64,000 nt of DNA. It comes from Yinghuangia seranimata (GTDB taxonomy: Bacteria > Actinomycetota > Actinomycetes > Streptomycetales > Streptomycetaceae). A model generated the notes under the pieces. The model did not search any database. It saw only the letters and a program-made list of their open reading frames with translations, and was not told the origin of the DNA. The position numbers were made by a program, and so were the translations under genes. Location of the stretch: NCBI RefSeq assembly GCF_029953285.1, contig NZ_JASAOI010000030.1, forward strand, positions 1 through 64,000, read 5' to 3'. Below are positions 1 through 64,000 of this stretch, in pieces (positions within the stretch are counted from its first letter, which is position 1; each line of letters opens with the position of its first letter).

Positions 1-262
1 ACACCGTGTTGACCGGGCGCTTGTACGGCGGCAGCCCCGTCACGTCCGCACCACCGATCAGCACCTGACCCGACGACGGCTCCTCCAACCCCGCGATCAT
101 CCGCAGCGTCGTCGTCTTCCCGCACCCCGAAGCGCCCAGCAGCGCGAAGAACGAGCCTTCGGGGACGGTCAGATCCATCGGGTGGACGGCGGTGAACGCG
201 CCGAACCGCTTGCTGAGGCCCGCGAGTTCGACCCTGCCCGCGTGCCGCGCCTGTTCGCTCAT
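1..262 (-). CDS. potA: ABC transporter ATP-binding protein, polyamine (PotA) type, N-terminal part
   Basis: The gene reads leftward off the window edge, so only the first 87 or so residues are visible. The start is ATG at 262. A Walker A motif GASGCGKTT lies near residue 40, followed by a stretch typical of the nucleotide-binding subunit of spermidine/putrescine-type importers (RMIAGLEEPSSG). It lies 73 bp downstream of the potD-like gene on the same strand, so the two probably form one operon. The ATPase assignment is firm. The substrate (polyamine or a related organic cation) is inferred from the neighbour. Confidence 0.88.
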   Translation of the reverse strand, partial: MSEQARHAGRVELAGLSKRFGAFTAVHPMDLTVPEGSFFALLGASGCGKTTTLRMIAGLEEPSSGQVLIGGADVTGLPPYKRPVNTV

Positions 263-335
263 GCTGATCCTTGGCCTTGGTGGTCCGGGGAGCTGGGCGG
301 GGGCCCGGGTGCGGGCCCCCGCGTGCGTGGTCGGC

Positions 336-1673
336 TCAGGCGCCGGTGAGCTTGCTGAACATCGCCTCGTACCGGCTCTCCTCCTCCTCGGTGAGCGACC
401 GGAAAGCGTGCGCCTTCGCCGTAGTCTCCGCGGAGGGCAGCACGAGCTGGTTGTCCGCCATCGTCGGGTCCAGCTTGAGGAGTTCGTCCCGGACACCGGA
501 GACCGGCGAGATGTAGTTGATCGACGCGGTCAGCTGCGCGGCGATGGCCGGCTGGTAGTAGAAGTTGATGAGCTTCTCGGCGTTCGCCTTGTGCTGCGCC
601 TTGATCGGCACCAGCATCTCGTCGGTCCCGGTGGCGTAACCGTGGTCCGGGATCACGAACTTCACATCCGGCGAGTCCTTGCGGATCTGGATCAGGTCGC
701 CCGACCAGGCCAGGCACGCGGCGATGTCACCGGACTGCAGCTCCTGCGCGTAGTCGTTGCCGGTGAAGCGGCGGATCTGCTGGTTGTCGACGGCCTTCTG
801 GATCTTGTCGATGGCCGCCTTGTAGTCGTCGTCGTTGAACGACTCGGTCTTCTTGCCCATCGAGAGCATCACCATGCCGACGGTGTCGCGCATTTCGGTG
901 AGCAGCGCGACCTTGCCCTTGAGCTGCGGGGCGGTCAGCAGGTCCTCGACCGACTTGGGCTCGTAGCCGTTGGTGGCCTTGGCGTTGTACGCGATCAGGG
1001 TGGCGAGCTGCGTCCACGGGTAGGCGTACGACCGGGTCGGGTCCCATGTGTTGCCCATGAACCGCTTGTCGAGGTTCTTCTGCGCGTCGGGCAGGTTGGT
1101 GGGGTCGAGCTTCTGCACGTACGCGAGGCGGATCATCTTCGCGGCCAGCCAGTCGGTGAGCACGATCAGGTCGCGCTTGGTGTCCTGGCCCTTGGCCAGC
1201 TGCGGCTGGATCTTCGCGAAGAACTCGTTGTTGTCGTTGATGTCTTCGGTGTACTTGACGCTCAGGCCGGTGGCCTTCGTGAACGCGTCGAGGGTCGGGT
1301 GCTTGTTCTCGTCCTTCTCGTCGACGTCGATGTAGAGCGGCCAGTTGGAGAAGACGACGTCCGAACCGCCGCCCCCGCCGCTGTCGTCGCCGCACGCCGT
1401 CAAAAGCCCGCCGCCCGCGACGACGAGGCCGGCCGCGGCGGTGCCGCGGAGCATCGTGCGGCGCGATATCGCGGACGCCTGCTCCGCCCTCGCCGTGCGG
1501 GCGCGGCGCAGCGCGGCACCGCGCCCGGTGGTCATGGTGCGGATCGCGGCGGCGCGTACGTGCGACGGCATCCGCTCCAGGGCGGCCGCGAACTCCGGGC
1601 CGAGGTCGGGCGCTTGCCCGCCGGAAAGTGGGCGCTGGAACGGGGAACCGGAGCTGAAGTCCTGGGAGTTCAT
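336..1673 (-). CDS. potD: Polyamine ABC transporter substrate-binding lipoprotein (PotD-like)
   Basis: 445-residue extracellular solute-binding protein of the spermidine/putrescine family. I chose ATG 1673 because a strong AGGAGG lies just upstream; longer frames have no such site. Residues 1-70 are an unusually long cytoplasmic lead, followed by a twin-arginine motif SRRTMLRG (RR at 71-72), a hydrophobic stretch and a lipobox LLTAC (Cys 94). The protein is therefore probably exported folded by Tat and lipid-anchored. The mature domain begins VFSNWPLYIDVDE, typical of PotD-type binding proteins. The potA-like gene follows on the same strand. Permease genes would be expected beyond the left edge. 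The exact ligand is not determinable. Confidence 0.87.
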   Translation of the reverse strand: MNSQDFSSGSPFQRPLSGGQAPDLGPEFAAALERMPSHVRAAAIRTMTTGRGAALRRARTARAEQASAISRRTMLRGTAAAGLVVAGGGLLTACGDDSGGGGGSDVVFSNWPLYIDVDEKDENKHPTLDAFTKATGLSVKYTEDINDNNEFFAKIQPQLAKGQDTKRDLIVLTDWLAAKMIRLAYVQKLDPTNLPDAQKNLDKRFMGNTWDPTRSYAYPWTQLATLIAYNAKATNGYEPKSVEDLLTAPQLKGKVALLTEMRDTVGMVMLSMGKKTESFNDDDYKAAIDKIQKAVDNQQIRRFTGNDYAQELQSGDIAACLAWSGDLIQIRKDSPDVKFVIPDHGYATGTDEMLVPIKAQHKANAEKLINFYYQPAIAAQLTASINYISPVSGVRDELLKLDPTMADNQLVLPSAETTAKAHAFRSLTEEEESRYEAMFSKLTGA

Positions 1674-2067
1674 GCGGCGGACCTCCTGGAAAGCGCGATG
1701 CGAGCGCGCGGCGGGGCACAGGGGTGCTGGGCGAAGGGCGTGCGCGGGCGAGACGGGCGAGCGCGGGCAAGGCGGAGGAACGGGAACCGGGTTCGCGGGC
1801 CCGACGTCTCGGAAGTGCGGGCCCGGTTCCGCTAGGGCATGAACGATTCCGGCACGGGATCGCACGGGCAATGGACACCTTGTCAATTTCGATCAGGGAA
1901 ATTGACGATGTGTCACATAAGTCGGCGCAGGTCAGCGCCCATGTAGGGATACATCAGGAAATTCCGACGCCGCTGAAACGGCCTGGTGGGTTGGCCGGCC
2001 GCCGGATCGTTATATGACTGATTCGCGTGCGCGTGGGCCCCGCCGGACGACCAAACGGCCGGGCGGG
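1674..2067. other. Intergenic region upstream of potD
   Basis: 394 bp without a supported gene. It lies between the start of potD and the stop of the serine hydrolase, both leftward. It holds the potD ribosome site, a perfect inverted repeat (separate entry) and a relatively AT-rich patch around 1875-2010. I see no RNA gene. Confidence 0.6.
1882..1906. promoter_or_regulatory. Inverted repeat, probable operator upstream of potD
   Basis: GTCAATTTC and GAAATTGAC form a perfect 9-bp inverted repeat separated by 7 bp, in a locally AT-rich stretch about 210 bp upstream of the potD start. The minus strand contains TTGACA within it, which resembles a -35 box. Binding of a dimeric regulator is inferred. 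Confidence 0.45.
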
Positions 2068-2886
2068 CTAGCCGAGTTCGGCGAGCACGGCGTCGCTGAA
2101 CGGCGGCCAGTGCTCGACCGCCCACGGCCCGAAGTCGCGGTCGGCCAGCGCGACGGCCGCGGCGCCCGCCGCGGGGTCGACCCACAGGAACGTGCCGCGC
2201 TGCCCGAAGTGCCCGAAGGTCGCGGGGGAGTTCTTCAGGCCGGTCCAGTGCGGGGACTTGGTGCAGCGGATCTCGAAGCCGAGGCCCCAGTCGTTGGGGC
2301 GCTGCAGCCCGTACCCCGGCACGACGCCGTCGAGACCGGGGAACGCCACCGAGGTCGCCTCCGCGACGGTCTCCGGGGCGAGCAGCTTCGGCGCCATCAG
2401 CTCGGCGGCGAACCGGGCGAGGTCGGCGACGGTCGACACGGCGCCGGCGGCGGGCGACTCGTCCCGGTCCAGGCGGGTGTCGGCCATGCCGAGCGGCCGG
2501 AAGACCGCCTCGTTGAGGTAGACCGGGAAGGGGATGCCGCAGTTCTCCTCGACGTGCCGGGCGAGCACCTCGAACCCGGCGTTCGAGTAGATGCGCCTCT
2601 CGCCCGGACGGGCCATCACCCGCTCGTGGTCGAACGCGTACCCGGCGGTGTGCGCCAGCAGGTGCCGCACCGTCGCGCCCTCGGGCCCGGCCGGCTCGTC
2701 GAGCTCGACCCCGCCCTCCTCGACCGCGACCAGCACCGCGTACGCCGTCAGCGGCTTGGTCACGGACGCCAGCCGGAACGGGTGGTCGACCGGCCCCCGG
2801 GTGCCGAGGACGGTCCCGTCGGCGCGCACCACCGCGGCGGCGGCGTTCGGGACGGGCCAGGAGTCGATCAGGCGCAGGCTTTCCAC
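2068..2886 (-). CDS. Serine hydrolase, beta-lactamase/penicillin-binding fold (class C-like)
   Basis: 272-residue protein of the beta-lactamase-related family. The start is GTG 2886, chosen because the family fold begins here; the longer open frame upstream is antisense to the phosphatase gene. The SxxK motif is SVTK (Ser 41, Lys 44), the YxN motif is YSN (100-102), and a C-terminal HFGQRG fits the third active-site element. No signal peptide is evident, so a cytoplasmic esterase or peptidase role is more likely than antibiotic resistance. It is transcribed divergently from the phosphatase at 2956. The fold call is firm; the substrate is unknown. Confidence 0.82.
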   Translation of the reverse strand: MESLRLIDSWPVPNAAAAVVRADGTVLGTRGPVDHPFRLASVTKPLTAYAVLVAVEEGGVELDEPAGPEGATVRHLLAHTAGYAFDHERVMARPGERRIYSNAGFEVLARHVEENCGIPFPVYLNEAVFRPLGMADTRLDRDESPAAGAVSTVADLARFAAELMAPKLLAPETVAEATSVAFPGLDGVVPGYGLQRPNDWGLGFEIRCTKSPHWTGLKNSPATFGHFGQRGTFLWVDPAAGAAAVALADRDFGPWAVEHWPPFSDAVLAELG

Positions 2887-2955
2887 GGTGTCGAGCCTAC
2901 GTGGCGGAGCGGGACGCCTTCCGCCCGGGCCGCGGCCACCGTCTAGCCTTCGGCT

Positions 2956-3477
2956 ATGCCCACCTCGCCGCCCTCGCTGCTGTTCATCTGCACCGGCAAC
3001 GCCACCCGCTCGGTGCTCGCCGGGGCGCTCGCGTCCGCCGCGCGGCCGGAGTGGCGGGTCCGGACGGCCGGCACCTTCGTCGTCGAGGGGCAGCCGGTCA
3101 GCTGGCGCACCCGGGAGGCGTTCACCGCGCTGGGCCTGACGGCGAACGGGCACCGCAGCACCCAGATGACCGCCGACCACGTCGCGGAGGCGGACGTGGT
3201 CGTGGCGCTGGCGTGCGAGCACGTCGCGTACGTCCGCCGGAACCACCCCGAGGCCGCCGCGAAGACCGTGACGCTGCACCGGCTCGCGGCGCACCTCCCG
3301 CCCGGGCCGCAGCCGCTGGCCGCCCGCGTCGCGGCCCTCGGCCCGGCCGGGGCCGACCTCGACCCGGGCTGGGAGGACGTCGAGGACCCCGGAGGCCACG
3401 AGGTCGACGCGTACCTGCGCTGCGCCGACGAGATCGCCGCGCTGATGCTGGTGGCCGTACCGCTGCTGGCCGGCTGA
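2956..3477 (+). CDS. Low-molecular-weight protein tyrosine phosphatase family protein
   Basis: 173 residues beginning at ATG 2956. The N-terminal loop LLFICTGNATRS carries the CX5R(S/T) signature (Cys 12, Arg 18), the catalytic phosphate-binding loop of LMW-PTPs and arsenate reductases. A DPGG segment near residue 142 is a plausible site for the general acid Asp. The family removes phosphate from tyrosine residues; some members reduce arsenate, but no ars genes adjoin it. It converges on the ferredoxin/CDGSH gene, with a hairpin between them. Confidence 0.82.
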   Translation: MPTSPPSLLFICTGNATRSVLAGALASAARPEWRVRTAGTFVVEGQPVSWRTREAFTALGLTANGHRSTQMTADHVAEADVVVALACEHVAYVRRNHPEAAAKTVTLHRLAAHLPPGPQPLAARVAALGPAGADLDPGWEDVEDPGGHEVDAYLRCADEIAALMLVAVPLLAG

Positions 3478-3530
3478 GCGACCTTCCCGGCCCGGCCCGA
3501 CCGGCCCGACCGGCGCGGGGCATGGAAAAC

Positions 3531-3556
3531 GGGCGTTCTCCCAGGGGGGAACGCCC
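3531..3556. terminator. Hairpin between convergent genes
   Basis: GGGCGTTC pairs with GAACGCCC (8 bp, with further G-C pairing towards the loop). It lies between the stops of the phosphatase and the ferredoxin/CDGSH gene. There is no T-tract, as is common for actinomycete terminators. Confidence 0.5.
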
Positions 3557-3580
3557 GCGCCGGCGGTGCGGCGCCGCCGG

Positions 3581-4009
3581 CTACTTCCAGTCCTTGTCCT
3601 CCAGCAGGCAGTCGTTGCTGCCGTCGCAGTACGGCTGGTTACCGCTGCGCCCGCACCGGCACAGCGCCGCACGGATCTCGTGCTTGTGCTTGCCGTCCGG
3701 CGTCCGCAGCACCAGGTGCCCGCGGACCACGAACGGTCCGCCCGGCACCGCGGTGACCGTGGTCGGGTGCGTCGGGTCCTCGGGAGGACCGCCGGTCAGG
3801 GTGTAGTGCAGCGCCCCGCTGGGGCAGCGTGAGATCACCTCGGCGATCTCCTCCGGCGTGGCGCCCTGCGGGTCCACCCACGGCTTGCGGCTGGTGTCGA
3901 ACACCTTGGGCAGCCCGCGGACGCACTCGCCGGAGTGCATGCAGCGGTGCGCGTCGAACGTCACGGTGACGTCCGTCGACTCGTAGACCTTGGGGTGCGA
4001 TTCGCTCAT
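3581..4009 (-). CDS. Ferredoxin-like mono-cluster domain fused to a CDGSH-type iron-sulfur domain
   Basis: 142 residues from ATG 4009. Residues 14-70 form a divergent mono-cluster ferredoxin domain (Fer4_19 type; Cys 23, 29 and 62, with CPSGAL). Residues 90-135 carry a CDGSH signature with Cys 117, 119 and 128. The fourth ligand position, normally His in CDGS-H, reads Asn 132 (CDGSND). The two-domain arrangement is known in actinobacteria and probably serves electron transfer. The upstream 260 bp holds no gene, and a divergent SDR starts at 4273. The family call is secure. Whether the 2Fe-2S cluster is normal with Asn is open. Confidence 0.85.
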   Translation of the reverse strand: MSESHPKVYESTDVTVTFDAHRCMHSGECVRGLPKVFDTSRKPWVDPQGATPEEIAEVISRCPSGALHYTLTGGPPEDPTHPTTVTAVPGGPFVVRGHLVLRTPDGKHKHEIRAALCRCGRSGNQPYCDGSNDCLLEDKDWK

Positions 4010-4272
4010 GGCCGTGTCTCCGTCCTCGGCATCCCGTCGTCCGCGGTGCCTCCGGGGGCGCCGCCGGGCGGCCGGTCCGCGAACCGGCTGGGTTCGTCCG
4101 TGTGGGTGAACGCGGTCACCTGTTCGCCGACCATGTACTCGGCGTACCCGGACGTCCCGCCGTCCATTCGACCCCACCGGTCCGGTCCGCGCACCCCGAC
4201 GCTTGACCTCGCAGGCCCCTCCGATAAACATGCCTGTATCTGACGGGTCGTCATATTCGGAGGCGATGGAGA

Positions 4273-5103
4273 GTGCTGAACCCGGAACCGCTGGCCGGCC
4301 GTGTCGCGATCGTCACGGGGGGTGGCGCGGGCATCGGGGGCGGCGTCTCCCGGCTGCTGGCCCGCGCGGGAGCGGTCGTCGTCCTCAACGACATCGACGC
4401 GGGATACGCCGAGGCCGCCGCGAAGGACATCGCCGAGGCGGGCGGCCGCGCGGTCACCGTGGTCGGCGACATCCGCGAGCCCGAGACCGTCGCCCGGCTG
4501 CGTGACGCGGCGCTCGCCGCCACCCCCGAGGGGCGCGTCGACGTGCTGGTCAACAACGTCGGCGACTACCGGCCCTCGTCGACCTTCCTGCGCAGCACCG
4601 AGGAGGACTGGGCCGCGTCGCACGCGATCAACTTCGAGCACGTGCTGCGCGTGACCCACGCGATCCTGCCGACCATGATCGAGGGAGGGGCCGGCAGCAT
4701 CGTCAACGTCTCGACGGTCGAGGCGCTGCGCGGCATCCCCGGCTGCCCGGTGTACTCGGCGTACAACGCGGCGATCATCGCGTTCACCAAGAGCCTCGCC
4801 GTCGACGTCGGCCGCAAGGGCGTCCGGGTCAACTGCATCGCCCCGGACCTGGCGCAGACCCTCCAGACCCCGTACGAGGCCATGCTGCGCGGCCGCGACC
4901 CGAAGCTGATCGGCTCCTGGGTGCCGCTCGGCCGGTTCGGGGAGCCTGAGGACTACGCGCGCGTCGTGCTGTTCCTGGCCTCCGACGACTCGGCGTTCGT
5001 CACCGGGCACCTGATCCCCGTCGACGGCGGCACCACTGCGGCGAGCGGCTGGTACGGCAAGGCCGACGGGCGCGGGTGGACGAACCTGCCCGACCAGGCG
5101 TGA
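4273..5103 (+). CDS. Short-chain dehydrogenase/reductase family protein lacking the catalytic Lys
   Basis: 276 residues. The start is GTG 4273 with GGAGG about 9 bases upstream. The Rossmann cofactor motif TGGGAGIGG (15-23) and VNNVG (93-97) are intact, and the C-terminus has the usual VTGHLIPVDGG. The active site has Ser 147 and Tyr 161, but the YxxxK motif reads Y-S-A-Y-N, so the Lys position is Asn 165. The protein may bind NAD(P)H yet be catalytically altered. Neighbouring genes suggest a lipid or steroid context. The fold is certain; the substrate is unknown. Confidence 0.85.
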   Translation: MLNPEPLAGRVAIVTGGGAGIGGGVSRLLARAGAVVVLNDIDAGYAEAAAKDIAEAGGRAVTVVGDIREPETVARLRDAALAATPEGRVDVLVNNVGDYRPSSTFLRSTEEDWAASHAINFEHVLRVTHAILPTMIEGGAGSIVNVSTVEALRGIPGCPVYSAYNAAIIAFTKSLAVDVGRKGVRVNCIAPDLAQTLQTPYEAMLRGRDPKLIGSWVPLGRFGEPEDYARVVLFLASDDSAFVTGHLIPVDGGTTAASGWYGKADGRGWTNLPDQA

Positions 5104-5244
5104 GCCCGCCCACGTTCCGGAAGTAAGGGAACCACCGGGCGATTTCGATCGTCAGGGCGGGTACAGACGGCGGTGACGGGCGCCGGCGCGGACGGGCCGT
5201 GCCGTCGGGCTCCCGCCGAAGGCGCGACCTAGGGGGCGGCAGGC

Positions 5245-5931
5245 ATGGCACGGGGTGGCGACGGCACAGCGCGCGACGCGAGCGGGCGGTGGCGGTCGCC
5301 GGCCGGGCTGGTCCTGCTCGTGGCCGGCGTCGAGTTGCTCGTGTACGGCCTGTGGGCGGTGCTCAAGGGCGCCAAGGTGTCGCAGGACCCGTACGACCTC
5401 CGGCTGTGCGCAGGCGGCGGCGTGCTGCTCGCGGTGCTCGTGTGGTGGCTCGTGTACCGCCGGCCGCGCGGCGCGGCCCGCCCGTCGCGCGCGGTCGGCG
5501 ACCGGGCGGCCCGGGTCGCGCTCCAGCGCCTCGACCGCATGGACCCGGCGCGGCTCGCCGAGCACGTCGCCGAGCTGTGCCGGCGGGACGCGGCGAGCGA
5601 GGTGGCCACCTCCCGCGTCCAGGACGACGCCTACTCCGTCGACGTCACGGCCTCGTCGGCGACCGGCACCCGCCTGGTCGTGCGCTGCCGGAGCGTGTCC
5701 GGCGCCTCGACGGTCACCGGCGACGCCGTCGAGCGCTTCGCCGAGGCGGAGGAGCACGCCGACCGGGTCCGCATACTGGCGACCACCGGAGGCACGTTCT
5801 CGCCGCGGGCCCGCGACCGCGCCGCCGACGCGGTGACGCTGCTCGACCGCCGCGCGCTGGCCCGCTGGGACCTGGCGGAGGAGATCCCGGACGCGCTGGC
5901 CGCCGAGGCCGTGGACTCGGCCGCCCGCTGA
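5245..5931 (+). CDS. Two-helix membrane protein with a degenerate Mrr/restriction-endonuclease-like domain
   Basis: 228 residues; ATG 5245 is preceded by a purine-rich AGGGGGCGG. Two hydrophobic segments (about 19-37 and 53-70) place it in the membrane with a cytoplasmic C-terminal part. Residues 90-215 resemble the Mrr_cat/PD-(D/E)xK arrangement seen in membrane-anchored homologues: an LAEHVAELC helix, then YSVDVTA and LVVRCR. In active members the last element is (Q/E)xK; here it is RCR, so nuclease activity is doubtful. The family assignment is by pattern only. Confidence 0.5.
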   Translation: MARGGDGTARDASGRWRSPAGLVLLVAGVELLVYGLWAVLKGAKVSQDPYDLRLCAGGGVLLAVLVWWLVYRRPRGAARPSRAVGDRAARVALQRLDRMDPARLAEHVAELCRRDAASEVATSRVQDDAYSVDVTASSATGTRLVVRCRSVSGASTVTGDAVERFAEAEEHADRVRILATTGGTFSPRARDRAADAVTLLDRRALARWDLAEEIPDALAAEAVDSAAR

Positions 5932-6042
5932 CGTCGGCCGAGCGGGCCCCGGTGCGGAACCGCCGTTAACCCTTGCTTCTGTCAAGCACATCGGTAGGGT
6001 GTGCGGCGGAACCGGCGATCGTGGGGAAGCCAGGGGGTGGGC

Positions 6043-7152
6043 ATGACGGCCGACACGCTCGAGGGCGCGACGGACGGCACCGTCGAACTCGACGCGATGC
6101 TGCAGGACTGCGTCGCCCAGGGCACCGCGTCCGCAGTGCGCGCGCGATACGCGGTCAACGCCCCCATGCTCGACATCTGGGCCGACGCGCTCGGCGACCC
6201 CAACCCGGTCTACCGCGACCCGGCCGCCGCCGAGGCGACCGGCCGCCCCGGCGTCGTCGCCCCGCCGACCATGGTGCAGGCCTGGACGATGCCGCAACTC
6301 CCGGCGCTGGCAGCCACGTTGCCCCAGGTGCCGGGGTACGCGCCGTACCTGGGCGGCGCCACGGCCTCCGCGAAGGACGGCGACGCGCCCGTCAACCCGG
6401 CTGCGGCCGTCCACCGCCTGCTCACCGCCCACGGCTACACGGCACGCGCGGCGACCCACTGCCGCCAGCAGTACCACCGCGAGGCCGTGCTCGGCGACAC
6501 GCTCAGCTGCGAGACCGTGCTCAGTACGGTGTCCCCGTGCAAGCGGACCGCGCTGGGGTACGGCTACTTCGTCACCACCCGCATGACGTTCCGCGACCAG
6601 CACGAGCGGAACGTGGCGACCGTCGACTGGACGGTGCTCTGCTTCCGGACCCCGGAAGCGGCCGCGGCCCCGGACGCGCCCGCCGCGACGGCTTCCGCGC
6701 GCGCCCAGGCGGCGCCGACCCCCGCGAGCGGCCGGACCTGCGCCCCGCGCGCCGAGGCGCCGCGGGTGGGCGACCGTACGGACGTGACCACGATCCCGAT
6801 CACGCCGACGTTCGTGATCGCCACGGCGTTCGCGACCCAGGACTTCTACGCCGCGCACCACGACGCGGACTGGACGCGGTCGTCGCTCGGCCGCCCCGGC
6901 ATCTTCACCAACATCCTGGCCACCACCGGCCTCGTCGGCGGCGTGGTCACCGACTGGGGCGGCCCGGCGACCCGGCTGCTGGAGGTCGACCTGCGCCTCC
7001 TCGCGCCGAACCACACGGGGGACACGCTCACCCTCACGGGCGAGGTCACCGCGGTGGACGGCGACGAGGTCACGCTCTCGGTCACGGGGACCAACGCGCT
7101 CGGCCCGCACGTCATCGCGACGGCGCGTGCCCAGGTGCCGGCCGCCGGATAA
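6043..7152 (+). CDS. Double-hotdog MaoC-family hydratase resembling fused ChsH2 and ChsH1
   Basis: 369 residues. I chose ATG 6043 because AGGGGGTGGG precedes it. The N-terminal half (about 25-210) is a FAS1-like dehydratase/MaoC hotdog (GDPNPVYRD, VAPPTMVQAWTM, CRQQYHRE). The C-terminal half (about 235-365) is a second hotdog with AHHDAD (His 272, His 273, Asp 274), IFTNILATTGL and VTDWGGP. From memory these blocks match mycobacterial ChsH2 and ChsH1, the two subunits of a steroid side-chain enoyl-CoA hydratase, here on one chain and without the ChsH2 C-terminal DUF35 domain. An Ala/Pro linker (about 205-245) joins the halves. Steroid or branched-acyl substrate is inferred. Confidence 0.75.
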   Translation: MTADTLEGATDGTVELDAMLQDCVAQGTASAVRARYAVNAPMLDIWADALGDPNPVYRDPAAAEATGRPGVVAPPTMVQAWTMPQLPALAATLPQVPGYAPYLGGATASAKDGDAPVNPAAAVHRLLTAHGYTARAATHCRQQYHREAVLGDTLSCETVLSTVSPCKRTALGYGYFVTTRMTFRDQHERNVATVDWTVLCFRTPEAAAAPDAPAATASARAQAAPTPASGRTCAPRAEAPRVGDRTDVTTIPITPTFVIATAFATQDFYAAHHDADWTRSSLGRPGIFTNILATTGLVGGVVTDWGGPATRLLEVDLRLLAPNHTGDTLTLTGEVTAVDGDEVTLSVTGTNALGPHVIATARAQVPAAG

Positions 7153-7190
7153 GGAGCGCGCCGCCGCGCCTCAGCCCGTCTCGGCGGCGG

Positions 7191-7418
7191 TCAGCCGCAG
7201 CAGCCGCCCCCGCAGCATCCCCCGCCGCCGCCCGCGGCCGGGCGCGGCGCGCTGATCGGGGCGGCACCGCCCGCGCGGGCGATGCCCACGGCCGACAGGA
7301 GCTTGACCGTGTCCTCGTGCCCGGCCGGGCACACGGCCGGGGCACCCGACTCGGACATCGGGCGGGAGACCGTGAAGGTGTCGCCACAGGCGCGGCAGCG
7401 GAACTCGTAGTTGGGCAT
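7191..7418 (-). CDS. FmdB-family zinc-ribbon protein
   Basis: 75 residues from ATG 7418. The start [15 protein letters not shown] with two CxxC-like pairs (CRAC and CPAGH) is the FmdB regulatory zinc ribbon. The C-terminus is Gly/Cys-rich (GGGGGCCGGGCCG), a frequent feature in this family. The function in actinomycetes is not established. It converges on the hydratase gene, with 38 bp between the stops. Confidence 0.85.
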
Positions 7419-7514
7419 GTCGCGAAGCGTACCCAGCGCCCGACGCGGCCGACAGGCGCGGGGCGGGCGTGCCCGGGCGCGTGTCCCGCGGATCAGTGCG
7501 CCCCGACAGCTGGT

Positions 7515-7526
7515 GTGATCACGTGA
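7515..7526. promoter_or_regulatory. Palindromic candidate control site upstream of aldehyde dehydrogenase
   Basis: GTGATCAC and the overlapping TCACGTGA are two self-complementary octamers about 85 bp before the dehydrogenase start. They are followed by an AT-richer TACTACTAG stretch that could hold a -10 box. The role is inferred from position only. Confidence 0.3.
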
Positions 7527-7609
7527 CTACTACTAGTTTCGAGCAGGTATCTGAGGGTCGGTCACCGCCCTTGTGCGGTACGGCCTTTCGTGCGCGCCGA
7601 GGAGGTCAC

Positions 7610-9127
<1,518 letters not shown>

Positions 9128-9141
9128 GCCGGGGAGCGCCG

Positions 9142-9525
9142 ATGGTCGAGAAGGTCGCCATCACCGCGGGTGCCGCCCGACTGGTGGACGAACTGGCGGA
9201 GCAGCACGGGCCGCTGATGTTCCATCAGAGCGGCGGGTGCTGTGACGGGTCGTCGCCCATGTGCTACCCGCGCGGCGAGTTCCGGGTGTCGGACGCGGAC
9301 GTCTACCTGGGCGACGTGGCCGGCACGCCGTTCTACATCAGTGCCGCGCAGTACGCGTACTGGCGGCACACGCACCTGACGGTGGACGTGGTACCGGGCC
9401 GCGGCGGCGGGTTCTCGGTCGAGGCGCCGACCGGGTTCCGGTTCCTGATCCGGTCGAGGGTCTTCACCGACGCGGAGGCCGAGGAACTGGAGCGCGAGCC
9501 GGTGCGGACCGGTCCCGCCGGGTGA
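9142..9525 (+). CDS. DUF779 protein, partner of aldehyde dehydrogenase
   Basis: 127 residues. The sequence contains the DUF779 signature HQSGGCCDGSSPMCYP, with a paired Cys and a further Cys that may bind metal, and FYISAAQYAYWRHT. The family is nearly always encoded next to an acetaldehyde/alcohol oxidation dehydrogenase, as here. Its biochemical role is not established. The start is ATG 9142, 14 bp after the dehydrogenase stop, with GGGGAGCG before it. Confidence 0.9.
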   Translation: MVEKVAITAGAARLVDELAEQHGPLMFHQSGGCCDGSSPMCYPRGEFRVSDADVYLGDVAGTPFYISAAQYAYWRHTHLTVDVVPGRGGGFSVEAPTGFRFLIRSRVFTDAEAEELEREPVRTGPAG

Positions 9526-9555
9526 CAGAGGTCATAGCCGGTCCGACGAGGGGTC

Positions 9556-9595
9556 GGACGGGGGCGTCGCGCGGTGCCGCGCGGCGCCCCCGTCC
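9556..9595. terminator. Strong hairpin terminator after DUF779
   Basis: An 11-bp arm GGACGGGGGCG pairs with CGCCCCCGTCC, and inside it CGCGCGG pairs with CCGCGCG across a 2-base loop, with one T-G wobble between the blocks. It lies 30 bp after the DUF779 stop. Confidence 0.7.
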
Positions 9596-9616
9596 GGGTG
9601 CGGACTCCGGTGCGGT

Positions 9617-9626
9617 GAAACGTTTC
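9617..9626. promoter_or_regulatory. 10-bp palindrome upstream of thiolase
   Basis: GAAACGTTTC is a perfect palindrome 163 bp before the thiolase start, just after the DUF779 terminator. It does not fit the KstR spacing. It may be an operator for another regulator. Confidence 0.25.
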
Positions 9627-9788
9627 TGACGGTGGTTCACGCCGACTGTGAAATGCCGCAAAACATGTCTTAGGGTCGGCTGACAGTCCGAAATGTTCCG
9701 TTATGTACGTGACTGTTTGGAGCATGTCAACCTCTTGTGCGGGTCCTCGGCGCGGGGTTAGAAACCCTCCACGACGAAAGGACCTGTC

Positions 9789-10931
9789 ATGGCTGAACCC
9801 GTCATCGTTGAGGCAGTGCGGACGCCGATCGGCAAGCGGGGCGGCGCGCTGTCGGAACTGCACCCGACCGAGCTGCTGGGACAGACCTACCGCGAGCTGC
9901 TGGACCGCTCCGGCGCCCACGACGACCTCGTCGAGCAGGTCGTCGGCGGCTGCGTCACCCAGGCGGGGGAGCAGGCCGCCAACGTCACGCGCACCGCGTG
10001 GCTGGCGGCGGGCCTGCCGTACGACACCGGCGCCACCACCGTCGACGCCCAGTGCGGCTCCGGCCAGCAGGCCGCGCATCTGGTCGCCGGGCTCGTCGCG
10101 GGCGGCACGATCGACGTCGGAATCTCGTGCGGCGTCGAGTCCATGAGCCGCGTCCCGCTCGGCTCCGCGACGCAGGGGCCCGGCAGCCCCTACCCCGCGA
10201 CGTGGGACATCGACCTGCCGACGCAGTACGAGGCCGCCGAGCGCATCGCCCGCAAGTACGGCGTCTCCCGCGAGGCCGCCGACGGGCTCGGCCTGCTCTC
10301 CCAGGAGCGGGCCCGCCAGGCCTGGAACAACCACCGCTTCAAGCACGAGACGTTCGGTGTCAAGGTCCCGGCCGGCGACGACGCCTTCCGCCTGGTCGAG
10401 GAGGACGAGGGGGTGCGCGGCACCTCCTTCGAGGCCCTCGCCGCGCTGCGCCCGGTCCTGCCCGGCGGCATCCACACGGCCGGCACCACGTCGCAGGTCT
10501 CCGACGGCGCGGCGGCGATCCTGTGGGCGTCGAAGAAGTCGGCGACGGCACTCGGCATGAGGCCGCGCGCCCGCGTCGTCGCCCAGGCCCTGGTCGGCTC
10601 CGACCCGTCCCTCAACCTGGACGGAGCCATTACGGCCACCCGCGCGGTCCTCGGCCGTGCGGGCATGAGCCTCGACGACATCGACCTGGTCGAGGTCAAC
10701 GAGGCCTTCGCCGCGGTGGTGCTGGCCTGGACGAAGGCGTTCGCCGCGGACATGTCGAAGGTGAACGTCAACGGCGGCGCGCTGTCCCTCGGCCACCCGG
10801 TCGGCGCGACCGGCACCCGCCTGCTGGTCTCCGCGCTCCACGAACTCGAACGCAGCGACAAGGAGTTCGCCCTCATCGCCATGTGCGGCGGAGGCGGCCA
10901 GGCCACGGGCACGATCATCCAACGCCTGTAA
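9789..10931 (+). CDS. Acetyl-CoA acetyltransferase / 3-ketoacyl-CoA thiolase (FadA5/FadA6-like)
   Basis: 380 residues from ATG 9789, with GAAAGGA upstream. Thiolase catalytic set: nucleophile Cys 89 in QCGSGQQ, NEAFA, His 336 in SLGHPVGATGTR, and Cys 366 in MCGGGGQ. The N-terminus VEAVRTPIGKRGGAL is like actinobacterial steroid/lipid thiolases. It cleaves 3-ketoacyl-CoA (or condenses acetyl-CoA). The 263-bp leader contains a palindrome, and the 3' end runs into a hairpin and an octamer array. Enzyme class is secure; the steroid link is inferred from neighbours. Confidence 0.88.
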   Translation: MAEPVIVEAVRTPIGKRGGALSELHPTELLGQTYRELLDRSGAHDDLVEQVVGGCVTQAGEQAANVTRTAWLAAGLPYDTGATTVDAQCGSGQQAAHLVAGLVAGGTIDVGISCGVESMSRVPLGSATQGPGSPYPATWDIDLPTQYEAAERIARKYGVSREAADGLGLLSQERARQAWNNHRFKHETFGVKVPAGDDAFRLVEEDEGVRGTSFEALAALRPVLPGGIHTAGTTSQVSDGAAAILWASKKSATALGMRPRARVVAQALVGSDPSLNLDGAITATRAVLGRAGMSLDDIDLVEVNEAFAAVVLAWTKAFAADMSKVNVNGGALSLGHPVGATGTRLLVSALHELERSDKEFALIAMCGGGGQATGTIIQRL

Positions 10932-10938
10932 CCGAGCC

Positions 10939-10972
10939 GCGGGAGCGGACCCCAGGGCAGGCCCGCTCCCGC
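10939..10972. terminator. Hairpin at the edge of the octamer array
   Basis: GCGGGAGCGG pairs perfectly with CCGCTCCCGC (10 bp, 14-nt loop), starting 8 bp after the thiolase stop. The right arm contains the first copy of the GCTCCCGC tandem repeat. Confidence 0.65.
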
Positions 10973-11092
10973 GCTCCCGCGCTCCCGCGCTCCCGCGCTC
11001 CCGCGCTCCCGCGCTCCCGCGCTCCCGCGCTCCCGCGCTCCCGCGCTCCCGCGCTCCCGCGCTCCCGCGCTCCCGCGCTCCCGCGCTCCCGC
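10965..11092. repeat. Tandem array, 16 perfect copies of an octamer GCTCCCGC
   Basis: Sixteen uninterrupted identical 8-bp units (128 bp) fill the gap between the converging thiolase and MBL genes. The array is flanked on both sides by inverted copies of the unit: GCGGGAGC at 10939-10946, and a nearly complete match in GCGCGGGAGG at 11099-11108. Any right-arm unit can therefore pair with the left arm. The unit length is not a multiple of three and no gene is supported here. Probably an expanded terminator arm, variable by slippage. Confidence 0.9.
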
Positions 11093-11213
11093 GCGGAGCG
11101 CGGGAGGCGGGGCCGCAGCGTGCTTTTGGCGGTGGGTAGTTGCGCTTTCGGGGTGGTGCGCGGCGCGCTGGCGCGCTCGCGCACTGTCGTTCCCCTCGCG
11201 GAGTGCGCCCTCG

Positions 11214-12278
11214 CTATGCCGTCGCGCCGTAGCGGATCGGGTCGTCGGTCGAGACCGCTCCCGCCTGGCCGCGTTTGACCAGGTGTCGGAGGTGGGCGGC
11301 GGCTTCGCTCAGGGCTATTTGGCGGTTCTGGACGCCCAGTTCGGACCAGGGGCGGTTCCAGTCCATGCCGACGGCGATCTCCCACAGCGTCAGCGGGGTC
11401 GCGGCCAGGCGTGCGTGGAGGGCGACGAGGCGCTCCTCGTGCAGTGCGGTGATCTCGGCGACGCGGGTGGGGGCGTCGGTGAAGATGTGCTGGTGGGCCG
11501 GCAGTACCTCGGTGATCGGCATCGCGGCGACCTTGGCCAGGGAGGCGAGGAAGTCGCCGAGCGGGTCGGCCTCGTCGGTGTCGTCGTACAGGCCGATGTG
11601 CGGTGTGATGCCGGGCAGCAGGTGGTCGCCGGACAGCAGACGTCCGGCGCGGTCGGGGCCGGTGCCGACGCCTTCCTCGAGGAACAGGCAGACGTGGCCC
11701 GGGGTGTGCCCGGGCGTCCACACGATCCGTACGTCGCGCCCGGCCACGTCGGCGAGTTCGCCGTGGACGAGGTTCCGGTCGGGGGTGGCCAGCCGGAACC
11801 GCGGCGAGACGACGCCGGAGGCCTTGCGGGTCGAGGTGAGCGCGTCCAGCGCCTCCTGCGGCGCGCCGGCCGCGCGCAGGACCTCGAGGTGGTGCTCCAG
11901 CCACCGCGACCGCGGCGAGGTGTTGATGAGCTCGACGTGCGCCGCGTCGGCCTCGTGCATCGCGACCCACGCGCCCGACGCCTCCACGACGGCGTAGGTG
12001 AGCCCGTGGTGGTCGGGGTGGTTGTGCGTCGCGATGACGCCGTGCACGTCGGCGAGCGAGGTGCCCATCGCGGTGAGCCCGGAGGTCAGCGCGGCGAGCG
12101 AGCGCGGGTCGTCCCAGCCGGCGTCGACCAGGACGGGGCCGCGGTCGCTCTCCAGGACGTAGACGAGCGTGTTCCCGAGCGGGTTGTCGGGGATCGGTAC
12201 GGGGATCGTCCACACCCCGCCGCCGAGGTCCGTGACGGCGCTGTCGATTGACGTCTCGTCAGGTTCCGTGGCCGTCAT
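11214..12278 (-). CDS. MBL-fold metallo-hydrolase
   Basis: 354 residues from ATG 12278, with GGGAGGG upstream. The metal-binding motif THNHPDHHG (HxHxDH) and later TPGHTPGH and SGDHLL identify a metallo-beta-lactamase-fold hydrolase with a C-terminal helical extension, the type often annotated as Zn-dependent thioesterase or glyoxalase II-like. It is divergent from the aldehyde dehydrogenase at 12521 across an AT-rich 240-bp spacer. The substrate is unknown; acyl-CoA or lactone hydrolysis would suit the neighbourhood. Confidence 0.85.
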   Translation of the reverse strand: MTATEPDETSIDSAVTDLGGGVWTIPVPIPDNPLGNTLVYVLESDRGPVLVDAGWDDPRSLAALTSGLTAMGTSLADVHGVIATHNHPDHHGLTYAVVEASGAWVAMHEADAAHVELINTSPRSRWLEHHLEVLRAAGAPQEALDALTSTRKASGVVSPRFRLATPDRNLVHGELADVAGRDVRIVWTPGHTPGHVCLFLEEGVGTGPDRAGRLLSGDHLLPGITPHIGLYDDTDEADPLGDFLASLAKVAAMPITEVLPAHQHIFTDAPTRVAEITALHEERLVALHARLAATPLTLWEIAVGMDWNRPWSELGVQNRQIALSEAAAHLRHLVKRGQAGAVSTDDPIRYGATA

Positions 12279-12520
12279 CGCGCCCTCCCGGATCGGTGCA
12301 CTGTGCACGGTTCGCCCTCGCAATATAATTGACGAGGTCTAGTAAAAGTCGACGGGGTGTCGGGCGTCATTCTCCCGGGACGTCCGTCCGGAGCGGGACT
12401 CCGGGTGAGACTCCAGTCTCATCCGGGGCCCGAATCCGTTGTTCCCGCACTCCGGAACTGATATCTGTTCTACTGCGGAGGCGTGGTCGGAAACGCCCGG
12501 CGGACAACGAGGAGGACCAG
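12279..12520. promoter_or_regulatory. Divergent promoter region
   Basis: 242 bp between the divergent MBL and aldehyde dehydrogenase genes. It includes an unusually AT-rich stretch near 12320-12345 with TATAAT on the plus strand. Promoters for both genes must lie here. No clear operator repeat was found. Confidence 0.5.
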
Positions 12521-13978
12521 GTGACGGACGTCCTGGAGTACGGCCAACTGTTCATCGACGGGCACCTCGTCGACCCGGCCGGGTCGGACGTGATCGAGGT
12601 CGTCTCGCCCCACACCGAGCAGGTCATCGGGCGCGTGCCGCACGCCGCCAAGGAAGACGTCGACCGCGCCGTCGCCGCCGCGCGCCGCGCCTTCGACGAG
12701 GGCCCCTGGCCGCGCATGGCGCTCGAGGAGCGCCTGGAGATCGTCGGGCGCATCAAGGACGCGTTCATGACGCGTTACGACGAGATCGCGCGCCTGATCA
12801 GCTCCGAGAACGGCTCGCCGTACTCGTGGAGCATCTTCGCCCAGTCGATGGGCGCCGGCATGCTGTACGACTCGGCCATCAACGCGGCCCGCGCCTTCCC
12901 GTTCGAGGAGAAGCGCGCCGGCGTGCTCAACCCGCTGCTGGTCCGCAAGGAGGCGGTCGGCGTCGTCGCGGCCGTCGTGCCGTGGAACGTCCCGCAGTTC
13001 GTGACGGCCGCCAAGCTCGGCCCGGCGTTCGCGTCCGGCTGCACCGTGGTGCTCAAGCCGTCCCCCGAGACGCCGCTCGACGCCTACCTCCTCGCGGACA
13101 TATGCAAGGAGGCCGGCCTCCCGGACGGCGTCCTCAACATCGTCCCGGCCGACCGCGAGGTCAGCGAGTACCTCGTCGGCCACCCGGACATCGACAAGGT
13201 CGCGTTCACCGGCTCGGTCAACGCCGGCAAGCGCATCATGGAGGTCGCGGCCCGCAACCTCACGCGCGTCACGCTCGAACTCGGCGGCAAGTCCGCGGCG
13301 ATCATCCTCCCGGACGCCGACCTCGAGCACACCGTCACGACGCTCATGCCGAACTCGTTCATGAACAACGGCCAGGCGTGCGTCGCGCAGACCCGCATCC
13401 TGGTGCCGCGCGGCCGCTACGACGAGATCTCCGAGCGCATCGCCGCCTGGGTCTCCGAACTGGTCGTCGGCGACCCGCTGGACGCCGCCACCCAGGTCGG
13501 CCCGCTGGTCGCGCGCCGCCAGCAGCAGCGCTCGCTCGACTACATCCGCATCGGCCAGGACGAGGGCGCCAAGGTGCTCACCGGCGGCGGCCGCCCCGAG
13601 TCGCAGCCCACCGGCTGGTACGTCGAGCCCACGCTGTTCGGCGACGTCGACAACTCCATGCGGATCGCGCAGGAGGAGATCTTCGGCCCGGTCGTGTGCC
13701 TGCTGCCGTACGGCGACGAGGCGGACGCCGTGAAGATCGCCAACGACTCGGAGTTCGGCCTGTCCGGCAGCGTCTGGACGCAGGACGTCGAGCGCGGCAT
13801 CGACATCGCGCGCCAGGTCCGCACCGGCACGTACTCGGTCAACACGTACGGTGTGGACTTCAACGGCCCGTTCGGCGGGTTCAAGAACTCCGGCATCGGC
13901 CGCGAGTTCGGCCCCGAGGGCCTGGCCGCCTACCTGGAGAGCAAGTCGATCGCGCTCCCGAAGGACTACCAGGCCTGA
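12521..13978 (+). CDS. Aldehyde dehydrogenase family protein
   Basis: 485 residues. GTG 12521 was chosen because GAGGAGG sits about 7 bases upstream; the frame is open further upstream but without support. ALDH features are complete: VPWNVPQ, LELGGKSA (general base), NNGQACVAQTR (nucleophilic Cys), EEIFGPVV and a C-terminal GGFKNSGIGREFG. It belongs to the broad-specificity NAD-dependent ALDH group common beside P450 and ferredoxin genes in actinomycetes. A ferredoxin follows about 100 bp downstream, so the pair may take part in one oxidation pathway. Confidence 0.92.
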   Translation: MTDVLEYGQLFIDGHLVDPAGSDVIEVVSPHTEQVIGRVPHAAKEDVDRAVAAARRAFDEGPWPRMALEERLEIVGRIKDAFMTRYDEIARLISSENGSPYSWSIFAQSMGAGMLYDSAINAARAFPFEEKRAGVLNPLLVRKEAVGVVAAVVPWNVPQFVTAAKLGPAFASGCTVVLKPSPETPLDAYLLADICKEAGLPDGVLNIVPADREVSEYLVGHPDIDKVAFTGSVNAGKRIMEVAARNLTRVTLELGGKSAAIILPDADLEHTVTTLMPNSFMNNGQACVAQTRILVPRGRYDEISERIAAWVSELVVGDPLDAATQVGPLVARRQQQRSLDYIRIGQDEGAKVLTGGGRPESQPTGWYVEPTLFGDVDNSMRIAQEEIFGPVVCLLPYGDEADAVKIANDSEFGLSGSVWTQDVERGIDIARQVRTGTYSVNTYGVDFNGPFGGFKNSGIGREFGPEGLAAYLESKSIALPKDYQA

Positions 13979-14080
13979 CCGCGGGCAGCCCGCACCCGTA
14001 CGGCACGATCCGCACGACCGGAACGACGGCATCGCGCAAGAACGAGCATGACGACCCAGAACGAAGAGGTGGCAACTCCC

Positions 14081-14311
14081 ATGGCCGACAAGTGGCGCGT
14101 CGAGGTCGACCGCAGCGTCTGCATCGGATCGGGCATGTGCATCGGCAGCGCGCCCGATGACTTCAAGCTCGACGCCGCCCGGCAGTCGCACCCGCGCCTG
14201 GAGATCCTGGACGCGTCCGACGGCATCATGGAGGCCGCCGAGAGCTGCCCCGTCGAGGCGATCAGCATCGTGAACGCGGAGACCGGCGAGACGCTGTTCC
14301 CGCCCGCCTGA
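14081..14311 (+). CDS. [3Fe-4S]-type ferredoxin
   Basis: 76 residues. ATG 14081 is preferred over the in-frame ATG 14048 because GAGGTGG lies 8 bases before it. The Cys arrangement CIGSGMC ... ESCPVEAI matches the small P450-partner ferredoxins of actinobacteria. It probably passes electrons to a cytochrome P450 not encoded in this window. KstR regulons of mycobacteria include a ferredoxin of this type (FdxD, from memory), consistent with the adjacent KstR-like gene, though no operator is seen directly upstream. Confidence 0.85.
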   Translation: MADKWRVEVDRSVCIGSGMCIGSAPDDFKLDAARQSHPRLEILDASDGIMEAAESCPVEAISIVNAETGETLFPPA

Positions 14312-14346
14312 CGGCCCCCGCGGCCGTGCAACGGCGCTGAACGAGG

Positions 14347-14381
14347 GGCGGGTTCCGGGCTGTGGTCGCCCGGGGCCCGCC
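14347..14381. terminator. Hairpin between convergent ferredoxin and tetR genes
   Basis: GGCGGGTTCCGGG pairs with CCCGGGGCCCGCC (13 bp including two G-T wobbles) and is placed between the two converging stops. Confidence 0.55.
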
Positions 14382-14430
14382 TCCGCCGTGTGCCCGCCGG
14401 GGCGCCTGGCCGCGCCCCGGTCGACACGTG

Positions 14431-15123
14431 TCACTCGCCGCGCGTGTCCTCCGCGGCGGCCCGCGCCGCGGCCGCGGCCGGCTCCTCGTCGGGGATCAGC
14501 CGGGCGACGGTCTCGATGTCCAGGCGCACCTGGGCGATCGACGCGCGGCCGTTGAGCCACGAGATCAGCGACGAGTGCCAGGTGTGCGTGATCACCCGGA
14601 TCACCGCCAGCTCCTCGGTGCTGGGCTCGACCGACAGGTCCTCGTGGATGGCGTCGAGGATCATCTCGGTGGTGATCCGGCTCACCCCGTCGACCTCGGC
14701 GGACACCGAGCGGTCGGCGAACTGCAGCGCGCGCATCATCGCCTCGGTCAGGTGCGGCTCGCGCTGCATGCCGCGGAACGCGCGCAGCAGCGTGTCGACG
14801 ACGCGGTCGCGCGGCGGCAGGCCCTTGTTGGGCTTGCGGCGCAGCTGGCCGCCGAGTTGCTCGAGCTGGTCGTACATCGTCGCGACCAGCAGGTGCACCT
14901 TCGAGGGGAAGTACCGGTACAGCGTTCCGAGGGCGACCTCGGACAGCTCGGCGACCTCCCGCATCTGCACCGCGTCGTAGCCGCCCTGCGCGGCGAGCCG
15001 GGTCGTGGCGCGCAGGATCCTGCGTCTGCGGGCCTCCTGGCGCTCGGTGAGCGGCGCGCCCGCTGCCTTCGTGTACGTCGTCATCATCCGCCCGTCTGTC
15101 GTCGTCCTGGGCATGCCGGACAC
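14431..15123 (-). CDS. kstR: TetR-family repressor, KstR-like
   Basis: 230 residues if started at GTG 15123 (AGGTGA six bases upstream); ATG 15114 and ATG 15087 are alternatives. The N-terminal HTH (ARRRRILRATTRLAAQGGYD, then VQMREVAELSEVALGTLYRYFPSKVHLL) and the ligand-domain segment MQREPHLTEAMMRALQFAD closely resemble mycobacterial KstR as I recall it. KstR represses cholesterol catabolism and is released by steroid-CoA intermediates. A perfect KstR operator lies 113 bp upstream, consistent with autoregulation. Family certain; KstR orthology likely but not proven. Confidence 0.8.
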   Translation of the reverse strand: MSGMPRTTTDGRMMTTYTKAAGAPLTERQEARRRRILRATTRLAAQGGYDAVQMREVAELSEVALGTLYRYFPSKVHLLVATMYDQLEQLGGQLRRKPNKGLPPRDRVVDTLLRAFRGMQREPHLTEAMMRALQFADRSVSAEVDGVSRITTEMILDAIHEDLSVEPSTEELAVIRVITHTWHSSLISWLNGRASIAQVRLDIETVARLIPDEEPAAAAARAAAEDTRGE

Positions 15124-15235
15124 TGGTGTTCACCTGACTGCACTTCAGATACGGCCGTGGCGTGTGTTACGGGTCACGCCGTGGCCTGTGTGGCCGGTGC
15201 CCGGCGGTATCTTGCAGGTTCCGACGGGCCAATAT

Positions 15236-15249
15236 TGAAACTCGTTCTA
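15236..15249. promoter_or_regulatory. KstR-type operator between kstR and the glycosyltransferase operon
   Basis: TGAAACTCGTTCTA fits TnnAACnnGTTnnA at all eight defined positions. It lies 48 bp before the glycosyltransferase start and overlaps a TTGAAA that resembles a -35 box. It is also upstream of the divergent repressor gene, so it may serve both. Confidence 0.7.
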
Positions 15250-15297
15250 GATTACGCGACTACTATGCTCCGCCAAGAGCGTCGAAGGGGGCCATTC

Positions 15298-16629
15298 GTG
15301 ATACGGGAGACCGTGGCGGCCGCGCAGACCCCGGCCACCGCCGTGCCTTCCGCAGCGGATCGGCCGCTCAGAATCGCCCTTCTGGCGTACCGGGGCGACC
15401 CGTTCTGCGGCGGCCAGGGCGTGTACGTGCGCCACCTGTCGCGGGAGCTCGCCCGGCTCGGCCACCACGTCGAGGTGATCACCGGACCGCCGTACGCCGT
15501 CGTCGACGACGTCCCCGGCAACCCGGTCAAGCTCACCAAGCTGCCGAGCCTGGACCTGTACCGCGAGCCCGACCCGTTCCGGATGCCCGCGCTGCGCGAG
15601 TACCGCGACTGGATCGACGTCCTCGAGGTCGGCGGCATGCTCGCGGCCGGCTTCCCCGAGCCGCTGACGTTCTCCCTGCGCGCCGCCCGCCACCTGCGCG
15701 GCCGCCGCGACGAGTTCGACGTCGTGCACGACAACCAGACCCTCGGCTACGGCCAGCTGGCGCTGCCCCGCATGGGCTTCCCGCTCGTCACCACGATCCA
15801 CCACCCCATCACCGTGGACCGCGGCCTCGAACTCGCCGAGGCCACCACGCTGCGCCGCAAGATCACGCTGCGCCGCTGGTACGGCTTCACCACGATGCAG
15901 AAGCGCGTCTCGGCCCGCCTCCCCGAGGTGGTCACCGTCTCCGGCTCCTCGAAGGCCGAGATCGTCGAGCACCTGGGCGTCTCGCCGTCCCGGGTCAAGG
16001 TCATCCACGTCGGCGCCGACACCGAGCTGTTCTCGCCGAGCGACGCGGTCGCCAAGGTGCCCGGCCGCATCGTCACCACGGCGAGCGCCGACGTGCCGCT
16101 CAAGGGCCTCATCTACCTCGTCGAGGCACTCGCCAAGCTGCGCACCGAGCGCGACGCCGAACTGGTCGTCGTCGGCAAGCCGCGCCCGGACGGGCCGGTC
16201 ATGAAGGCCATCGACCGGCTCGGCCTCACCGGCGCCGTGCGCTTTGTGAGCGACCTCACCGACGCCGAACTGGTCGACCTGGTCCGCAGCGCCGAGGTGG
16301 CGTGCGTACCCTCGCTGTACGAAGGCTTCTCGCTGCCCGCCGCCGAGGCCATGAGCTGCGGCACCGCGCTGGTGGCCAGCACCGGCGGGGCGATCCCCGA
16401 GGTGGCCGGCCCGGACGGCGAGACGTGTCTCGCGGTGCCGCCCGGCGACGCCGAGGCACTGCGCGTCGCGCTCGGCCGGCTGCTCGACGACGCCGACCTG
16501 AGAGCCCGGCTGGCCGCCGCCGGCCGCGCCCGCGTCCTCGAGCACTTCACGTGGCGCAACGCGGCCGCCAGGACCGCAGAGCGCTACCGCGCGGCCATCG
16601 AGGCGGCCGGCGCCAAGCGCGGCGCCTGA
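15298..16629 (+). CDS. Glycosyltransferase family 4 protein
   Basis: 443 residues from GTG 15298 with GAAGGGGG upstream. GT-B fold: an N-terminal GGQGVYVRHLSRELARLGH nucleotide-sugar/acceptor loop, then the C-terminal GT4 signature SLYEGFSLPAAEAMSCGTA (E-x7-E). It transfers a sugar from an activated donor; donor and acceptor are unknown. It is the first gene of a three-gene set with a methyltransferase and a terpenoid-toroid protein, and starts downstream of a KstR-type operator. It may build a glycosylated lipid or polyprenol-linked product; this is inference. Confidence 0.88.
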   Translation: MIRETVAAAQTPATAVPSAADRPLRIALLAYRGDPFCGGQGVYVRHLSRELARLGHHVEVITGPPYAVVDDVPGNPVKLTKLPSLDLYREPDPFRMPALREYRDWIDVLEVGGMLAAGFPEPLTFSLRAARHLRGRRDEFDVVHDNQTLGYGQLALPRMGFPLVTTIHHPITVDRGLELAEATTLRRKITLRRWYGFTTMQKRVSARLPEVVTVSGSSKAEIVEHLGVSPSRVKVIHVGADTELFSPSDAVAKVPGRIVTTASADVPLKGLIYLVEALAKLRTERDAELVVVGKPRPDGPVMKAIDRLGLTGAVRFVSDLTDAELVDLVRSAEVACVPSLYEGFSLPAAEAMSCGTALVASTGGAIPEVAGPDGETCLAVPPGDAEALRVALGRLLDDADLRARLAAAGRARVLEHFTWRNAAARTAERYRAAIEAAGAKRGA

Positions 16630-16733
16630 CCGGCCGGCACCGCCGACCCCCACCGCATCGCACCACCCGCAGCAGCACGCGCTGTACCCCCGCAGTACCG
16701 CAGCAGTACCGCACAGGAGACGGAGCCGCCGAC

Positions 16734-17480
16734 TTGCTCACCGTGGATTTCTCACGCTTTCCGCTAGCGCCGGGGGACCGGGTCCTGGACCTCGGCGCCG
16801 GCGGCGGCCGTCACTCCTTCGAGGCGTTCCGGCGCGGCGCCGACGTCGTCGCGCTGGACCGCAACCAGAAGGACGTGCGCGAGGTCAACGCGCTGTTCGC
16901 GGCCATGGCCGAGGCGGGCGAGGCGCCCGAGGGCGCCAACGCGATCGCGATAGAGGGCGACGCCCTCGCGCTGCCGTTCCCGGACGACAGCTTCGACCGC
17001 GTCATCATCTCCGAGGTCCTCGAGCACATCCCCGACGACAAGGGCGTGCTCGCCGAGATCTTCCGGGTCCTCAAGCCCGGCGGGCTCGCCGCGATGACCG
17101 TGCCGCGCTACGGGCCCGAGAAGGTGTGCTGGGCGCTCTCCGACGCCTACCACGAGGTCGAGGGCGGCCACATCCGCATCTACCGCGGCCACGAGCTCGT
17201 CGAGCGCGTCGAGGCGGCCGGCTTCGAGCAGTACGCGGAGCACTTCACGCACGCGCTGCACTCGCCGTACTGGTGGATCAAGTGCGCGGTGGGCGTCGAC
17301 AACGACAAGGCGCTGCCGGTGCGGGCGTACCACAAGCTCCTGGTGTGGGACATCATGAAGGCTCCCAAGGCCACCCGCTGGGCCGAGAAGGCGCTCAACC
17401 CGCTCATCGGCAAGAGCTACGTCGTGTACGCCGTCAAGCCGCGCGACCGTGCGGACGCCAAGTCAGAGGTGGCGGCGTGA
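16734..17480 (+). CDS. Class I SAM-dependent methyltransferase
   Basis: 248 residues. TTG 16734 fits the Shine-Dalgarno spacing (GGAG about 8 bases upstream); GTG 16743 is an alternative. Motif I is VLDLGAGGGRHS, then DALALPFPDDSFD, then a LEHIPDD post-motif and LKPGG, as in Methyltransf_11 enzymes. The C-terminal half (YHEVEGGHIRIY, YWWIKCAVG) is typical of a conserved actinobacterial branch of unknown acceptor. It overlaps the next gene by 4 bp (GTGA), so the two are translationally coupled. 104 bp separate it from the glycosyltransferase. Confidence 0.88.
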   Translation: MLTVDFSRFPLAPGDRVLDLGAGGGRHSFEAFRRGADVVALDRNQKDVREVNALFAAMAEAGEAPEGANAIAIEGDALALPFPDDSFDRVIISEVLEHIPDDKGVLAEIFRVLKPGGLAAMTVPRYGPEKVCWALSDAYHEVEGGHIRIYRGHELVERVEAAGFEQYAEHFTHALHSPYWWIKCAVGVDNDKALPVRAYHKLLVWDIMKAPKATRWAEKALNPLIGKSYVVYAVKPRDRADAKSEVAA

Positions 17481-18613
17481 GCCGCCGCGGGGCCCACGGG
17501 GGCACGGGCCGGGAGTCACTCGAACTCCTCGCCCTGGACGGGGTCCTGACGGTTGATCAGATCGCCCGCACGGTCGACGGCATCGCCTCGGTCCAGCGGC
17601 CGGACGGATCGATCCCGTGGTTCGTCGGCGGGCACCTGGACCCGTGGGACCACACCGAGGCGGCGATGGCCCTCGACCTGGCCGGGCGCCACGACCTCGC
17701 CGAACGCGCGTACCGCTGGCTGGCGTCGCGGCAGAACCCCGACGGGTCCTGGTACGCCGCGTACACCGACGGCCTGGTGACGGACCACAACAAGGAGGCC
17801 AACTTCACCGCGTACCTCGCGGTCGGCCTGTGGCACCACCATCTGCTCACCGGCGACGAGGAGTTCCTCGTTCGCATGTGGCCGCACCTGAAGTCGGCCA
17901 CCCAGTTCATCCTCGACCTCCAGGCGCCCGGCGGCGAGATCCGCTGGAAGCGCGAGGCCGACGGCACGCCGGTCAACGACGCGCTGCTGACCGGCTCGTC
18001 GAGCATGTACCAGGCGCTGCGCTGCGCGCTGGCGGTCGCCGACCACCTCGGCGAACCGCAGCCCGACTGGGAGCTCGCCACCGGCCGGCTCGGCCACGCC
18101 GTCGTCGCGCACCCGGAGCGGTTCCTCGACAAGAACCGCTACTCGATGGACTGGTACTACCCGGTCCTCGGCACCGCGCTGCGCGGCGAGGCCGCCGAGG
18201 CGCGCATCGCCGAGCACTGGGACACCTTCGTCGTCCCGGGCCTCGGCGCGCGGTGCGTCTCCGACCGCCCGTGGGTCACCGGTGCCGAGAGCTGCGAACT
18301 GGCCATCGCCCTGTGGGCGTTGGGGCAGAGCGACCGCGCCGTCGAGATCGTCTCGTGGATGCAGCGGCTGCGGCACGAGGACGGCCTCTACTGGACGGGC
18401 TACGTCTTCGAGGACGACGCGATCTGGCCCGAGGAGCGCACCGCGTGGACGGCCGGCGCGATGATCCTGGCCACCGCCGTCCTGGGCGGCGAGCCGGCCA
18501 CCACCACGGTGTTCGGCGGCGAGGACGGCGGCTACGGCGAGACGGGCCTGCCGATCGGCCTCGCCCCGGGCGAGGTGCGCTGCGGTTCGGAGCTGTGCGT
18601 CGAGTCGGGCTGA
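17477..18613 (+). CDS. Terpenoid-cyclase/prenyltransferase-toroid (alpha/alpha barrel) protein
   Basis: 378 residues from GTG 17477, overlapping the methyltransferase stop. Repeats such as QRPDGSIPWFVGGHLDPWDH, QNPDGSWYAAY and RHEDGLYWTGYVFED resemble the QW-like repeats of squalene-cyclase/prenyltransferase toroids. No DxDD cyclase motif is visible, so catalysis as a cyclase is uncertain. The fold could equally hold a glycoside-processing enzyme, since GHxDPWDH and WKREADGTP resemble six-hairpin glycosidases. The operon suggests a role with the glycosyltransferase and methyltransferase on a shared lipid or glycan. Confidence 0.7.
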   Translation: MSRRGAHGGTGRESLELLALDGVLTVDQIARTVDGIASVQRPDGSIPWFVGGHLDPWDHTEAAMALDLAGRHDLAERAYRWLASRQNPDGSWYAAYTDGLVTDHNKEANFTAYLAVGLWHHHLLTGDEEFLVRMWPHLKSATQFILDLQAPGGEIRWKREADGTPVNDALLTGSSSMYQALRCALAVADHLGEPQPDWELATGRLGHAVVAHPERFLDKNRYSMDWYYPVLGTALRGEAAEARIAEHWDTFVVPGLGARCVSDRPWVTGAESCELAIALWALGQSDRAVEIVSWMQRLRHEDGLYWTGYVFEDDAIWPEERTAWTAGAMILATAVLGGEPATTTVFGGEDGGYGETGLPIGLAPGEVRCGSELCVESG

Positions 18614-18637
18614 CGCCGACGCCGGCGTGAACGGGTG

Positions 18638-18663
18638 GGGCGGGCCGTGCGGCCCGCCCTTTT
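18638..18663 (+). terminator. Rho-independent terminator after the GT/MT/toroid operon
   Basis: GGGCGGGCC and GGCCCGCCC form a perfect 9-bp stem with a GTGC loop followed by TTTT. It lies 25 bp after the operon stop. Confidence 0.85.
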
Positions 18664-18840
18664 CCGTCGGCGCGGCACACGGAGACCTCGCAGGTGGGGG
18701 CGGGTCGGATTGTGCGTATCCCACGTTTGCGAACCGGTCGGTGGTGATCGTTCGCACGGGGTCGGAATCCGCGTTTCCTGGCGCTACGGTGATCGGGCCC
18801 TGCCGGTTCGTCCGGCTCACACGGAGGACGGGGACACGCC

Positions 18841-19629
18841 ATGGCCGACCCGCATTACGCGTGGGACCACGCGACGTACTGCGGCCTGTTCGTCGAACAG
18901 GCCGCCCGCATCGCCGAGATCGCGGCGGACACCGACCTCGACACACCCGTGCCCAGCTGTCCGGGATGGACGCTCGCCAAGCTGGTGAAGCACGTCGCCA
19001 TCGCACACGCGTGGGCGGCCGCCAACGCCGTCGCCGCCTCGCCGGCCGCGCCCGTCGACCCCCGTTCCGTGGATATCGGGCTGCCTGCCGACCGGGCCGA
19101 GTACCCGGCGTGGCTCGTCGCGGGCGCGGAGCGCGCCGCCAAGACGCTGTGGGAGGCCGGGGCGGACGCGGAGGCGTGGACGTTCGGGGGAGCGCCGCAC
19201 GTGCGCTTCTGGAGCCGCCGGATGTTCCACGAGACGCTGATGCACCGCGTCGACGCCGAACTCGCGGCCGGCGTCGAGCCGGAGATCACGCCGGCCGCCG
19301 CCGTGGACTGCATCGACGAGCTGTTCGCCGTCATGCCCGGCGCGGGGCCGCGCCCGGTCGACCAGCGGCCGCACGGCAACGGCGAGACCCTGCACTTCCA
19401 CACCTCCGGCGGGGTCGCGGGGGAGTGGACGGTGACGCTCACGCCGGACGGCTACACCTGGGAGCGCGGGCACGCCAAGGGCGACGTCGCGCTGCGCGGC
19501 GACAGCCGGGCGGTGCTCGAAGTGCTGTACCGGCGCGGCGGACTGGACGGCGCGTTGGCGGACGCGAAGGTCGAGGTGTTCGGCGACCGGGCCCTGCTCG
19601 ACCGGTGGTTGGCGTTGTCGGCGCTCTAG
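18841..19629 (+). CDS. Maleylpyruvate-isomerase-family mycothiol-dependent enzyme (DinB-like)
   Basis: 262 residues from ATG 18841. The N-terminal MDMPI/DinB four-helix domain has PSCPGWTLAKLVKHVAIAHAW and HETLMHRVD, supplying the expected metal ligands (a His in the first motif, then Glu and His in HETLMH). A C-terminal SCP-2-like beta domain follows (TLHFHTSGG, GDVALRG). Family members are mycothiol S-transferases or isomerases that detoxify or convert electrophiles; the substrate is unknown. It stands alone after a terminator and converges on the LLM oxidoreductase. Confidence 0.85.
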   Translation: MADPHYAWDHATYCGLFVEQAARIAEIAADTDLDTPVPSCPGWTLAKLVKHVAIAHAWAAANAVAASPAAPVDPRSVDIGLPADRAEYPAWLVAGAERAAKTLWEAGADAEAWTFGGAPHVRFWSRRMFHETLMHRVDAELAAGVEPEITPAAAVDCIDELFAVMPGAGPRPVDQRPHGNGETLHFHTSGGVAGEWTVTLTPDGYTWERGHAKGDVALRGDSRAVLEVLYRRGGLDGALADAKVEVFGDRALLDRWLALSAL

Positions 19630-19652
19630 TCACGGGCGCCCCGGAAGACGCG

Positions 19653-19687
19653 CGAGGGGCGGGCCGCCGCGGGCGGCCCCCCCCTCG
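19653..19687. terminator. Bidirectional hairpin terminator
   Basis: GGGCCGCC pairs with GGCGGCCC across a 3-nt loop. The stem extends outward, past one C-C mismatch, through CGAGGGG/CCCCTCG. It lies between the convergent MDMPI and LLM genes. Confidence 0.6.
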
Positions 19688-19720
19688 TCGTCCGCGTCCT
19701 GCCGGACCGCCGTGCCGCGG

Positions 19721-20737
19721 TCAGCCGTTCGCGAGGTCCGCGAGCAGCTTGAGCGCGGCCGGGTCGCGCGTCGTCACGATCATGTCGGTGACGTGCTCGT
19801 CGGCCTCCCACGCCGCGAACCGCTCGCGGATCCGGTCCGCCGGCCCGACGAGCGCGATCTCGTCGACGAACGCGCTCGGCACCGCGGCGATCGCCTCGTC
19901 GCGCCGGCCCTCGAAGAACAGCTCCTGGATGCGGTCGGCCTCCTCCGCGTATCCGAAGCGGCGCATCAGGTCGGCGTGGAAGTTCTTGGACTTCGCGCCC
20001 ATGCCGCCGACGTAGAAGCCCATCGCGGCCTTGATCGGGAACATCGCCTGCTCGACGTCGTCGGCCATCGACACCTGCACCATGGGCGCGATGCGGAAGC
20101 CCTCGGGCTTGTCGCGCAGCGACTCGCCGTACACGGCGGGGTTGTAGGGCGACCAGTGCAGCGGCAGCCAGCCGTCCGCGATCTGGGTCGTCAGGTGGAC
20201 GTTCTTCGGGCCCTCGGCGCCGAGGAACACCGGCAGGTCGGCGCGCAGCGGGTGGGTGATGGGCTTGAGCGGCTTGCCGAGGCCGGAGCCGTCCTCGCCG
20301 CGGTACGGGTGCTGCGCGTAGCGGCCCTCGAGCGCGACGGGGCCCTCGCGGCGCAGCACCTGGCGGATCACGTCGACGTACTCGCGCGTGAAGGTGAGCG
20401 GGCTCTTGGGGAACGGCCGCCCGTACCAGCCCTCGACGACCTGCGGGCCGGACAGCCCGAGGCCGAGGATCACACGGCCGCCGGAGAGGTGGTCGAGGGT
20501 GAGCGCGTGCATCGCGGTCGCGGTGGGCGTGCGCGCGGTCATCTGCGTGACGGCGGTGCCGAGCTGGATGCGCGAGGTGTTGGCGGCGATCCAGGTGAGC
20601 GGGGTGAACGCGTCCGAGCCCCACGACTCCGCCGTCCACACCGAGTCGAAGCCGAGCCGCTCGGCCTCCTGGGCGAGTTCGACGAATCCCGCCGAGGGGC
20701 CTCGGCCCCAGTATCCGAAGGTCAGACCGAGCCGCAT
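19721..20737 (-). CDS. LLM-class F420-dependent oxidoreductase (Rv3520c-like)
   Basis: 338 residues from ATG 20737 with GAGGAGA upstream. Luciferase-like barrel: RLGLTFGYWGRGPS at the N-terminus, GFDSVWTAESWGSDAF, GTAVTQMTARTP, and LSGGRVILGLGLSGPQVVEGW. This subfamily uses the deazaflavin F420 rather than FMN. From memory, Rv3520c in the mycobacterial cholesterol cluster has the same architecture and is under KstR control. The perfect KstR-type operator 61 bp upstream supports the parallel. The reaction is unknown. Confidence 0.88.
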   Translation of the reverse strand: MRLGLTFGYWGRGPSAGFVELAQEAERLGFDSVWTAESWGSDAFTPLTWIAANTSRIQLGTAVTQMTARTPTATAMHALTLDHLSGGRVILGLGLSGPQVVEGWYGRPFPKSPLTFTREYVDVIRQVLRREGPVALEGRYAQHPYRGEDGSGLGKPLKPITHPLRADLPVFLGAEGPKNVHLTTQIADGWLPLHWSPYNPAVYGESLRDKPEGFRIAPMVQVSMADDVEQAMFPIKAAMGFYVGGMGAKSKNFHADLMRRFGYAEEADRIQELFFEGRRDEAIAAVPSAFVDEIALVGPADRIRERFAAWEADEHVTDMIVTTRDPAALKLLADLANG

Positions 20738-20797
20738 CGCGTATCTCCTCGTGGCCGGGGACGGACCTGACGGGCCGTCGGCTTCCGTTGCGCACTG

Positions 20798-20811
20798 TAG
20801 AACACGTTTTA
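20798..20811. promoter_or_regulatory. KstR-type operator upstream of the LLM oxidoreductase
   Basis: TAGAACACGTTTTA fits TnnAACnnGTTnnA at all defined positions. It is 61 bp before the ATG at 20737 (minus strand). Confidence 0.75.
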
Positions 20812-20839
20812 GTTTGATGGCCATGGGGGTGCCGAAACG

Positions 20840-20885
20840 CCCGGAGGGGCGTCCCCCGCGATCACGCGGCGGACGCCCCTCCGGG
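20840..20885. terminator. Long hairpin terminator
   Basis: A perfect 15-bp arm pair (CCCGGAGGGGCGTCC/GGACGCCCCTCCGGG) is followed inward, after a C-C mismatch, by CCGCG/CGCGG closing an ATCA tetraloop. It lies 18 bp downstream of the membrane protein gene that ends at 20903 on the minus strand. Confidence 0.75.
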
Positions 20886-20902
20886 TCCCAGGAACAGCCG
20901 GG

Positions 20903-21688
20903 TCAGCCGGCCTTCTGCACGCCCTGCAGGTTCCACAGCACGCCGCGCACGCCGTCGACCTCGACGAGGAGGCCGGCACCGTGCTGCGACACCGCGAGGT
21001 ACCACACGCCGGGGTTGAGCGACCCCGTCGGCGCGTTGGTCGTCGCGTCCACCAGCTGGCGCTGGTCGGGCACCGAGAACCAGTACGGCTGGAACGACGG
21101 GTCCGCGGCGGGAGCGGCGGCGGCGGCCGGAGCCGCGTAGCCGCCCGGGGCCGGGGCGCCGCCGTACGGGGCACCGGCGGCCTGCGGCGCCGGCTGGCCG
21201 TACGCGGGCGGCTGGCCGTACGCGTTGGCCGGAGCGCCGCCACCGGCGGTCAGCGGGGCCTTCAGCGCGGGCACGAGCGGCGTCGCGATGACCGCGGCGG
21301 AGCCGACGATCACGAAGATCAGCACGAAGATGCCGCCGACCTTCAGCTCCAGACCGTCCTTGCCGGCCAGCGACCACAGGGCGTTGATCGGCGCGACGAT
21401 CGCGAGCGGGACACCGAACTGCGACAGCGGGATGCCGAGCGGGCGGGGCTCCGACGGCAGCAGCCGGCCGAGGACCACGCACGCGGCCGCGGCGATCGAG
21501 GTCAGGACGACGGCGGAGATCACCGGAGCGAGGTCACCGGACCAGGCGTTGACGCTCGGGCCGCTGTAGGTCTCGCCGCCGTAGCTCTGGCTCTTCGCGC
21601 CCATGTAGTCCATGAACGAGAAGATGAGCACCAGCAGCGCCGAGGCGGCGATGACCGCGTCGCCGCGGGTGAGCTTCTTGATATCCAC
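20903..21688 (-). CDS. Four-helix membrane protein with Ala/Pro/Gly linker and conserved C-terminal module
   Basis: 261 residues from GTG 21688 with GGAGGAGA upstream. The start MDIKKLTRGDAVIAASALL leads into about four hydrophobic segments (residues 12-26, 54-74, 86-104 and 115-137). A 50-residue Ala/Pro/Tyr/Gly-rich linker (YGQP, YGGAPAPGG) follows, then a roughly 60-residue module (FSVPDQRQLVDA, PGVWYLAV, GVRGVLWNLQGVQ). The same module ends the neighbouring protein encoded at 21933. Function unknown; DUF5336-like actinobacterial membrane proteins have a similar layout. Confidence 0.75.
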   Translation of the reverse strand: MDIKKLTRGDAVIAASALLVLIFSFMDYMGAKSQSYGGETYSGPSVNAWSGDLAPVISAVVLTSIAAAACVVLGRLLPSEPRPLGIPLSQFGVPLAIVAPINALWSLAGKDGLELKVGGIFVLIFVIVGSAAVIATPLVPALKAPLTAGGGAPANAYGQPPAYGQPAPQAAGAPYGGAPAPGGYAAPAAAAAPAADPSFQPYWFSVPDQRQLVDATTNAPTGSLNPGVWYLAVSQHGAGLLVEVDGVRGVLWNLQGVQKAG

Positions 21689-21932
21689 TTAAGGGGTCTC
21701 CTCCCGAGGGGGATTGGGCGCCGCCTGAGTTGATCCGGGGGCGACCCGATTGCCGCGCCGGCCGCGCCCCCGCGCGCTGCCGACGCCCTTTTCCGATGTT
21801 GTCTTTCGGTCGGACACTGTGCCAGATCCGGCACGGGGCGGGTGGGCCGCCGGTCGGGGGGCGACACGGCGGGACCCGATTTGCCGGAAAAGTTCCACTG
21901 CTGTCCGGGGGTTCGTCACGCTGCGTTCGTGT

Positions 21933-22883
21933 TCACTCGCCGCGCTGGATCCCGGCCGTGTTCCACAGCACGCCGCGCTTGCCCTCCACCTCGACGACGA
22001 GGCCGTCGCCCGCGGGCTCCACGGCGAGGTACCACGTACCCGGCACCAGGGTGGCGACGGGGGTCTTGTCCAGGCCGCCCTGCGGGAGCAGCGGGCGCTC
22101 CTCGGGGACGGCCAGCCAGAACTGCTCGAACTCCGCCGCGGCCGCGGGGGCCTCGGCCGAGCCCGCTGCGGGAGTGGGCGCCGGTGCGGGCGCCTGGGTC
22201 GCGGCGGGCGCCGCGGGCGGCGGCATCTGCGCGACCGGGGCGACCGGCACGCCCTGCGGCGCCATCGGTGGCGCGTAGCCCCCGGTGTAGCCCGGCTGCC
22301 CCGGCTGCTGCGGGATGTAGCCCGGCGGGTACGCCGGCGGGCTCACGAACAGCGGGTACGTCAGCCCCGGCACACGGTCGATCACGAGCAGCAGCAGCGC
22401 CAGCACGAGCGTGGCCGGCATGATCACGAACGCGCCGAACTCGTGCCCGGAGTCCACGTTCGAGTTGCCCCCGCCCGCGGCGTCCGCCAGCGACTTGTAG
22501 AAGTCGCCGCCCAGCGACCACGTCGCGCCCCACGCCGCCGTCACGCCGAACGCCGTGGCCCACTGGCGGAACGTCAGCCCGCCCGCGGTGCGCTCCTGGG
22601 CACCCTGCATGTACCGGTACGCGACCAGCGACACGAACGCCAGCAGCGGCAGCAGGACGACCACCGCCATGACGGGCCACAGGCCCTGCGTCCACGCGTT
22701 GAAGTCGAACGACTCCAGCGCGGCCTTGCGGCTGCTGCTTTTGCTGCTGCTCGAGCTGCCGAAGTCGTCGTTGCTGGAGGACGTTTCGCCGACCTTGTAG
22801 AAGGGCGCGAACGACATGCCGAAGATGAGGGCCACACAGGCGAAGACCAGGCCGTCTCCCCGTGTCAGGCCTTTCTGGTTCAC
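21933..22883 (-). CDS. Paralogous membrane protein sharing the C-terminal module
   Basis: 316 residues from GTG 22883, with GAGGAG four to five bases upstream. MNQKGLTRGDGLVFA parallels the KLTRGDAV start of the gene at 20903. Four hydrophobic segments are separated by a Ser-rich outer loop (SSSNDDFGSSSSSKSSS). A Pro/Ala-rich linker precedes the terminal module FWLAVPEERPL, PGTWYLAVEP and GKRGVLWNTAGIQ. The two genes are same-strand neighbours 244 bp apart, a duplication with diverged membrane parts. A role in envelope sensing or display is possible but unsupported. Confidence 0.75.
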   Translation of the reverse strand: MNQKGLTRGDGLVFACVALIFGMSFAPFYKVGETSSSNDDFGSSSSSKSSSRKAALESFDFNAWTQGLWPVMAVVVLLPLLAFVSLVAYRYMQGAQERTAGGLTFRQWATAFGVTAAWGATWSLGGDFYKSLADAAGGGNSNVDSGHEFGAFVIMPATLVLALLLLVIDRVPGLTYPLFVSPPAYPPGYIPQQPGQPGYTGGYAPPMAPQGVPVAPVAQMPPPAAPAATQAPAPAPTPAAGSAEAPAAAAEFEQFWLAVPEERPLLPQGGLDKTPVATLVPGTWYLAVEPAGDGLVVEVEGKRGVLWNTAGIQRGE

Positions 22884-23085
22884 GATTCTCCTCTGGGTCG
22901 CGATGGGGACGTGCGCGCGACCGGTCCCGGCGACCCGCCCGCTCACGGCGTTCGTAGTGCGGCCGAACGCCCGACGGACGGGTGCGGGGGAGCCGGTGCT
23001 CCCGCGGTGGCGCGGAACGGTGCTGTCGTGCGTTGCGTACGGGGTGCCGCACGGGCAGGGGCCCGGCGGCGTCAGGGCGTCGAGG

Positions 23086-24144
23086 TCACGTCCCCTTCAT
23101 CAGGTAGTCGCGGATGCCGTTCGCGACTCCCTCCGCCGCGGTCTGCCGCCACGTCGGATCGGTCATCCGCTGGGCGTCGCCCGCGTTGCGCATGTTGCCG
23201 CATTCGATGAAGACCTTGGGAACCTTTGACAGATTCAGTCCGCCCAGGTCGGAGCGCACGTCGATGCCGGCCGTCCCGATGTAGTCGGCCGCGTGCGAGT
23301 GCGTCGCCTGGGTGAAGGCGCCGACCAGCGCGTCGCCGAGCGCGCGCGAGGGGGCGATGATCGGGCCGGTGTCCGCGGTGCCCGCCTTCACGGTGGCCGG
23401 GACGATGACGTGGAAGCCCGAGCCCGTTGAGGGCGCGCCGTCGCCGTGGATGGACACCACCGCGTCGGCGTGTGCGTCGTTGCCGATCCGCGCGCGCTCG
23501 TCTACGCACGGGCCCCACGCGCGGTCGTTGTCCCAGGTGAACACGACCTTCGCGCCCATGTCGGTCAGGACCCTGCGGGCCCGCTGCGCGACGTCGAGGG
23601 TGAACTGAGCCTCGGTGTAGCCCGCGTTCGTCTCGGTGCCGGTCTCGTCGCAGTTCTTGCGGAAACCGCCGGCGTCGACCTGCCTGCCGATCTCGGACGT
23701 GTGGCGCGCGTTCCCGGGGTTGTGGCCCGGGTCGATGACGATCGTCTTGCCGGCCAGCGGCTTGCCCGGATTCGCGGGCGTGGCGGGCGGGTTCGGGGCC
23801 GTGGAGTCGGCGGGCGGGCCCGGGACCGACGCGCTGGAGGACGTCGGCGGCTGCGCGGCCTGGTTGTTGGGCTGCGCGCCCGAGCCGCTCGGAACTCCCG
23901 TACCGGACGAATCGGTGGAAACTCCGACAGCGGTCGGGTCCGTGGCCCCGCCGACGACCTGCGTCGGCGAACCGTCGTCCCCCGTCCAGGCCATCGCGAG
24001 CGCACCGCCGCCGACCAGCACCAGGGCGGCCACCGCGGCGCCGACCACGACGCGGGTGCGCCGCGGCTCGGCCGCCTGCGGCGCCTGCGGACGCCGCCGG
24101 GGTGCCGGAGGGCTGTCCCATTGCTCCCACGGATCAGATGGCAA
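23086..24144 (-). CDS. N-acetylmuramoyl-L-alanine amidase (Amidase_3), membrane-anchored
   Basis: 352 residues. The start TTG 24144 overlaps the last 11 bp of the upstream gene and is preceded by GAGGA. One membrane helix (about residues 31-51) is followed by a Thr/Ser/Pro-rich spacer (55-125) and the zinc amidase domain (130-350): IDPGHN, YTEAQF, SIHGDG and FIECGNM provide the His/Glu/His ligands and catalytic Glu. It hydrolyses the MurNAc-L-Ala bond of peptidoglycan outside the membrane. Co-transcribed with the Pro-rich membrane protein upstream. Confidence 0.88.
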   Translation of the reverse strand: MPSDPWEQWDSPPAPRRRPQAPQAAEPRRTRVVVGAAVAALVLVGGGALAMAWTGDDGSPTQVVGGATDPTAVGVSTDSSGTGVPSGSGAQPNNQAAQPPTSSSASVPGPPADSTAPNPPATPANPGKPLAGKTIVIDPGHNPGNARHTSEIGRQVDAGGFRKNCDETGTETNAGYTEAQFTLDVAQRARRVLTDMGAKVVFTWDNDRAWGPCVDERARIGNDAHADAVVSIHGDGAPSTGSGFHVIVPATVKAGTADTGPIIAPSRALGDALVGAFTQATHSHAADYIGTAGIDVRSDLGGLNLSKVPKVFIECGNMRNAGDAQRMTDPTWRQTAAEGVANGIRDYLMKGT

Positions 24145-25657
24145 GATCGGTCCTCGTCGGGAGGGAGTACCGGGTCGCGATCGGGTTCCACGCCGCGACG
24201 AACGCCTGCTTCGCGGTGGTGGCCCGGCCGCTCGCCGCGTCCGCGGCCGCCTTCTGCGACTCGCCCGCGCCGCAGCCGTTGTCGGACTGGGCCTGGGCCC
24301 ACGACGCGTACTGCGCGTCGGCGGTCGCGGACTCCTGCCACGCCACCCGCAGTTGCGAGATCGCGCTCTGCGCGTCCGGGAGCGCGTCGAACTTCAGGCC
24401 GTCCAGCTCGCGGAGCAGGCCGTTGCGCGCGTCGGCGGCGCGCTGGAGGTCCGAGACCGCGCTGCCCAGGGCCGTGCAACTGTCGGCGTTGCGGACGGCG
24501 TCGACCACCGACTGACGCGAACTGCCGCTGCGGTCCAACAGGCCGCTGAGCGCCGACGCCTGCGAGGCGGCGTCCGCAGTGGGCGAGGTGGACGGCGACG
24601 GGCTCGCCGAGGCCGATGCGGACCCGCTCGCCGACGGGCTCCCGCCGCCGGACGGGCTGACGCGCGGCGACCGGCTGGTCGCGCCGGATCCCTGCGGGCC
24701 GGCCGACGGGGTCTCGCTGACCGACGCGGTGTCGTTCTTGTGCCACGGCTGCAACGCGACCACCGTGACCGCGGCGGCGAGCAGGATGACGATCACGGTG
24801 ATGACCGCGAGTGTGCGCAGGCGGCCGTCGCCGTCGGGCGCACCTGGACCGGGTCCGGGCCCGCCGGGCTGCGGCGGTCCGGGGATGCGCGGGCCGGGCG
24901 GCTGCGGGGCGGACGGTATACGCGCCCAGGCGCCTCCGGCCGCGGTCGGCATGTTGGCCGCGGTCACCGGCCCCGGCGTGCCGTGCGCGGGCGTGGCGGG
25001 ACTCGGCCCGAACGGCCCGGGCGCCCCACCCGGCGGCGGAATCATCGGCGTCCCGCGAGGCGGCGTCCGCGTCCCGGCCGCGGCATCCGCGAACGTCGCC
25101 CCGCGCGGCATGCGCGGCGGCTCCTGACTACGCGCGAACCACCCCGGAGCGACCTGGTCGCCGTCCTGGGTCGCGTCACCGCCGTTCCCGGGCGCGACGG
25201 GCCCACGCGTCCCGGTGAGGTGGACGTCAGGCGCCCGACTGGGCATAGGCGGCGGCCCCCCGGCGGAGGTACCGGGGCTCGCCCCAGGCGCCGCCGGCCC
25301 TGGCACCGCAGGCCCGGCCCCTATCGCGCGCGGCGGGTGCGGCTGATGCGTCGTCGGCTGGTCCGGTATCGGGCCCGCCGGTTGCTGTCGGGCGGCGCCG
25401 GGGGTCCAGTTGCCCGGTATCGCCGCGCCCTGGGCCGGTCGGGCCGTGCCCGGTCGGTCCACGGTGGGGCGGCCCTCCGTCGGCTGTGCCGCGATGTCCG
25501 AACCCCCGCCTGTGGCCGTGCCGGGGGCATCGCCCCGGGCTGTCCCGCTGTCGTCGTCCGGCCCGCTGCCCGGGCCCGGACGGGTCACCCAGCGCCGCTG
25601 CGCCGGGTCCCACACCCGCTCGTCGTGCTCGCCCTCGGCCATCTCGGATCCCGTCAC
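24134..25657 (-). CDS. Pro/Gly/Ser-rich single-pass membrane protein
   Basis: 507 residues if begun at GTG 25657 (GAGG seven bases upstream); ATG 25642 is also possible. Residues 1-270 are a disordered Pro/Gly/Ala-rich cytoplasmic tail starting with HDERVWDPAQRRWVTRPG. One transmembrane helix follows (about 288-308), then a Ser/Ala/Pro-rich stalk and a helical outer domain with two Cys (CTAL and CGAG) that may form a disulfide. No catalytic motif. It overlaps the amidase gene, suggesting a joint cell-wall role. Function unknown. Confidence 0.7.
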   Translation of the reverse strand: MTGSEMAEGEHDERVWDPAQRRWVTRPGPGSGPDDDSGTARGDAPGTATGGGSDIAAQPTEGRPTVDRPGTARPAQGAAIPGNWTPGAARQQPAGPIPDQPTTHQPHPPRAIGAGPAVPGPAAPGASPGTSAGGPPPMPSRAPDVHLTGTRGPVAPGNGGDATQDGDQVAPGWFARSQEPPRMPRGATFADAAAGTRTPPRGTPMIPPPGGAPGPFGPSPATPAHGTPGPVTAANMPTAAGGAWARIPSAPQPPGPRIPGPPQPGGPGPGPGAPDGDGRLRTLAVITVIVILLAAAVTVVALQPWHKNDTASVSETPSAGPQGSGATSRSPRVSPSGGGSPSASGSASASASPSPSTSPTADAASQASALSGLLDRSGSSRQSVVDAVRNADSCTALGSAVSDLQRAADARNGLLRELDGLKFDALPDAQSAISQLRVAWQESATADAQYASWAQAQSDNGCGAGESQKAAADAASGRATTAKQAFVAAWNPIATRYSLPTRTDLAI

Positions 25658-25872
25658 GTGCGAACCTCGTCGGGGCACTTAGTTTCCCGTCTCGGACACG
25701 GCCGTGTCACTGGCTTAGTTGATGTTTGCCGGACTTCCCTCATCGCTCGTCGACATAGCGTCAGGCGGCGTACCGCGCGTGTGCCGTGCTTTGTCGATGA
25801 GGCGACGGAAACCTTTCCGCCAGGCACCGCGCATGACCGGTCAGCCTCGCGCGGCGCCTGCACAAGACCTTG

Positions 25873-28954
<3,082 letters not shown>

Positions 28955-28992
28955 CTTGATCGTGTCCAGCATTTTCTGGGAGGGCGGAAGCC

Positions 28993-30192
28993 ATGGGTAA
29001 CAAGGCGTTCATCGTCGGCGTCGGCATGACCAAGTTCGAGAAGCCGGAGACGCGCGACTGGCAGTACTACGACATGGCCAAGGAAGCGGGCGAGAAGGCG
29101 CTCGCCGACGCGGGCATCGCGTACGACCTCGTCGAGCAGGCCCCGGTCGGCTACTGCTTCGGCGCGTCGACGCAGGGCCAGCGCGCCGTGTACGAGCTGG
29201 GCCTGACCGGCATCCCGGTGTACAACGTCAACAACAACTGCGCGACGGGCTCCTCCGCGCTCATGATGGCGCGTCAGTTCGTCGAGGGCGGCCTGAACGA
29301 CTGCGTCCTGGCCATCGGCTTCGAGAAGATGTCCAAGGGCTCGATGGGCGGCGACGCGGGCGCCGGCGGCTTCGCCACCAGCCCGGTCGGCCGGCACTAC
29401 GGGATCATGGCCAAGGCCTACCCGTTCGAGATGACGCCGCCCACCGCGCAGATCTTCGGCAACGCGGCGCGCGAGCACATGGCGCGCTACGGCACCACCG
29501 TGGAGCAGATCGCCGCTGTCGCGGTGAAGAACCACAAGCACTCGGTGAACAACCCGTACGCGCAGTTCCAGGTCGAGTACAGCCTCGAAGAGGTGCTCGC
29601 GGCCAAGGAGATCCACACCCCGCTCACCCGCCTGCAGTGCTCGCCGACCTCGGACGGCGCGGCCGCCGCGCTGGTCGTCAGCGAGCGCTTCGTGATCGAG
29701 CACGGCCTGCAGGACAAGGCCGTCGAGATCGTCGCCCAGACGATGACCACCGACACCGCCGAGGCGTTCGACGGCTCGGTCATCAACGTCGTCGGCAAGC
29801 CGATGTCGGCGCTCGCCGCGCGGCAGGTCTTCGAGAAGTCCGGGCTCGGCATCGAGGACGTCGACGTCATCGAACTGCACGACTGCTTCTCGATCAACGA
29901 GATCATCACCTACGAGGCGCTCGGCATGGCGGCCGAGGGCAAGGGCGGCCAGCTCGTCGCGGACGGCGGCACCACGTACGGCGGCCAGTGGGTCGTCAAC
30001 CCGTCGGGCGGCCTGATCTCCAAGGGCCACCCGCTCGGTGCCACCGGCCTCGCGCAGGCCACCGAGATCACCTGGCAGCTGCGCGGCCAGGCCGAGGGCC
30101 GCCAGGTCGCGGACGCCAAGATCGGCATGACGCACAACATCGGCCTCGGCGGCGCCGCGGTCGTGGGGCTGTACCGCAAGGCGCAGTTCTGA
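28993..30192 (+). CDS. Lipid-transfer/SCP-x type thiolase (Ltp1-like)
   Basis: 399 residues from ATG 28993 with GGAGGG upstream, 38 bp after the dehydrogenase. Nonspecific lipid-transfer thiolase features: [25 protein letters not shown] (nucleophile Cys), [23 protein letters not shown] (His) and [11 protein letters not shown]. The similarity to mycobacterial Ltp1 is strong as I recall it. Such enzymes cleave or retro-aldol-process branched and sterol-derived acyl-CoAs. No SCP-2 domain is fused. The call is firm at family level. Confidence 0.9.
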
Positions 30193-30210
30193 CGGTCTGA
30201 GCTCGGTGGA

Positions 30211-30240
30211 GGGGCGTGCGGCATGTGCCGTACGCCCCTT
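30211..30240 (+). terminator. Terminator after the FadE34-Ltp operon
   Basis: GGGGCGTGCGGC pairs with GCCGTACGCCCC (12 positions, one G-T pair) across an ATGT loop, followed by TT. It lies 18 bp after the thiolase stop. Confidence 0.75.
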
Positions 30241-30407
30241 CGGCGTTCCCGCGCACCCGGGACGTCCGTCCCGGTCCCGGGACCGGGACGGATGGCTCAG
30301 GACGACGGGACACCGGGTGCGGAAGGGTCGACGTCGTTCGCCGCGGCGCGCGGCCGTCGAACCCCCGGTTGCCGGCCGCGCCCGCCCCCGAAGACCAGGA
30401 GACAGCC

Positions 30408-30854
30408 ATGTCCCGCAGGATCCGCCGCGCCCTCGTCGGCGCGACGCTGTCCGTCGCCGCCACCGCCGGCCTCGTCGCCGGCACGGCCGGCACCGCCCAC
30501 GCCGCGGGCCCCGTGTACTCGGTGCAGCTCAACTGGCTGAACATCGCCGACAACCAGGACAACAACAGCGTCGACGAGGTGTACATCAAGGTCAACGGCA
30601 GCACCGTGTGGGGCCCGCGGGACATCCACTGGAACACGCCGGAGAACCTCAACATCTCGCTGCCGCGCACGTTCTACTTCGACGGCACCGCGCCGATGAA
30701 GATCGAGTTCTGGGACCGCGACCCGGGCCGCGACGACCGCGTCGGCACCATCACGCTGTCCGCCGCCGCGCCCAACGTCGGCCCGAACGCGGCCGACCTC
30801 AAGGGCAACGACGGCGAGTACTGGGTGTACTACACCGTCACGCAGATCGCGTGA
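30408..30854 (+). CDS. Small secreted protein with C2-like acidic motifs (copy 1)
   Basis: 148 residues from ATG 30408 with AGGAGA upstream. A classical signal peptide ends at TAHA-AG (residues 1-28 or so). The mature part begins YSVQLNWLNIADNQDNNSVD and contains EFWDRDPGRDDRVG near the middle. Alternating hydrophobic strands with two Asp-rich loops resemble calcium-binding beta-sandwich (C2-like) domains; this is inference. A tandem paralogue follows 8 bp after the stop. Unknown function; no enzyme motif. Confidence 0.75.
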   Translation: MSRRIRRALVGATLSVAATAGLVAGTAGTAHAAGPVYSVQLNWLNIADNQDNNSVDEVYIKVNGSTVWGPRDIHWNTPENLNISLPRTFYFDGTAPMKIEFWDRDPGRDDRVGTITLSAAAPNVGPNAADLKGNDGEYWVYYTVTQIA

Positions 30855-30862
30855 GGCAGGCG

Positions 30863-31318
30863 ATGAAGTCGCCCCTGCGCCGCGGCCTGGTCGGGGCCGC
30901 GGTCTCCCTGGCCGCGACGGCCGGACTCGTCGCCGGAACCGCGGGCACCGCGAACGCGGACACGCTTCCGGTCAAGGTCTACTCCGTGCGACTGACCGGC
31001 CTCATGGTCGTCGACAACCAGGACAACAACAGCGTCGACGAGGTGTACATCAAGGTCGACGGCAGGACCGTGTGGGGGCCGTGGGACATGCACCGGGGCA
31101 ATCCGGTGGACCTGTCCATGCAGCTGCCGGTGTACTACACCGACTCCGTGGGCACCCCGCTGTCGATCGAGGCGTTCGACCGCGACCCGGGCCGTGACGA
31201 CCGCGTCGGCGGCTTCGTGGTCGGCGGCTACTACACCCCGCTCGGCCCGCAGACCCGCGTGCTCAGCGGCAACGGCGGCGTCTACGAGGTGTACCTGACG
31301 GTCACCCAGATTGCCTGA
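30863..31318 (+). CDS. Small secreted protein with C2-like acidic motifs (copy 2)
   Basis: 151 residues from ATG 30863, 8 bp after copy 1, with AGGCAGG upstream. The signal peptide is nearly identical in its core (ATAGLVAGTAGTANA). The mature part repeats DNQDNNSVDEVYIKVDG, RTVWGPWD and FDRDPGRDDRVGG, and both proteins end TVTQIA. Conservation is highest in the two acidic loops and lowest between them, as expected if the loops bind a ligand or metal. The pair is likely a tandem duplication transcribed together. Confidence 0.75.
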   Translation: MKSPLRRGLVGAAVSLAATAGLVAGTAGTANADTLPVKVYSVRLTGLMVVDNQDNNSVDEVYIKVDGRTVWGPWDMHRGNPVDLSMQLPVYYTDSVGTPLSIEAFDRDPGRDDRVGGFVVGGYYTPLGPQTRVLSGNGGVYEVYLTVTQIA

Positions 31319-31381
31319 CACATCGTCAGCCCCCTTGAAGAAAGCCACCGTTCGTCCAGGACAATGACCCCCGAAGGGTGA

Positions 31382-31404
31382 CTCCCGCGCGTGCCGCGCG
31401 GGAG
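31382..31404. terminator. Hairpin before the histidine kinase
   Basis: CTCCCGCGC and GCGCGGGAG form a perfect 9-bp stem with a GTGCC loop, 63 bp after the secreted-protein stop. The arm shares the CTCCCGC core of the octamer array at 10965. Confidence 0.55.
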
Positions 31405-31423
31405 CGGACTCCGGGGGGAGAGC

Positions 31424-33181
31424 TTGGCCTCGACCGAGCAGGCGGCGGACGCCGCGAGACCAACCGTCGCGGTGGGCGCGGCTGATGACCGCGTGCCCGT
31501 CGGACGCACGTCGGACCCGCGCATGTCCGACGAACGCACATCCGACGGGCACGCGCCCGGTGGCGGAGCAACTCCTCGCCCGGGGCCGGTGCATCTGCAC
31601 CCGCCCCGGGCGATCGCCTTGGCCGGCGGCTGCCTCGCGCTCGCCGCACTGGCGCTCGAACACGCGGCGCCGGGACGCAGCACACTCGACGCCGCGGCTC
31701 CGGTGGTGGAACTCTGCGCGCTCGCGGGAGCCGTCATCACTCTGGCGCCGCGCCGCGGGCCCTGGGTGGTACTGGCGCTGCCCGTTCTCACCATGGTCGA
31801 ACTCCCGGTCTCCGTCGACGTGATCACGGCACTCGGGCTGGCGATCGCGGTCGCCGTCCTGGGTGTCGCCGTGCTGCGCGCGGCGCCGTGGCAGTGGCGC
31901 GACGTTCCCGTGGCGGCGCTGGCCGGAGTCGCCGGGGCGGCCCTCTATGCCGTCCCCAGCGTGTGGATACCGACGGCGGTCGTGCTCGCGGTGACCGTAC
32001 TGGTGCTGCTGACACCGCCCCTCGCCGTGCTGATTGCGGTCACGAGCGGACGTACGGACGAGCTCGAACGCCTGACCAGGCGGCTGTCCTGGCGTGTGCC
32101 GGTCGCGGCCCTGGGGGTGGCGGCGTGCCTGGTGCTGGCGATCCTCCTGCGCCCCGTCCTGCCCGCCTCGGGCCTGCTCGTCGTCTATGCGGCCGGAGCG
32201 ACCCACGTGGCGATCGCCGTGTGGTCGCACTCCCGCGGACGCCGGCTGGCGGAACAGGCGGCGCGGCACGAGGCGGTGCTCGAAGCGGCCATCCTCGTGC
32301 TGTCGGACGAGACCGCCGACCCGACCGACGCGCTGTGCCAGGTGGCCGAGTTGGCCGCCCGGGAACTGGGAGTCGACGGCGTCTCCGTGGAACTCGACAC
32401 CGTGGCCGGGGAGTACGGGCGTACCGTCGAGCCGCCGATCGACGTGGCCCTGGTGTGCCGCGGACAGGACCTGGGACGGCTGCACATCTATGCCGACGCG
32501 CCGCTGGACACGCGGACGTTGTCGACGGTCGACCGCCTGGCACGGCAACTGGCGGCGTTTGCCTATGCGGTGCTCCGGCTGGAAGAGGCCAGGGCCGCAG
32601 AACGGGAGCTCCTGCGCCGCGAACTCCACGACGGCGTGGGGCATGCCCTGGCGGCGGCCGTCATGAGGCTCGACCCCGACCGCAACCCCGAGGCGCTGCG
32701 GTCGGTGCTGGAGCCCGCACACGCCCAGGTGCGCGCCGCACTCGACGACCTGCGCGCCGTCGTACGCGGAGCCGCACCACCGCCGTTGGTCCGCGACGGC
32801 CTCGCGGACGCGCTGCGCGCGCTCACCCGCGACCTGGACAGCCCTGCGGTGCTGCTGACCTTCCACGGCGACTGCGGGGCGGTGACCGAGCCGGTGCAGC
32901 GCGACGTCTACCGGATCGTGCAGGAGGCGCTCACCAACGCACGCCGCCATGCGCACGCCACACGGGTGTTCGTCTCCGTACGCACCACCGACCGCCTGAA
33001 CGTCGAGATCGTGGACGACGGCCGCGGCCTGCCATCCGTGCTCGTGCCGGGTACGGGCCTGGCGTCGATCCGCGGCCGTGTCCACGGGATGGGCGGCACA
33101 TGCAGCATCGGCCGCGCGCCGGGCGGCGGGACGCGGGTGGCGTTCAGCGTCCCGCTGCGCGACGGGGCGGGGGCGTCATGA
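31424..33181 (+). CDS. Two-component sensor histidine kinase (NarL-partner, HisKA_3 type)
   Basis: 585 residues if started at TTG 31424, which has GGGGGGAG five bases upstream; GTG 31391 lies inside the preceding hairpin loop. A Ser/Thr/Ala-rich lead is followed by several hydrophobic segments (about residues 60-235), a GAF-like stretch, the dimerisation/phosphoacceptor box RRELHDGVGHALA (His 402), and an HATPase domain with NARRHAHA, DDGRGLP and GTGLASIRGRV. It overlaps the response regulator by 4 bp (ATGA). The signal is unknown; many membrane helices suggest an envelope or lipid cue. Confidence 0.85.
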   Translation: MASTEQAADAARPTVAVGAADDRVPVGRTSDPRMSDERTSDGHAPGGGATPRPGPVHLHPPRAIALAGGCLALAALALEHAAPGRSTLDAAAPVVELCALAGAVITLAPRRGPWVVLALPVLTMVELPVSVDVITALGLAIAVAVLGVAVLRAAPWQWRDVPVAALAGVAGAALYAVPSVWIPTAVVLAVTVLVLLTPPLAVLIAVTSGRTDELERLTRRLSWRVPVAALGVAACLVLAILLRPVLPASGLLVVYAAGATHVAIAVWSHSRGRRLAEQAARHEAVLEAAILVLSDETADPTDALCQVAELAARELGVDGVSVELDTVAGEYGRTVEPPIDVALVCRGQDLGRLHIYADAPLDTRTLSTVDRLARQLAAFAYAVLRLEEARAAERELLRRELHDGVGHALAAAVMRLDPDRNPEALRSVLEPAHAQVRAALDDLRAVVRGAAPPPLVRDGLADALRALTRDLDSPAVLLTFHGDCGAVTEPVQRDVYRIVQEALTNARRHAHATRVFVSVRTTDRLNVEIVDDGRGLPSVLVPGTGLASIRGRVHGMGGTCSIGRAPGGGTRVAFSVPLRDGAGAS

Positions 33182-33849
33182 CCACGCCGATCCGAGCCGT
33201 GATCGTCGACGACCACCCCACGTTCCGCGCCGGTCTGCGCACACTGCTGGCGGACATCCCGGAGCCCGGCGTGGAGATCGTCGCCGAGGCCTCCGGCGGG
33301 GACGATGCTGTCGCGAAAGCGGAGTCACTGCGTCCACAACTGGTCCTGATGGACCTTCAGATGCACGGCCCGGACGGCCGGGACGGGATCGAAGCGACGC
33401 GCCGGATAGCGGAGGCCTGCCCGGGGACGGGCGTCCTGGTGGTCAGCATGTTCTCCGACGCCGCGACCGTGCAGGCGGCCCTGGCGGCCGGGGCGCGGGG
33501 CTTCGTCCTCAAGGGCGCCTCCGCCGGCGAGATCACGGCCGCGGTGCGCGCGGTGGCCGCGGGATGCGCGTTCCTGGGAACGGGGGTCTCCGCCCTGCTG
33601 GCGGGCATGGCCTCCGGCTCCCGTCCCGCCCCGCGCCCGACGGGTCTGATGGGGCTCACCGATCGCGAGGCCGACGTCCTGAGGCTGCTGAACAGCGGTA
33701 TGGGCACCGGCGACATGGCACGCGCACTGCGGTTGAGCCCGAAGACCGTGCGGAACCACATGTCGAACGTCTTCGCCAAGCTGGGCGTGGCCAATCGCGC
33801 CCAGGCGGTGATCCGCGCGCGCGAGGCGGGCCTGAACGCGGAGCCGTGA
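33178..33849 (+). CDS. NarL/FixJ-family response regulator
   Basis: 223 residues from ATG 33178, coupled to the kinase. Receiver domain 5-120 with acidic pair Asp 11/Asp 12, phosphoacceptor Asp 59 (LVLMDLQM) and Lys in FVLKGAS. The C-terminal LuxR HTH has LTDREADVLRLLNSGM and LSPKTVRNHMSNVFAKLGV. A transcription activator or repressor for unknown targets; adjacent secreted proteins and the hydrolase at 34921 are candidates. The 3' end meets the long inverted repeat at once. Confidence 0.9.
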   Translation: MTTPIRAVIVDDHPTFRAGLRTLLADIPEPGVEIVAEASGGDDAVAKAESLRPQLVLMDLQMHGPDGRDGIEATRRIAEACPGTGVLVVSMFSDAATVQAALAAGARGFVLKGASAGEITAAVRAVAAGCAFLGTGVSALLAGMASGSRPAPRPTGLMGLTDREADVLRLLNSGMGTGDMARALRLSPKTVRNHMSNVFAKLGVANRAQAVIRAREAGLNAEP

Positions 33850-33850
33850 C

Positions 33851-34192
33851 GGAACTTCCGCTCCGTCGCGGCGACGCGTCGTCGGCTTGCGAGCGTGCCG
33901 CCTGACTTCGGGAGGCCCGCTCGGTCCCGGCGTGGAAACCGCTGGGCTGCACCGGGGTTGGTCCGTCTGCCGGCGGTGTCCTGGCGCCCCTCCCGATTTT
34001 TGATGGTCCGCGCGGCCGACCGGCTGTCAAGCCGCGGTGGATCTTGTACGAACAGGCGGCCTGTGCCGGGGTCGTGGGGGCGGCTTGACAGCCGCCCGTC
34101 CGCGCAGACAACCCGGCAGCTATCGGGAGGGGCGCGGGGTGTGAAGGCGCTTTGACTGCGCTGGTCGTGCCGGGCTGCCGTCCCAGCGTGGT
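33851..34192 (+). repeat. Long inverted repeat, left arm
   Basis: Begins 2 bp after the response regulator stop. Shared blocks with the right arm (reverse-complemented) include the identical 18-mer GCGTCGTCGGCTTGCGAG (33876-33893), CGGCGTGGAAACCG (33928-33941), CCCTCCCGATTTT, GTCCGCGCGGCC, CGCGGTGGATC, CTATCGGGAGGGG and CCCAGCGTGGT, in the same order. Small insertions and deletions separate the blocks. Confidence 0.85.
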
Positions 34193-34261
34193 CGCCGCCG
34201 ACTCCGTCGCCGGAAAGGCCCGCACCCCGCCCCTCCCGGTCGCCCCGCCACCCGCTTCACG

Positions 34262-34306
34262 ACCCTGGGAACCAAATGGACGCTGAGCGTCCATTCCGTT
34301 CCCAAG
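34262..34306. repeat. Central palindrome of the inverted-repeat region
   Basis: AATGGACGCT-G-AGCGTCCATT is a near-perfect palindrome flanked by GGGAAC and GTTCCC, giving an imperfect hairpin of about 40 bp between the two long arms. Confidence 0.75.
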
Positions 34307-34471
34307 ACCAAAGACACCCCTGCCGAAACGCCGGATTCAGGGCCTTTGCGATCATCGGGAGTGCGGAATCGGCGCCAGCCGCCCTCCCACACCAAGATCA
34401 TGAGAGGTTCGCCGCCACACATTTCCGCGAACCACTCATGAACAGGGAAAAACCGCGCCGCCCCGGCGCCC

Positions 34472-34813
34472 ACCACGCTGGGACCGCAGGACGGCAACGC
34501 GAAGCGCGCACGGCGCCTCCACACCGCCTCCCCCTCCCGATAGTTGCCGCGGTTTTAAGCGCGGCCGGGGCGGGGTCAAGGCGCCCCCACGAGCACAGGT
34601 CAGGCCGCCGGTACTTCGATGATCCACCGCGCCTTGACGCCGACCCGGCCGCGCGGACAATCAAAATCGGGAGGGGGAGGTGGCCGCCGTCGGCGGACAG
34701 GCCGGGGGACCGTGCATGGCCGACGGTTTCCACGCCGCGACCGAACGGGCCGCCAACGCAGATGGCGGCCGGCTCGCAAGCCGACGACGCGCCGCCGCAG
34801 CGGATCGGAATCC
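34472..34813 (-). repeat. Long inverted repeat, right arm
   Basis: Reverse-complement counterpart of 33851-34192. It ends at GGAATCC near 34813 and contains CTCGCAAGCCGACGACGC (34773-34790) and CGGTTTCCACGCCG (34724-34737). Arm length is about 340 bp in both copies. The hydrolase gene starts 107 bp beyond it. Confidence 0.85.
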
Positions 34814-34920
34814 TCCCCCTCAGCCGGCAGCGCAAAGAGCGCTGTGGCGCGGATCACGCGGAACGTCCGCCCTGTAAGCCTCCTCTTCCCGGCAGGTGTC
34901 CATCACTGGGAGGAGCGGCA

Positions 34921-36222
34921 GTGAGCGTGCGAGGCGGGGGCAGGGGCGGAGTGCGGCGGGCGGTCGGAGTCGTGGCGGCGGTGCTGGTGTTGGCGGCGCA
35001 GGCACCGACAGCGATGGCCCGGCCGGGAGCGGGCGACATGTCCGGGGTGCGCGAGACGTACGTGGCCGTGGACGGCGCGGATGCCCGCGTACGGGTGCTG
35101 AAGGTCGGGCCGAGCCGGGCCCGGAAGGTGCTCGTGCTCGTCGCGGGACAGTTCGGCGCTGCTGGCGGACTCGAGAAGCCGGCACAGGAGTTGGTGGCGC
35201 GGGCGCCTGACACTCAGGTGTGGGCCGTGGACCGCCGCGAGGCGGCGCTGTCCGACCTGCGGGGGTTCGCGGGGACGGCACAGGCGGCCGCCGACTACTA
35301 CCTGGGCGGGCGCTACCGGGCGCAGACGCCCCAGTCGGCGCCCTATGTCGCCGACTGGGGCCTGGCGACGGAACTGGACGACCTGCGGCGGGTCGTGCTG
35401 GCCGCGCGGGACGGCGGGCGCCGGAAGGTGGTGCTCGGCGGGCACTCGTGGGGTGCCACGACCGCGCTGGCCTATGCCGGTTGGGACTGGAACGGGCGGG
35501 CCGGCTACCGGGACCTGAGCGGGCTCGTCCTGATCGACGGCGGGGTGCACGACGCGTTCGCGGGGGAGGGGTACACGTACCGCGTCACGCCGGAGGAGGC
35601 CCGGGCGCGGGTCGAACGCATACGCACGGGCGAGGTGTTCGACCCGTCGGTGACGTTCGACCGCGCGGAGACGTTCGCCGTGCTCCAGCAATTGGCCGGC
35701 AAGTACGCGGTCGAGGCCCCGGATGAGCCGTCGGCGCTCGCGCCCCTGCTGCCCACGGTGTTGCGGCCCACTGTGCCGGTGACCAACCTCGGGCTGGTGA
35801 AGTGGCTGTACGCCGATCACCCCCTGGTTCCCGACCTTGCGGTGAACCCGGCCTACACGGACGCGGAAGATGTCGCCCACTCCCTCGCGGGCCCGAAGCC
35901 CGGGATGTACGAGTGGTATTGGCCGAACCGCCTGACGTTGGACCTGGAGGCGGCGGACCCGTTCGCGGACACGCCGACGGCGAGGCAACTCGGACTGCGG
36001 CTGTGGCATACGAAGGAGATCGACGTGCCGCTCTACTCGTTCGCGACAGGCCTCACCCACGGAACGGCCGACGAAGCGGCCCACTGGGTCGTCACGAACT
36101 CGCAGGTGCGTCAGGCGGAGTACGCCCGTGACGACGCCATGACCCACCTGGACCCGCTGCTGGCCGACGCCGAACGCAACACCTTTGTGCGGACGGTCGT
36201 CCCGTTCCTGGCTAGGACTTGA
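34921..36222 (+). CDS. Secreted alpha/beta-hydrolase
   Basis: 433 residues from GTG 34921 with GGGAGGAG upstream. Signal peptide about residues 1-38 (VVAAVLVLAAQAPTAMA). The hydrolase core has LVAGQFGAAGG, the nucleophile elbow GGHSWGATT (Ser 176) and LIDGGVHD. A late His in THLDPLLAD is a candidate for the triad. Length exceeds a minimal hydrolase, with an extra helical segment around 230-330. The substrate is unknown. It converges on the DUF397 gene with an 11-bp overlap. Confidence 0.8.
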   Translation: MSVRGGGRGGVRRAVGVVAAVLVLAAQAPTAMARPGAGDMSGVRETYVAVDGADARVRVLKVGPSRARKVLVLVAGQFGAAGGLEKPAQELVARAPDTQVWAVDRREAALSDLRGFAGTAQAAADYYLGGRYRAQTPQSAPYVADWGLATELDDLRRVVLAARDGGRRKVVLGGHSWGATTALAYAGWDWNGRAGYRDLSGLVLIDGGVHDAFAGEGYTYRVTPEEARARVERIRTGEVFDPSVTFDRAETFAVLQQLAGKYAVEAPDEPSALAPLLPTVLRPTVPVTNLGLVKWLYADHPLVPDLAVNPAYTDAEDVAHSLAGPKPGMYEWYWPNRLTLDLEAADPFADTPTARQLGLRLWHTKEIDVPLYSFATGLTHGTADEAAHWVVTNSQVRQAEYARDDAMTHLDPLLADAERNTFVRTVVPFLART

Positions 36223-36412
36223 GGCCCTGAACGAGGGCCGACCACGACGCGGTAGGGACAGTCAGCATGCCGCGGTGGATGTCCTTGGAGTCGCGAACGG
36301 GGATCAGTTGATCGATGACCGTTGCGACTTCAAGGCATTCGCCGCCGTCGGTGCTGCTGTACGAGCTCTTGCGCCACGTGCCCGGTGACGTCTCGGTCGT
36401 TGTGGGTCGCAT
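36212..36412 (-). CDS. DUF397 protein
   Basis: 66 residues from ATG 36412, with GGAGGA upstream inside the regulator gene. The signature TWRKSSYSSTDGGECLEVA and VRDSKD, with a C-terminal WSALV, defines DUF397 proteins, which in actinomycetes pair with an XRE regulator of the next-upstream gene as here. Family pairs (BldB-like context, WhiJ type) influence development and secondary metabolism. The molecular role is thought to be antagonist or partner of the regulator. It overlaps the regulator frame by 109 bp, more than usual. Confidence 0.9.
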   Translation of the reverse strand: MRPTTTETSPGTWRKSSYSSTDGGECLEVATVIDQLIPVRDSKDIHRGMLTVPTASWSALVQGLKS

Positions 36413-37230
36413 CGGCGGTAGTCCTCCATGACCGAAGTGATGAACGCGGCGGATTCCGTCGGCGAGTAGGCGTAGGACCGGAGTCGCTCGTACGCGCGGA
36501 TGCGCCGCGTGACCTCTTCCGACTCTTCGACGATCTGCCCCGACTGAATTCCTTCCAAGTAGACCACTGTTGTGTCGTCGGGCAAGGTGAGCGCCGTCAT
36601 CGAGCCACCGAGTAGTCCGTGTCCTCCATGCGAGAACGGAAGAACCTGGATCATGGTCCGGCCGGTGTCCATCACTGGCAGCAGGGCGGCCAGTTGCCTG
36701 CGAATGGTCGAGACGCCGCCCAGCGGTCGTCGAAGCACGGCTTCGTCGAGGATGACTGACAGGTGCGGTGGGCATTCGGAGCGGAGCCGCTCTTGTCTGC
36801 CGAGGCGGATTGCCACCAGTTGTTCGATCTCGTCATCGTCGGCTTCAGGGTCGCCGATGTGTAGCGACGAGCGAGCGTAGGCCTCTGTCTGAAGCAGTCC
36901 AGGGAACAGGTGTCCCGAGTACTGGAGAATGCGCGACGCCTGCGCTTCAAGCTCCATAAACCGCCGGTACTTTCCAGGGTGTTGCTCGTGCCTCGCCAAT
37001 CCGTACAGCCTCACGAAGTACCCATCCGTCCCGAACGCCGCGTCCAGCTTCGGCGACAGGTCCGGCGGAATCATCCTGTCCGCTGTCTCGATATTGCCCA
37101 AGTGCGTCTTGCTGTACCGCAGGATCTGCGCGAGGCGGGCCAGCGTCAGCCCGGCCCCTGTTCGATGCCTGCGCAGCTCTGACCCGTACAGGTCCCGGGC
37201 CGAACGATCCGGCCGCAACTCCCTCTCCAC
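36304..37230 (-). CDS. XRE-family transcriptional regulator (Scr1/DUF5753 type) with unusual C-terminal extension
   Basis: 308 residues from GTG 37230 with GGGGAGG upstream. N-terminal HTH (LYGSELRRHRTGAGLTLARL, LRYSKTHLGNIETADR) and a DUF5753 domain (LFPGLLQTEAYAR, RLGRQERL, VLPFSHGGHGLLGGSM, VYLEG). Relatives normally end near the MEDYRR region. Here the codon after Arg-Arg is TGC rather than a stop, adding about 38 basic residues that overlap the DUF397 start. Controls unknown developmental or metabolic genes. Confidence 0.88.
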   Translation of the reverse strand: MERELRPDRSARDLYGSELRRHRTGAGLTLARLAQILRYSKTHLGNIETADRMIPPDLSPKLDAAFGTDGYFVRLYGLARHEQHPGKYRRFMELEAQASRILQYSGHLFPGLLQTEAYARSSLHIGDPEADDDEIEQLVAIRLGRQERLRSECPPHLSVILDEAVLRRPLGGVSTIRRQLAALLPVMDTGRTMIQVLPFSHGGHGLLGGSMTALTLPDDTTVVYLEGIQSGQIVEESEEVTRRIRAYERLRSYAYSPTESAAFITSVMEDYRRCDPQRPRRHRARGARARTAAPTAANALKSQRSSIN

Positions 37231-37356
37231 CTCGAACCTCCCCGTCCTCGGTACCGCTTGCGGACACAGGAACCTGTTCAGGCTAGCCACAGCGAGCGAC
37301 GCTGAGTGTGCGAATCGTGACACTGGGGAGGCGGAGTCGTGCGCGAGACCTCCGGT

Positions 37357-37560
37357 ATGACGCTCCGCGTCTACCGACTGTTTCCGGCCACCGGCCACAT
37401 CGTCGAGGTATCCCGTTCCGTCATGGGACCGGTCGCGTTGGCCTGGGCCTACGCGGAGCCTTCGCCGACGCGTTGGCCCGACTGTGCGTGCCCCCGGTGC
37501 CGCCCGTCGGCCCGACCCGCCGGCCCGGCGACCCCGGGAGCACCGCGCCCTCGCGCTTGA
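37357..37560 (+). CDS. Small conserved-type protein divergent from XRE regulator
   Basis: 67 residues from ATG 37357. MTLRVYRLFPATGHIVEVS and the ending CACPRC resemble short proteins often encoded divergently from XRE/DUF397 pairs in actinomycetes (pattern recalled, not searched). The last 23 codons after CPRC look like read-on sequence, and the gene overlaps the 3' end of the Lrp gene antisense by 140 bp. No clear ribosome site. Function unknown. Confidence 0.4.
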   Translation: MTLRVYRLFPATGHIVEVSRSVMGPVALAWAYAEPSPTRWPDCACPRCRPSARPAGPATPGAPRPRA

Positions 37561-38527
37561 ACTGCCGGAAAGTCGTGGACGATTCGACCCACGCCACCTG
37601 CTCCAGCGCGGCGAGCTCGGTCGACATGTAGCGGAACAGGTCCCGTTCGTCGCGGCACACGACCGAGGCGACGACGTTCGTCTGGCCGGTCGTCGCGCCC
37701 ACGAAGACGATCTCCGGGTGCTCGCTGAGCGCCGCCATCACGGCGGTCAGGTCCTTCGGCGGTACGGACATCCGCATCATGGCCGTCACATGGTGCCCGA
37801 ACAGCGTGCAGTCCAGGTCGACTTCGAACACCACGCCCTTCTCCGCCCGCAGCTGGTCGAGCCGTCGCCGCACCGCCGTCTCGGACAGGCCTGTCGCGGC
37901 GGCCAGTTCCGCGAAGCCCGTCCGTCCGTCGACCGCCAGCGCGTTGAGCAGCCGCAGGTCGGTCTCCTCCAGCGGCACCGCCGGCCGGTCGGAGGGGATC
38001 GGCGCCCACGGACCGTACGACGCGCTGTGGCCCGCCCGCAGTTCGGCGACCTGGTCGTCCGTCAGGGCCATCCGCTTCCGCCGCCAGCTCAGGGCGAAGG
38101 CGACGTGCAGCACGCACTGGGCGGAGATGTCCACGACGTTCGGCGTGCGCGGCAGCGCGTGCCGCAGCAGCTCGTCGCCCGACTCGCCCGCGTGTGCCCG
38201 CACCAGGCAGCCGATCTCGGTTCCGCCAGCCGACAGCTCGACCCAGGACGTCTCGTCGCGCCGCGCCAGCGCCTCCGCGATCGCCCAGGCCGCGTCGGGC
38301 GTGCTGCGCAGCCGTACGAGCCACAGGACGGCCCCCAGGCGCGCCGGATTGACCACGCCCACCACCCGGATCGCCCCCGCGCCCCGCAGGCGGCGGTATC
38401 GGCGCGCGACGGTCTGCTCGGACACGTCCAGCACCCGCGCGATGCGCGCGAAGGAGGCCCGGCCGTCGACCTCCAGGGCATGGATCAGGGCCTTGTCGAG
38501 GTCGTCGAGCGTGATGACGGATTCCAC
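37421..38527 (-). CDS. Lrp/AsnC-family regulator with two HTH domains
   Basis: 368 residues from GTG 38527. Two AsnC units are in tandem: HTH 1 (LDDLDKALIHALEVDGRASF, LDVSEQTVARRYRRL) with its ligand domain, and HTH 2 near residue 185 (LEETDLRLLNALAVDGRTGF, TGLSETAVRRRLDQL) with a second ligand domain. Usual members are about 150 residues, so this is a fused dimer type known in actinomycetes. It is divergent from an MFS exporter, which it probably controls. The final 45 residues are low-complexity and overlap an antisense small gene. Confidence 0.85.
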   Translation of the reverse strand: MESVITLDDLDKALIHALEVDGRASFARIARVLDVSEQTVARRYRRLRGAGAIRVVGVVNPARLGAVLWLVRLRSTPDAAWAIAEALARRDETSWVELSAGGTEIGCLVRAHAGESGDELLRHALPRTPNVVDISAQCVLHVAFALSWRRKRMALTDDQVAELRAGHSASYGPWAPIPSDRPAVPLEETDLRLLNALAVDGRTGFAELAAATGLSETAVRRRLDQLRAEKGVVFEVDLDCTLFGHHVTAMMRMSVPPKDLTAVMAALSEHPEIVFVGATTGQTNVVASVVCRDERDLFRYMSTELAALEQVAWVESSTTFRQFKREGAVLPGSPGRRVGPTGGTGGTHSRANASAKAPRRPRPTRPVP

Positions 38528-38667
38528 CCGCACAACCGTAGTCGACGGCGGATTCCGCCGATTCCCGCCGCCCGGCTCTGTGTCTCGGGCGTCTGCTCCC
38601 AATGTGGTGATCGCGAATCCACGCGGCCCGGAGCGGCCGTTCCGGTCACGGAAGGAAGGACCTGGTC

Positions 38668-40185
38668 ATGCGTAAGTGGGGGCCGTTGATCGCGGTGTGC
38701 CTGGGGGCGTTCATGCTCCTCATGGACACCACCGTCGTGCTCGTCGCACTGCCCGACATCGCCGACGCGAACGGGTCGACGTACGCCGACCTGCAGTGGG
38801 TCATGGACGGCTATGCGCTCGCCCTGGCCGCACTGCTCCTCGGCGGCGGCGCGCTGGCGGACATCGTCGGGCGCAAGCGGGTGTACATGGTGGGCCTCGG
38901 TCTGTTCACCGCCGCGTCGCTCCTGTGCGGTGTGGCGCCGGGAACGGGCACGCTCGTCGCGGCCCGCGTCCTCCAGGGTGTCGGCGGTGCCGCCATGCTG
39001 TCGACGGCCATCGCGCTCATCGGCAGCGCCTACGAAGGCCGCGACCGCGGGGTCGCGTTCGGCGTGTGGGGCGCCGTCTCCGGGGGCGCCGCCGCGCTGG
39101 GCCCGGTCGTCGGCGGGCTGCTGACCGAACACATCGGCTGGCGTTCGATCTTCCTGGTCAACCTGCCGGTCGGCGCGCTGACGCTCGTCCTCGCCGCGCG
39201 CTGGCTGCGCGAGTCCCACGGCGCCAAGGGGACCCGCGTCGACATCGCCGGTGCCGCGACCTTCACGGCGTCCGCCGCCGCGCTCACGTACGCCCTGATC
39301 CGCGCGGGCGAGCACGGCCTCGGCGAGACCGGCGTACTGCTGTCGTTCGCGGGTGCGGCGGTTGCCGCGGTGCTGTTCGTCGTCGTCGAACTGCGCAGCA
39401 CCGCACCGATGCTCGACCTCGGGCTGCTGCGCAACGCGTCGTTCACCGGTGTGCTGATCGGCGGCCTGACCCTGCAGTTCGCCGCGTTCTCCTGGATGCC
39501 GCAGGTCTCCGTGTGGCTGCAAGGCGGACTCGGCCACAGCGCGGTCCAGGCGGGCCTGATGATCTCTCCGCTGGCCGCTGTCGCGTTCATCGTCGCGGCG
39601 CTCGCGGGACGCCTGATGCACAACGTCCCGCCGCGTTGGATGATCGGCGGCGGCCTGCTGTTCGTCGGCGCCGGCATGGTCATGCAGACGCGTGTCGACG
39701 CCGGCTCCGACTGGACGGTGCTCGTCCCGGGCCTGGTGACCGCGGGCGTCGGCGTCGGCCTCGGTATGCCTGCGCTCGCCACCGCGATGCTGTCGGTCGT
39801 CCCGCCGCAGCGCTCCGGCATGGCGGGCGGTGCGCTGAACACCTTCCGCCAGCTCGGCTTCGCGCTCGGCGTCGCGATGACAGGTGTGCTGTTCCGCGAC
39901 CAGGCCGAGGCCTCGCTGAGCGACGCCGGAGTGCCGAACGCGCACGCCGCCACCGAGGCCCTCGCGGGCGGGCGTCCCGCGCCCGGTGCCTCTCCCGCGC
40001 AGAGTGCCGACGCGTTCGCCACCGGGCTGGACGCCGTCACGGTGATGTCCGCCGTCGTCGGCCTCGCGGCCGCTGTCCTCGTAGTGCTGCTCGTGCGCAC
40101 ACGCGGTGCGGCGGCCCGACCGGCTGCCGCACAGGCACCCGCCGACGCCGATCGGGCGCCTGCCGCGCAGACCACATCCGCATAG
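38668..40185 (+). CDS. MFS transporter, DHA2 (EmrB/QacA, 14-helix) family
   Basis: 505 residues from ATG 38668 with GGAAGGAAGG upstream. Fourteen predicted hydrophobic segments; motif A-like GALADIVGRKRVY between helices 2 and 3, motif C-like GPVVGGLLTEHIGWRSIFLV, and the conserved acidic FMLLMDTTVVLVALP of helix 1. Proton-driven drug or metabolite export is expected. It is divergent from the double Lrp regulator with 140 bp between, so a local regulator/exporter pair is likely. Substrate unknown. Confidence 0.88.
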   Translation: MRKWGPLIAVCLGAFMLLMDTTVVLVALPDIADANGSTYADLQWVMDGYALALAALLLGGGALADIVGRKRVYMVGLGLFTAASLLCGVAPGTGTLVAARVLQGVGGAAMLSTAIALIGSAYEGRDRGVAFGVWGAVSGGAAALGPVVGGLLTEHIGWRSIFLVNLPVGALTLVLAARWLRESHGAKGTRVDIAGAATFTASAAALTYALIRAGEHGLGETGVLLSFAGAAVAAVLFVVVELRSTAPMLDLGLLRNASFTGVLIGGLTLQFAAFSWMPQVSVWLQGGLGHSAVQAGLMISPLAAVAFIVAALAGRLMHNVPPRWMIGGGLLFVGAGMVMQTRVDAGSDWTVLVPGLVTAGVGVGLGMPALATAMLSVVPPQRSGMAGGALNTFRQLGFALGVAMTGVLFRDQAEASLSDAGVPNAHAATEALAGGRPAPGASPAQSADAFATGLDAVTVMSAVVGLAAAVLVVLLVRTRGAAARPAAAQAPADADRAPAAQTTSA

Positions 40186-40290
40186 GGGCTCGTTTGTCCC
40201 ATGCATCGTTGACGCTGGGGAAACTTGTGCTGCCGTGGAATGGCTCCTGCGTCCGGATCGGCCGGTCGAGAGCATCAGGAGGCATAGCGC

Positions 40291-41058
40291 ATGGTGTTCG
40301 GCGGACAACCGCTGGTCCTCGATTACCAAAGCAGTCAACCGCATGGATGGCCTGGTGGTGACCAGCCGTCAGGGGTGACAGTCGGCGGGAACGTCGCGAG
40401 TAAGGACCTTGCGATCGACGGGCGTTCCTACCGTGTGAGCCTAGTGTCGCCGGGATCGGGCGGCGCAGGTGCGTCTGACCCGGCGTACGTGGACCTGCCG
40501 TCCGATACGGCACTGCGGTTCCGTGAAACGCTCGGTGCGGCGTTCGGCGCCCACTACGCGTTCCGGTTCGGCGCTCGTCGGCGCTACACGTTCAGCATCC
40601 AGTCGTACAGCGTGGTCGCCGTTCAAGGAACCGAGATGGAGCCCGTGCGGTTGGGGGCGGATCTCTACACGGTCTACGATCCCGACCCGCGGCCCGGTGG
40701 AGGCGCCCACGGCGCGATGCGCTGGCTTCAGGTAAGCCGCACCGCAGGCAGCCTGGACCCGGCCTCGGGGGCCGGTTCCACGCCGCGCCTGGACGGCACA
40801 GGCCCTGGCAATCCGTTCCATCCGACCGGCGGGTCCACGTCGGTGAACGGGCGGCGGGTCGGCAACTTCAGCTACCACGTGGAGATTCCATATATGCGGC
40901 TACCGGGCCAGGGCGACCAGGGGCCTCTGTCCCACCACTTCACGGCAGAGGCGTTCCTTGCCGAGGACACCGGGCGCAAGGACGCGTCCGGCAAGGACGT
41001 CGTCGAAGTCCACGGCGGCCTCAGTTTCGGCTGGCAGGTTGCGGAGGTTCGGCCATGA
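40291..41058 (+). CDS. Unknown protein, tandem paralogue A (no signal peptide)
   Basis: 255 residues from ATG 40291 with GGAGG eight bases upstream. I do not recognise the family. It begins MVFGGQPLVLDYQSSQPHGW and contains LRFRETLGAAFGAHYAFRF, then FLAEDTGRKDASGKDVVE and ends GLSFGWQVAEVRP. It aligns over its whole length with the next protein (41055), which has a Tat signal. The two overlap by 4 bp (ATGA) and must be coupled. Mostly beta-type sequence with Gly/Pro turns; no catalytic motif found. Confidence 0.7.
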   Translation: MVFGGQPLVLDYQSSQPHGWPGGDQPSGVTVGGNVASKDLAIDGRSYRVSLVSPGSGGAGASDPAYVDLPSDTALRFRETLGAAFGAHYAFRFGARRRYTFSIQSYSVVAVQGTEMEPVRLGADLYTVYDPDPRPGGGAHGAMRWLQVSRTAGSLDPASGAGSTPRLDGTGPGNPFHPTGGSTSVNGRRVGNFSYHVEIPYMRLPGQGDQGPLSHHFTAEAFLAEDTGRKDASGKDVVEVHGGLSFGWQVAEVRP

Positions 41059-41897
41059 CCGGGATGACGCGACGCGCAGCGCTGCGTGGCGGGATCGGTG
41101 TAGGGATCACGGTCGCGACCGGGCTCGGGTCGATCACGGTGGCGGACGCCGCCCGGCCGGCCCACACCGGTGGCGGGACGCATCTGCTGCCGGACTACCG
41201 GCCCAGCCAACCGACCGGGCTGCCCATGATCCCCGGTCAGTCGCTCGGGATGACCCTCGGCGGGCATACGCCTATGCGTGACTTCACGTACAACGGCAGG
41301 CCGCACCGCATCGGGGTCCTGGGAGCGAACAAGCCGGGCGACGCCCCGCACCCGATCTACGAGGACCTGCCGGAAGACCCCGACCTGCGCTTCCGCGAAA
41401 CGCTCGAGGCCGCCTACGGCGCGCACTACAGCTTCCGCTACCTCGGGGGCCTGCGCGGACGCGACGAGTTCCGCGTGCAGTCGTACGGTGTCGTGGCCCG
41501 AGAGGCCACCGGGAACGATCCGACGACCTCGTTCGGCGGCGGCATGTACATCGTGTACGAGCCCGGTCGCGCCGGTCCGCCGATCACGGACACGCTGCAC
41601 TGGATCCAGGTGGCCGCCTTCCTCGGTACCCCGAGTCGGCCCGCTGAAGTCGACACCATCGGCCGGGCCAATCCGTTCTACAACTACGGCGGGCTGACCC
41701 CCGTCAACGGGAAGCAGGTCTTCAACTACCACGACATGCCGCAGATCGGCGTGGACGGCATGGGCGCGGTGGACGCCCGCTTCGTCGGCGAGACGTTCCT
41801 GGCCGAAGACACGGGACGACGCGACGCGTCAGGGAAAACCGTCATCGACATCCACGGGGGCGTGAAGTTCGGCTGGCACGTCAACGAGATCCGCTGA
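41055..41897 (+). CDS. Unknown protein, tandem paralogue B (Tat-exported)
   Basis: 280 residues from ATG 41055. Twin-arginine signal TRRAALRGGIGVG (residues 5-17) and a hydrophobic stretch ending near ADAARP. Shared blocks with paralogue A: DYRPSQPTG, LRFRETLEAAYGAHYSFRY, VQSYGVVA, FLAEDTGRRDASGK and GWHVNEIR. Tat export suggests folding or a cofactor before secretion. Function unknown; paralogue A, lacking a signal, may assist or act inside the cell. Confidence 0.72.
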   Translation: MTGMTRRAALRGGIGVGITVATGLGSITVADAARPAHTGGGTHLLPDYRPSQPTGLPMIPGQSLGMTLGGHTPMRDFTYNGRPHRIGVLGANKPGDAPHPIYEDLPEDPDLRFRETLEAAYGAHYSFRYLGGLRGRDEFRVQSYGVVAREATGNDPTTSFGGGMYIVYEPGRAGPPITDTLHWIQVAAFLGTPSRPAEVDTIGRANPFYNYGGLTPVNGKQVFNYHDMPQIGVDGMGAVDARFVGETFLAEDTGRRDASGKTVIDIHGGVKFGWHVNEIR

Positions 41898-42031
41898 CGA
41901 CCACGGCACCTCTCACCACGGACCCGTGACCGTCCACGCCCCACACGCCCGCAGGTCCGGCAGTGGACTCACCGGGCCCTCGGAAGGACGACGGCCTTTC
42001 AGACGTAGAGGCACCTCGATCGGGCGCGGGC

Positions 42032-43744
42032 TCAGACCTGCGCGAGGATCTCGCCCGCGGCGCGTTCACCCGTCTTCACGGCGGCGTTGAGCGTTGCGTC
42101 GCCGTCGCTCGTGTGCTCGCCCGCGAAGTGGACGCGGCCTTCCTGCACCTGCTCGTAGCCGCCGAACGCGGTGATCTGACCGACGCGGTAGTAGTGGTAG
42201 GCGCCGAAGTGCCATGGGTCGACCGACCAGTGGTCCTCGTACGCGCGCCCGTTGAAGGCCGCGCGGGTGCCCGGCAGCAGGTTCTCGATCTGGTCGAGGA
42301 AGAACGCCACGTCCGCCGAAGGGGCGGGCCCGTGGGCCGCGCCCGTGTACCGGTAGCGCGCGGTGTTGCCGCCGGGGAAGTTGACGAGGAGCGCGGGGCC
42401 GCCGTTCTCGCCGAGCTCGACCGAGCCGTCCCACGCGGTCTGGTAGCCGTCGGGCCCGGTGAGCGTGATGCCGTTGCTGCCCGCGGCCGGCCACGTCTTG
42501 CGGTCGAGCTGCAGGACCAGCTTGGCGTTCTGTCCCATGCCCTGCTGCGCGATCGCCCTGCGCTTGAGGGACGACAGGCCCGCGCCGTTGAGGTCCACGT
42601 TGCGCAGCGTCCGGAACGGCAGTGCGAGCACCACGTGGTCGGCCGTCACCTCGACGATCGTGCCGCAGCGGTCGAACGTACAGGTGTAGCTGCCGTTGCC
42701 GTTGAGCCGCACCGCGACGAGCTCATGGCCCTGCTTTACCGTGCCAGCGGGCAGTTCGCGAAGCATGCCGCTGACGACCTGGTCGTTGCCGCCCTTCAGG
42801 TGGAACATCTCGTCGAAGTAGCCGGCGTCGGGGCCGTTGCCGCCGCTGTTTCCCGGTGCGGGCGGCGCCGCGAAGAAGCCGACGAAGTCGATCGCGGAGA
42901 CGTCCGACGGCTCGCCGCCGTTCTGGAGGATGCGGCTCTGCACGAACTGGCCGAGCCGGGACCGGGGATCGAGGCCGATCTCGGTCATGTAGTCGATGGC
43001 GGACATGCGGTCCAGGCGCAGGGCCTCGGGCGTGTAGTCGTTGTACCGGGGCCATCCCATGGCCTCGTAGGAGGCGTTGATCGCCGGGATGAACGCCTCC
43101 AGTTCCTCGTCGAAGCCGCTGTACCTCGTGTGGTTGATCCAGGCGAGGTAGTCGCCGCTGGTCAGCCCGCCGCCGTTGTGGACCTCGGTGGCGATGCCGA
43201 ACCGCTTGGCGAGGGCGAGCATTTCCTTGTCGCCGGTGCTGATGAACGAGCCGCCGTGCTCGCTCACCTGGCCGTTGGCGAAGAAGTCGCGCAGCGACCA
43301 GCAGCGGCCGCCGATGTGCGTCGTGTCCGCCTCGTAGACGGTCGCGGCGATGCGGCGCGGGCTGGTCCACAGCTTGTGCGCGCAGCGCAGGCCGGCGAGG
43401 CCGGCGCCGACGACCACGACGCGCGGCGCGGTGGCGGCGTTCGCGGCGGACGGGGACAGCAGGCCGCCGGGCAGGGCCGACACCGCGGCCAACGCCCCTG
43501 CCGCGCCCAGGACCTGGCGGCGGCTGACGGTGGCCCGTCCGGCCTCGCGCTCGGCCGCGCGAGCGCGTCTGCGCTCGGTGTTCTCGGCGACGGCGCCCGC
43601 GACATCGGCGGTGGGCATGCCGAGCCGCCGGGCCTCGGCGTGCACCGACATGGCGGCGCGGAGCGGGTCGGGAATGCCCGCGCGGTTGGCGACGCGTAGC
43701 CGGGCGGCGGAAGGTCGTGGGGAGGAGGGCGCTGCTGGCTCCAT
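42032..43744 (-). CDS. Tat-exported flavin amine oxidase
   Basis: 570 residues from ATG 43744. Residues 1-70 are a long lead, followed by the twin-arginine signal VSRRQVLGAAGALA. The FAD-binding motif VVVVGAGLAGLRCAHKL with GGRCWS follows, and the C-terminus has YRVGQITAFGGYEQ and VHFAGEHTSDGDATLNAAV, the closing FAD contact of monoamine/L-amino-acid oxidases. It oxidises an amine with release of H2O2 outside the cell. The long lead and Tat signal resemble the potD arrangement in this window. Substrate unknown. Confidence 0.88.
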   Translation of the reverse strand: MEPAAPSSPRPSAARLRVANRAGIPDPLRAAMSVHAEARRLGMPTADVAGAVAENTERRRARAAEREAGRATVSRRQVLGAAGALAAVSALPGGLLSPSAANAATAPRVVVVGAGLAGLRCAHKLWTSPRRIAATVYEADTTHIGGRCWSLRDFFANGQVSEHGGSFISTGDKEMLALAKRFGIATEVHNGGGLTSGDYLAWINHTRYSGFDEELEAFIPAINASYEAMGWPRYNDYTPEALRLDRMSAIDYMTEIGLDPRSRLGQFVQSRILQNGGEPSDVSAIDFVGFFAAPPAPGNSGGNGPDAGYFDEMFHLKGGNDQVVSGMLRELPAGTVKQGHELVAVRLNGNGSYTCTFDRCGTIVEVTADHVVLALPFRTLRNVDLNGAGLSSLKRRAIAQQGMGQNAKLVLQLDRKTWPAAGSNGITLTGPDGYQTAWDGSVELGENGGPALLVNFPGGNTARYRYTGAAHGPAPSADVAFFLDQIENLLPGTRAAFNGRAYEDHWSVDPWHFGAYHYYRVGQITAFGGYEQVQEGRVHFAGEHTSDGDATLNAAVKTGERAAGEILAQV

Positions 43745-43858
43745 GGGAAATGACCCCTCTCTGGGGATCGTGGCGCGACGGCCGACGCAGTGCGGATGGC
43801 TTGGAGTGAAGCGCGCGCGCATCGACGGTGTCAACGATGATGCGCCCACTTCGGAGGG

Positions 43859-43910
43859 AAAACTGTTCCCGCACCCGCGCGGGCTCGCCACAGCAAAACT
43901 CTTCCCGCAC
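43859..43910. repeat. Two direct repeats upstream of the amine oxidase
   Basis: AAAACTGTTCCCGCAC (43859-43874) and AAAACTCTTCCCGCAC (43895-43910) differ at one base and start 36 bp apart. They lie about 115-165 bp upstream of the amine oxidase start (minus strand). Possible tandem regulator sites. Confidence 0.5.
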
Positions 43911-44022
43911 AAGGGTGTTCGTGGATCCACCCGGATATGCGCGGGCGCCGCGCTCCTGTCCGAACGCGGCGCCCGCCCACCCCCGTGGGCCGGGGATCAC
44001 CTGTCCTGTGCACCTTGTGGCA

Positions 44023-44454
44023 TCACGCTTCCCCGTCCGCCGGCATGGCCTCGAAGAACCACCGGTGGCCTTCAGGGTCCGCCGCGCGGTAGATCCTCCC
44101 GAAGGAGGTCTCCGTCGGCTCGGCGAGGATCGTCGCCCCTGCCGCCACGGCGCGGGCGAAATGCGCGTCCAGGTCCGGCACATAAACGTGCACGCCGTCG
44201 ATCACGTACGGCACCTCCAGCCACGCGGCCGCGTCGGCGCAGGTCTCCGCGTGCCGCGTCGGACCGCGGTACGCGGGGGTCGGCTCGGCCAACATGACGA
44301 GCCCGCCGGCCTCCGACTCCAGCTCGGCGTGCCCGACCCTGCCGTCCGGCATGACGACTCTGGAGGTCTCCTTGAACCCGAACGCCTCCACCAACCACGC
44401 GCTTGCGGCGCCGGCGTCCTCGTAGGAGATCATCGGTGCGACGGTCTGCTGCAT
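44023..44454 (-). CDS. VOC-superfamily (glyoxalase/bleomycin-resistance-like) protein
   Basis: 143 residues. ATG 44454 is preferred because AAGGGG lies nine bases before it; ATG 44463 would sit one base from that site. A single VOC fold with paired beta-alpha-beta units (APMISYEDAGAASAWLVEAF, VYVPDLDAHFARAVAAGATI, DPEGHRWFFEA). Metal ligands are plausible at His and Glu positions. The activity of such small VOC proteins cannot be predicted. Divergent from the MerR gene. Confidence 0.82.
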   Translation of the reverse strand: MQQTVAPMISYEDAGAASAWLVEAFGFKETSRVVMPDGRVGHAELESEAGGLVMLAEPTPAYRGPTRHAETCADAAAWLEVPYVIDGVHVYVPDLDAHFARAVAAGATILAEPTETSFGRIYRAADPEGHRWFFEAMPADGEA

Positions 44455-44627
44455 GGCGGCCATCCCCTTGGTCGTGCGCTGTGCTCTCCTTGTCCTGCTC
44501 TCGAGTCTGCGCCGGGGCGCGCCGGGCGTCTTGGACGAATGGGAAGTGCGGACCGGCCGGGCATTGAGCCTCGTCGGGGCGTGTCCTTGACCCTCACACC
44601 GTGTCAGGCGGTCGACTCGGAGACATC

Positions 44628-45443
44628 ATGTTCACCATCGGAGACTTCGCCCGGCACGGGCGGGTGTCGGTCCGGATGCTGCGCCACTACGACGCCACCG
44701 GACTGCTGCACCCGGCCCACGTCGACCCCGCCACGGGCTACCGCTACTACACCGCCGACCAGATGGCCCGCCTCAACCGCCTCATCGCGCTCAAGGAACT
44801 CGGCTTCACCCTCCACCAGGTCCAGGTCATCCTGGACGACCGGGTGACCGCCGAGGAACTGCGCGACATGCTGCGGCTGCGGCGCGCCGAGCTGGAGGCC
44901 GCGGTGTCGGCGGCCACCGCGCGGCTGGTCCAGGTCGAGGCGCGGCTCCGATCGATCGAGAGCGAGGGGCGCATGCCCGTCAACGACGTCGTCCTGAAGA
45001 CCGTGCCGTCGGTCCGCGTCGCGGAGATGACCGCCGTGGCGCCAGACTTCGGAACCGCCTCTGTCGGCCCCGTCATCCAGCCGCTGTACGACCGCCTGCT
45101 CAGCCGCCTGGAGGCCGACGGCATCGAGGTGACCGGCCCCGGCGTCGCCCGCTACGAGGACGCCTCCGAGGGCGGAGTGCTCATCCGCGCGGGTGTCGTG
45201 GTGGCCGCGCCGCTGGGGGAGAAGGACGGCCTGCGGGTCGTGGACCTGCCGCCGTTCGAGGCGGCGACGCTGGTGCACCGGGGCCGGATGGAGGAGATGC
45301 TGCCGGCGGAGCAGGCGCTCGCCCGGTGGATCGACGCCAACGGCTACCGGTCGACGGGGTACGTGCGCGAGGTCAACCTCGAGTGCCCCGAGGACCGTGA
45401 CCAGTGGGTGACCGAGCTGCAGGAGCCGGTGGCCCGGGCCTGA
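44628..45443 (+). CDS. MerR-family regulator with GyrI-like effector domain
   Basis: 271 residues from ATG 44628 with GGAGAC upstream. N-terminal HTH FTIGDFARHGRVSVRMLRHY and GYRYYTADQMARLNRLIALK, a coiled dimerisation helix (about 85-120), then a GyrI-like small-molecule-binding domain (about 125-270). BmrR-type regulators have this layout and activate efflux or detoxification genes on drug binding. The divergent VOC gene is the obvious candidate target. Confidence 0.87.
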   Translation: MFTIGDFARHGRVSVRMLRHYDATGLLHPAHVDPATGYRYYTADQMARLNRLIALKELGFTLHQVQVILDDRVTAEELRDMLRLRRAELEAAVSAATARLVQVEARLRSIESEGRMPVNDVVLKTVPSVRVAEMTAVAPDFGTASVGPVIQPLYDRLLSRLEADGIEVTGPGVARYEDASEGGVLIRAGVVVAAPLGEKDGLRVVDLPPFEAATLVHRGRMEEMLPAEQALARWIDANGYRSTGYVREVNLECPEDRDQWVTELQEPVARA

Positions 45444-45753
45444 CCCGGCCGTACGTCCCGGCTCGGCCGAACGGGTGATGTCGGAGCGATCCGCCAACCC
45501 GGGGTCGGGCCGGGACGTTCTATTGGGTGAGAAGTGAGGTGCGGCTCGACCGGCCGGCGGCGGTGAGGGCCGCGGCCGGGTCGCCCGAGCCGAAGCGTCG
45601 ACCACACACCCGCGACGGAGGGGGAATGCGGGTGCTGATAACCGGCCCGTGTGGGGAGGGCCTGACGGCGACGCCCGCGCCGTAGACTTGCGCCGGTGGC
45701 GGCCCTGTGCGGCCCGCCGCCGCCGAAGACTCTGAACCAAGAAAGCCCCCACT
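45444..45753. other. Intergenic region with possible promoter
   Basis: 310 bp without a supported gene. A CTGACG...TAGACT pair (about 45662-45688, 15-bp spacer) could be the promoter of the pentapeptide-protein gene. Nothing else was recognised. Confidence 0.4.
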
Positions 45754-46599
45754 GTGCGCCCCGACGCTGCTGACCGCCGATCCCTGCCCCTGCTCGGACC
45801 GGAGTTGAGGGGCGACTGCGCGGCCTGCTTCGGGCTGTGCTGCGTCGCGCTGCCGTTCTCGGCCGGGAACGACTTCGCGGTCGACAAGCCCGCCGGCAAG
45901 CCGTGCGCCAACCTCACCGCCGAGCACCGGTGCGGAGTCCACGACCGGCTGCGGAACAAGGGCTTCCCGGGCTGCACGGTGTACGACTGCTTCGGCGCCG
46001 GCCAGAAGACGTCGCAGGTGACGTTCGGCGGCCGGGACTGGCGGGGCGACCAGAAGACCGCACGTGCGATGTTCGCGGCCTTCCCGGTCATGAAGCAGCT
46101 CCACGAGCTGCTGTGGTACCTCACGCAGGCCCTCGGCCTGAAGCCCGCCCGCGCGCTGTCGGGCGAGCTGCGGGCGCTCCGCGACGAGATCGCGGCACTG
46201 ACCGACCTCGGCCCCGACGACCTGGCCCGGGTCGACGTCAACGCGCGCCGGGCGGCGGTCGGCGAACTGCTGCTCCAGGCCAGCGCGCTCGCCCGCGCCA
46301 CGCACGGGCGCGGCAAGGGCAAGAACCGCCGCGGCGCCGACCTGATCGGCCGGAAGCTGGCGGGTGCCGACCTGCGCGAGGCGGATCTGCGCGGCGCGCT
46401 GCTGATAGCCGCGCAGCTGACGGGCGCCGACCTGCGGGGAGCGGACCTCCTCGGCGCCGACCTGCGTGACGCCGACCTGTCCGGCGCCGACCTCACCGGC
46501 GCGCTGTTCCTCACCCAGCCGCAGGTCAGCGCGGCGCGCGGCGACGCCAGGACCCGGCTGCCGCAGGGCTTCGACCGGCCCGCGCACTGGTCGGCCTGA
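45754..46599 (+). CDS. Cys-rich pentapeptide-repeat protein
   Basis: 281 residues from GTG 45754 (weak ribosome site). Residues 20-90 contain many Cys ([40 protein letters not shown]), suggesting an Fe-S or zinc site. Residues 190-255 hold tandem A(D/N)LxX units ([20 protein letters not shown]) forming a short right-handed beta-helix. Such helices often mimic DNA or bind topoisomerases (Qnr/MfpA), but only about ten units are present here. Function unknown. Confidence 0.8.
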
Positions 46600-46638
46600 G
46601 CCCTGCCCGCCCCGGCCCGAGGCCGGTGGTCCGTACCT

Positions 46639-46652
46639 GAGTACGTGTACTC
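46639..46652. promoter_or_regulatory. Inverted repeat upstream of lipoprotein
   Basis: GAGTAC-GT-GTACTC is a perfect inverted repeat with a 2-bp centre, 76 bp before the lipoprotein start. It is in the right place for a promoter element or operator. Confidence 0.35.
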
Positions 46653-46727
46653 TGCCGCGCCGCGGCAACCCTCCCTACGTTGGTCGCCCAGATCGCGCGA
46701 CCGACGGGACGGGTAGGGAGCACGGGC

Positions 46728-47450
46728 ATGACAGGTCGAAGAGGGGGAGCCGCCAGGACGGGCGCGGCCGCCGCGGCGCTCACGGTGGCACTGCTCGCCG
46801 CGGGCTGCGGTGACGGGTCCACGTCCACCGGCGGCACACCGGGGTCCTCGCCCGGGACCGGGAGCGGGGCCGCGAGCGGAGGCGCGCCCGGCGCCGGGTC
46901 CGGCGGGTTGACCGGCGCGGGCACGCACGAGATCAACGACTCCACAGCGCACGTGCGTTACTCGGTGCCCGGCGAGTGGACGCAGTCCAAGAACCTGCTC
47001 ACGTACTTCACCTCGGGCGCGAGCACGGCCCCGGCGGAGTCGGACCCGAACGCGTCCGCGAAGCCCAAGCCGACCGCCTCCGGGTCCGAAGACGACCAGG
47101 CGATGTTCCTCGTCGGCGTCCTCGACGCGAAGATGTTCGCGTCCCAGGAGCGCGACACGAAGGCGGCCGCGCACGCGCTCGCCAAGCAGTACGCCGAGTT
47201 CTTCTACCCGGACGACGCCAAGGACCAGGTCAAGGACGACCACGCGGTCAAGGTCGACGGCCACGACGGCTGGTACACCGACCTCGAATGCGTCCCCGAC
47301 GACGCCAAGGACACGCCGTTCCGGTTCCGCGTCACCGTCGTCACGGTGACCGGCGGCACGCCCGTCTACACACTCGGCGTCGCCAAGTCCGGGGCGGGCA
47401 AGCGGCTGGACGAGCTCGACAGGATCGGCCGCACGCTGCGGATCGGCTGA
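46728..47450 (+). CDS. Secreted lipoprotein of unknown function
   Basis: 240 residues from ATG 46728 with GGGAG upstream. Signal and lipobox LTVALLAAGC (Cys near residue 27), then a Gly/Ser/Thr-rich spacer and a globular domain from about residue 65 (HEINDSTAHVRYSVPGEWTQ, MFLVGVLDAKMFASQERDTK, YTDLECVPDDAKDTPFRF). The layout resembles LpqN/PsbP-like small lipoproteins of actinobacteria. Substrate or partner unknown. Confidence 0.75.
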   Translation: MTGRRGGAARTGAAAAALTVALLAAGCGDGSTSTGGTPGSSPGTGSGAASGGAPGAGSGGLTGAGTHEINDSTAHVRYSVPGEWTQSKNLLTYFTSGASTAPAESDPNASAKPKPTASGSEDDQAMFLVGVLDAKMFASQERDTKAAAHALAKQYAEFFYPDDAKDQVKDDHAVKVDGHDGWYTDLECVPDDAKDTPFRFRVTVVTVTGGTPVYTLGVAKSGAGKRLDELDRIGRTLRIG

Positions 47451-47747
47451 GCGGGTCGACGCAGGCTCGGCCTCCAACTCCGCCACGTCCTATGAACCAA
47501 CGGCAGCCCCCTCGCCGCCCCCGCCCCGCGACGCGGCGGCGCCCGACGCGCACTAGTACGCGTCGCGGAGGACACGCGTCGAGGGGCCGCACGCTGTACG
47601 AGCGTTGGACAGGGCTTCGCGCGTTCTGCGGGGGTCTCGGCCGAGCACGTGGTCTCTTCCGCCGGGTCCTGCCGCTGGCTGGATATTGCCGCTGCGCCCG
47701 GGCGGCGCTCCCACACGCGCGTGATCGGGCGGCGTCCGGCCGGCGGG

Positions 47748-48458
47748 TCAGCGCCCGCCGCTGCCCGCGTCCCCGCGCGCGTGACCGTGCTCCCACGCCC
47801 ACGCGGCGATGCCGACGCGGTTCCGGGCCGCGACCTTCGCCTGGATGTTCGCGACGTGCGTCTTCGCGGTGCCCGCGCTGATGAACAGCTCGGTGGCGAT
47901 CTCGGCGTTGGTCAGCCCCTGCGCGACCAGCACCGCGATCTCCAACTCCCGCTCGGTGAGCGGGTGGGGCGGCCGTGTGCCGGGCGTGGCGGCCGGTGCG
48001 GGCGTCGGCGCGGGTGCCGAACCCGGGGCCGGGGTGGGGCCGTTCAGCGCGCTCAGCAGCCGTACGGTCAGCTGCGGGCTGATGAGCGTGTCGCCCGCCA
48101 TCGCGGCGCGGACGCCCTCGATCAGCAGCGTCGGGCCCGAGCGCTTGAGCAGGAACCCGCAGGCGCCGGCGCGCAGCGCGGTGTGCACGTACTCGTCGAG
48201 GTCGAACGTCGTGACCACGACGACCCGCGTCGTCGGCGCGAGGACACGGGTGAGTTCGAGCCCGTCCATGCCCGGCATGCGGATGTCGGTGAGCACGACG
48301 TCGGGCCGGAGTTCGCGGGCGAGGGCGAGCGCGGTGGTGCCGTCCGGGGCCTCGCCGACGACGGTCATGTCCGGCTGCGAGTCGAGGATCAGCCGGAACC
48401 CGCCGCGGATCTCGGGCTGGTCGTCGGCGACGAGGATGCGCGTGGTCACCGCGGTCAT
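47748..48458 (-). CDS. LuxR/NarL-family response regulator, orphaned from its kinase
   Basis: 236 residues from ATG 48458. Receiver domain with Asp 12/13 and phosphoacceptor Asp 58 (VVLTDIRMPGMDG), Lys in FLLKRSG; Ala/Pro-rich linker about 140-165; LuxR HTH (LTERELEIAVLVAQGLTNAE, SAGTAKTHVANIQAKV). Its start overlaps, as ATGA, the stop of a histidine-kinase remnant that continues only about 50-60 codons before IS sequence begins. The native kinase is therefore missing here. Confidence 0.88.
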   Translation of the reverse strand: MTAVTTRILVADDQPEIRGGFRLILDSQPDMTVVGEAPDGTTALALARELRPDVVLTDIRMPGMDGLELTRVLAPTTRVVVVTTFDLDEYVHTALRAGACGFLLKRSGPTLLIEGVRAAMAGDTLISPQLTVRLLSALNGPTPAPGSAPAPTPAPAATPGTRPPHPLTERELEIAVLVAQGLTNAEIATELFISAGTAKTHVANIQAKVAARNRVGIAAWAWEHGHARGDAGSGGR

Positions 48459-48640
48459 CGTGCCACCACCGGGAACCGGGCGGTCACCCGCCATCCGCCG
48501 GGCGCGTGCGAAGCGTCGGAGAGGGCACCGCTGGAGAGCGTGCCGCCCGCGGCGGTGACCGCCTCGCGCAGCCCCGCGAGCCCGTGCCCGCCGGAGTGGC
48601 CGGTACTTCGTCGCAGGACCGGGTGCGCACGAACCACGGA
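48455..48640 (-). pseudogene. Histidine kinase, C-terminal remnant
   Basis: About 60 codons survive. The frame reads GGHGLAGLREAVTAAGGTL and WRVTARFPVVAR, then stops at 48455. This is the end of an HATPase domain (G-x-GLxGLRERV ... W-V-A-L/F-P). The 4-bp overlap with the regulator start is normal for an intact pair. The upstream boundary (about 48600-48650) is where mobile-element sequence takes over, so the right end of this entry is approximate. Confidence 0.75.
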
Positions 48641-48707
48641 AGCACTGCGCCTGTCTGTTCTGATCTTCCGCATATGAGCTGTCAACCAACTACATATGCT
48701 GACTGTC

Positions 48708-49898
48708 ATGCAACTGCGTTACGCCTTCCGGATCGAGCCGACCCCAGGCCAACGCGATGCGCTGGCGCAGGCGTTCGGCTGCGCGCGGGTGGTGTTCAAC
48801 GACGCGCTGCGCATCCGCGAGGAGGCATATGCGCAGGGGCTGCCGTACCCGACGTCAGCGGAGCTGTCCCGGCGGGTGATCACCGAGGCCAAGCGCACCC
48901 CGGAACGGGCGTGGCTGGCCGAGGTGTCGGCCGTGGTGTTGCAGCAGTCCCTGCGGGACCTGGATGCCGCGTACCGGAACTTCTTCGCCTCCGTCACCAG
49001 CACCCGCAAAGGCCCGAGGATCCGGCGCCCCCGCTTCAAGACCCGCCGGGACCACCGGCAGGCGGTCCGGTTCACCGCCAACGCCCACTGGAAGATCACC
49101 GGCGAGGGGCGGCTGCGGCTGCCGAAGATCGGCGACATCAAGGTCCGCTGGTCACGGGAACTGCCCTCCGTCCCGTCCACGGTGACCGTGGTCAAGGACA
49201 CCGCCGGCCGGTACTTCGCCTCGTTCGTCGTGGAGACTGCCCCCGAGAGGGATGTGGCAGCCTGGCCCGTCGCGGACGGAGTCCAGGGCGTCGACCTGGG
49301 CCTTACCCACTTCGCCGTCCTGGCGGACGGGACGCGGGTCTCCTCGTCCCGGTTCCTGCGCCGGGCGGAGAAGAAGCTGCGGAAGCGGCAGCGCGAGCTG
49401 TCGCGCAAGGACAAGGGGTCGCGTAACCGGGACAAGGCCCGTGTCCGCGTGGCCCGCGCGCACGTGCGGGTGGCGGACGCGCGCAAGGACTTCCATCACC
49501 AGCTCTCGACGAAGATCACGCGCGAGAACCAAGCCGTGTTTGTCGAGACCCTGGCGGTGCAAGCACTTGCGCGCACCCGCCTGGCCAAGTCCGTGTACGA
49601 CGCCGGGTGGTCGCAGTTCGTCGCGATGCTGGAGTACAAGGCCGGCCGGTACGGGCGTGCCTTCGGCCGCGTGGCCCGGGACTTCCCCTCCTCCCAGTTG
49701 TGCTCGGACTGCGGCCAGCGCGACGGCCCCAAGCCGCTGGACGTCCGGTCCTGGACCTGCCGCACCTGCGGCGGCGTCCACGACCGGGACGTGAACGCGG
49801 CGCGCAACATCAGGAACGAAGGCGTCCGCCTTGCGGCCGCCGCCTCCCAGACCGCACCACCCACCCCCGGACCGGGGGCCCCCGCACACGCGGGGTAA
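48708..49898 (+). CDS. tnpB: IS605-type TnpB RNA-guided nuclease
   Basis: 396 residues from ATG 48708 (ATG 48696 in frame is an alternative; family proteins begin MQLRYAFR). The RuvC catalytic triad is intact: Asp 196 (GVDLGLTHFAV), Glu 280 (FVETLAV) and Asp 361 (HDRDVNAARN). The zinc ribbon has two pairs, CSDC and CRTC. TnpB enzymes cut DNA next to a short TAM motif under guidance of an omega-RNA from the element's right end, which promotes element retention. Looks complete and potentially active. Confidence 0.93.
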   Translation: MQLRYAFRIEPTPGQRDALAQAFGCARVVFNDALRIREEAYAQGLPYPTSAELSRRVITEAKRTPERAWLAEVSAVVLQQSLRDLDAAYRNFFASVTSTRKGPRIRRPRFKTRRDHRQAVRFTANAHWKITGEGRLRLPKIGDIKVRWSRELPSVPSTVTVVKDTAGRYFASFVVETAPERDVAAWPVADGVQGVDLGLTHFAVLADGTRVSSSRFLRRAEKKLRKRQRELSRKDKGSRNRDKARVRVARAHVRVADARKDFHHQLSTKITRENQAVFVETLAVQALARTRLAKSVYDAGWSQFVAMLEYKAGRYGRAFGRVARDFPSSQLCSDCGQRDGPKPLDVRSWTCRTCGGVHDRDVNAARNIRNEGVRLAAAASQTAPPTPGPGAPAHAG

Positions 49899-50044
49899 AC
49901 GCCTGTGGAGCACCGGTAAGACCCCGGGTGATCAGGGCGCGGTGCGACGAAGCAGGAACCCGACCGAAGCCGGTGGCCGCCCCTGCACGGGGCGGCCACC
50001 GGCAGACGGAGAATCCCCGGGCTTCAGCCTGAGGAGGAGGTCAA
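49860..50044 (+). ncRNA. Probable omega-RNA (reRNA) of the TnpB element
   Basis: Begins inside the tnpB 3' end and runs to the element's right end. It contains a perfect 14-bp stem CCGGTGGCCGCCCC/GGGGCGGCCACCGG (49970-50002) with a 5-nt loop, then a smaller GGCT-TC-AGCC hairpin and the terminal GAGGAGGAGGTCAA. The guide would be the flanking DNA from 50045. The 5' boundary is estimated. Confidence 0.65.
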
Positions 50045-50149
50045 TACTGGCTGATGACGGCCGCCTATGCGCCGCTCCTGCTGTGGGGCCCGCTCCTGGG
50101 CGTCGCGACCGTGGCGTACTACCGACGGCGGCGTACGTCCAACGTGTGA
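50045..50149 (+). pseudogene. Membrane-protein C-terminal remnant beside the IS
   Basis: The frame running out of the element reads YWLMTAAYAPLLLWGPLLGV, then a few residues and RRRR before TGA at 50147. It looks like the last transmembrane helix plus basic tail of a membrane protein whose front part is absent. It is unrelated to the kinase remnant on the element's other side and in the opposite orientation. It could also be a tiny real protein from ATG 50054. Confidence 0.55.
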
Positions 50150-50328
50150 CGCCCTGTGCGCACCGGGCGCCCCCCGGCCAGGCGACGCCGCACACCGGCC
50201 CCACGGTGTGCGGCGTGCGCCGCCCCGGCTACCCGCCGTCGGCGCGACACCTACCGAGCGTCCGATTACATTGGGTTTGTTGTTATTCGCGCGATCTGCG
50301 TGCGTTCGCGCACGGGGAAGGACGCGCC

Positions 50329-51117
50329 ATGCTCAGCGCGCGCGGCATTCTTCAGGACATCCACGCGGACGACGAGGCGTTCCGGCTCTTCTGCAGCATC
50401 GCCGCCAAGGGTGAGAGCCAGGGCGGCTGGGAGAACGCCCGGATCGCCGCACTCGTCGACGACCGGGAGCTCGCCCCGAAGATCGCCCGGCACGGCGCCG
50501 ACGAGGACAAGCACGGCCGCATCTTCGCCGCCATGCTGCGGCGCCGCGGCCTGGAGGCCGCCGACGTCCCGCCCGAGACCGACTACTGCATGCTCCTCGA
50601 GCAGCAGGGCATCGGCCTCGCGCACGCCCGCCTGAGCCGCGACGAGCCCATGACGCGCGACGACATCGTGCGCTACCTCGTGCACAGCCGCGTCACCGAG
50701 CAGCGCGCCGCCGAGGACATGCGGCTGCTGCGCCGCTACCTGGGCGACGACCCGGACATCGGCCGCGGGATCAGCATGATCTGCGACGACGAGGAGAACC
50801 ACCTCGCGTACTGCCACGAGGAGTTGCTCCGCCTGTCGGCCGACGACCCTGCGCGCGCCACGGAGATCCGCTCCGAACTGCGGCGCACCGCACGCGCCGA
50901 GATCAAGGTCAACCGCGACGTGAGCCTCGCCGTGATGCGCCGCATGGGCCGGATCCTCAGCTGGTCGCTGCCGCAGCGCGTGCTCATCGCGGCCGGCATC
51001 CACGGCGCCTACGCCTACGACCGGCTGTGGGGCACGCGCCGCATGGTCGTGCTGAAGCAGCCCGCGCGCCGCAACGCGATGGGGCCGCGCACCGGGCCGC
51101 AGGCGCGCGTCGCCTGA
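50329..51117 (+). CDS. Ferritin-like (diiron-type) domain protein
   Basis: 262 residues from ATG 50329. A helical bundle with repeated acidic/His motifs: ARHGADEDKHGRIFAAML, SRVTEQRAAEDMRLL and CDDEENHLAYCHEELLR, spaced like the Glu and ExxH ligands of ferritin-like diiron proteins. The C-terminal helix (RVLIAAGIHGAYAYDRLW) is hydrophobic. Family members include oxygenases and desaturase-like enzymes. Substrate unknown. An AT-rich stretch at 50270-50290 may hold its promoter. Confidence 0.75.
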   Translation: MLSARGILQDIHADDEAFRLFCSIAAKGESQGGWENARIAALVDDRELAPKIARHGADEDKHGRIFAAMLRRRGLEAADVPPETDYCMLLEQQGIGLAHARLSRDEPMTRDDIVRYLVHSRVTEQRAAEDMRLLRRYLGDDPDIGRGISMICDDEENHLAYCHEELLRLSADDPARATEIRSELRRTARAEIKVNRDVSLAVMRRMGRILSWSLPQRVLIAAGIHGAYAYDRLWGTRRMVVLKQPARRNAMGPRTGPQARVA

Positions 51118-51145
51118 CCGTCCGCGACCGCGCCGACGTCGAATC

Positions 51146-51176
51146 CGCTCCCGCGCGCTTGTTACGCGCGGGAGCG
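51146..51176 (+). terminator. Hairpin terminator
   Basis: CGCTCCCGCGCG and CGCGCGGGAGCG pair perfectly (12 bp) around CTTGTTA, 29 bp after the ferritin-like gene. The arm includes the same GCTCCCGC octamer that is repeated 16 times at 10965. Confidence 0.75.
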
Positions 51177-51234
51177 TTCGTCGCGTCTTCCGGACGACGG
51201 GGTGATCTCCACCCCGAGTCTGGAGACACCATCC

Positions 51235-52473
51235 ATGACCATCGGATCCCGGCTGCGGCTGTCCCTGCTCGCCGCCGCGTCCGCGCTCGTCGTCGGGGCC
51301 GTCCCGGCCGGCGCCGCGACCGTCGCGCCGCCGCCCGCCGCGGGCGACCCCGCAGCCGTCTCGGACGCGGACCTCGCACGGGGCGGCTGGACCGGCGCCA
51401 AACTCCCCGAAGGCGCGTGCTCCCTGATGGGCTCGGTGAAGCTCGACGCGCACACCACGTGGGCGACCGGCTTCCGCATCAGCGCCGACGACCGCGGCGT
51501 GGACTTCACGCCGACGGTGTACACGCACGACGACCGGCAGGGCGCCGCGTGGCGGGAACTGCCCCTCGCCCCCGGCAGCAAGGGGCGGGCCAACGCGATC
51601 GCGGGGACGTCTCCACGGGACGTGTGGGTGGTCGGCGACAACGACCTGCCCGGCGGGCGGATCCAGACCCAGCACTGGAACGGCACCTCCTGGCAGGTGG
51701 TCCCGGCCGAACTGTCCGGGGACGCCCTCGGCGGCGGCCTCCTCAGCGTGGACGCGGTCAGCTCCGACGACGTGTGGGCGGCCGGCTGGGCGCAGGTCGT
51801 CGACCAGCGCATCCCGGACCCCGACGGCGGACCGACGCAGATCGTCGACCACGACGAGGGCATCGTCCGGCACTGGGACGGCCGCACCTGGACGCAGATG
51901 AACCTGCCCAAGCCGTACGCGAGTTGGGGGCTGAACGCGATCAGCGCGAGCGGTCCGAACGACGTGTGGGCGGTCGGCAACGGCTACGGCGATGACGACA
52001 AGCCCGTCGCCCTGCACTACGACGGGCACACCTGGCAGGCCTTGCCCACGCCCCGGTTCACCGGTCTGTGGGCCGAGTTCAACAGCGTCGTCGCGAACAG
52101 CCCGCGCGACGTCTGGGCCGTCGGCCGCACCGTCGTCGACGAAAAGGACCGCGGCCACGCCCTGGTCATGCACTGGGACGGTCGCACCTGGACCCAGGTC
52201 CAGGCCCCGGCCGACGCGGGCAAACTGACCGGCGTCGCAGCGGTTCCGGGCGGCGTGGTCGCCGTCGGCTCCACCCTGTCCCGCGACAGCGGCTACGCCC
52301 TCCGCGTCACCGGCACGCACGCCGCCTCGCTGAACTTCCCCGCAACCAGCGAAGGCACCGAGTACACCCCGTGGTCGGTGGCCGCCGACGGCCACGAGGT
52401 CCGCGTCTCGGGCGCGTACGGCCTCGCCAAGCAGGACGTCCCGATGCCGATGCTCCTGACCACCCGCGTGTAA
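51235..52473 (+). CDS. Secreted beta-propeller-like repeat protein
   Basis: 412 residues from ATG 51235 with GGAGAC upstream. Signal peptide to about residue 29 (LVVGAVPAGAA). Repeats of about 50 residues carry (S/P)xDVW(A/V)(V/A)G: SPRDVWVVGD, SSDDVWAAGW, GPNDVWAVGN and SPRDVWAVGR, each followed by HWDGRTWTQ-type strands. This suggests a six- or seven-bladed propeller. No catalytic residues identified. Common in actinomycete secretomes; function unknown. Confidence 0.75.
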   Translation: MTIGSRLRLSLLAAASALVVGAVPAGAATVAPPPAAGDPAAVSDADLARGGWTGAKLPEGACSLMGSVKLDAHTTWATGFRISADDRGVDFTPTVYTHDDRQGAAWRELPLAPGSKGRANAIAGTSPRDVWVVGDNDLPGGRIQTQHWNGTSWQVVPAELSGDALGGGLLSVDAVSSDDVWAAGWAQVVDQRIPDPDGGPTQIVDHDEGIVRHWDGRTWTQMNLPKPYASWGLNAISASGPNDVWAVGNGYGDDDKPVALHYDGHTWQALPTPRFTGLWAEFNSVVANSPRDVWAVGRTVVDEKDRGHALVMHWDGRTWTQVQAPADAGKLTGVAAVPGGVVAVGSTLSRDSGYALRVTGTHAASLNFPATSEGTEYTPWSVAADGHEVRVSGAYGLAKQDVPMPMLLTTRV

Positions 52474-52484
52474 CCCGACGAGCA

Positions 52485-52532
52485 GGTCACGCGGGCGGCG
52501 GCTGGTGTCATCCGCCCGCCGCCCGCGTGACC
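52485..52532 (+). terminator. Strong hairpin terminator
   Basis: A 17-bp perfect stem (GGTCACGCGGGCGGCGG/CCGCCGCCCGCGTGACC) with a 14-nt loop, 11 bp after the propeller-protein stop. Confidence 0.8.
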
Positions 52533-52703
52533 GGTCCACAGTCCGCACCGCGGTGCTCACCCGCAGCCCGCTCGGGCAGCCCGACCCCCGACCCCCGGCC
52601 CGACATGCGCCTGCTGTGCGTGGGCCTCTGCGGGTTGAGGCGAGTGGCAGTCCCGCCCGTCAGTCGAACGGTTGCTCGACCTCGGCGGCGGCCTTCATCC
52701 GAT

Positions 52704-53738
52704 TCAGGGGTCCAACTCTGCGGTATTCTGGGACAGTTCGCGCAGCCCTTCGGCGTCGGGTTGTGCGCCGATCAGGACGTCCCCGGCGGTGGTCCGGTAG
52801 TACAGGACCGAGCGGCCCGCGCGGCGGCGTTCTATGAGGCCTGCGTCCAGCAGGACCTTAAGGTGGCGGCCCACCGAGCCCAGGCCCTGGTCGGTCACGG
52901 CCACCAGCTGGGTCGTGCTCAGCGGGGTGGCGAGGAGTGCGAGGACGTCGGCGCGGGCGCGGCCGAGCAGGCGGCCGAGGCTTGCGGGTGCCCGGGCGTC
53001 GTCGACGTGCGCGAGGGGGCCCGCGCACGGGTAGAAGACCGCGTAGCGGCGCGCCGGGACGGCGTGGTCCCAGGCGACCCAGAACTGCCGCATGGTGACC
53101 GGCACGAAGAGCAGTTCGGCGCCCGGGTCGACCGCGCGCGGCGGGTAGTCGTACGCGTTGACCTGCAACCGGCCCGCCCCCAGCCACCGCATGCCGGGCC
53201 GCATGTCGGCGACGGCCGCCGCCCAGCCGCCGCGACCCAGCAGGTCGATGCGTCCGACCGCCTCGGCCTCGATCAGCCGCCTGCGGCGCGGCCAGTACGG
53301 CTCCACGGTGTGCGTCCACACCCACTGGAGCAGGTCCGCCGCGCGCCGGGCCAGGTCGTCGCGTCCGGCCAGCGGCGGGCGGAGCGGGCCGCCGTTCGAC
53401 ACCTCGAGGTCGGCCCGCGCCTCGGCCGGCGGAAGGGCCCGGACCCGCGCGAACTCGTCCGCGAGCGTGGCCTCGTCGTCGCCCCGCAGCGGCGGGCGGG
53501 TCAGGAAGTCCGCGATCCACCCGCGGCCCACCGCCGCGCGCATCATGGCGGCGGTGACCGGCTCGTCGGCGAGGAGCGCGTCGTAGGCGGGGGCGTGGGT
53601 GTCGAGCCAGCCCCGTTCGCCGGGGTGCGCCGGGTCGCGCTTGTGCAGCGCGAGCAGGCACGCGGTCGTCTCCGCGTACGCCGACACCACGAACCGGCTC
53701 CCGGCGAGCGTGTCCGTGTCGAGCTGCCACCACCCCAT
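52704..53738 (-). CDS. ArsR-like regulator with N-terminal DUF5937-type domain
   Basis: 344 residues from ATG 53738 with GGGGAGG upstream. The winged HTH is at the C-terminus (about 270-325: LLATPLSTTQLVAVTDQGLG, SVGRHLKVLLDAGLIERRRA). The first 250 residues form a helical domain typical of long actinomycete ArsR-type regulators. No Cys metal site is visible, so the ligand is probably organic. It is divergent from an MFS exporter. A perfect inverted repeat covers its start codon, indicating autorepression. Confidence 0.82.
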   Translation of the reverse strand: MGWWQLDTDTLAGSRFVVSAYAETTACLLALHKRDPAHPGERGWLDTHAPAYDALLADEPVTAAMMRAAVGRGWIADFLTRPPLRGDDEATLADEFARVRALPPAEARADLEVSNGGPLRPPLAGRDDLARRAADLLQWVWTHTVEPYWPRRRRLIEAEAVGRIDLLGRGGWAAAVADMRPGMRWLGAGRLQVNAYDYPPRAVDPGAELLFVPVTMRQFWVAWDHAVPARRYAVFYPCAGPLAHVDDARAPASLGRLLGRARADVLALLATPLSTTQLVAVTDQGLGSVGRHLKVLLDAGLIERRRAGRSVLYYRTTAGDVLIGAQPDAEGLRELSQNTAELDP

Positions 53739-53760
53739 GTTTCGCCTCCCCGCGAAACAT
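53737..53760. promoter_or_regulatory. Operator between arsR-like and MFS genes
   Basis: ATGTTTCGC and GCGAAACAT form a perfect 9-bp inverted repeat with a 6-bp spacer. It covers the start codon and ribosome site of the arsR-like gene, 37 bp before the MFS start. Confidence 0.65.
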
Positions 53761-53796
53761 TATGGCGCTCGGATTCCGGGACCGAGACTCCCGGAC

Positions 53797-55050
53797 ATGC
53801 GCACCTATCGGGAACTGTTCACGACACCGGAGTTCAGACCGTTGTTCGGCGCGTCCGCGGCGCACAACGCGGCCGCGACGGTCGGCGGGCTCGCCATCGG
53901 CACGCTGGTCTTCGACTCGACCGGCTCGCCGCTGCTCGCCGCGCTGGCCATGTTCGGCCCGTCGCTCGCCCAGGTGCTGGGCGCGATGGTGCTGCTCTCG
54001 GCCGCCGACCGGATGCCCCCGCGTGGGGCGCTCACGGGGATCGCGGCCCTGTTCGCGGCGTCCCAGGTGGTGATCGCCCTGCCAGGGCTGCCCGTGGGCG
54101 CCGTGTTCGCGATCGTCGTCCTGCTCAGCCCGGTCGCGGCGCTCGGCGGCGGCGTGCGCTACGGGCTGATGACCGAGGTCCTGCCGCGCGACGGCTATCT
54201 GCTCGGGCGTTCGGTGCTCAACATGGCCAACGGCGTGATGCAGATCGTCGGCTTCGCGGTGGGCGGTGTCCTGGTGGCGGTGCTGTCGCCGCGCGGCACA
54301 CTGCTGGTCGCCGCCGGGCTGTACGCGGTGTCCGCGCTCGCCTCCCGCTTCGGGCTCGCCGCGCGCCCCGCGCGGGCCTCGGGCCGCGCCTCGGCCGCGC
54401 AGACCTGGAGCGACAACCGCCGGCTGTGGGCGTCGCGCGAACGCCGCTATGTGTACCTGGCGTTGTGGGTGCCCAACGGCCTCATCGTCGGCTGCGAGGC
54501 ACTGTTCATCCCGTACTCGGCGTCGGACGCCGGCCTGCTGTTCGCCTTCTGCGCTGTCGGAATGCTGGCCGGCGACACCGTGGCCGGGCGGTTCGTCCCG
54601 TCGTACTGGCGCGCCCGGTTGGAGGCGCCGATGCGGCTGCTTCTGGCCGTTCCGTACCTGGCGTTCGTCCTGCGGCCGCCGCTGCCCGTCGCGCTCGTAC
54701 TGGTCGCCGTCGCGTCGGTGGGCTACTCGGCCACGCTGATGCTCCAGGAGCGCCTGATCGCCCTCACCCCCGACGAACTCAGCGGCCACGCCCTCGGACT
54801 GCACACGTCGGGCATGGTCACGATGCAGGGCGTGGGCGCCGCGCTCGCCGGCGGCGTCGCCCAGGTGACCTCGCCCGCGACCGGGATGACGGTGATGGCC
54901 GTCGCGTCGATCGCGGTCACCGCGGCCCTGGTCCCCGGACTGCGGCCGACGCGTACCGTGGTGTCCGAGAGCCGTCCCGCGGCGGCCGCCGAGGTCGTCG
55001 GGGACGCCGTGACCGGACCGGCGGAACGGCCGGAAACCGTCGACCGCTGA
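53797..55050 (+). CDS. MFS transporter
   Basis: 417 residues from ATG 53797. About 12 hydrophobic segments; begins MRTYRELFTTPEFRPLFGAS, typical of actinomycete MFS exporters of the MFS_1/enterobactin-exporter group. Loop residues SAADRMPPRG form a partial motif A between helices 2 and 3. It shares a 58-bp divergent spacer with the arsR-like repressor, so derepression by a small molecule is likely. Substrate unknown. Confidence 0.83.
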   Translation: MRTYRELFTTPEFRPLFGASAAHNAAATVGGLAIGTLVFDSTGSPLLAALAMFGPSLAQVLGAMVLLSAADRMPPRGALTGIAALFAASQVVIALPGLPVGAVFAIVVLLSPVAALGGGVRYGLMTEVLPRDGYLLGRSVLNMANGVMQIVGFAVGGVLVAVLSPRGTLLVAAGLYAVSALASRFGLAARPARASGRASAAQTWSDNRRLWASRERRYVYLALWVPNGLIVGCEALFIPYSASDAGLLFAFCAVGMLAGDTVAGRFVPSYWRARLEAPMRLLLAVPYLAFVLRPPLPVALVLVAVASVGYSATLMLQERLIALTPDELSGHALGLHTSGMVTMQGVGAALAGGVAQVTSPATGMTVMAVASIAVTAALVPGLRPTRTVVSESRPAAAAEVVGDAVTGPAERPETVDR

Positions 55051-55127
55051 GCGCGTACCGTACCGTGCCCGGACATTCGGGAAACCGGCCGGATGTGCCC
55101 GGGCCGCGACTCGGCTAGCGTCTTCGC

Positions 55128-57317
55128 ATGCGAGAGCTGGAACCGGGCGATCCACACCGGCTGGGCGACCACGAAGTGGTCGGGATACTCGGCACGGGAG
55201 GGTTCGGCCGGGTCTACGTCGCCCGCGCGCCGCACGACCGGCGGGTGACGATCAAGCTCGCGCACCCGCACCTGCTGCGCACGGACCCGCACTTCGCGGA
55301 CCGGTTCGCCGACGCGATGACCGACCTGTCGCGGGTGCGCAACCTCGGCGCGGGCCGCATCGTGCAGTGGGACGCGCAGGACATCCGGCCCTGGTACGCG
55401 CGCCGCTACGTGCCGGGCGCGTCGCTGACCCAACTGTTGGCGGTCTGCGGCACGTTGCCGCTGGTGGCCGCGCTGCGCATCGTGGCCGGCGCGGCACGCG
55501 GCGTCGCGGCGATGCACGACGCCGAGCTGCCGCACGGGGGTGTCACGCCCGGGAACGTGCTCGTGACGGGAAGCAGCGCGCAGCTCGTCGACGGCGGTCT
55601 GGCACGCATGTTCACGCCGAAGCCCGCGGGCCTGGCGGAGGATCCGCCGGTCGGGGCGCTGTGGGTGCCGCTGGCCGGACCGGCGCTGCAGCCGCCCGAA
55701 CGGGAGGACGGGACACGCCAGGCCGACCTGTACGGGCTCGGCGTGCTGCTAGTGCTCGCGTTGACCGGGCGCGTGCCGTCCGGCGCCGACGACCTCGACG
55801 GCGTGCCGTCCGTGATCGCGCCGCTGGCCGCCGCGCTCCTGGGGGCGGACGCGGCGGCGCGTCCCCAAGCGGCTGAGGTCGAGGCCGAGTTGGAGGCGGT
55901 GGCCGCGGCGGAGCGGCCGGACGTCGCGAGCCCGGACTTCGCCGCCGGGCTGCCCAAGCCGGCCCGCCGCGTGATCGCGCAGTACGCCCGTCCGCTGGCG
56001 GGCTACGGCGGCGACGTGCCGACCGACGCCGAAGTCGCCGCGTTCGGTGCCCGGGTGGTCGCGGCGCGCCGCACGCTGGACGCGCAGTCCGACGCGGAGC
56101 CGTCGCCCGCCCGGCAGTCCGTGCCCCGGGGGCGCGGTCGTGCGGCCGCGCAGGAGACGGTCGCCCGCACGCTGTGGAAGCAGCGGCTCCCCGGCGTGCG
56201 CGCGCTGTCGGCCGCCGAGGGACGGCTGTTCGCGGGCGGCGAGGCGCTCACCGCGCTCGACGGGCGGACCGGGCAGGTGCTGTGGAGCAAGCCCGGCTGG
56301 CGGCTGGTCGCCGAGCCCGCCGAGGGCCAGGCGTACTGCGCGCAGGGCACCCGCATCGCCCGGGTCGACGCCGCGACCGGTGCCGAGCTGTGGCGTGCCG
56401 ACGTGGCCGCCGCACGCGGCCTGTGGGCGCGCGGCACGAGCCGGCTCTCGCGCGCCGAACGGGCGTTCCGCCTGCACGCGGTGAACGCGCCGGTGCCGGG
56501 CGGCCTGACCGCCGTCGGCGGGCACAGCGAGCTGTTCGGCCTCGACCCGGAGACCGGCGCCGTGCTGTGGCACCGCAGGGAGCCGCGCCGAAGCGTGTTC
56601 ACGCGCGACGGGGCGGGGGCCGTGTACCTGAGCGGCGACGGGCGCGAGCCGGTGCGGGCGCTCGACCCCGAGACCGGCGAACTGATGTGGCGGGACGACG
56701 CGGAGGACTCGATCGTCACCTCCGTCGACCGCGGGTTCGTGCTGTGCGCCCGCTTCCGGGCGACGACGGCGGAGGTCGCGCACTACGTCGTGCGGGCGGC
56801 GGGCACCGGCAAGCTGCTGTGCCGCGACGAGCGCCCCGGCGACTTCGCCGTATTGGACGACAGCGTGCTGTACATCCTCGGCGGCGGCCAGCTGCGCTCG
56901 CTGTGCCCCGCCTCCGGCGCGGAACGCTGGGCGCTGCCGTGGCGCGGCGGACCGTCCGGCATGGCCGTGGCGTCCGCGGGCGGCGAGGCCTACCTGCGCG
57001 GCGACGACCGGCGGGTGCACGGAATCGACCTGGTCGACGGCACCGTGCGGTGGGTCAGCGACCCGGTTCCCGCCGAGCGGCAGCGCGACCCGGTCGGCGG
57101 CATGCTCGACCGGACGCTGCCGATCCTGGTCGGGGGCGACATGGTGTGCGTGCGCTCCCACGGCGACCCGGCGCTCACCGTCCTGGACCGCGCCACGGGC
57201 GCGGAACGGTGGCGCTGGCGCGGCGCGTTGAGCTCGCTGACGATGGTCGACCCGGCGATCGCGGCGCCGTACGTCTATGTGCCGGACGGCGACGAGGTGC
57301 GGGCGCTCACGCTGTAG
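55128..57317 (+). CDS. Pseudokinase fused to a PQQ-like beta-propeller
   Basis: 729 residues from ATG 55128. Residues 10-260 have the protein-kinase fold: Gly loop ILGTGGFGRVYVA (20-32), Lys 43 in TIKLAH, and Asp 155 in LVDGGLAR (DFG position, F to G). The HRDxKPxN loop reads H136-GGVTPG-N143, so the catalytic Asp and the Lys are missing. Residues 350-729 are PQQ-like blades (LDGRTGQVLWSKPG, VDAATGAELWRAD, LDPETGAVLWHR, LVDGTVRWVSD). No membrane helix is obvious, so both parts may be cytoplasmic. Likely a sensing or scaffolding protein. Confidence 0.8.
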   Translation: MRELEPGDPHRLGDHEVVGILGTGGFGRVYVARAPHDRRVTIKLAHPHLLRTDPHFADRFADAMTDLSRVRNLGAGRIVQWDAQDIRPWYARRYVPGASLTQLLAVCGTLPLVAALRIVAGAARGVAAMHDAELPHGGVTPGNVLVTGSSAQLVDGGLARMFTPKPAGLAEDPPVGALWVPLAGPALQPPEREDGTRQADLYGLGVLLVLALTGRVPSGADDLDGVPSVIAPLAAALLGADAAARPQAAEVEAELEAVAAAERPDVASPDFAAGLPKPARRVIAQYARPLAGYGGDVPTDAEVAAFGARVVAARRTLDAQSDAEPSPARQSVPRGRGRAAAQETVARTLWKQRLPGVRALSAAEGRLFAGGEALTALDGRTGQVLWSKPGWRLVAEPAEGQAYCAQGTRIARVDAATGAELWRADVAAARGLWARGTSRLSRAERAFRLHAVNAPVPGGLTAVGGHSELFGLDPETGAVLWHRREPRRSVFTRDGAGAVYLSGDGREPVRALDPETGELMWRDDAEDSIVTSVDRGFVLCARFRATTAEVAHYVVRAAGTGKLLCRDERPGDFAVLDDSVLYILGGGQLRSLCPASGAERWALPWRGGPSGMAVASAGGEAYLRGDDRRVHGIDLVDGTVRWVSDPVPAERQRDPVGGMLDRTLPILVGGDMVCVRSHGDPALTVLDRATGAERWRWRGALSSLTMVDPAIAAPYVYVPDGDEVRALTL

Positions 57318-57328
57318 CGGCGGGCCGC

Positions 57329-58225
57329 TCAGCGGGGCAGCGCCGCGTCCAGGCTCTTCGCCAGGTCGTGGAGCGCCTCGTCGGCCGCCGGGAGCCGGCC
57401 GGCGAGCACCTGGAAGTCGTGCCACAGGTCCGGGTATTCGGTGTGCTCGACGGTCACCCCGAACTCCCGGGCGCGTTCGGCGAACGCGGCGCCCTGCGGG
57501 GCGAGGATGTCGTCCGTGCCGTTCTGCACGATCGTCGTCGGCAGACCGGACAGGTCGGCGAAGCACGCGGGTGCGAGCTCCTCGCGGTCCGCGCCGCCCG
57601 CGTACCGGCCGGCGCAGCGGGTGAGCCACGCGGTCCGCAGCACCGGGTCGCGGTGGTAGATCGGCTCGTACGGCCAGGCCCGCAGCGGGTCCAGCCACGG
57701 CGAGACGAGCACGAGCGCGTCGGGCCGCCGCCCGCCGGACGATGCCTGCTCGAGCGCGACGCTCAGCGCCAACCCGCCGCCGGCCGAGTCGCCGGCCAGC
57801 ACCATCGGCGTGTCCGCGGGGGTGTCGGCGGAGAGTGCGCACCACGCGGCCCGCGCGTCGTCGAGGGCCGCAGGGTAGGGGTGTTCGGGCGCGCGCCGGT
57901 AGTCGAGCGAGTAGACGGTGGCGTGCGCGGCACGGGCGAGGTGGGCGGTCCAGCTGAGGTAGGCGCGCGAGGACCCGACCACGTAGCCGCCGCCGTGCAG
58001 GTACAGCATGACGCGGCTCGGCACCCGGGGCCCGACGGAGACGCGCCGCGCGGGCACCCCGCCCGGGCTGCGCCGCAGCACGTGCGAACCAGGGGGCAGC
58101 GGCTGCGCCTGCGCGTTCATCTCGAGCCAGGCCCGCTGGACGGCCACCGGCACCTGCGGGTGGAGGACCGGGCGCAGACCGTGGCGCACCAGTGCGCGCG
58201 CGACGGGAACGGAGAGTTCGGGCAC
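57329..58225 (-). CDS. Alpha/beta-hydrolase, hormone-sensitive-lipase (HSL) family
   Basis: 298 residues from GTG 58225 with GAGGAGG upstream. The oxyanion motif LYLHGGGYVVGSS, nucleophile GDSAGGGLALSV, acid in GTDDIL and His in LWHDF complete the HSL triad. Bacterial HSL-type esterases hydrolyse short-chain esters and acylated metabolites. It converges on the pseudokinase gene, with 11 bp between stops. Substrate unknown. Confidence 0.88.
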   Translation of the reverse strand: MPELSVPVARALVRHGLRPVLHPQVPVAVQRAWLEMNAQAQPLPPGSHVLRRSPGGVPARRVSVGPRVPSRVMLYLHGGGYVVGSSRAYLSWTAHLARAAHATVYSLDYRRAPEHPYPAALDDARAAWCALSADTPADTPMVLAGDSAGGGLALSVALEQASSGGRRPDALVLVSPWLDPLRAWPYEPIYHRDPVLRTAWLTRCAGRYAGGADREELAPACFADLSGLPTTIVQNGTDDILAPQGAAFAERAREFGVTVEHTEYPDLWHDFQVLAGRLPAADEALHDLAKSLDAALPR

Positions 58226-58558
58226 GACGATCCTCCTCGACGGGTGGTACGCGCGCGGGCGGGCGGACCCGGGCGGGTGCAGCCCGCGCGGTGCGCCGTG
58301 ACCCCTACACCTCTTGACCTTTCCTACGGTGGCACTGCGGTGACCGCCGCACCAGGGCCGTACGGGCGTGGTCCGGCCGCCTCAGGGGCCGGTCGCGTCC
58401 GGCGCCCGCGGCCCCGTGTCCGGCGTCGATCTTCACATGTCCCGGGGACCCCACTACCTTGCGCAGGGCACGTGCAGGGCACGTGCGGGGCAGCAGGGCA
58501 AGGCAGTCGGGCAGGGGTACCACAGTCGACGTCCGTCGACCGAACGAGCGGAGCGCGC
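58226..58558. other. Intergenic region between esterase and acyl-CoA ligase
   Basis: 333 bp between divergent genes. It contains two tandem GCAGGGCACGT units (58463-58484) with a partial third, and a TTGACC at about 58315 that could be a -35 box. No KstR-type site and no gene were found. Confidence 0.5.
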
Positions 58559-60253
58559 ATGGCCGGCCGGTGGAGTGTCTCAGTCAACGACCTGGTCCGG
58601 CGGCGCGCCGGCGACCCGTCCGTCGCTCTGCGGTACGAGGACCGCTCGTGGACGTGGGACGAGCACGTCGCGCTGTCCGCGCAGCGCGCCGCGTTCCTGG
58701 CGGACCAGCGCGACCCCGGGCGGCCGTTCCACGTCGGCGTGCTGCTGGAGAACGTCCCGGAGTTCTCCTTCCTGCTGGCCGCGGCCGCGGTGTCGGGCGC
58801 GGTGGTGGTCGGCCTCAACCCGACCCGGCAGGGCGGCGAGCTGGCGCGCGACGTCGAGCACACGGGCTGCACGATGCTGATCACCGGTGCCGCGCACGCC
58901 GCGCAACTGCGTGACGCGTTGCCGGACTTCCCCGCCGAGCGGGTGTGGAACGTCGACGAGCCCGGCTGGGCGGAGGCGCTCGCGCCGTACGCGGGCGCCG
59001 CGCTGCCCGAAGCCGAGCCGACGTTGGACGACCCGTTCATGCTGATCCTGACGTCGGGCACCACCGGCCACCCGAAGGCCGTCGTGTGCTCGCAGGGCAA
59101 GATCGCCACGCAGGGCATGAGCGTCGTGGGGATGCAGCGGCTGACCGGCGAGGACGTCGCGTACTGCGCCATGCCGCTGTTCCACTCGAACGCGATGATC
59201 ACCTGCTGGGCGCCCGCCGTCGCGGCCGGGGCGTCGCTGGTGCTGCGCCGCCGGTTCTCCGCGTCGGGGTTCCTGCCGGACGTGCGCGCCTACGGGGTGA
59301 CGTACGCGAACTACGTGGGCAAGCCGCTGTCGTACATCCTGGCGACCCCCGAGCTGCCGGACGACGCCGACAACCCGCTGACCCGGGTGTTCGGCAACGA
59401 GGGCGGCCCGCAGGACGTCGAGCGGTTCGCGCGCCGGTTCGGCTGCACGGTGCGCGACGGTTTCGGCTCGACCGAGGGCGGCCTGTCGTTCACGCCGGTG
59501 GCCGACATGCCGTCGGGCGCGCTGGGCAAGCCCAACGGGAACATCCGGATCCTGGACCCGGAGACCCGCGAGGAGTGCCCGCCGGGCCGGTTCGACGCGT
59601 CCGGGCGGCTGCTGAACGCCGACGAGGCGGTCGGCGAACTGGTCAACCTGGACGGCGCGGGCGCGTTCGAGGGCTACTGGAACAACGACGCGGCGACCGC
59701 CGACCGGCTGCGCGAGGGCTGGTACTGGAGCGGCGACCTGGCGTACCGCGACGCGGACGGCCTGGTGTTCTTCGCGGGCCGCAGCGGCGAGTGGGTGCGG
59801 GTCGGCGGCGAGAACTTCGGGTCGGCGCCGGTCGCGCGGATCCTGGCGCGGCATCCGGACGTCGTGCTCGCGGCGGTGTACGGGGTCCCGGACGAGGCGG
59901 CCGGCGACCAGGCGATGGCCGCGGTGGTGCTGCGCGACGGTGCCGAGTTCGACCCGGCCGGGTTCGCCGCGTGGCAGGCCGACCAGCCGGACCTGTCGCC
60001 GACGTGGCGTCCGCGCTACGTGCGCGTGGCGCGCGAACTGCCGCACACGCAGACCAACAAGGTGCTGACGCGGGTGCTGGCCCGGCAGGCCTGGTACGGC
60101 GACCCGGAGGGCGCGGACACGCTGTGGGTGCGGCCGGGCAAGGACGGAGCCTACGAGCCGCTCACCGAGGCCGAGGTCAAGGCGTTGGAGAACCGGTTCG
60201 CGGAGCACGGGCGGGCGCACGTGCTGGATCTGCTGGTTCGGCCGGGAGCGTAG
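58559..60253 (+). CDS. Acyl-CoA ligase, AMP-binding (FadD17-like)
   Basis: 564 residues from ATG 58559. AMP-binding features: LILTSGTTGHPKAVV P-loop, GFGSTEGG, WSGDLAYRDADG, GRSGEWVRVGGENF hinge and the C-terminal catalytic-Lys region TQTNKVLTRVL. The start RWSVSVNDLVRRRAGDPSVA recalls mycobacterial FadD17, whose gene lies in the cholesterol region. It activates a fatty or sterol side-chain acid to its CoA ester. Its 3' end overlaps the convergent rarD gene by 77 bp. Steroid role inferred from context. Confidence 0.87.
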   Translation: MAGRWSVSVNDLVRRRAGDPSVALRYEDRSWTWDEHVALSAQRAAFLADQRDPGRPFHVGVLLENVPEFSFLLAAAAVSGAVVVGLNPTRQGGELARDVEHTGCTMLITGAAHAAQLRDALPDFPAERVWNVDEPGWAEALAPYAGAALPEAEPTLDDPFMLILTSGTTGHPKAVVCSQGKIATQGMSVVGMQRLTGEDVAYCAMPLFHSNAMITCWAPAVAAGASLVLRRRFSASGFLPDVRAYGVTYANYVGKPLSYILATPELPDDADNPLTRVFGNEGGPQDVERFARRFGCTVRDGFGSTEGGLSFTPVADMPSGALGKPNGNIRILDPETREECPPGRFDASGRLLNADEAVGELVNLDGAGAFEGYWNNDAATADRLREGWYWSGDLAYRDADGLVFFAGRSGEWVRVGGENFGSAPVARILARHPDVVLAAVYGVPDEAAGDQAMAAVVLRDGAEFDPAGFAAWQADQPDLSPTWRPRYVRVARELPHTQTNKVLTRVLARQAWYGDPEGADTLWVRPGKDGAYEPLTEAEVKALENRFAEHGRAHVLDLLVRPGA

Positions 60254-61217
60254 CCGGGGGAGCCGGGGCCGACGAGGACGCCGTCGTCGCCGCCGCCTCG
60301 CGCGCGTCGGCGACGGCGCGCCGGGTGCGGCGGGACTGCGCCAGCGCGTCCGCGCTGAGTACGACGAGGGCGGTCCAGATGAGGCCGAAGCCGATCCAGC
60401 GCGAGGTCGGCATGGCCTCGTGGTAGATCCACACGCCGACGGAGAACTGCAGGATCGGGCCGAGGTACTGCAGCATGCCGATGGTGGACAGCGGCACGCG
60501 TACGGCGGCGGCGCCGAAGCACAGCAGGGGTATCGCGGTGACCACGCCGGTGCCCATCAGCAGCAGCGTGTGGCCGGCCGACACGGTGCCCAGCGTGCCC
60601 TCGCCGGTCCACGACAGGTAGACGAGGTAGCCGGCGGCGGGCAGGAACATCACGGCGGTCTCGGCGGTCAGCGACTCGGTGGGCGCGAGGCCGACGGTCT
60701 TCTTGACGTAGCCGTAGATGGTGAAGCTGGTGGCGAGGACGAGGGCGAGCCACGGCAGTCGTCCGTACGCGACGGTCAGCACGAGGACCGCGGCGATGCC
60801 GAGCCCGACGGCGATCCACTGGGCGCCGCGCAGGCGTTCGCCGAGCACCAGTACGCCGATCATGATGAACGCGAGCGGGTTGATGAAGTAGCCGAGCGAC
60901 GTCTCGACGACCTGGTCGGTGTTGACGCCCCAGATGTACAGGCCCCAGTTGGTGGTGATGACCACGCCGGCGAGCACGATCTTGGCGAGCCGGGCGGGGT
61001 TGCGCAGCAGCTCACGGATCCACGACCAGCGGCGCAGCACCGCGAGCACGAGCACCATGAAGACCAGCGACCACACCATCCGGTGCGCGAGGATCTCGAC
61101 CGCGCCGGCGGGCTTGAGGTGCGGCCAGTACAGGGGGAACAGGCCCCACATGATGTACGCCGCGACACCCAGCCACAGTCCGCGGCGCTGTTCCGCCGCT
61201 CCTCGCAAATCGCCCAC
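60177..61217 (-). CDS. rarD: EamA/RarD-family transporter
   Basis: 346 residues from GTG 61217. Ten hydrophobic segments in two EamA halves; RarD hallmarks GLWLGVAAYIMWGLFPLYWP, EILAHRMVWSL, NWGLYIWGVN and GYFINPLAFIMIGVLVLGER are strong. The family includes chloramphenicol-sensitivity protein RarD; the transported substrate is generally unknown. The Ala/Pro-rich C-terminal tail (about residues 295-346) overlaps the ligase 3' end. Confidence 0.9.
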   Translation of the reverse strand: MGDLRGAAEQRRGLWLGVAAYIMWGLFPLYWPHLKPAGAVEILAHRMVWSLVFMVLVLAVLRRWSWIRELLRNPARLAKIVLAGVVITTNWGLYIWGVNTDQVVETSLGYFINPLAFIMIGVLVLGERLRGAQWIAVGLGIAAVLVLTVAYGRLPWLALVLATSFTIYGYVKKTVGLAPTESLTAETAVMFLPAAGYLVYLSWTGEGTLGTVSAGHTLLLMGTGVVTAIPLLCFGAAAVRVPLSTIGMLQYLGPILQFSVGVWIYHEAMPTSRWIGFGLIWTALVVLSADALAQSRRTRRAVADAREAAATTASSSAPAPPATLPAEPADPARAPARAPRTGSPTP

Positions 61218-61496
61218 GGGGGGACCCTAATCGCCGGTTCCACCGGGTGTCCCGGTCCAATTCGCCGCCGGTGGCCTGGACCACTGGGGCAGCGCGCGGG
61301 GCGGCGCGGGACCGGACCACATCCGGGCGTTTGCCTTCCGGTTGTCATCTGCACTGCTACTCCGGGTAAACGGTCAACCCGTGCCGGGGCAAAGGTTCAT
61401 GACGCGAAATCGTTATGTGACGATCCGTCAGATCGCTGGGCGATCGTTGCTAGGTTGACCGAATCCACCAATCTCGGTTGCCCGCCAGGAGCAGTT

Positions 61497-63104
61497 TTGC
61501 GCCACGAACGAGTCCGCACCCACCGCCGGTTCGCCGCGGTCGCCGGTGCCGTCACCATCGCCCTCGCCGTGACCGCGTGCGGCGGTGGCGGCAAGACCGA
61601 CAAGAAGTCCGACGCCTCCCCGGCCGGCGCCACCGGTGCCCCGGGCAGCAGCGGCGACCTCACCGTCCTCATCACGCAGGAGACCCGCGGCATCGACCCC
61701 GCGGTCTCCACCATCTCGTCGCTCAACGGCGGCACCCAGGCCGCCGCGGTCTTCGACGTGCTGTTCTGGATCGACCCGAAGACCGGCAAGGCCGTCCCGC
61801 AGCTCGCGGAGGGCGCGACCTCCGACGCGGAGGGCAAGGTCTGGACGATCAAGCTGCGCCCCGACGTGAAGTTCACCGACGGCACCCCGCTCGACGCGGA
61901 GGCGGTCAAGTTCAACTGGGAGCGCCACCAGAACCCGGACAACAAGTCCGTCGCGTTCGCCGCCGCCAAGGGCCTGACGTTCGAGGCGGTGGACGCCACC
62001 ACGCTCAAGGTCACGCTGGCCGCGCCGAACATGGCCTTCGACAAGCTGATCGCGCACAACCTCGCGTTCATCGGCTCGCCGACCGCGATCAAGGCCGACC
62101 CCAAGGGCTTCATGGCCAAGCCGGTCGGCGCCGGCCCGTTCAAGGTCAAGTCGTGGGTGCGTGACTCGGCGCTGACGCTCGAGCGCAACACCGCCTACTG
62201 GGCCAAGGACAAGCCGCTGCTCAGCCAGGTGACGTTCAAGCCGGTCATGGACCAGACGCAGCGCCTGAACGCGCTGTCCGCCGGCCAGGCCGACCTGGTC
62301 ACCACGGCCAACTTCAAGATGGTCGCCGAGGCCAAGGACAAGGGCCTGACAGTCGCCTACGACGAGAAGAACGGCGGCTTCATGACCATGTTCAAGACGG
62401 ACAAGCCGCCGTTCGACGACCCGCGCGCCCGCCGCGCGTACGCGCTGATCATGGACCCGGCGGACCGCGCCGCGAAGATCCAGGGCCCCGACGGCGCCGG
62501 CCAGACGCTGAAGACGTTCCTGATGCCGTCCTCGCCGTTCGTCGACCCGACCGCGGTCATGCCGTCGAACAACAAGGTCGAGGCGCAGGCGCTGCTCGAC
62601 CAGCTGGCCGCCGAGGGCAAGCCGCTGAAGTTCACGTACACCACGAACAGCAGCGCGGCCGCGCACGCCGGTGCCGAGTACTGGCAGGCGCAGACCAAGG
62701 GCATGAAGAACATCGAGATGAACCTCGAGTTCCTCGACGGCTCGTCGTACGCGACGAAGGTGATGATCCAGAAGGACTTCCAGGCCGCCGAGTTCGCGGT
62801 GACCTTCGACGACCCGGAGCCGGTCCTCTACAACGTGCTCGACTCCAAGGGCGCGGAGAACCGCACGGGCTACAGCAACCCGAAGGTCGACGAGGCGCTG
62901 GACAAGGCCCGCAACTCGACCGACGAGGCGGTGCGCAAGGCCGCGTACGCGACCGTGCAGCAGGAGCTCGTGAAGGACCTGCCGTTCTTCTCCTACGAGA
63001 AGTCGTTCGCGGCCGCGGTGCAGGGCAAGAAGGGCAAGATCGAGGGGCTGACGCTCTTCGAGGACGGCCTGATCCTGTTCGACCGGGTGAGCGTCAAGAG
63101 CTGA
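61497..63104 (+). CDS. ABC transporter substrate-binding lipoprotein, family 5 (oligopeptide type)
   Basis: 535 residues. TTG 61497 was chosen because AGGAG lies six bases upstream and the signal peptide follows (FAAVAGAVTIALAVTACGG, lipobox VTAC). SBP_bac_5 domain: LTVLITQETRGIDPA, LRPDVKFTDGTPLDAEAVKF, PVGAGPFKVKSW, QADLVTTANF, FSYEKSF. Binds peptides, nickel complexes or other solutes outside the membrane. No permease genes adjoin it in the window, so it is an orphan or its partners are elsewhere. Confidence 0.9.
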   Translation: MRHERVRTHRRFAAVAGAVTIALAVTACGGGGKTDKKSDASPAGATGAPGSSGDLTVLITQETRGIDPAVSTISSLNGGTQAAAVFDVLFWIDPKTGKAVPQLAEGATSDAEGKVWTIKLRPDVKFTDGTPLDAEAVKFNWERHQNPDNKSVAFAAAKGLTFEAVDATTLKVTLAAPNMAFDKLIAHNLAFIGSPTAIKADPKGFMAKPVGAGPFKVKSWVRDSALTLERNTAYWAKDKPLLSQVTFKPVMDQTQRLNALSAGQADLVTTANFKMVAEAKDKGLTVAYDEKNGGFMTMFKTDKPPFDDPRARRAYALIMDPADRAAKIQGPDGAGQTLKTFLMPSSPFVDPTAVMPSNNKVEAQALLDQLAAEGKPLKFTYTTNSSAAAHAGAEYWQAQTKGMKNIEMNLEFLDGSSYATKVMIQKDFQAAEFAVTFDDPEPVLYNVLDSKGAENRTGYSNPKVDEALDKARNSTDEAVRKAAYATVQQELVKDLPFFSYEKSFAAAVQGKKGKIEGLTLFEDGLILFDRVSVKS

Positions 63105-63130
63105 CCCGGTCCCAGGGCCGAAGGCGTCGA

Positions 63131-63160
63131 GGGCCCCGCGCGGCGTGCCGCGCGGGGCCC
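63131..63160. terminator. Perfect hairpin between convergent genes
   Basis: GGGCCCCGCGCGGC and GCCGCGCGGGGCCC form a 14-bp inverted repeat with a 2-base centre. It lies between the solute-binding protein and thioesterase stops and has no T-tract. Confidence 0.7.
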
Positions 63161-63212
63161 CGCGTCGTGCCCCGGCCTCCGCGCCGCGGGCCGTCCGGGG
63201 TGCCGCCCCGGG

Positions 63213-63917
63213 TCACACCGAGCGGGCCCGGATGAACAGCCCCTCCGCGTCCGCGACCAGCACGCCGCCCGCGTACGAACGGGCCTCGACCCACGCCTTG
63301 CGGCCCTCGACGCGGACGACCTCGGCCTCGTAGTCGACGCGCTCGTGCAGCGGCGTCCCGCGGCGCATCCGCACGGTGAGGTAGGCGGTCATTCCGAGCG
63401 CGCCCGCGCCGGACTGCGCGACGCCCATCACCTCGTCGAACGCGGCCGCGACGTAGCCGCCGTGCACGCGCCCGTTGGGGCCCTCGTACGCCTCCCCGAA
63501 CACCGCGTGCGCGCGGATCACCGGCCCGTCCGCGGCCAGCTCCATCGGCGGCGCCAGCGGGTTGGCGGCGCCCACGAACGGGCTGCGCTCGTGCAGCTGG
63601 ATGTCGGCGAGGGAGGGTGTGCGATCTCTCAGCGAGGGCATCGCGGCGATCCGGGCTGCCAAATCTGATACCTCGTCAGCTACGCTGCCGAGAGCGTCCG
63701 CGTCGCCTTCCGGGTCGATGGTCTTGGCCGCCTCAATCAGGCGGCGGGTGGCCTCGGCCAGGCGGTGGCGGGCGGCGCGTCCCGCGCTGTCCGGGTCCGG
63801 GCGCGGCGTCCAGGTGCCGCGCAGCTCCGCCAGGACGTCCGCGGGCACCTCCGGCACCCCGGGGGCCCACGCGGGCGGTTCGTCGTTCGCGGCGGGCAGC
63901 GGTTCGAGCGTGGACAT
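63213..63917 (-). CDS. Hotdog-fold acyl-CoA thioesterase (PaaI-like) with N-terminal helical extension
   Basis: 234 residues from ATG 63917. Residues 110-230 form a 4HBT/PaaI-type hotdog: GPNGRVHGGYVAAAFDEVMG carries the HGG loop and the catalytic-type Asp/Glu, and MTAYLTVRMRRGTPL follows. The first 110 residues are helical and acidic, longer than a minimal PaaI. It hydrolyses acyl-CoA. A near-perfect KstR-type operator lies 66 bp upstream, so it probably belongs to the steroid regulon. Confidence 0.85.
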   Translation of the reverse strand: MSTLEPLPAANDEPPAWAPGVPEVPADVLAELRGTWTPRPDPDSAGRAARHRLAEATRRLIEAAKTIDPEGDADALGSVADEVSDLAARIAAMPSLRDRTPSLADIQLHERSPFVGAANPLAPPMELAADGPVIRAHAVFGEAYEGPNGRVHGGYVAAAFDEVMGVAQSGAGALGMTAYLTVRMRRGTPLHERVDYEAEVVRVEGRKAWVEARSYAGGVLVADAEGLFIRARSV

Positions 63918-63982
63918 GGCGCCCCCAGGTGCGGTGTCGGTCACAGACGCGGTCGATCGAGGCCCGATCATTGCAGCAAAAA

Positions 63983-63996
63983 GGAAACAAGTTCTA
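63983..63996. promoter_or_regulatory. Near-perfect KstR-type operator at the right edge
   Basis: GGAAACAAGTTCTA fits TnnAACnnGTTnnA at seven of eight defined positions (first base G for T). It lies 66 bp before the thioesterase start. A divergent gene beyond the edge may share it. Confidence 0.55.
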
Positions 63997-64000
63997 GTTT

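Follow-up and report, generated by a model that had tools for sequence, protein, structure and literature searches.

The locus considered here raises the question of what fills the roughly 1-kb gap, free of genes, that separates a response regulator gene from a hydrolase-like gene in the window (the whole 64,000-nucleotide stretch of Yinghuangia seranimata DNA that was analysed). The upstream gene (33178-33849, + strand) encodes Response_reg and GerE domains and is paired with a histidine kinase gene (HisKA_3, HATPase_c). The downstream gene (34951-36222, + strand), delimited by an ORF caller and with an uncertain start codon, is alpha/beta-hydrolase-like (PF00561 at 20.5 bits, under the cut-off of 25.8). 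An earlier note, made from the sequence of the window, had described a diverged inverted repeat of ordered shared blocks in this gap, and the alignment confirms both points: positions 33856-34200 match the reverse complement of 34464-34810 with ~76% identity (BLAST, 220 bits, E 5.6e-57; 75.8% in a second measurement), and the blocks 33856-33902/34764-34810 (87%), 33911-33941/34724-34754 (90%), 33987-34113/34551-34677 (74%) and 34168-34200/34464-34496 (85%) follow one another in the same order in the two arms.

The left arm, of the L type, occupies 33856-34200 on the + strand (outer to inner end) and was delimited by repeat search and BLAST, with an arm-profile match at 33924-34192 (201 bits); 6 bases separate it from the stop codon of the response regulator, which ends at 33849. 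The right arm, of the R type, runs from its outer to its inner end on the - strand (34464..34810; profile match 34471-34743, 206 bits). Each arm holds a hairpin of its own, which the earlier note had missed, as it had the repetition of the unit across the genome. The left-arm core (33975..34144, + strand), defined by alignment and pair counts, is built from an outer stem CCCCTCCCGAT/ATCGGGAGGGG and an inner stem CCGCGCGGCCG..GTCAAGCCGC/GCGGCTTGAC..CGTCCGCGC with the apex ACAGG-CGG-CCTGT; it matches the covariance model at 174 bits and folds at -78.5 kcal/mol (z -2.0, 150-nt cut). Its inner palindrome (34006..34109, + strand) pairs 34006-34035 with 34080-34109 (30 nt, 87% complementary). The right-arm core (34519..34688, - strand; outer stem ACCTCCCCCTCCCGAT/ATCGGGAGGGGGAGG) gives 163.5 bits and -78.4 kcal/mol (z -3.4, 150-nt cut), with an inner palindrome at 34559..34654 (- strand) that pairs 34559-34584 with 34629-34654 (26 nt, 92% complementary). 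On either strand, the window arms fold at z values of -2.0 to -3.8. The centre between them (34201..34463; 278 bp by the measure used for all paired elements) includes a 39-bp central palindrome, TGGGAACCAAATGGACGCT/AGCGTCCATTCCGTTCCCA, at 34266..34304. A promoter-like pair, TTGACG-16-GACAAT (9/12 matches, 0.0 expected in shuffles), overlies the right-arm inner stem at 34634-34661; the conserved stem sequence may be its source, a promoter being the alternative.

The arm is not confined to the window, and the absence of further copies, which the earlier note had named as grounds for refutation, is clearly contradicted. In a profile search of the genome to which the window belongs (9.8 Mb, 113 contigs), distinct arms scoring 60 bits or more numbered at least 107, spread over 80 loci and 42 contigs; the count is a lower bound because the covariance-model search described next scored 150 of 21,782 candidates. 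BLAST with the window arm returned 130 matches, counting both orientations of an arm; an arm of another subtype used as the query revealed further loci, and these stretches were then retrieved for profiling. A covariance model built from 83 arm cores gave at least 145 matches in the same genome, counting both strands of many arms. Two arms are present at 27 of the 80 loci, in the order '+ -' in all 27 (one arm being weak or cut in three of them), and 53 loci have one arm. Since an arm lies within 500 bp of 23 of the 226 contig ends, some of the single arms are cut pairs. The proposal of head-to-head copies of a repetitive, MITE-like element thus holds as regards repetition and inverted arrangement; neither of the classical signs of a MITE, a target duplication or a parent that carries a recognised transposase, turned up in the searches described below.

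The loci form two classes. In class A, to which the window copy belongs, an arm, a centre and an inverted arm together span ~780-960 bp; among the 24 pairs whose arms both exceed 120 bits, 20 have a centre of 221-257 bp, and the other four have centres of 278 (window), 344, 354 and 1307 bp (locus L164). Partner arms are 71-87% alike, apart from those of L164 (97%), and just 2 of the 48 paired arms have their own partner as nearest relative. This makes the left and right arms separate lineages, and the pairs seem to move as units. Class B elements consist of a lone arm followed by a 71-bp block, T, in the same orientation. Block T has 33 copies, of which 21 reach an identity of 95% or more to the query copy and the lowest stands at 79%; single-arm loci account for 27 of the copies, and the other 6 lie at or next to two-arm loci. 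It appears more conserved than the arms and ends (L228:3401-3471 and 32 other places) in the direct repeats GCGTCAC-ACTT-GCGTCAC, spaced 11 bp apart; a protein might bind there, or the block could mark the end of the element. By eye, three class B elements (L175 4100-4390, L226 and L235) have a variable number of ~60-bp tandem units (CTGCCGGGCTGCGG...) between arm and T, G/T-rich on the sense strand of the arm.

Outside this genome the arm is rare. BLAST found no long match in 60 relatives (short ones of up to 49 bits, with at most seven candidates per genome scored) and none at E 1e-6 in 296 genomes of the family (at most two candidates per genome scored). Across 61 family genomes the covariance model matched only the genome of the window and G002, a sister species of the same genus, and found no arm in a further member of the genus, G001; one of the covariance-model runs over family genomes scored 45 candidates per genome under stricter filters. 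The window element had no match in phages or plasmids, and a class B element none in plasmids. Viral contigs gave five single pattern matches that scored as chance, and no match to a 19-base piece of block T. A degenerate 20-base pattern retrieved at least 84 stretches from wider genome contigs, with a best arm-profile score of 17.3 bits over ~55 positions; they are taken as chance because none extends into an arm-profile match.

The single arm of G002 is diverged (51 bits, E 4.7e-7) and lies between ssrA and a gene whose protein we read as pfkB-like. It has the same orientation as the single arm L178 in the genome of the window, with flanks that are 80-85% identical. Rfam confirms the tmRNAs at both ssrA loci as its sole matches there. 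The G002 arm keeps most stem pairs, with five mismatched pairs marked, and is the only arm in the 1.58 Mb of that genome examined. Flanks of 20 other locus records were matched in G002, some of them clearly paralogous. Inspection of 15 sites showed six at which a single G002 stretch contains the two flanks and no arm: those of both L035 elements, L055, L230 and L234, and one that brings contigs C10 and C29 together. The second L035 element (1025 bp, versus 127 bp in G002) and the C10/C29 junction are the clean cases. One old site is thus common to both species, the rest representing either expansion in the lineage of the window or loss in the sister; with one arm in the outgroup, expansion is the simpler account. 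Downstream of ssrA in G002 (L223 2600-3400), an array of ~30-bp G+C-rich palindromes with similar spacers was seen by eye and looks like a different REP-like family.

We read the window element, with a probability of about 0.6, as one 'double' copy of a non-autonomous, lineage-specific intergenic repeat family, in which the arm beside ssrA was probably amplified and the hairpins may serve as gene ends. The ancestral arm, common to the sister species, would probably have been amplified in the lineage of the window by some enzyme copying it within the genome. The arm now occurs singly, about half of the time with block T, or as a fixed pair of left arm, centre and right arm that apparently travels as one unit. 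Copies survive mainly near gene ends, where such long hairpins may end transcripts in both directions, whether by terminating transcription, by insulating convergent genes from each other or by protecting mRNA 3' ends. A bolder version, which we regard as speculative and on balance improbable, is that of a portable two-way gene end that spreads inside one chromosome without a recognised transposase: the ancestral structured 3' element at ssrA would have turned into a replicating repeat, copied by some unrecognised means, perhaps of AbiEi/REase type or based on recombination, and would have supplied dozens of gene ends. Large palindromes count as unstable in bacteria; in this genome, nonetheless, a hairpin family with intact stems occupies at least 80 loci. 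The shared ssrA site together with the expansion in one species makes the origin and spread of REP/ERIC-like repeats testable, here without RAYT, and, should transcripts end at the arms, a large number of gene ends has been altered together by this one family.

Published repeats offer partial parallels. A survey of the literature on Streptomyces and other actinobacterial repeats, REP/RAYT, MITEs, ERIC and AbiEi/DUF559 at the level of titles and the opening parts of abstracts, with subscription papers outside its scope, brought up no matching family. In excerpts of the published accounts, REPs are 20-40 bp long (PMC3733652), often lie between convergent genes and are stated not to be specific terminators (PMC1525189), and the unit of copying is proposed to be the inverted REP doublet, with single palindromes occurring as well (PMC3116915). 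As described there, REP, BIME and REPIN sequences are, like the present family with its 107 arms, 80 loci and conserved hairpins, high-copy extragenic palindromes, and the inverted doublet of REPINs and BIMEs has its counterpart in the '+ -' order of 27/27 pairs, although 53 loci are single-armed, some cut by contig ends. They differ in scale, the arm here measuring ~270 bp and its core ~150 nt as against the 20-40 bp given for REPs, and in the partner of REPINs, the Y1 tyrosine transposase RAYT: Y1_Tnp (PF01797) had no match in the genome of the window, which is 98% complete, whereas a control search found it in 5 of 14 genomes. ERIC, IRU, RU-1 and other MITE-like repeats of 100-200 bp are summarised as intergenic and mostly non-coding, with transcripts that would form long stem-loops and a mobilising enzyme that is unproven; most are A+T-rich and show target duplications, short terminal repeats and 5'-TA ends (PMC2229807). 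Unlike the ERIC type in that summary, the present family is G+C-rich, several times larger and without a duplication signal. The CIR repeats of Caulobacter and Brucella also have two long stem-loop arms and a linker (PMC2229807), but as outlined in that source they are ~110 bp long, contain GANTC sites and are conserved across species, whereas the present family is ~780-960 bp long and expanded in one species. The family most resembles REPINs and ERIC/CIR-type repeats; we class it as an apparently undescribed, oversized family of REPIN/ERIC-like repeats that possibly acts as a portable gene-end hairpin.

Among the alternatives, that of a MITE-type deletion derivative survives best: the family would include a gene-bearing parent that encodes the mobilising enzyme, and the window copy would be the gene-less form. 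Terminal inverted repeats, as in MITEs, are confined to the paired class, with 76% identity in the window and 97% in L164, and two copies have an ORF of 326 or 328 aa between their arms, namely L164 (C75:38683-40483; ORF at L164:3941-4921) and L041 at the end of contig C36 (ORF at L041:4339-5325). The arms around it are nearly identical, at 97% over 290 bp in L164 and 98% over ~132 bp in L041, where the contig ends. The central palindrome of the window points the same way: a search with its 28-bp motif (up to 3 mismatches) found six sites in the genome, all in element centres: that of the window, one beside the ORF in L164 and four others. We accordingly see the window copy as probably related to the gene-bearing form.

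Several observations bear on whether the gene could encode a mobilising enzyme. Its N-terminus matches AbiEi_4 at 25.1 bits in one copy (cut-off 25) and 21.8 in the other, and one copy matches REase_MTES_1575 at 12.1 bits, far under the cut-off of 38.2; NCBIfam added nothing of note for the element ORFs. To judge from these matches the product is an AbiEi-like helix-turn-helix protein, perhaps with a REase-like C-terminus, and the gene-bearing copies thus have no recognised transposase. The two ORFs are 73% identical to each other and 36% identical to a third homologue in the genome, on contig C6, which has no arm within ~1.5 kb. Homologues at E 1e-20 occur in 85 of 200 family genomes, this one included; at 29 loci of relatives (~1.5 kb per side, less at contig ends), the gene is nowhere spanned by an inverted repeat scoring 38 bits or more. 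Both element ORFs have Asn in the ExD motif, where 15 of the 17 other aligned homologues have Asp (one has Glu and one Gly; 16 of the 29 relatives' loci entered this alignment). With a conserved Asp replaced by Asn, the nuclease, if the ORF is one, may therefore be inactive. A signal of target-site duplication was lacking in a test that the imprecise ends make weak (k-mer sharing between flanks 6.48, versus 6.36 when shuffled, maximum 6.63; 52 elements). The gene may be a passenger, and we consider the descent of the window copy from a mobilising, gene-bearing parent unlikely.

A second alternative holds that the family is not mobile but a selected structured RNA or terminator, its arms being functional 3'-UTRs or terminators copied by recombination and kept by selection. 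The conservation of structure speaks for it, as it does for the preferred reading. The basic arm is ~270 bp long, its core being a long nested hairpin of ~150 nt. The window and the first 57 stretches yielded 93 profile matches; a length filter kept 86, of which 85 showed a recognisable core and 83 were aligned, leaving out the second arm of L050, L065 and arms obtained later. Over these 83 arms, stem positions pair in 94.5% of cells, versus 87.4% in shuffled alignments (0/500 as high) and at most 49% when the alignment is slid, and stem covariation is 0.151 versus 0.051 (0/500). Eleven pairs changed on both sides, against 8.5 in shuffles (12/500), and three switch without exception: columns 20-177 (C-G/U-A, 52/31), 21-176 (G-C/C-G, 52/31) and 68-123 (G-C/C-G, 42/41). 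The number of pair types in this alignment is not above shuffles (21 vs 21.2). The arms fall into L, R and X subtypes, and since the switches track a few arm subtypes, they amount to few independent events. The stems thus appear to keep their pairing through compensatory changes, which are mostly among paralogues and may reflect few old events. The suggestion of a structured RNA locus may hold, the structure being conserved and largely retained by the sister arm at ssrA, but the working form may be either RNA or DNA: G-U cells (60) and A-C cells (58) are equally common, so there is no wobble-pair strand bias and no sign of which strand or nucleic acid is selected. Neither the window element nor one class B element scored close to a cut-off in Rfam, a collection that does not cover every DNA repeat.

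Position relative to genes bears on the same alternative and on the gene-end role in the preferred reading. Arms are intergenic and often start just behind a stop codon; by our own, unvalidated ORF caller, a gene runs in the sense direction into 60 of 87 arms and does not do so in 27. Gaps bearing elements are convergent in 24 cases, divergent in 6 and tandem in 29 (n=59), compared with 46, 80 and 155 of the other gaps of at least 30 bp (n=281), a convergent enrichment (Fisher 1.3e-4) and divergent depletion (2.8e-3) that weaken to 6.9e-4 and 0.025 when 76 shorter gaps (24/3/49) are added. In the 28 elements that combine arm and T, the T side faces a gene end at -14 to 43 bp in 15 cases, a gene start at least 67 bp away in 12 and no gene in 1; on the arm side there is a sense gene in 16, no more than 86 bp away in ten of them and 698-1074 bp away in the remaining six. 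The right arm of the window faces the start of the hydrolase gene and falls outside the gene-end rule. Like intrinsic terminators, the arms are G+C-rich hairpins often close behind stop codons, but their stem system is much longer and repeated, and a terminator consensus scan built no terminator on an arm hairpin, its two sites (0.7 expected) lying in or at the edge of the centre. Behind the response-regulator orthologue of G002 there is an ordinary hairpin instead of an arm, which speaks for this alternative. Against an immobile, selected family stand its many copies in one species only, among the genomes searched, the arms that lie behind no sense gene end and a sister species that manages with one arm, besides the missing G-U bias and the outcome of the terminator scan. 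We hold this alternative to be quite unlikely. For the preferred reading, the points against are that gene-end placement can also arise from selection against insertion elsewhere, that no Y1 transposase and no duplication signal were found, that G-U and A-C cells are equal in number and that 27 of 87 arms have no sense gene end before them.

Returning to the non-autonomous repeat family as the preferred reading, two further alternatives have practically no weight beside it. The earlier note had also offered a degenerate gene pair, because translations read outward from the centre begin alike (MDAQRPF and MDAERPF). That likeness is real and arises because both strands of the central palindrome at 34266-34304 are read. 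In the window the leftward frame remains open over 212 codons and the rightward one over all 300 codons tested, but spurious long frames are common at this G+C content, the similarity between the arms tracks the stems, and among six copies with the same centre the frames range from 20 to 300 codons (300 being the test limit) with no pattern, so they are not taken for genes; a head-to-head gene pair, degenerate or functional, was rejected as highly implausible. A chance resemblance or assembly artefact is about as remote, for although arms gather at contig ends as expected where repeats break an assembly, the flanks differ, many copies diverge by 15-25%, and the sister places the genes flanking the broken contigs C10 and C29 side by side. 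Beside the ancestral arm at ssrA, a ~55-bp palindrome (GAACCAGATGGACACC/GGTGTCCATCTGGTTC inside; L178:4056-4112) resembles the central palindrome of the window, which suggests that a second, small palindrome family may insert into these elements.
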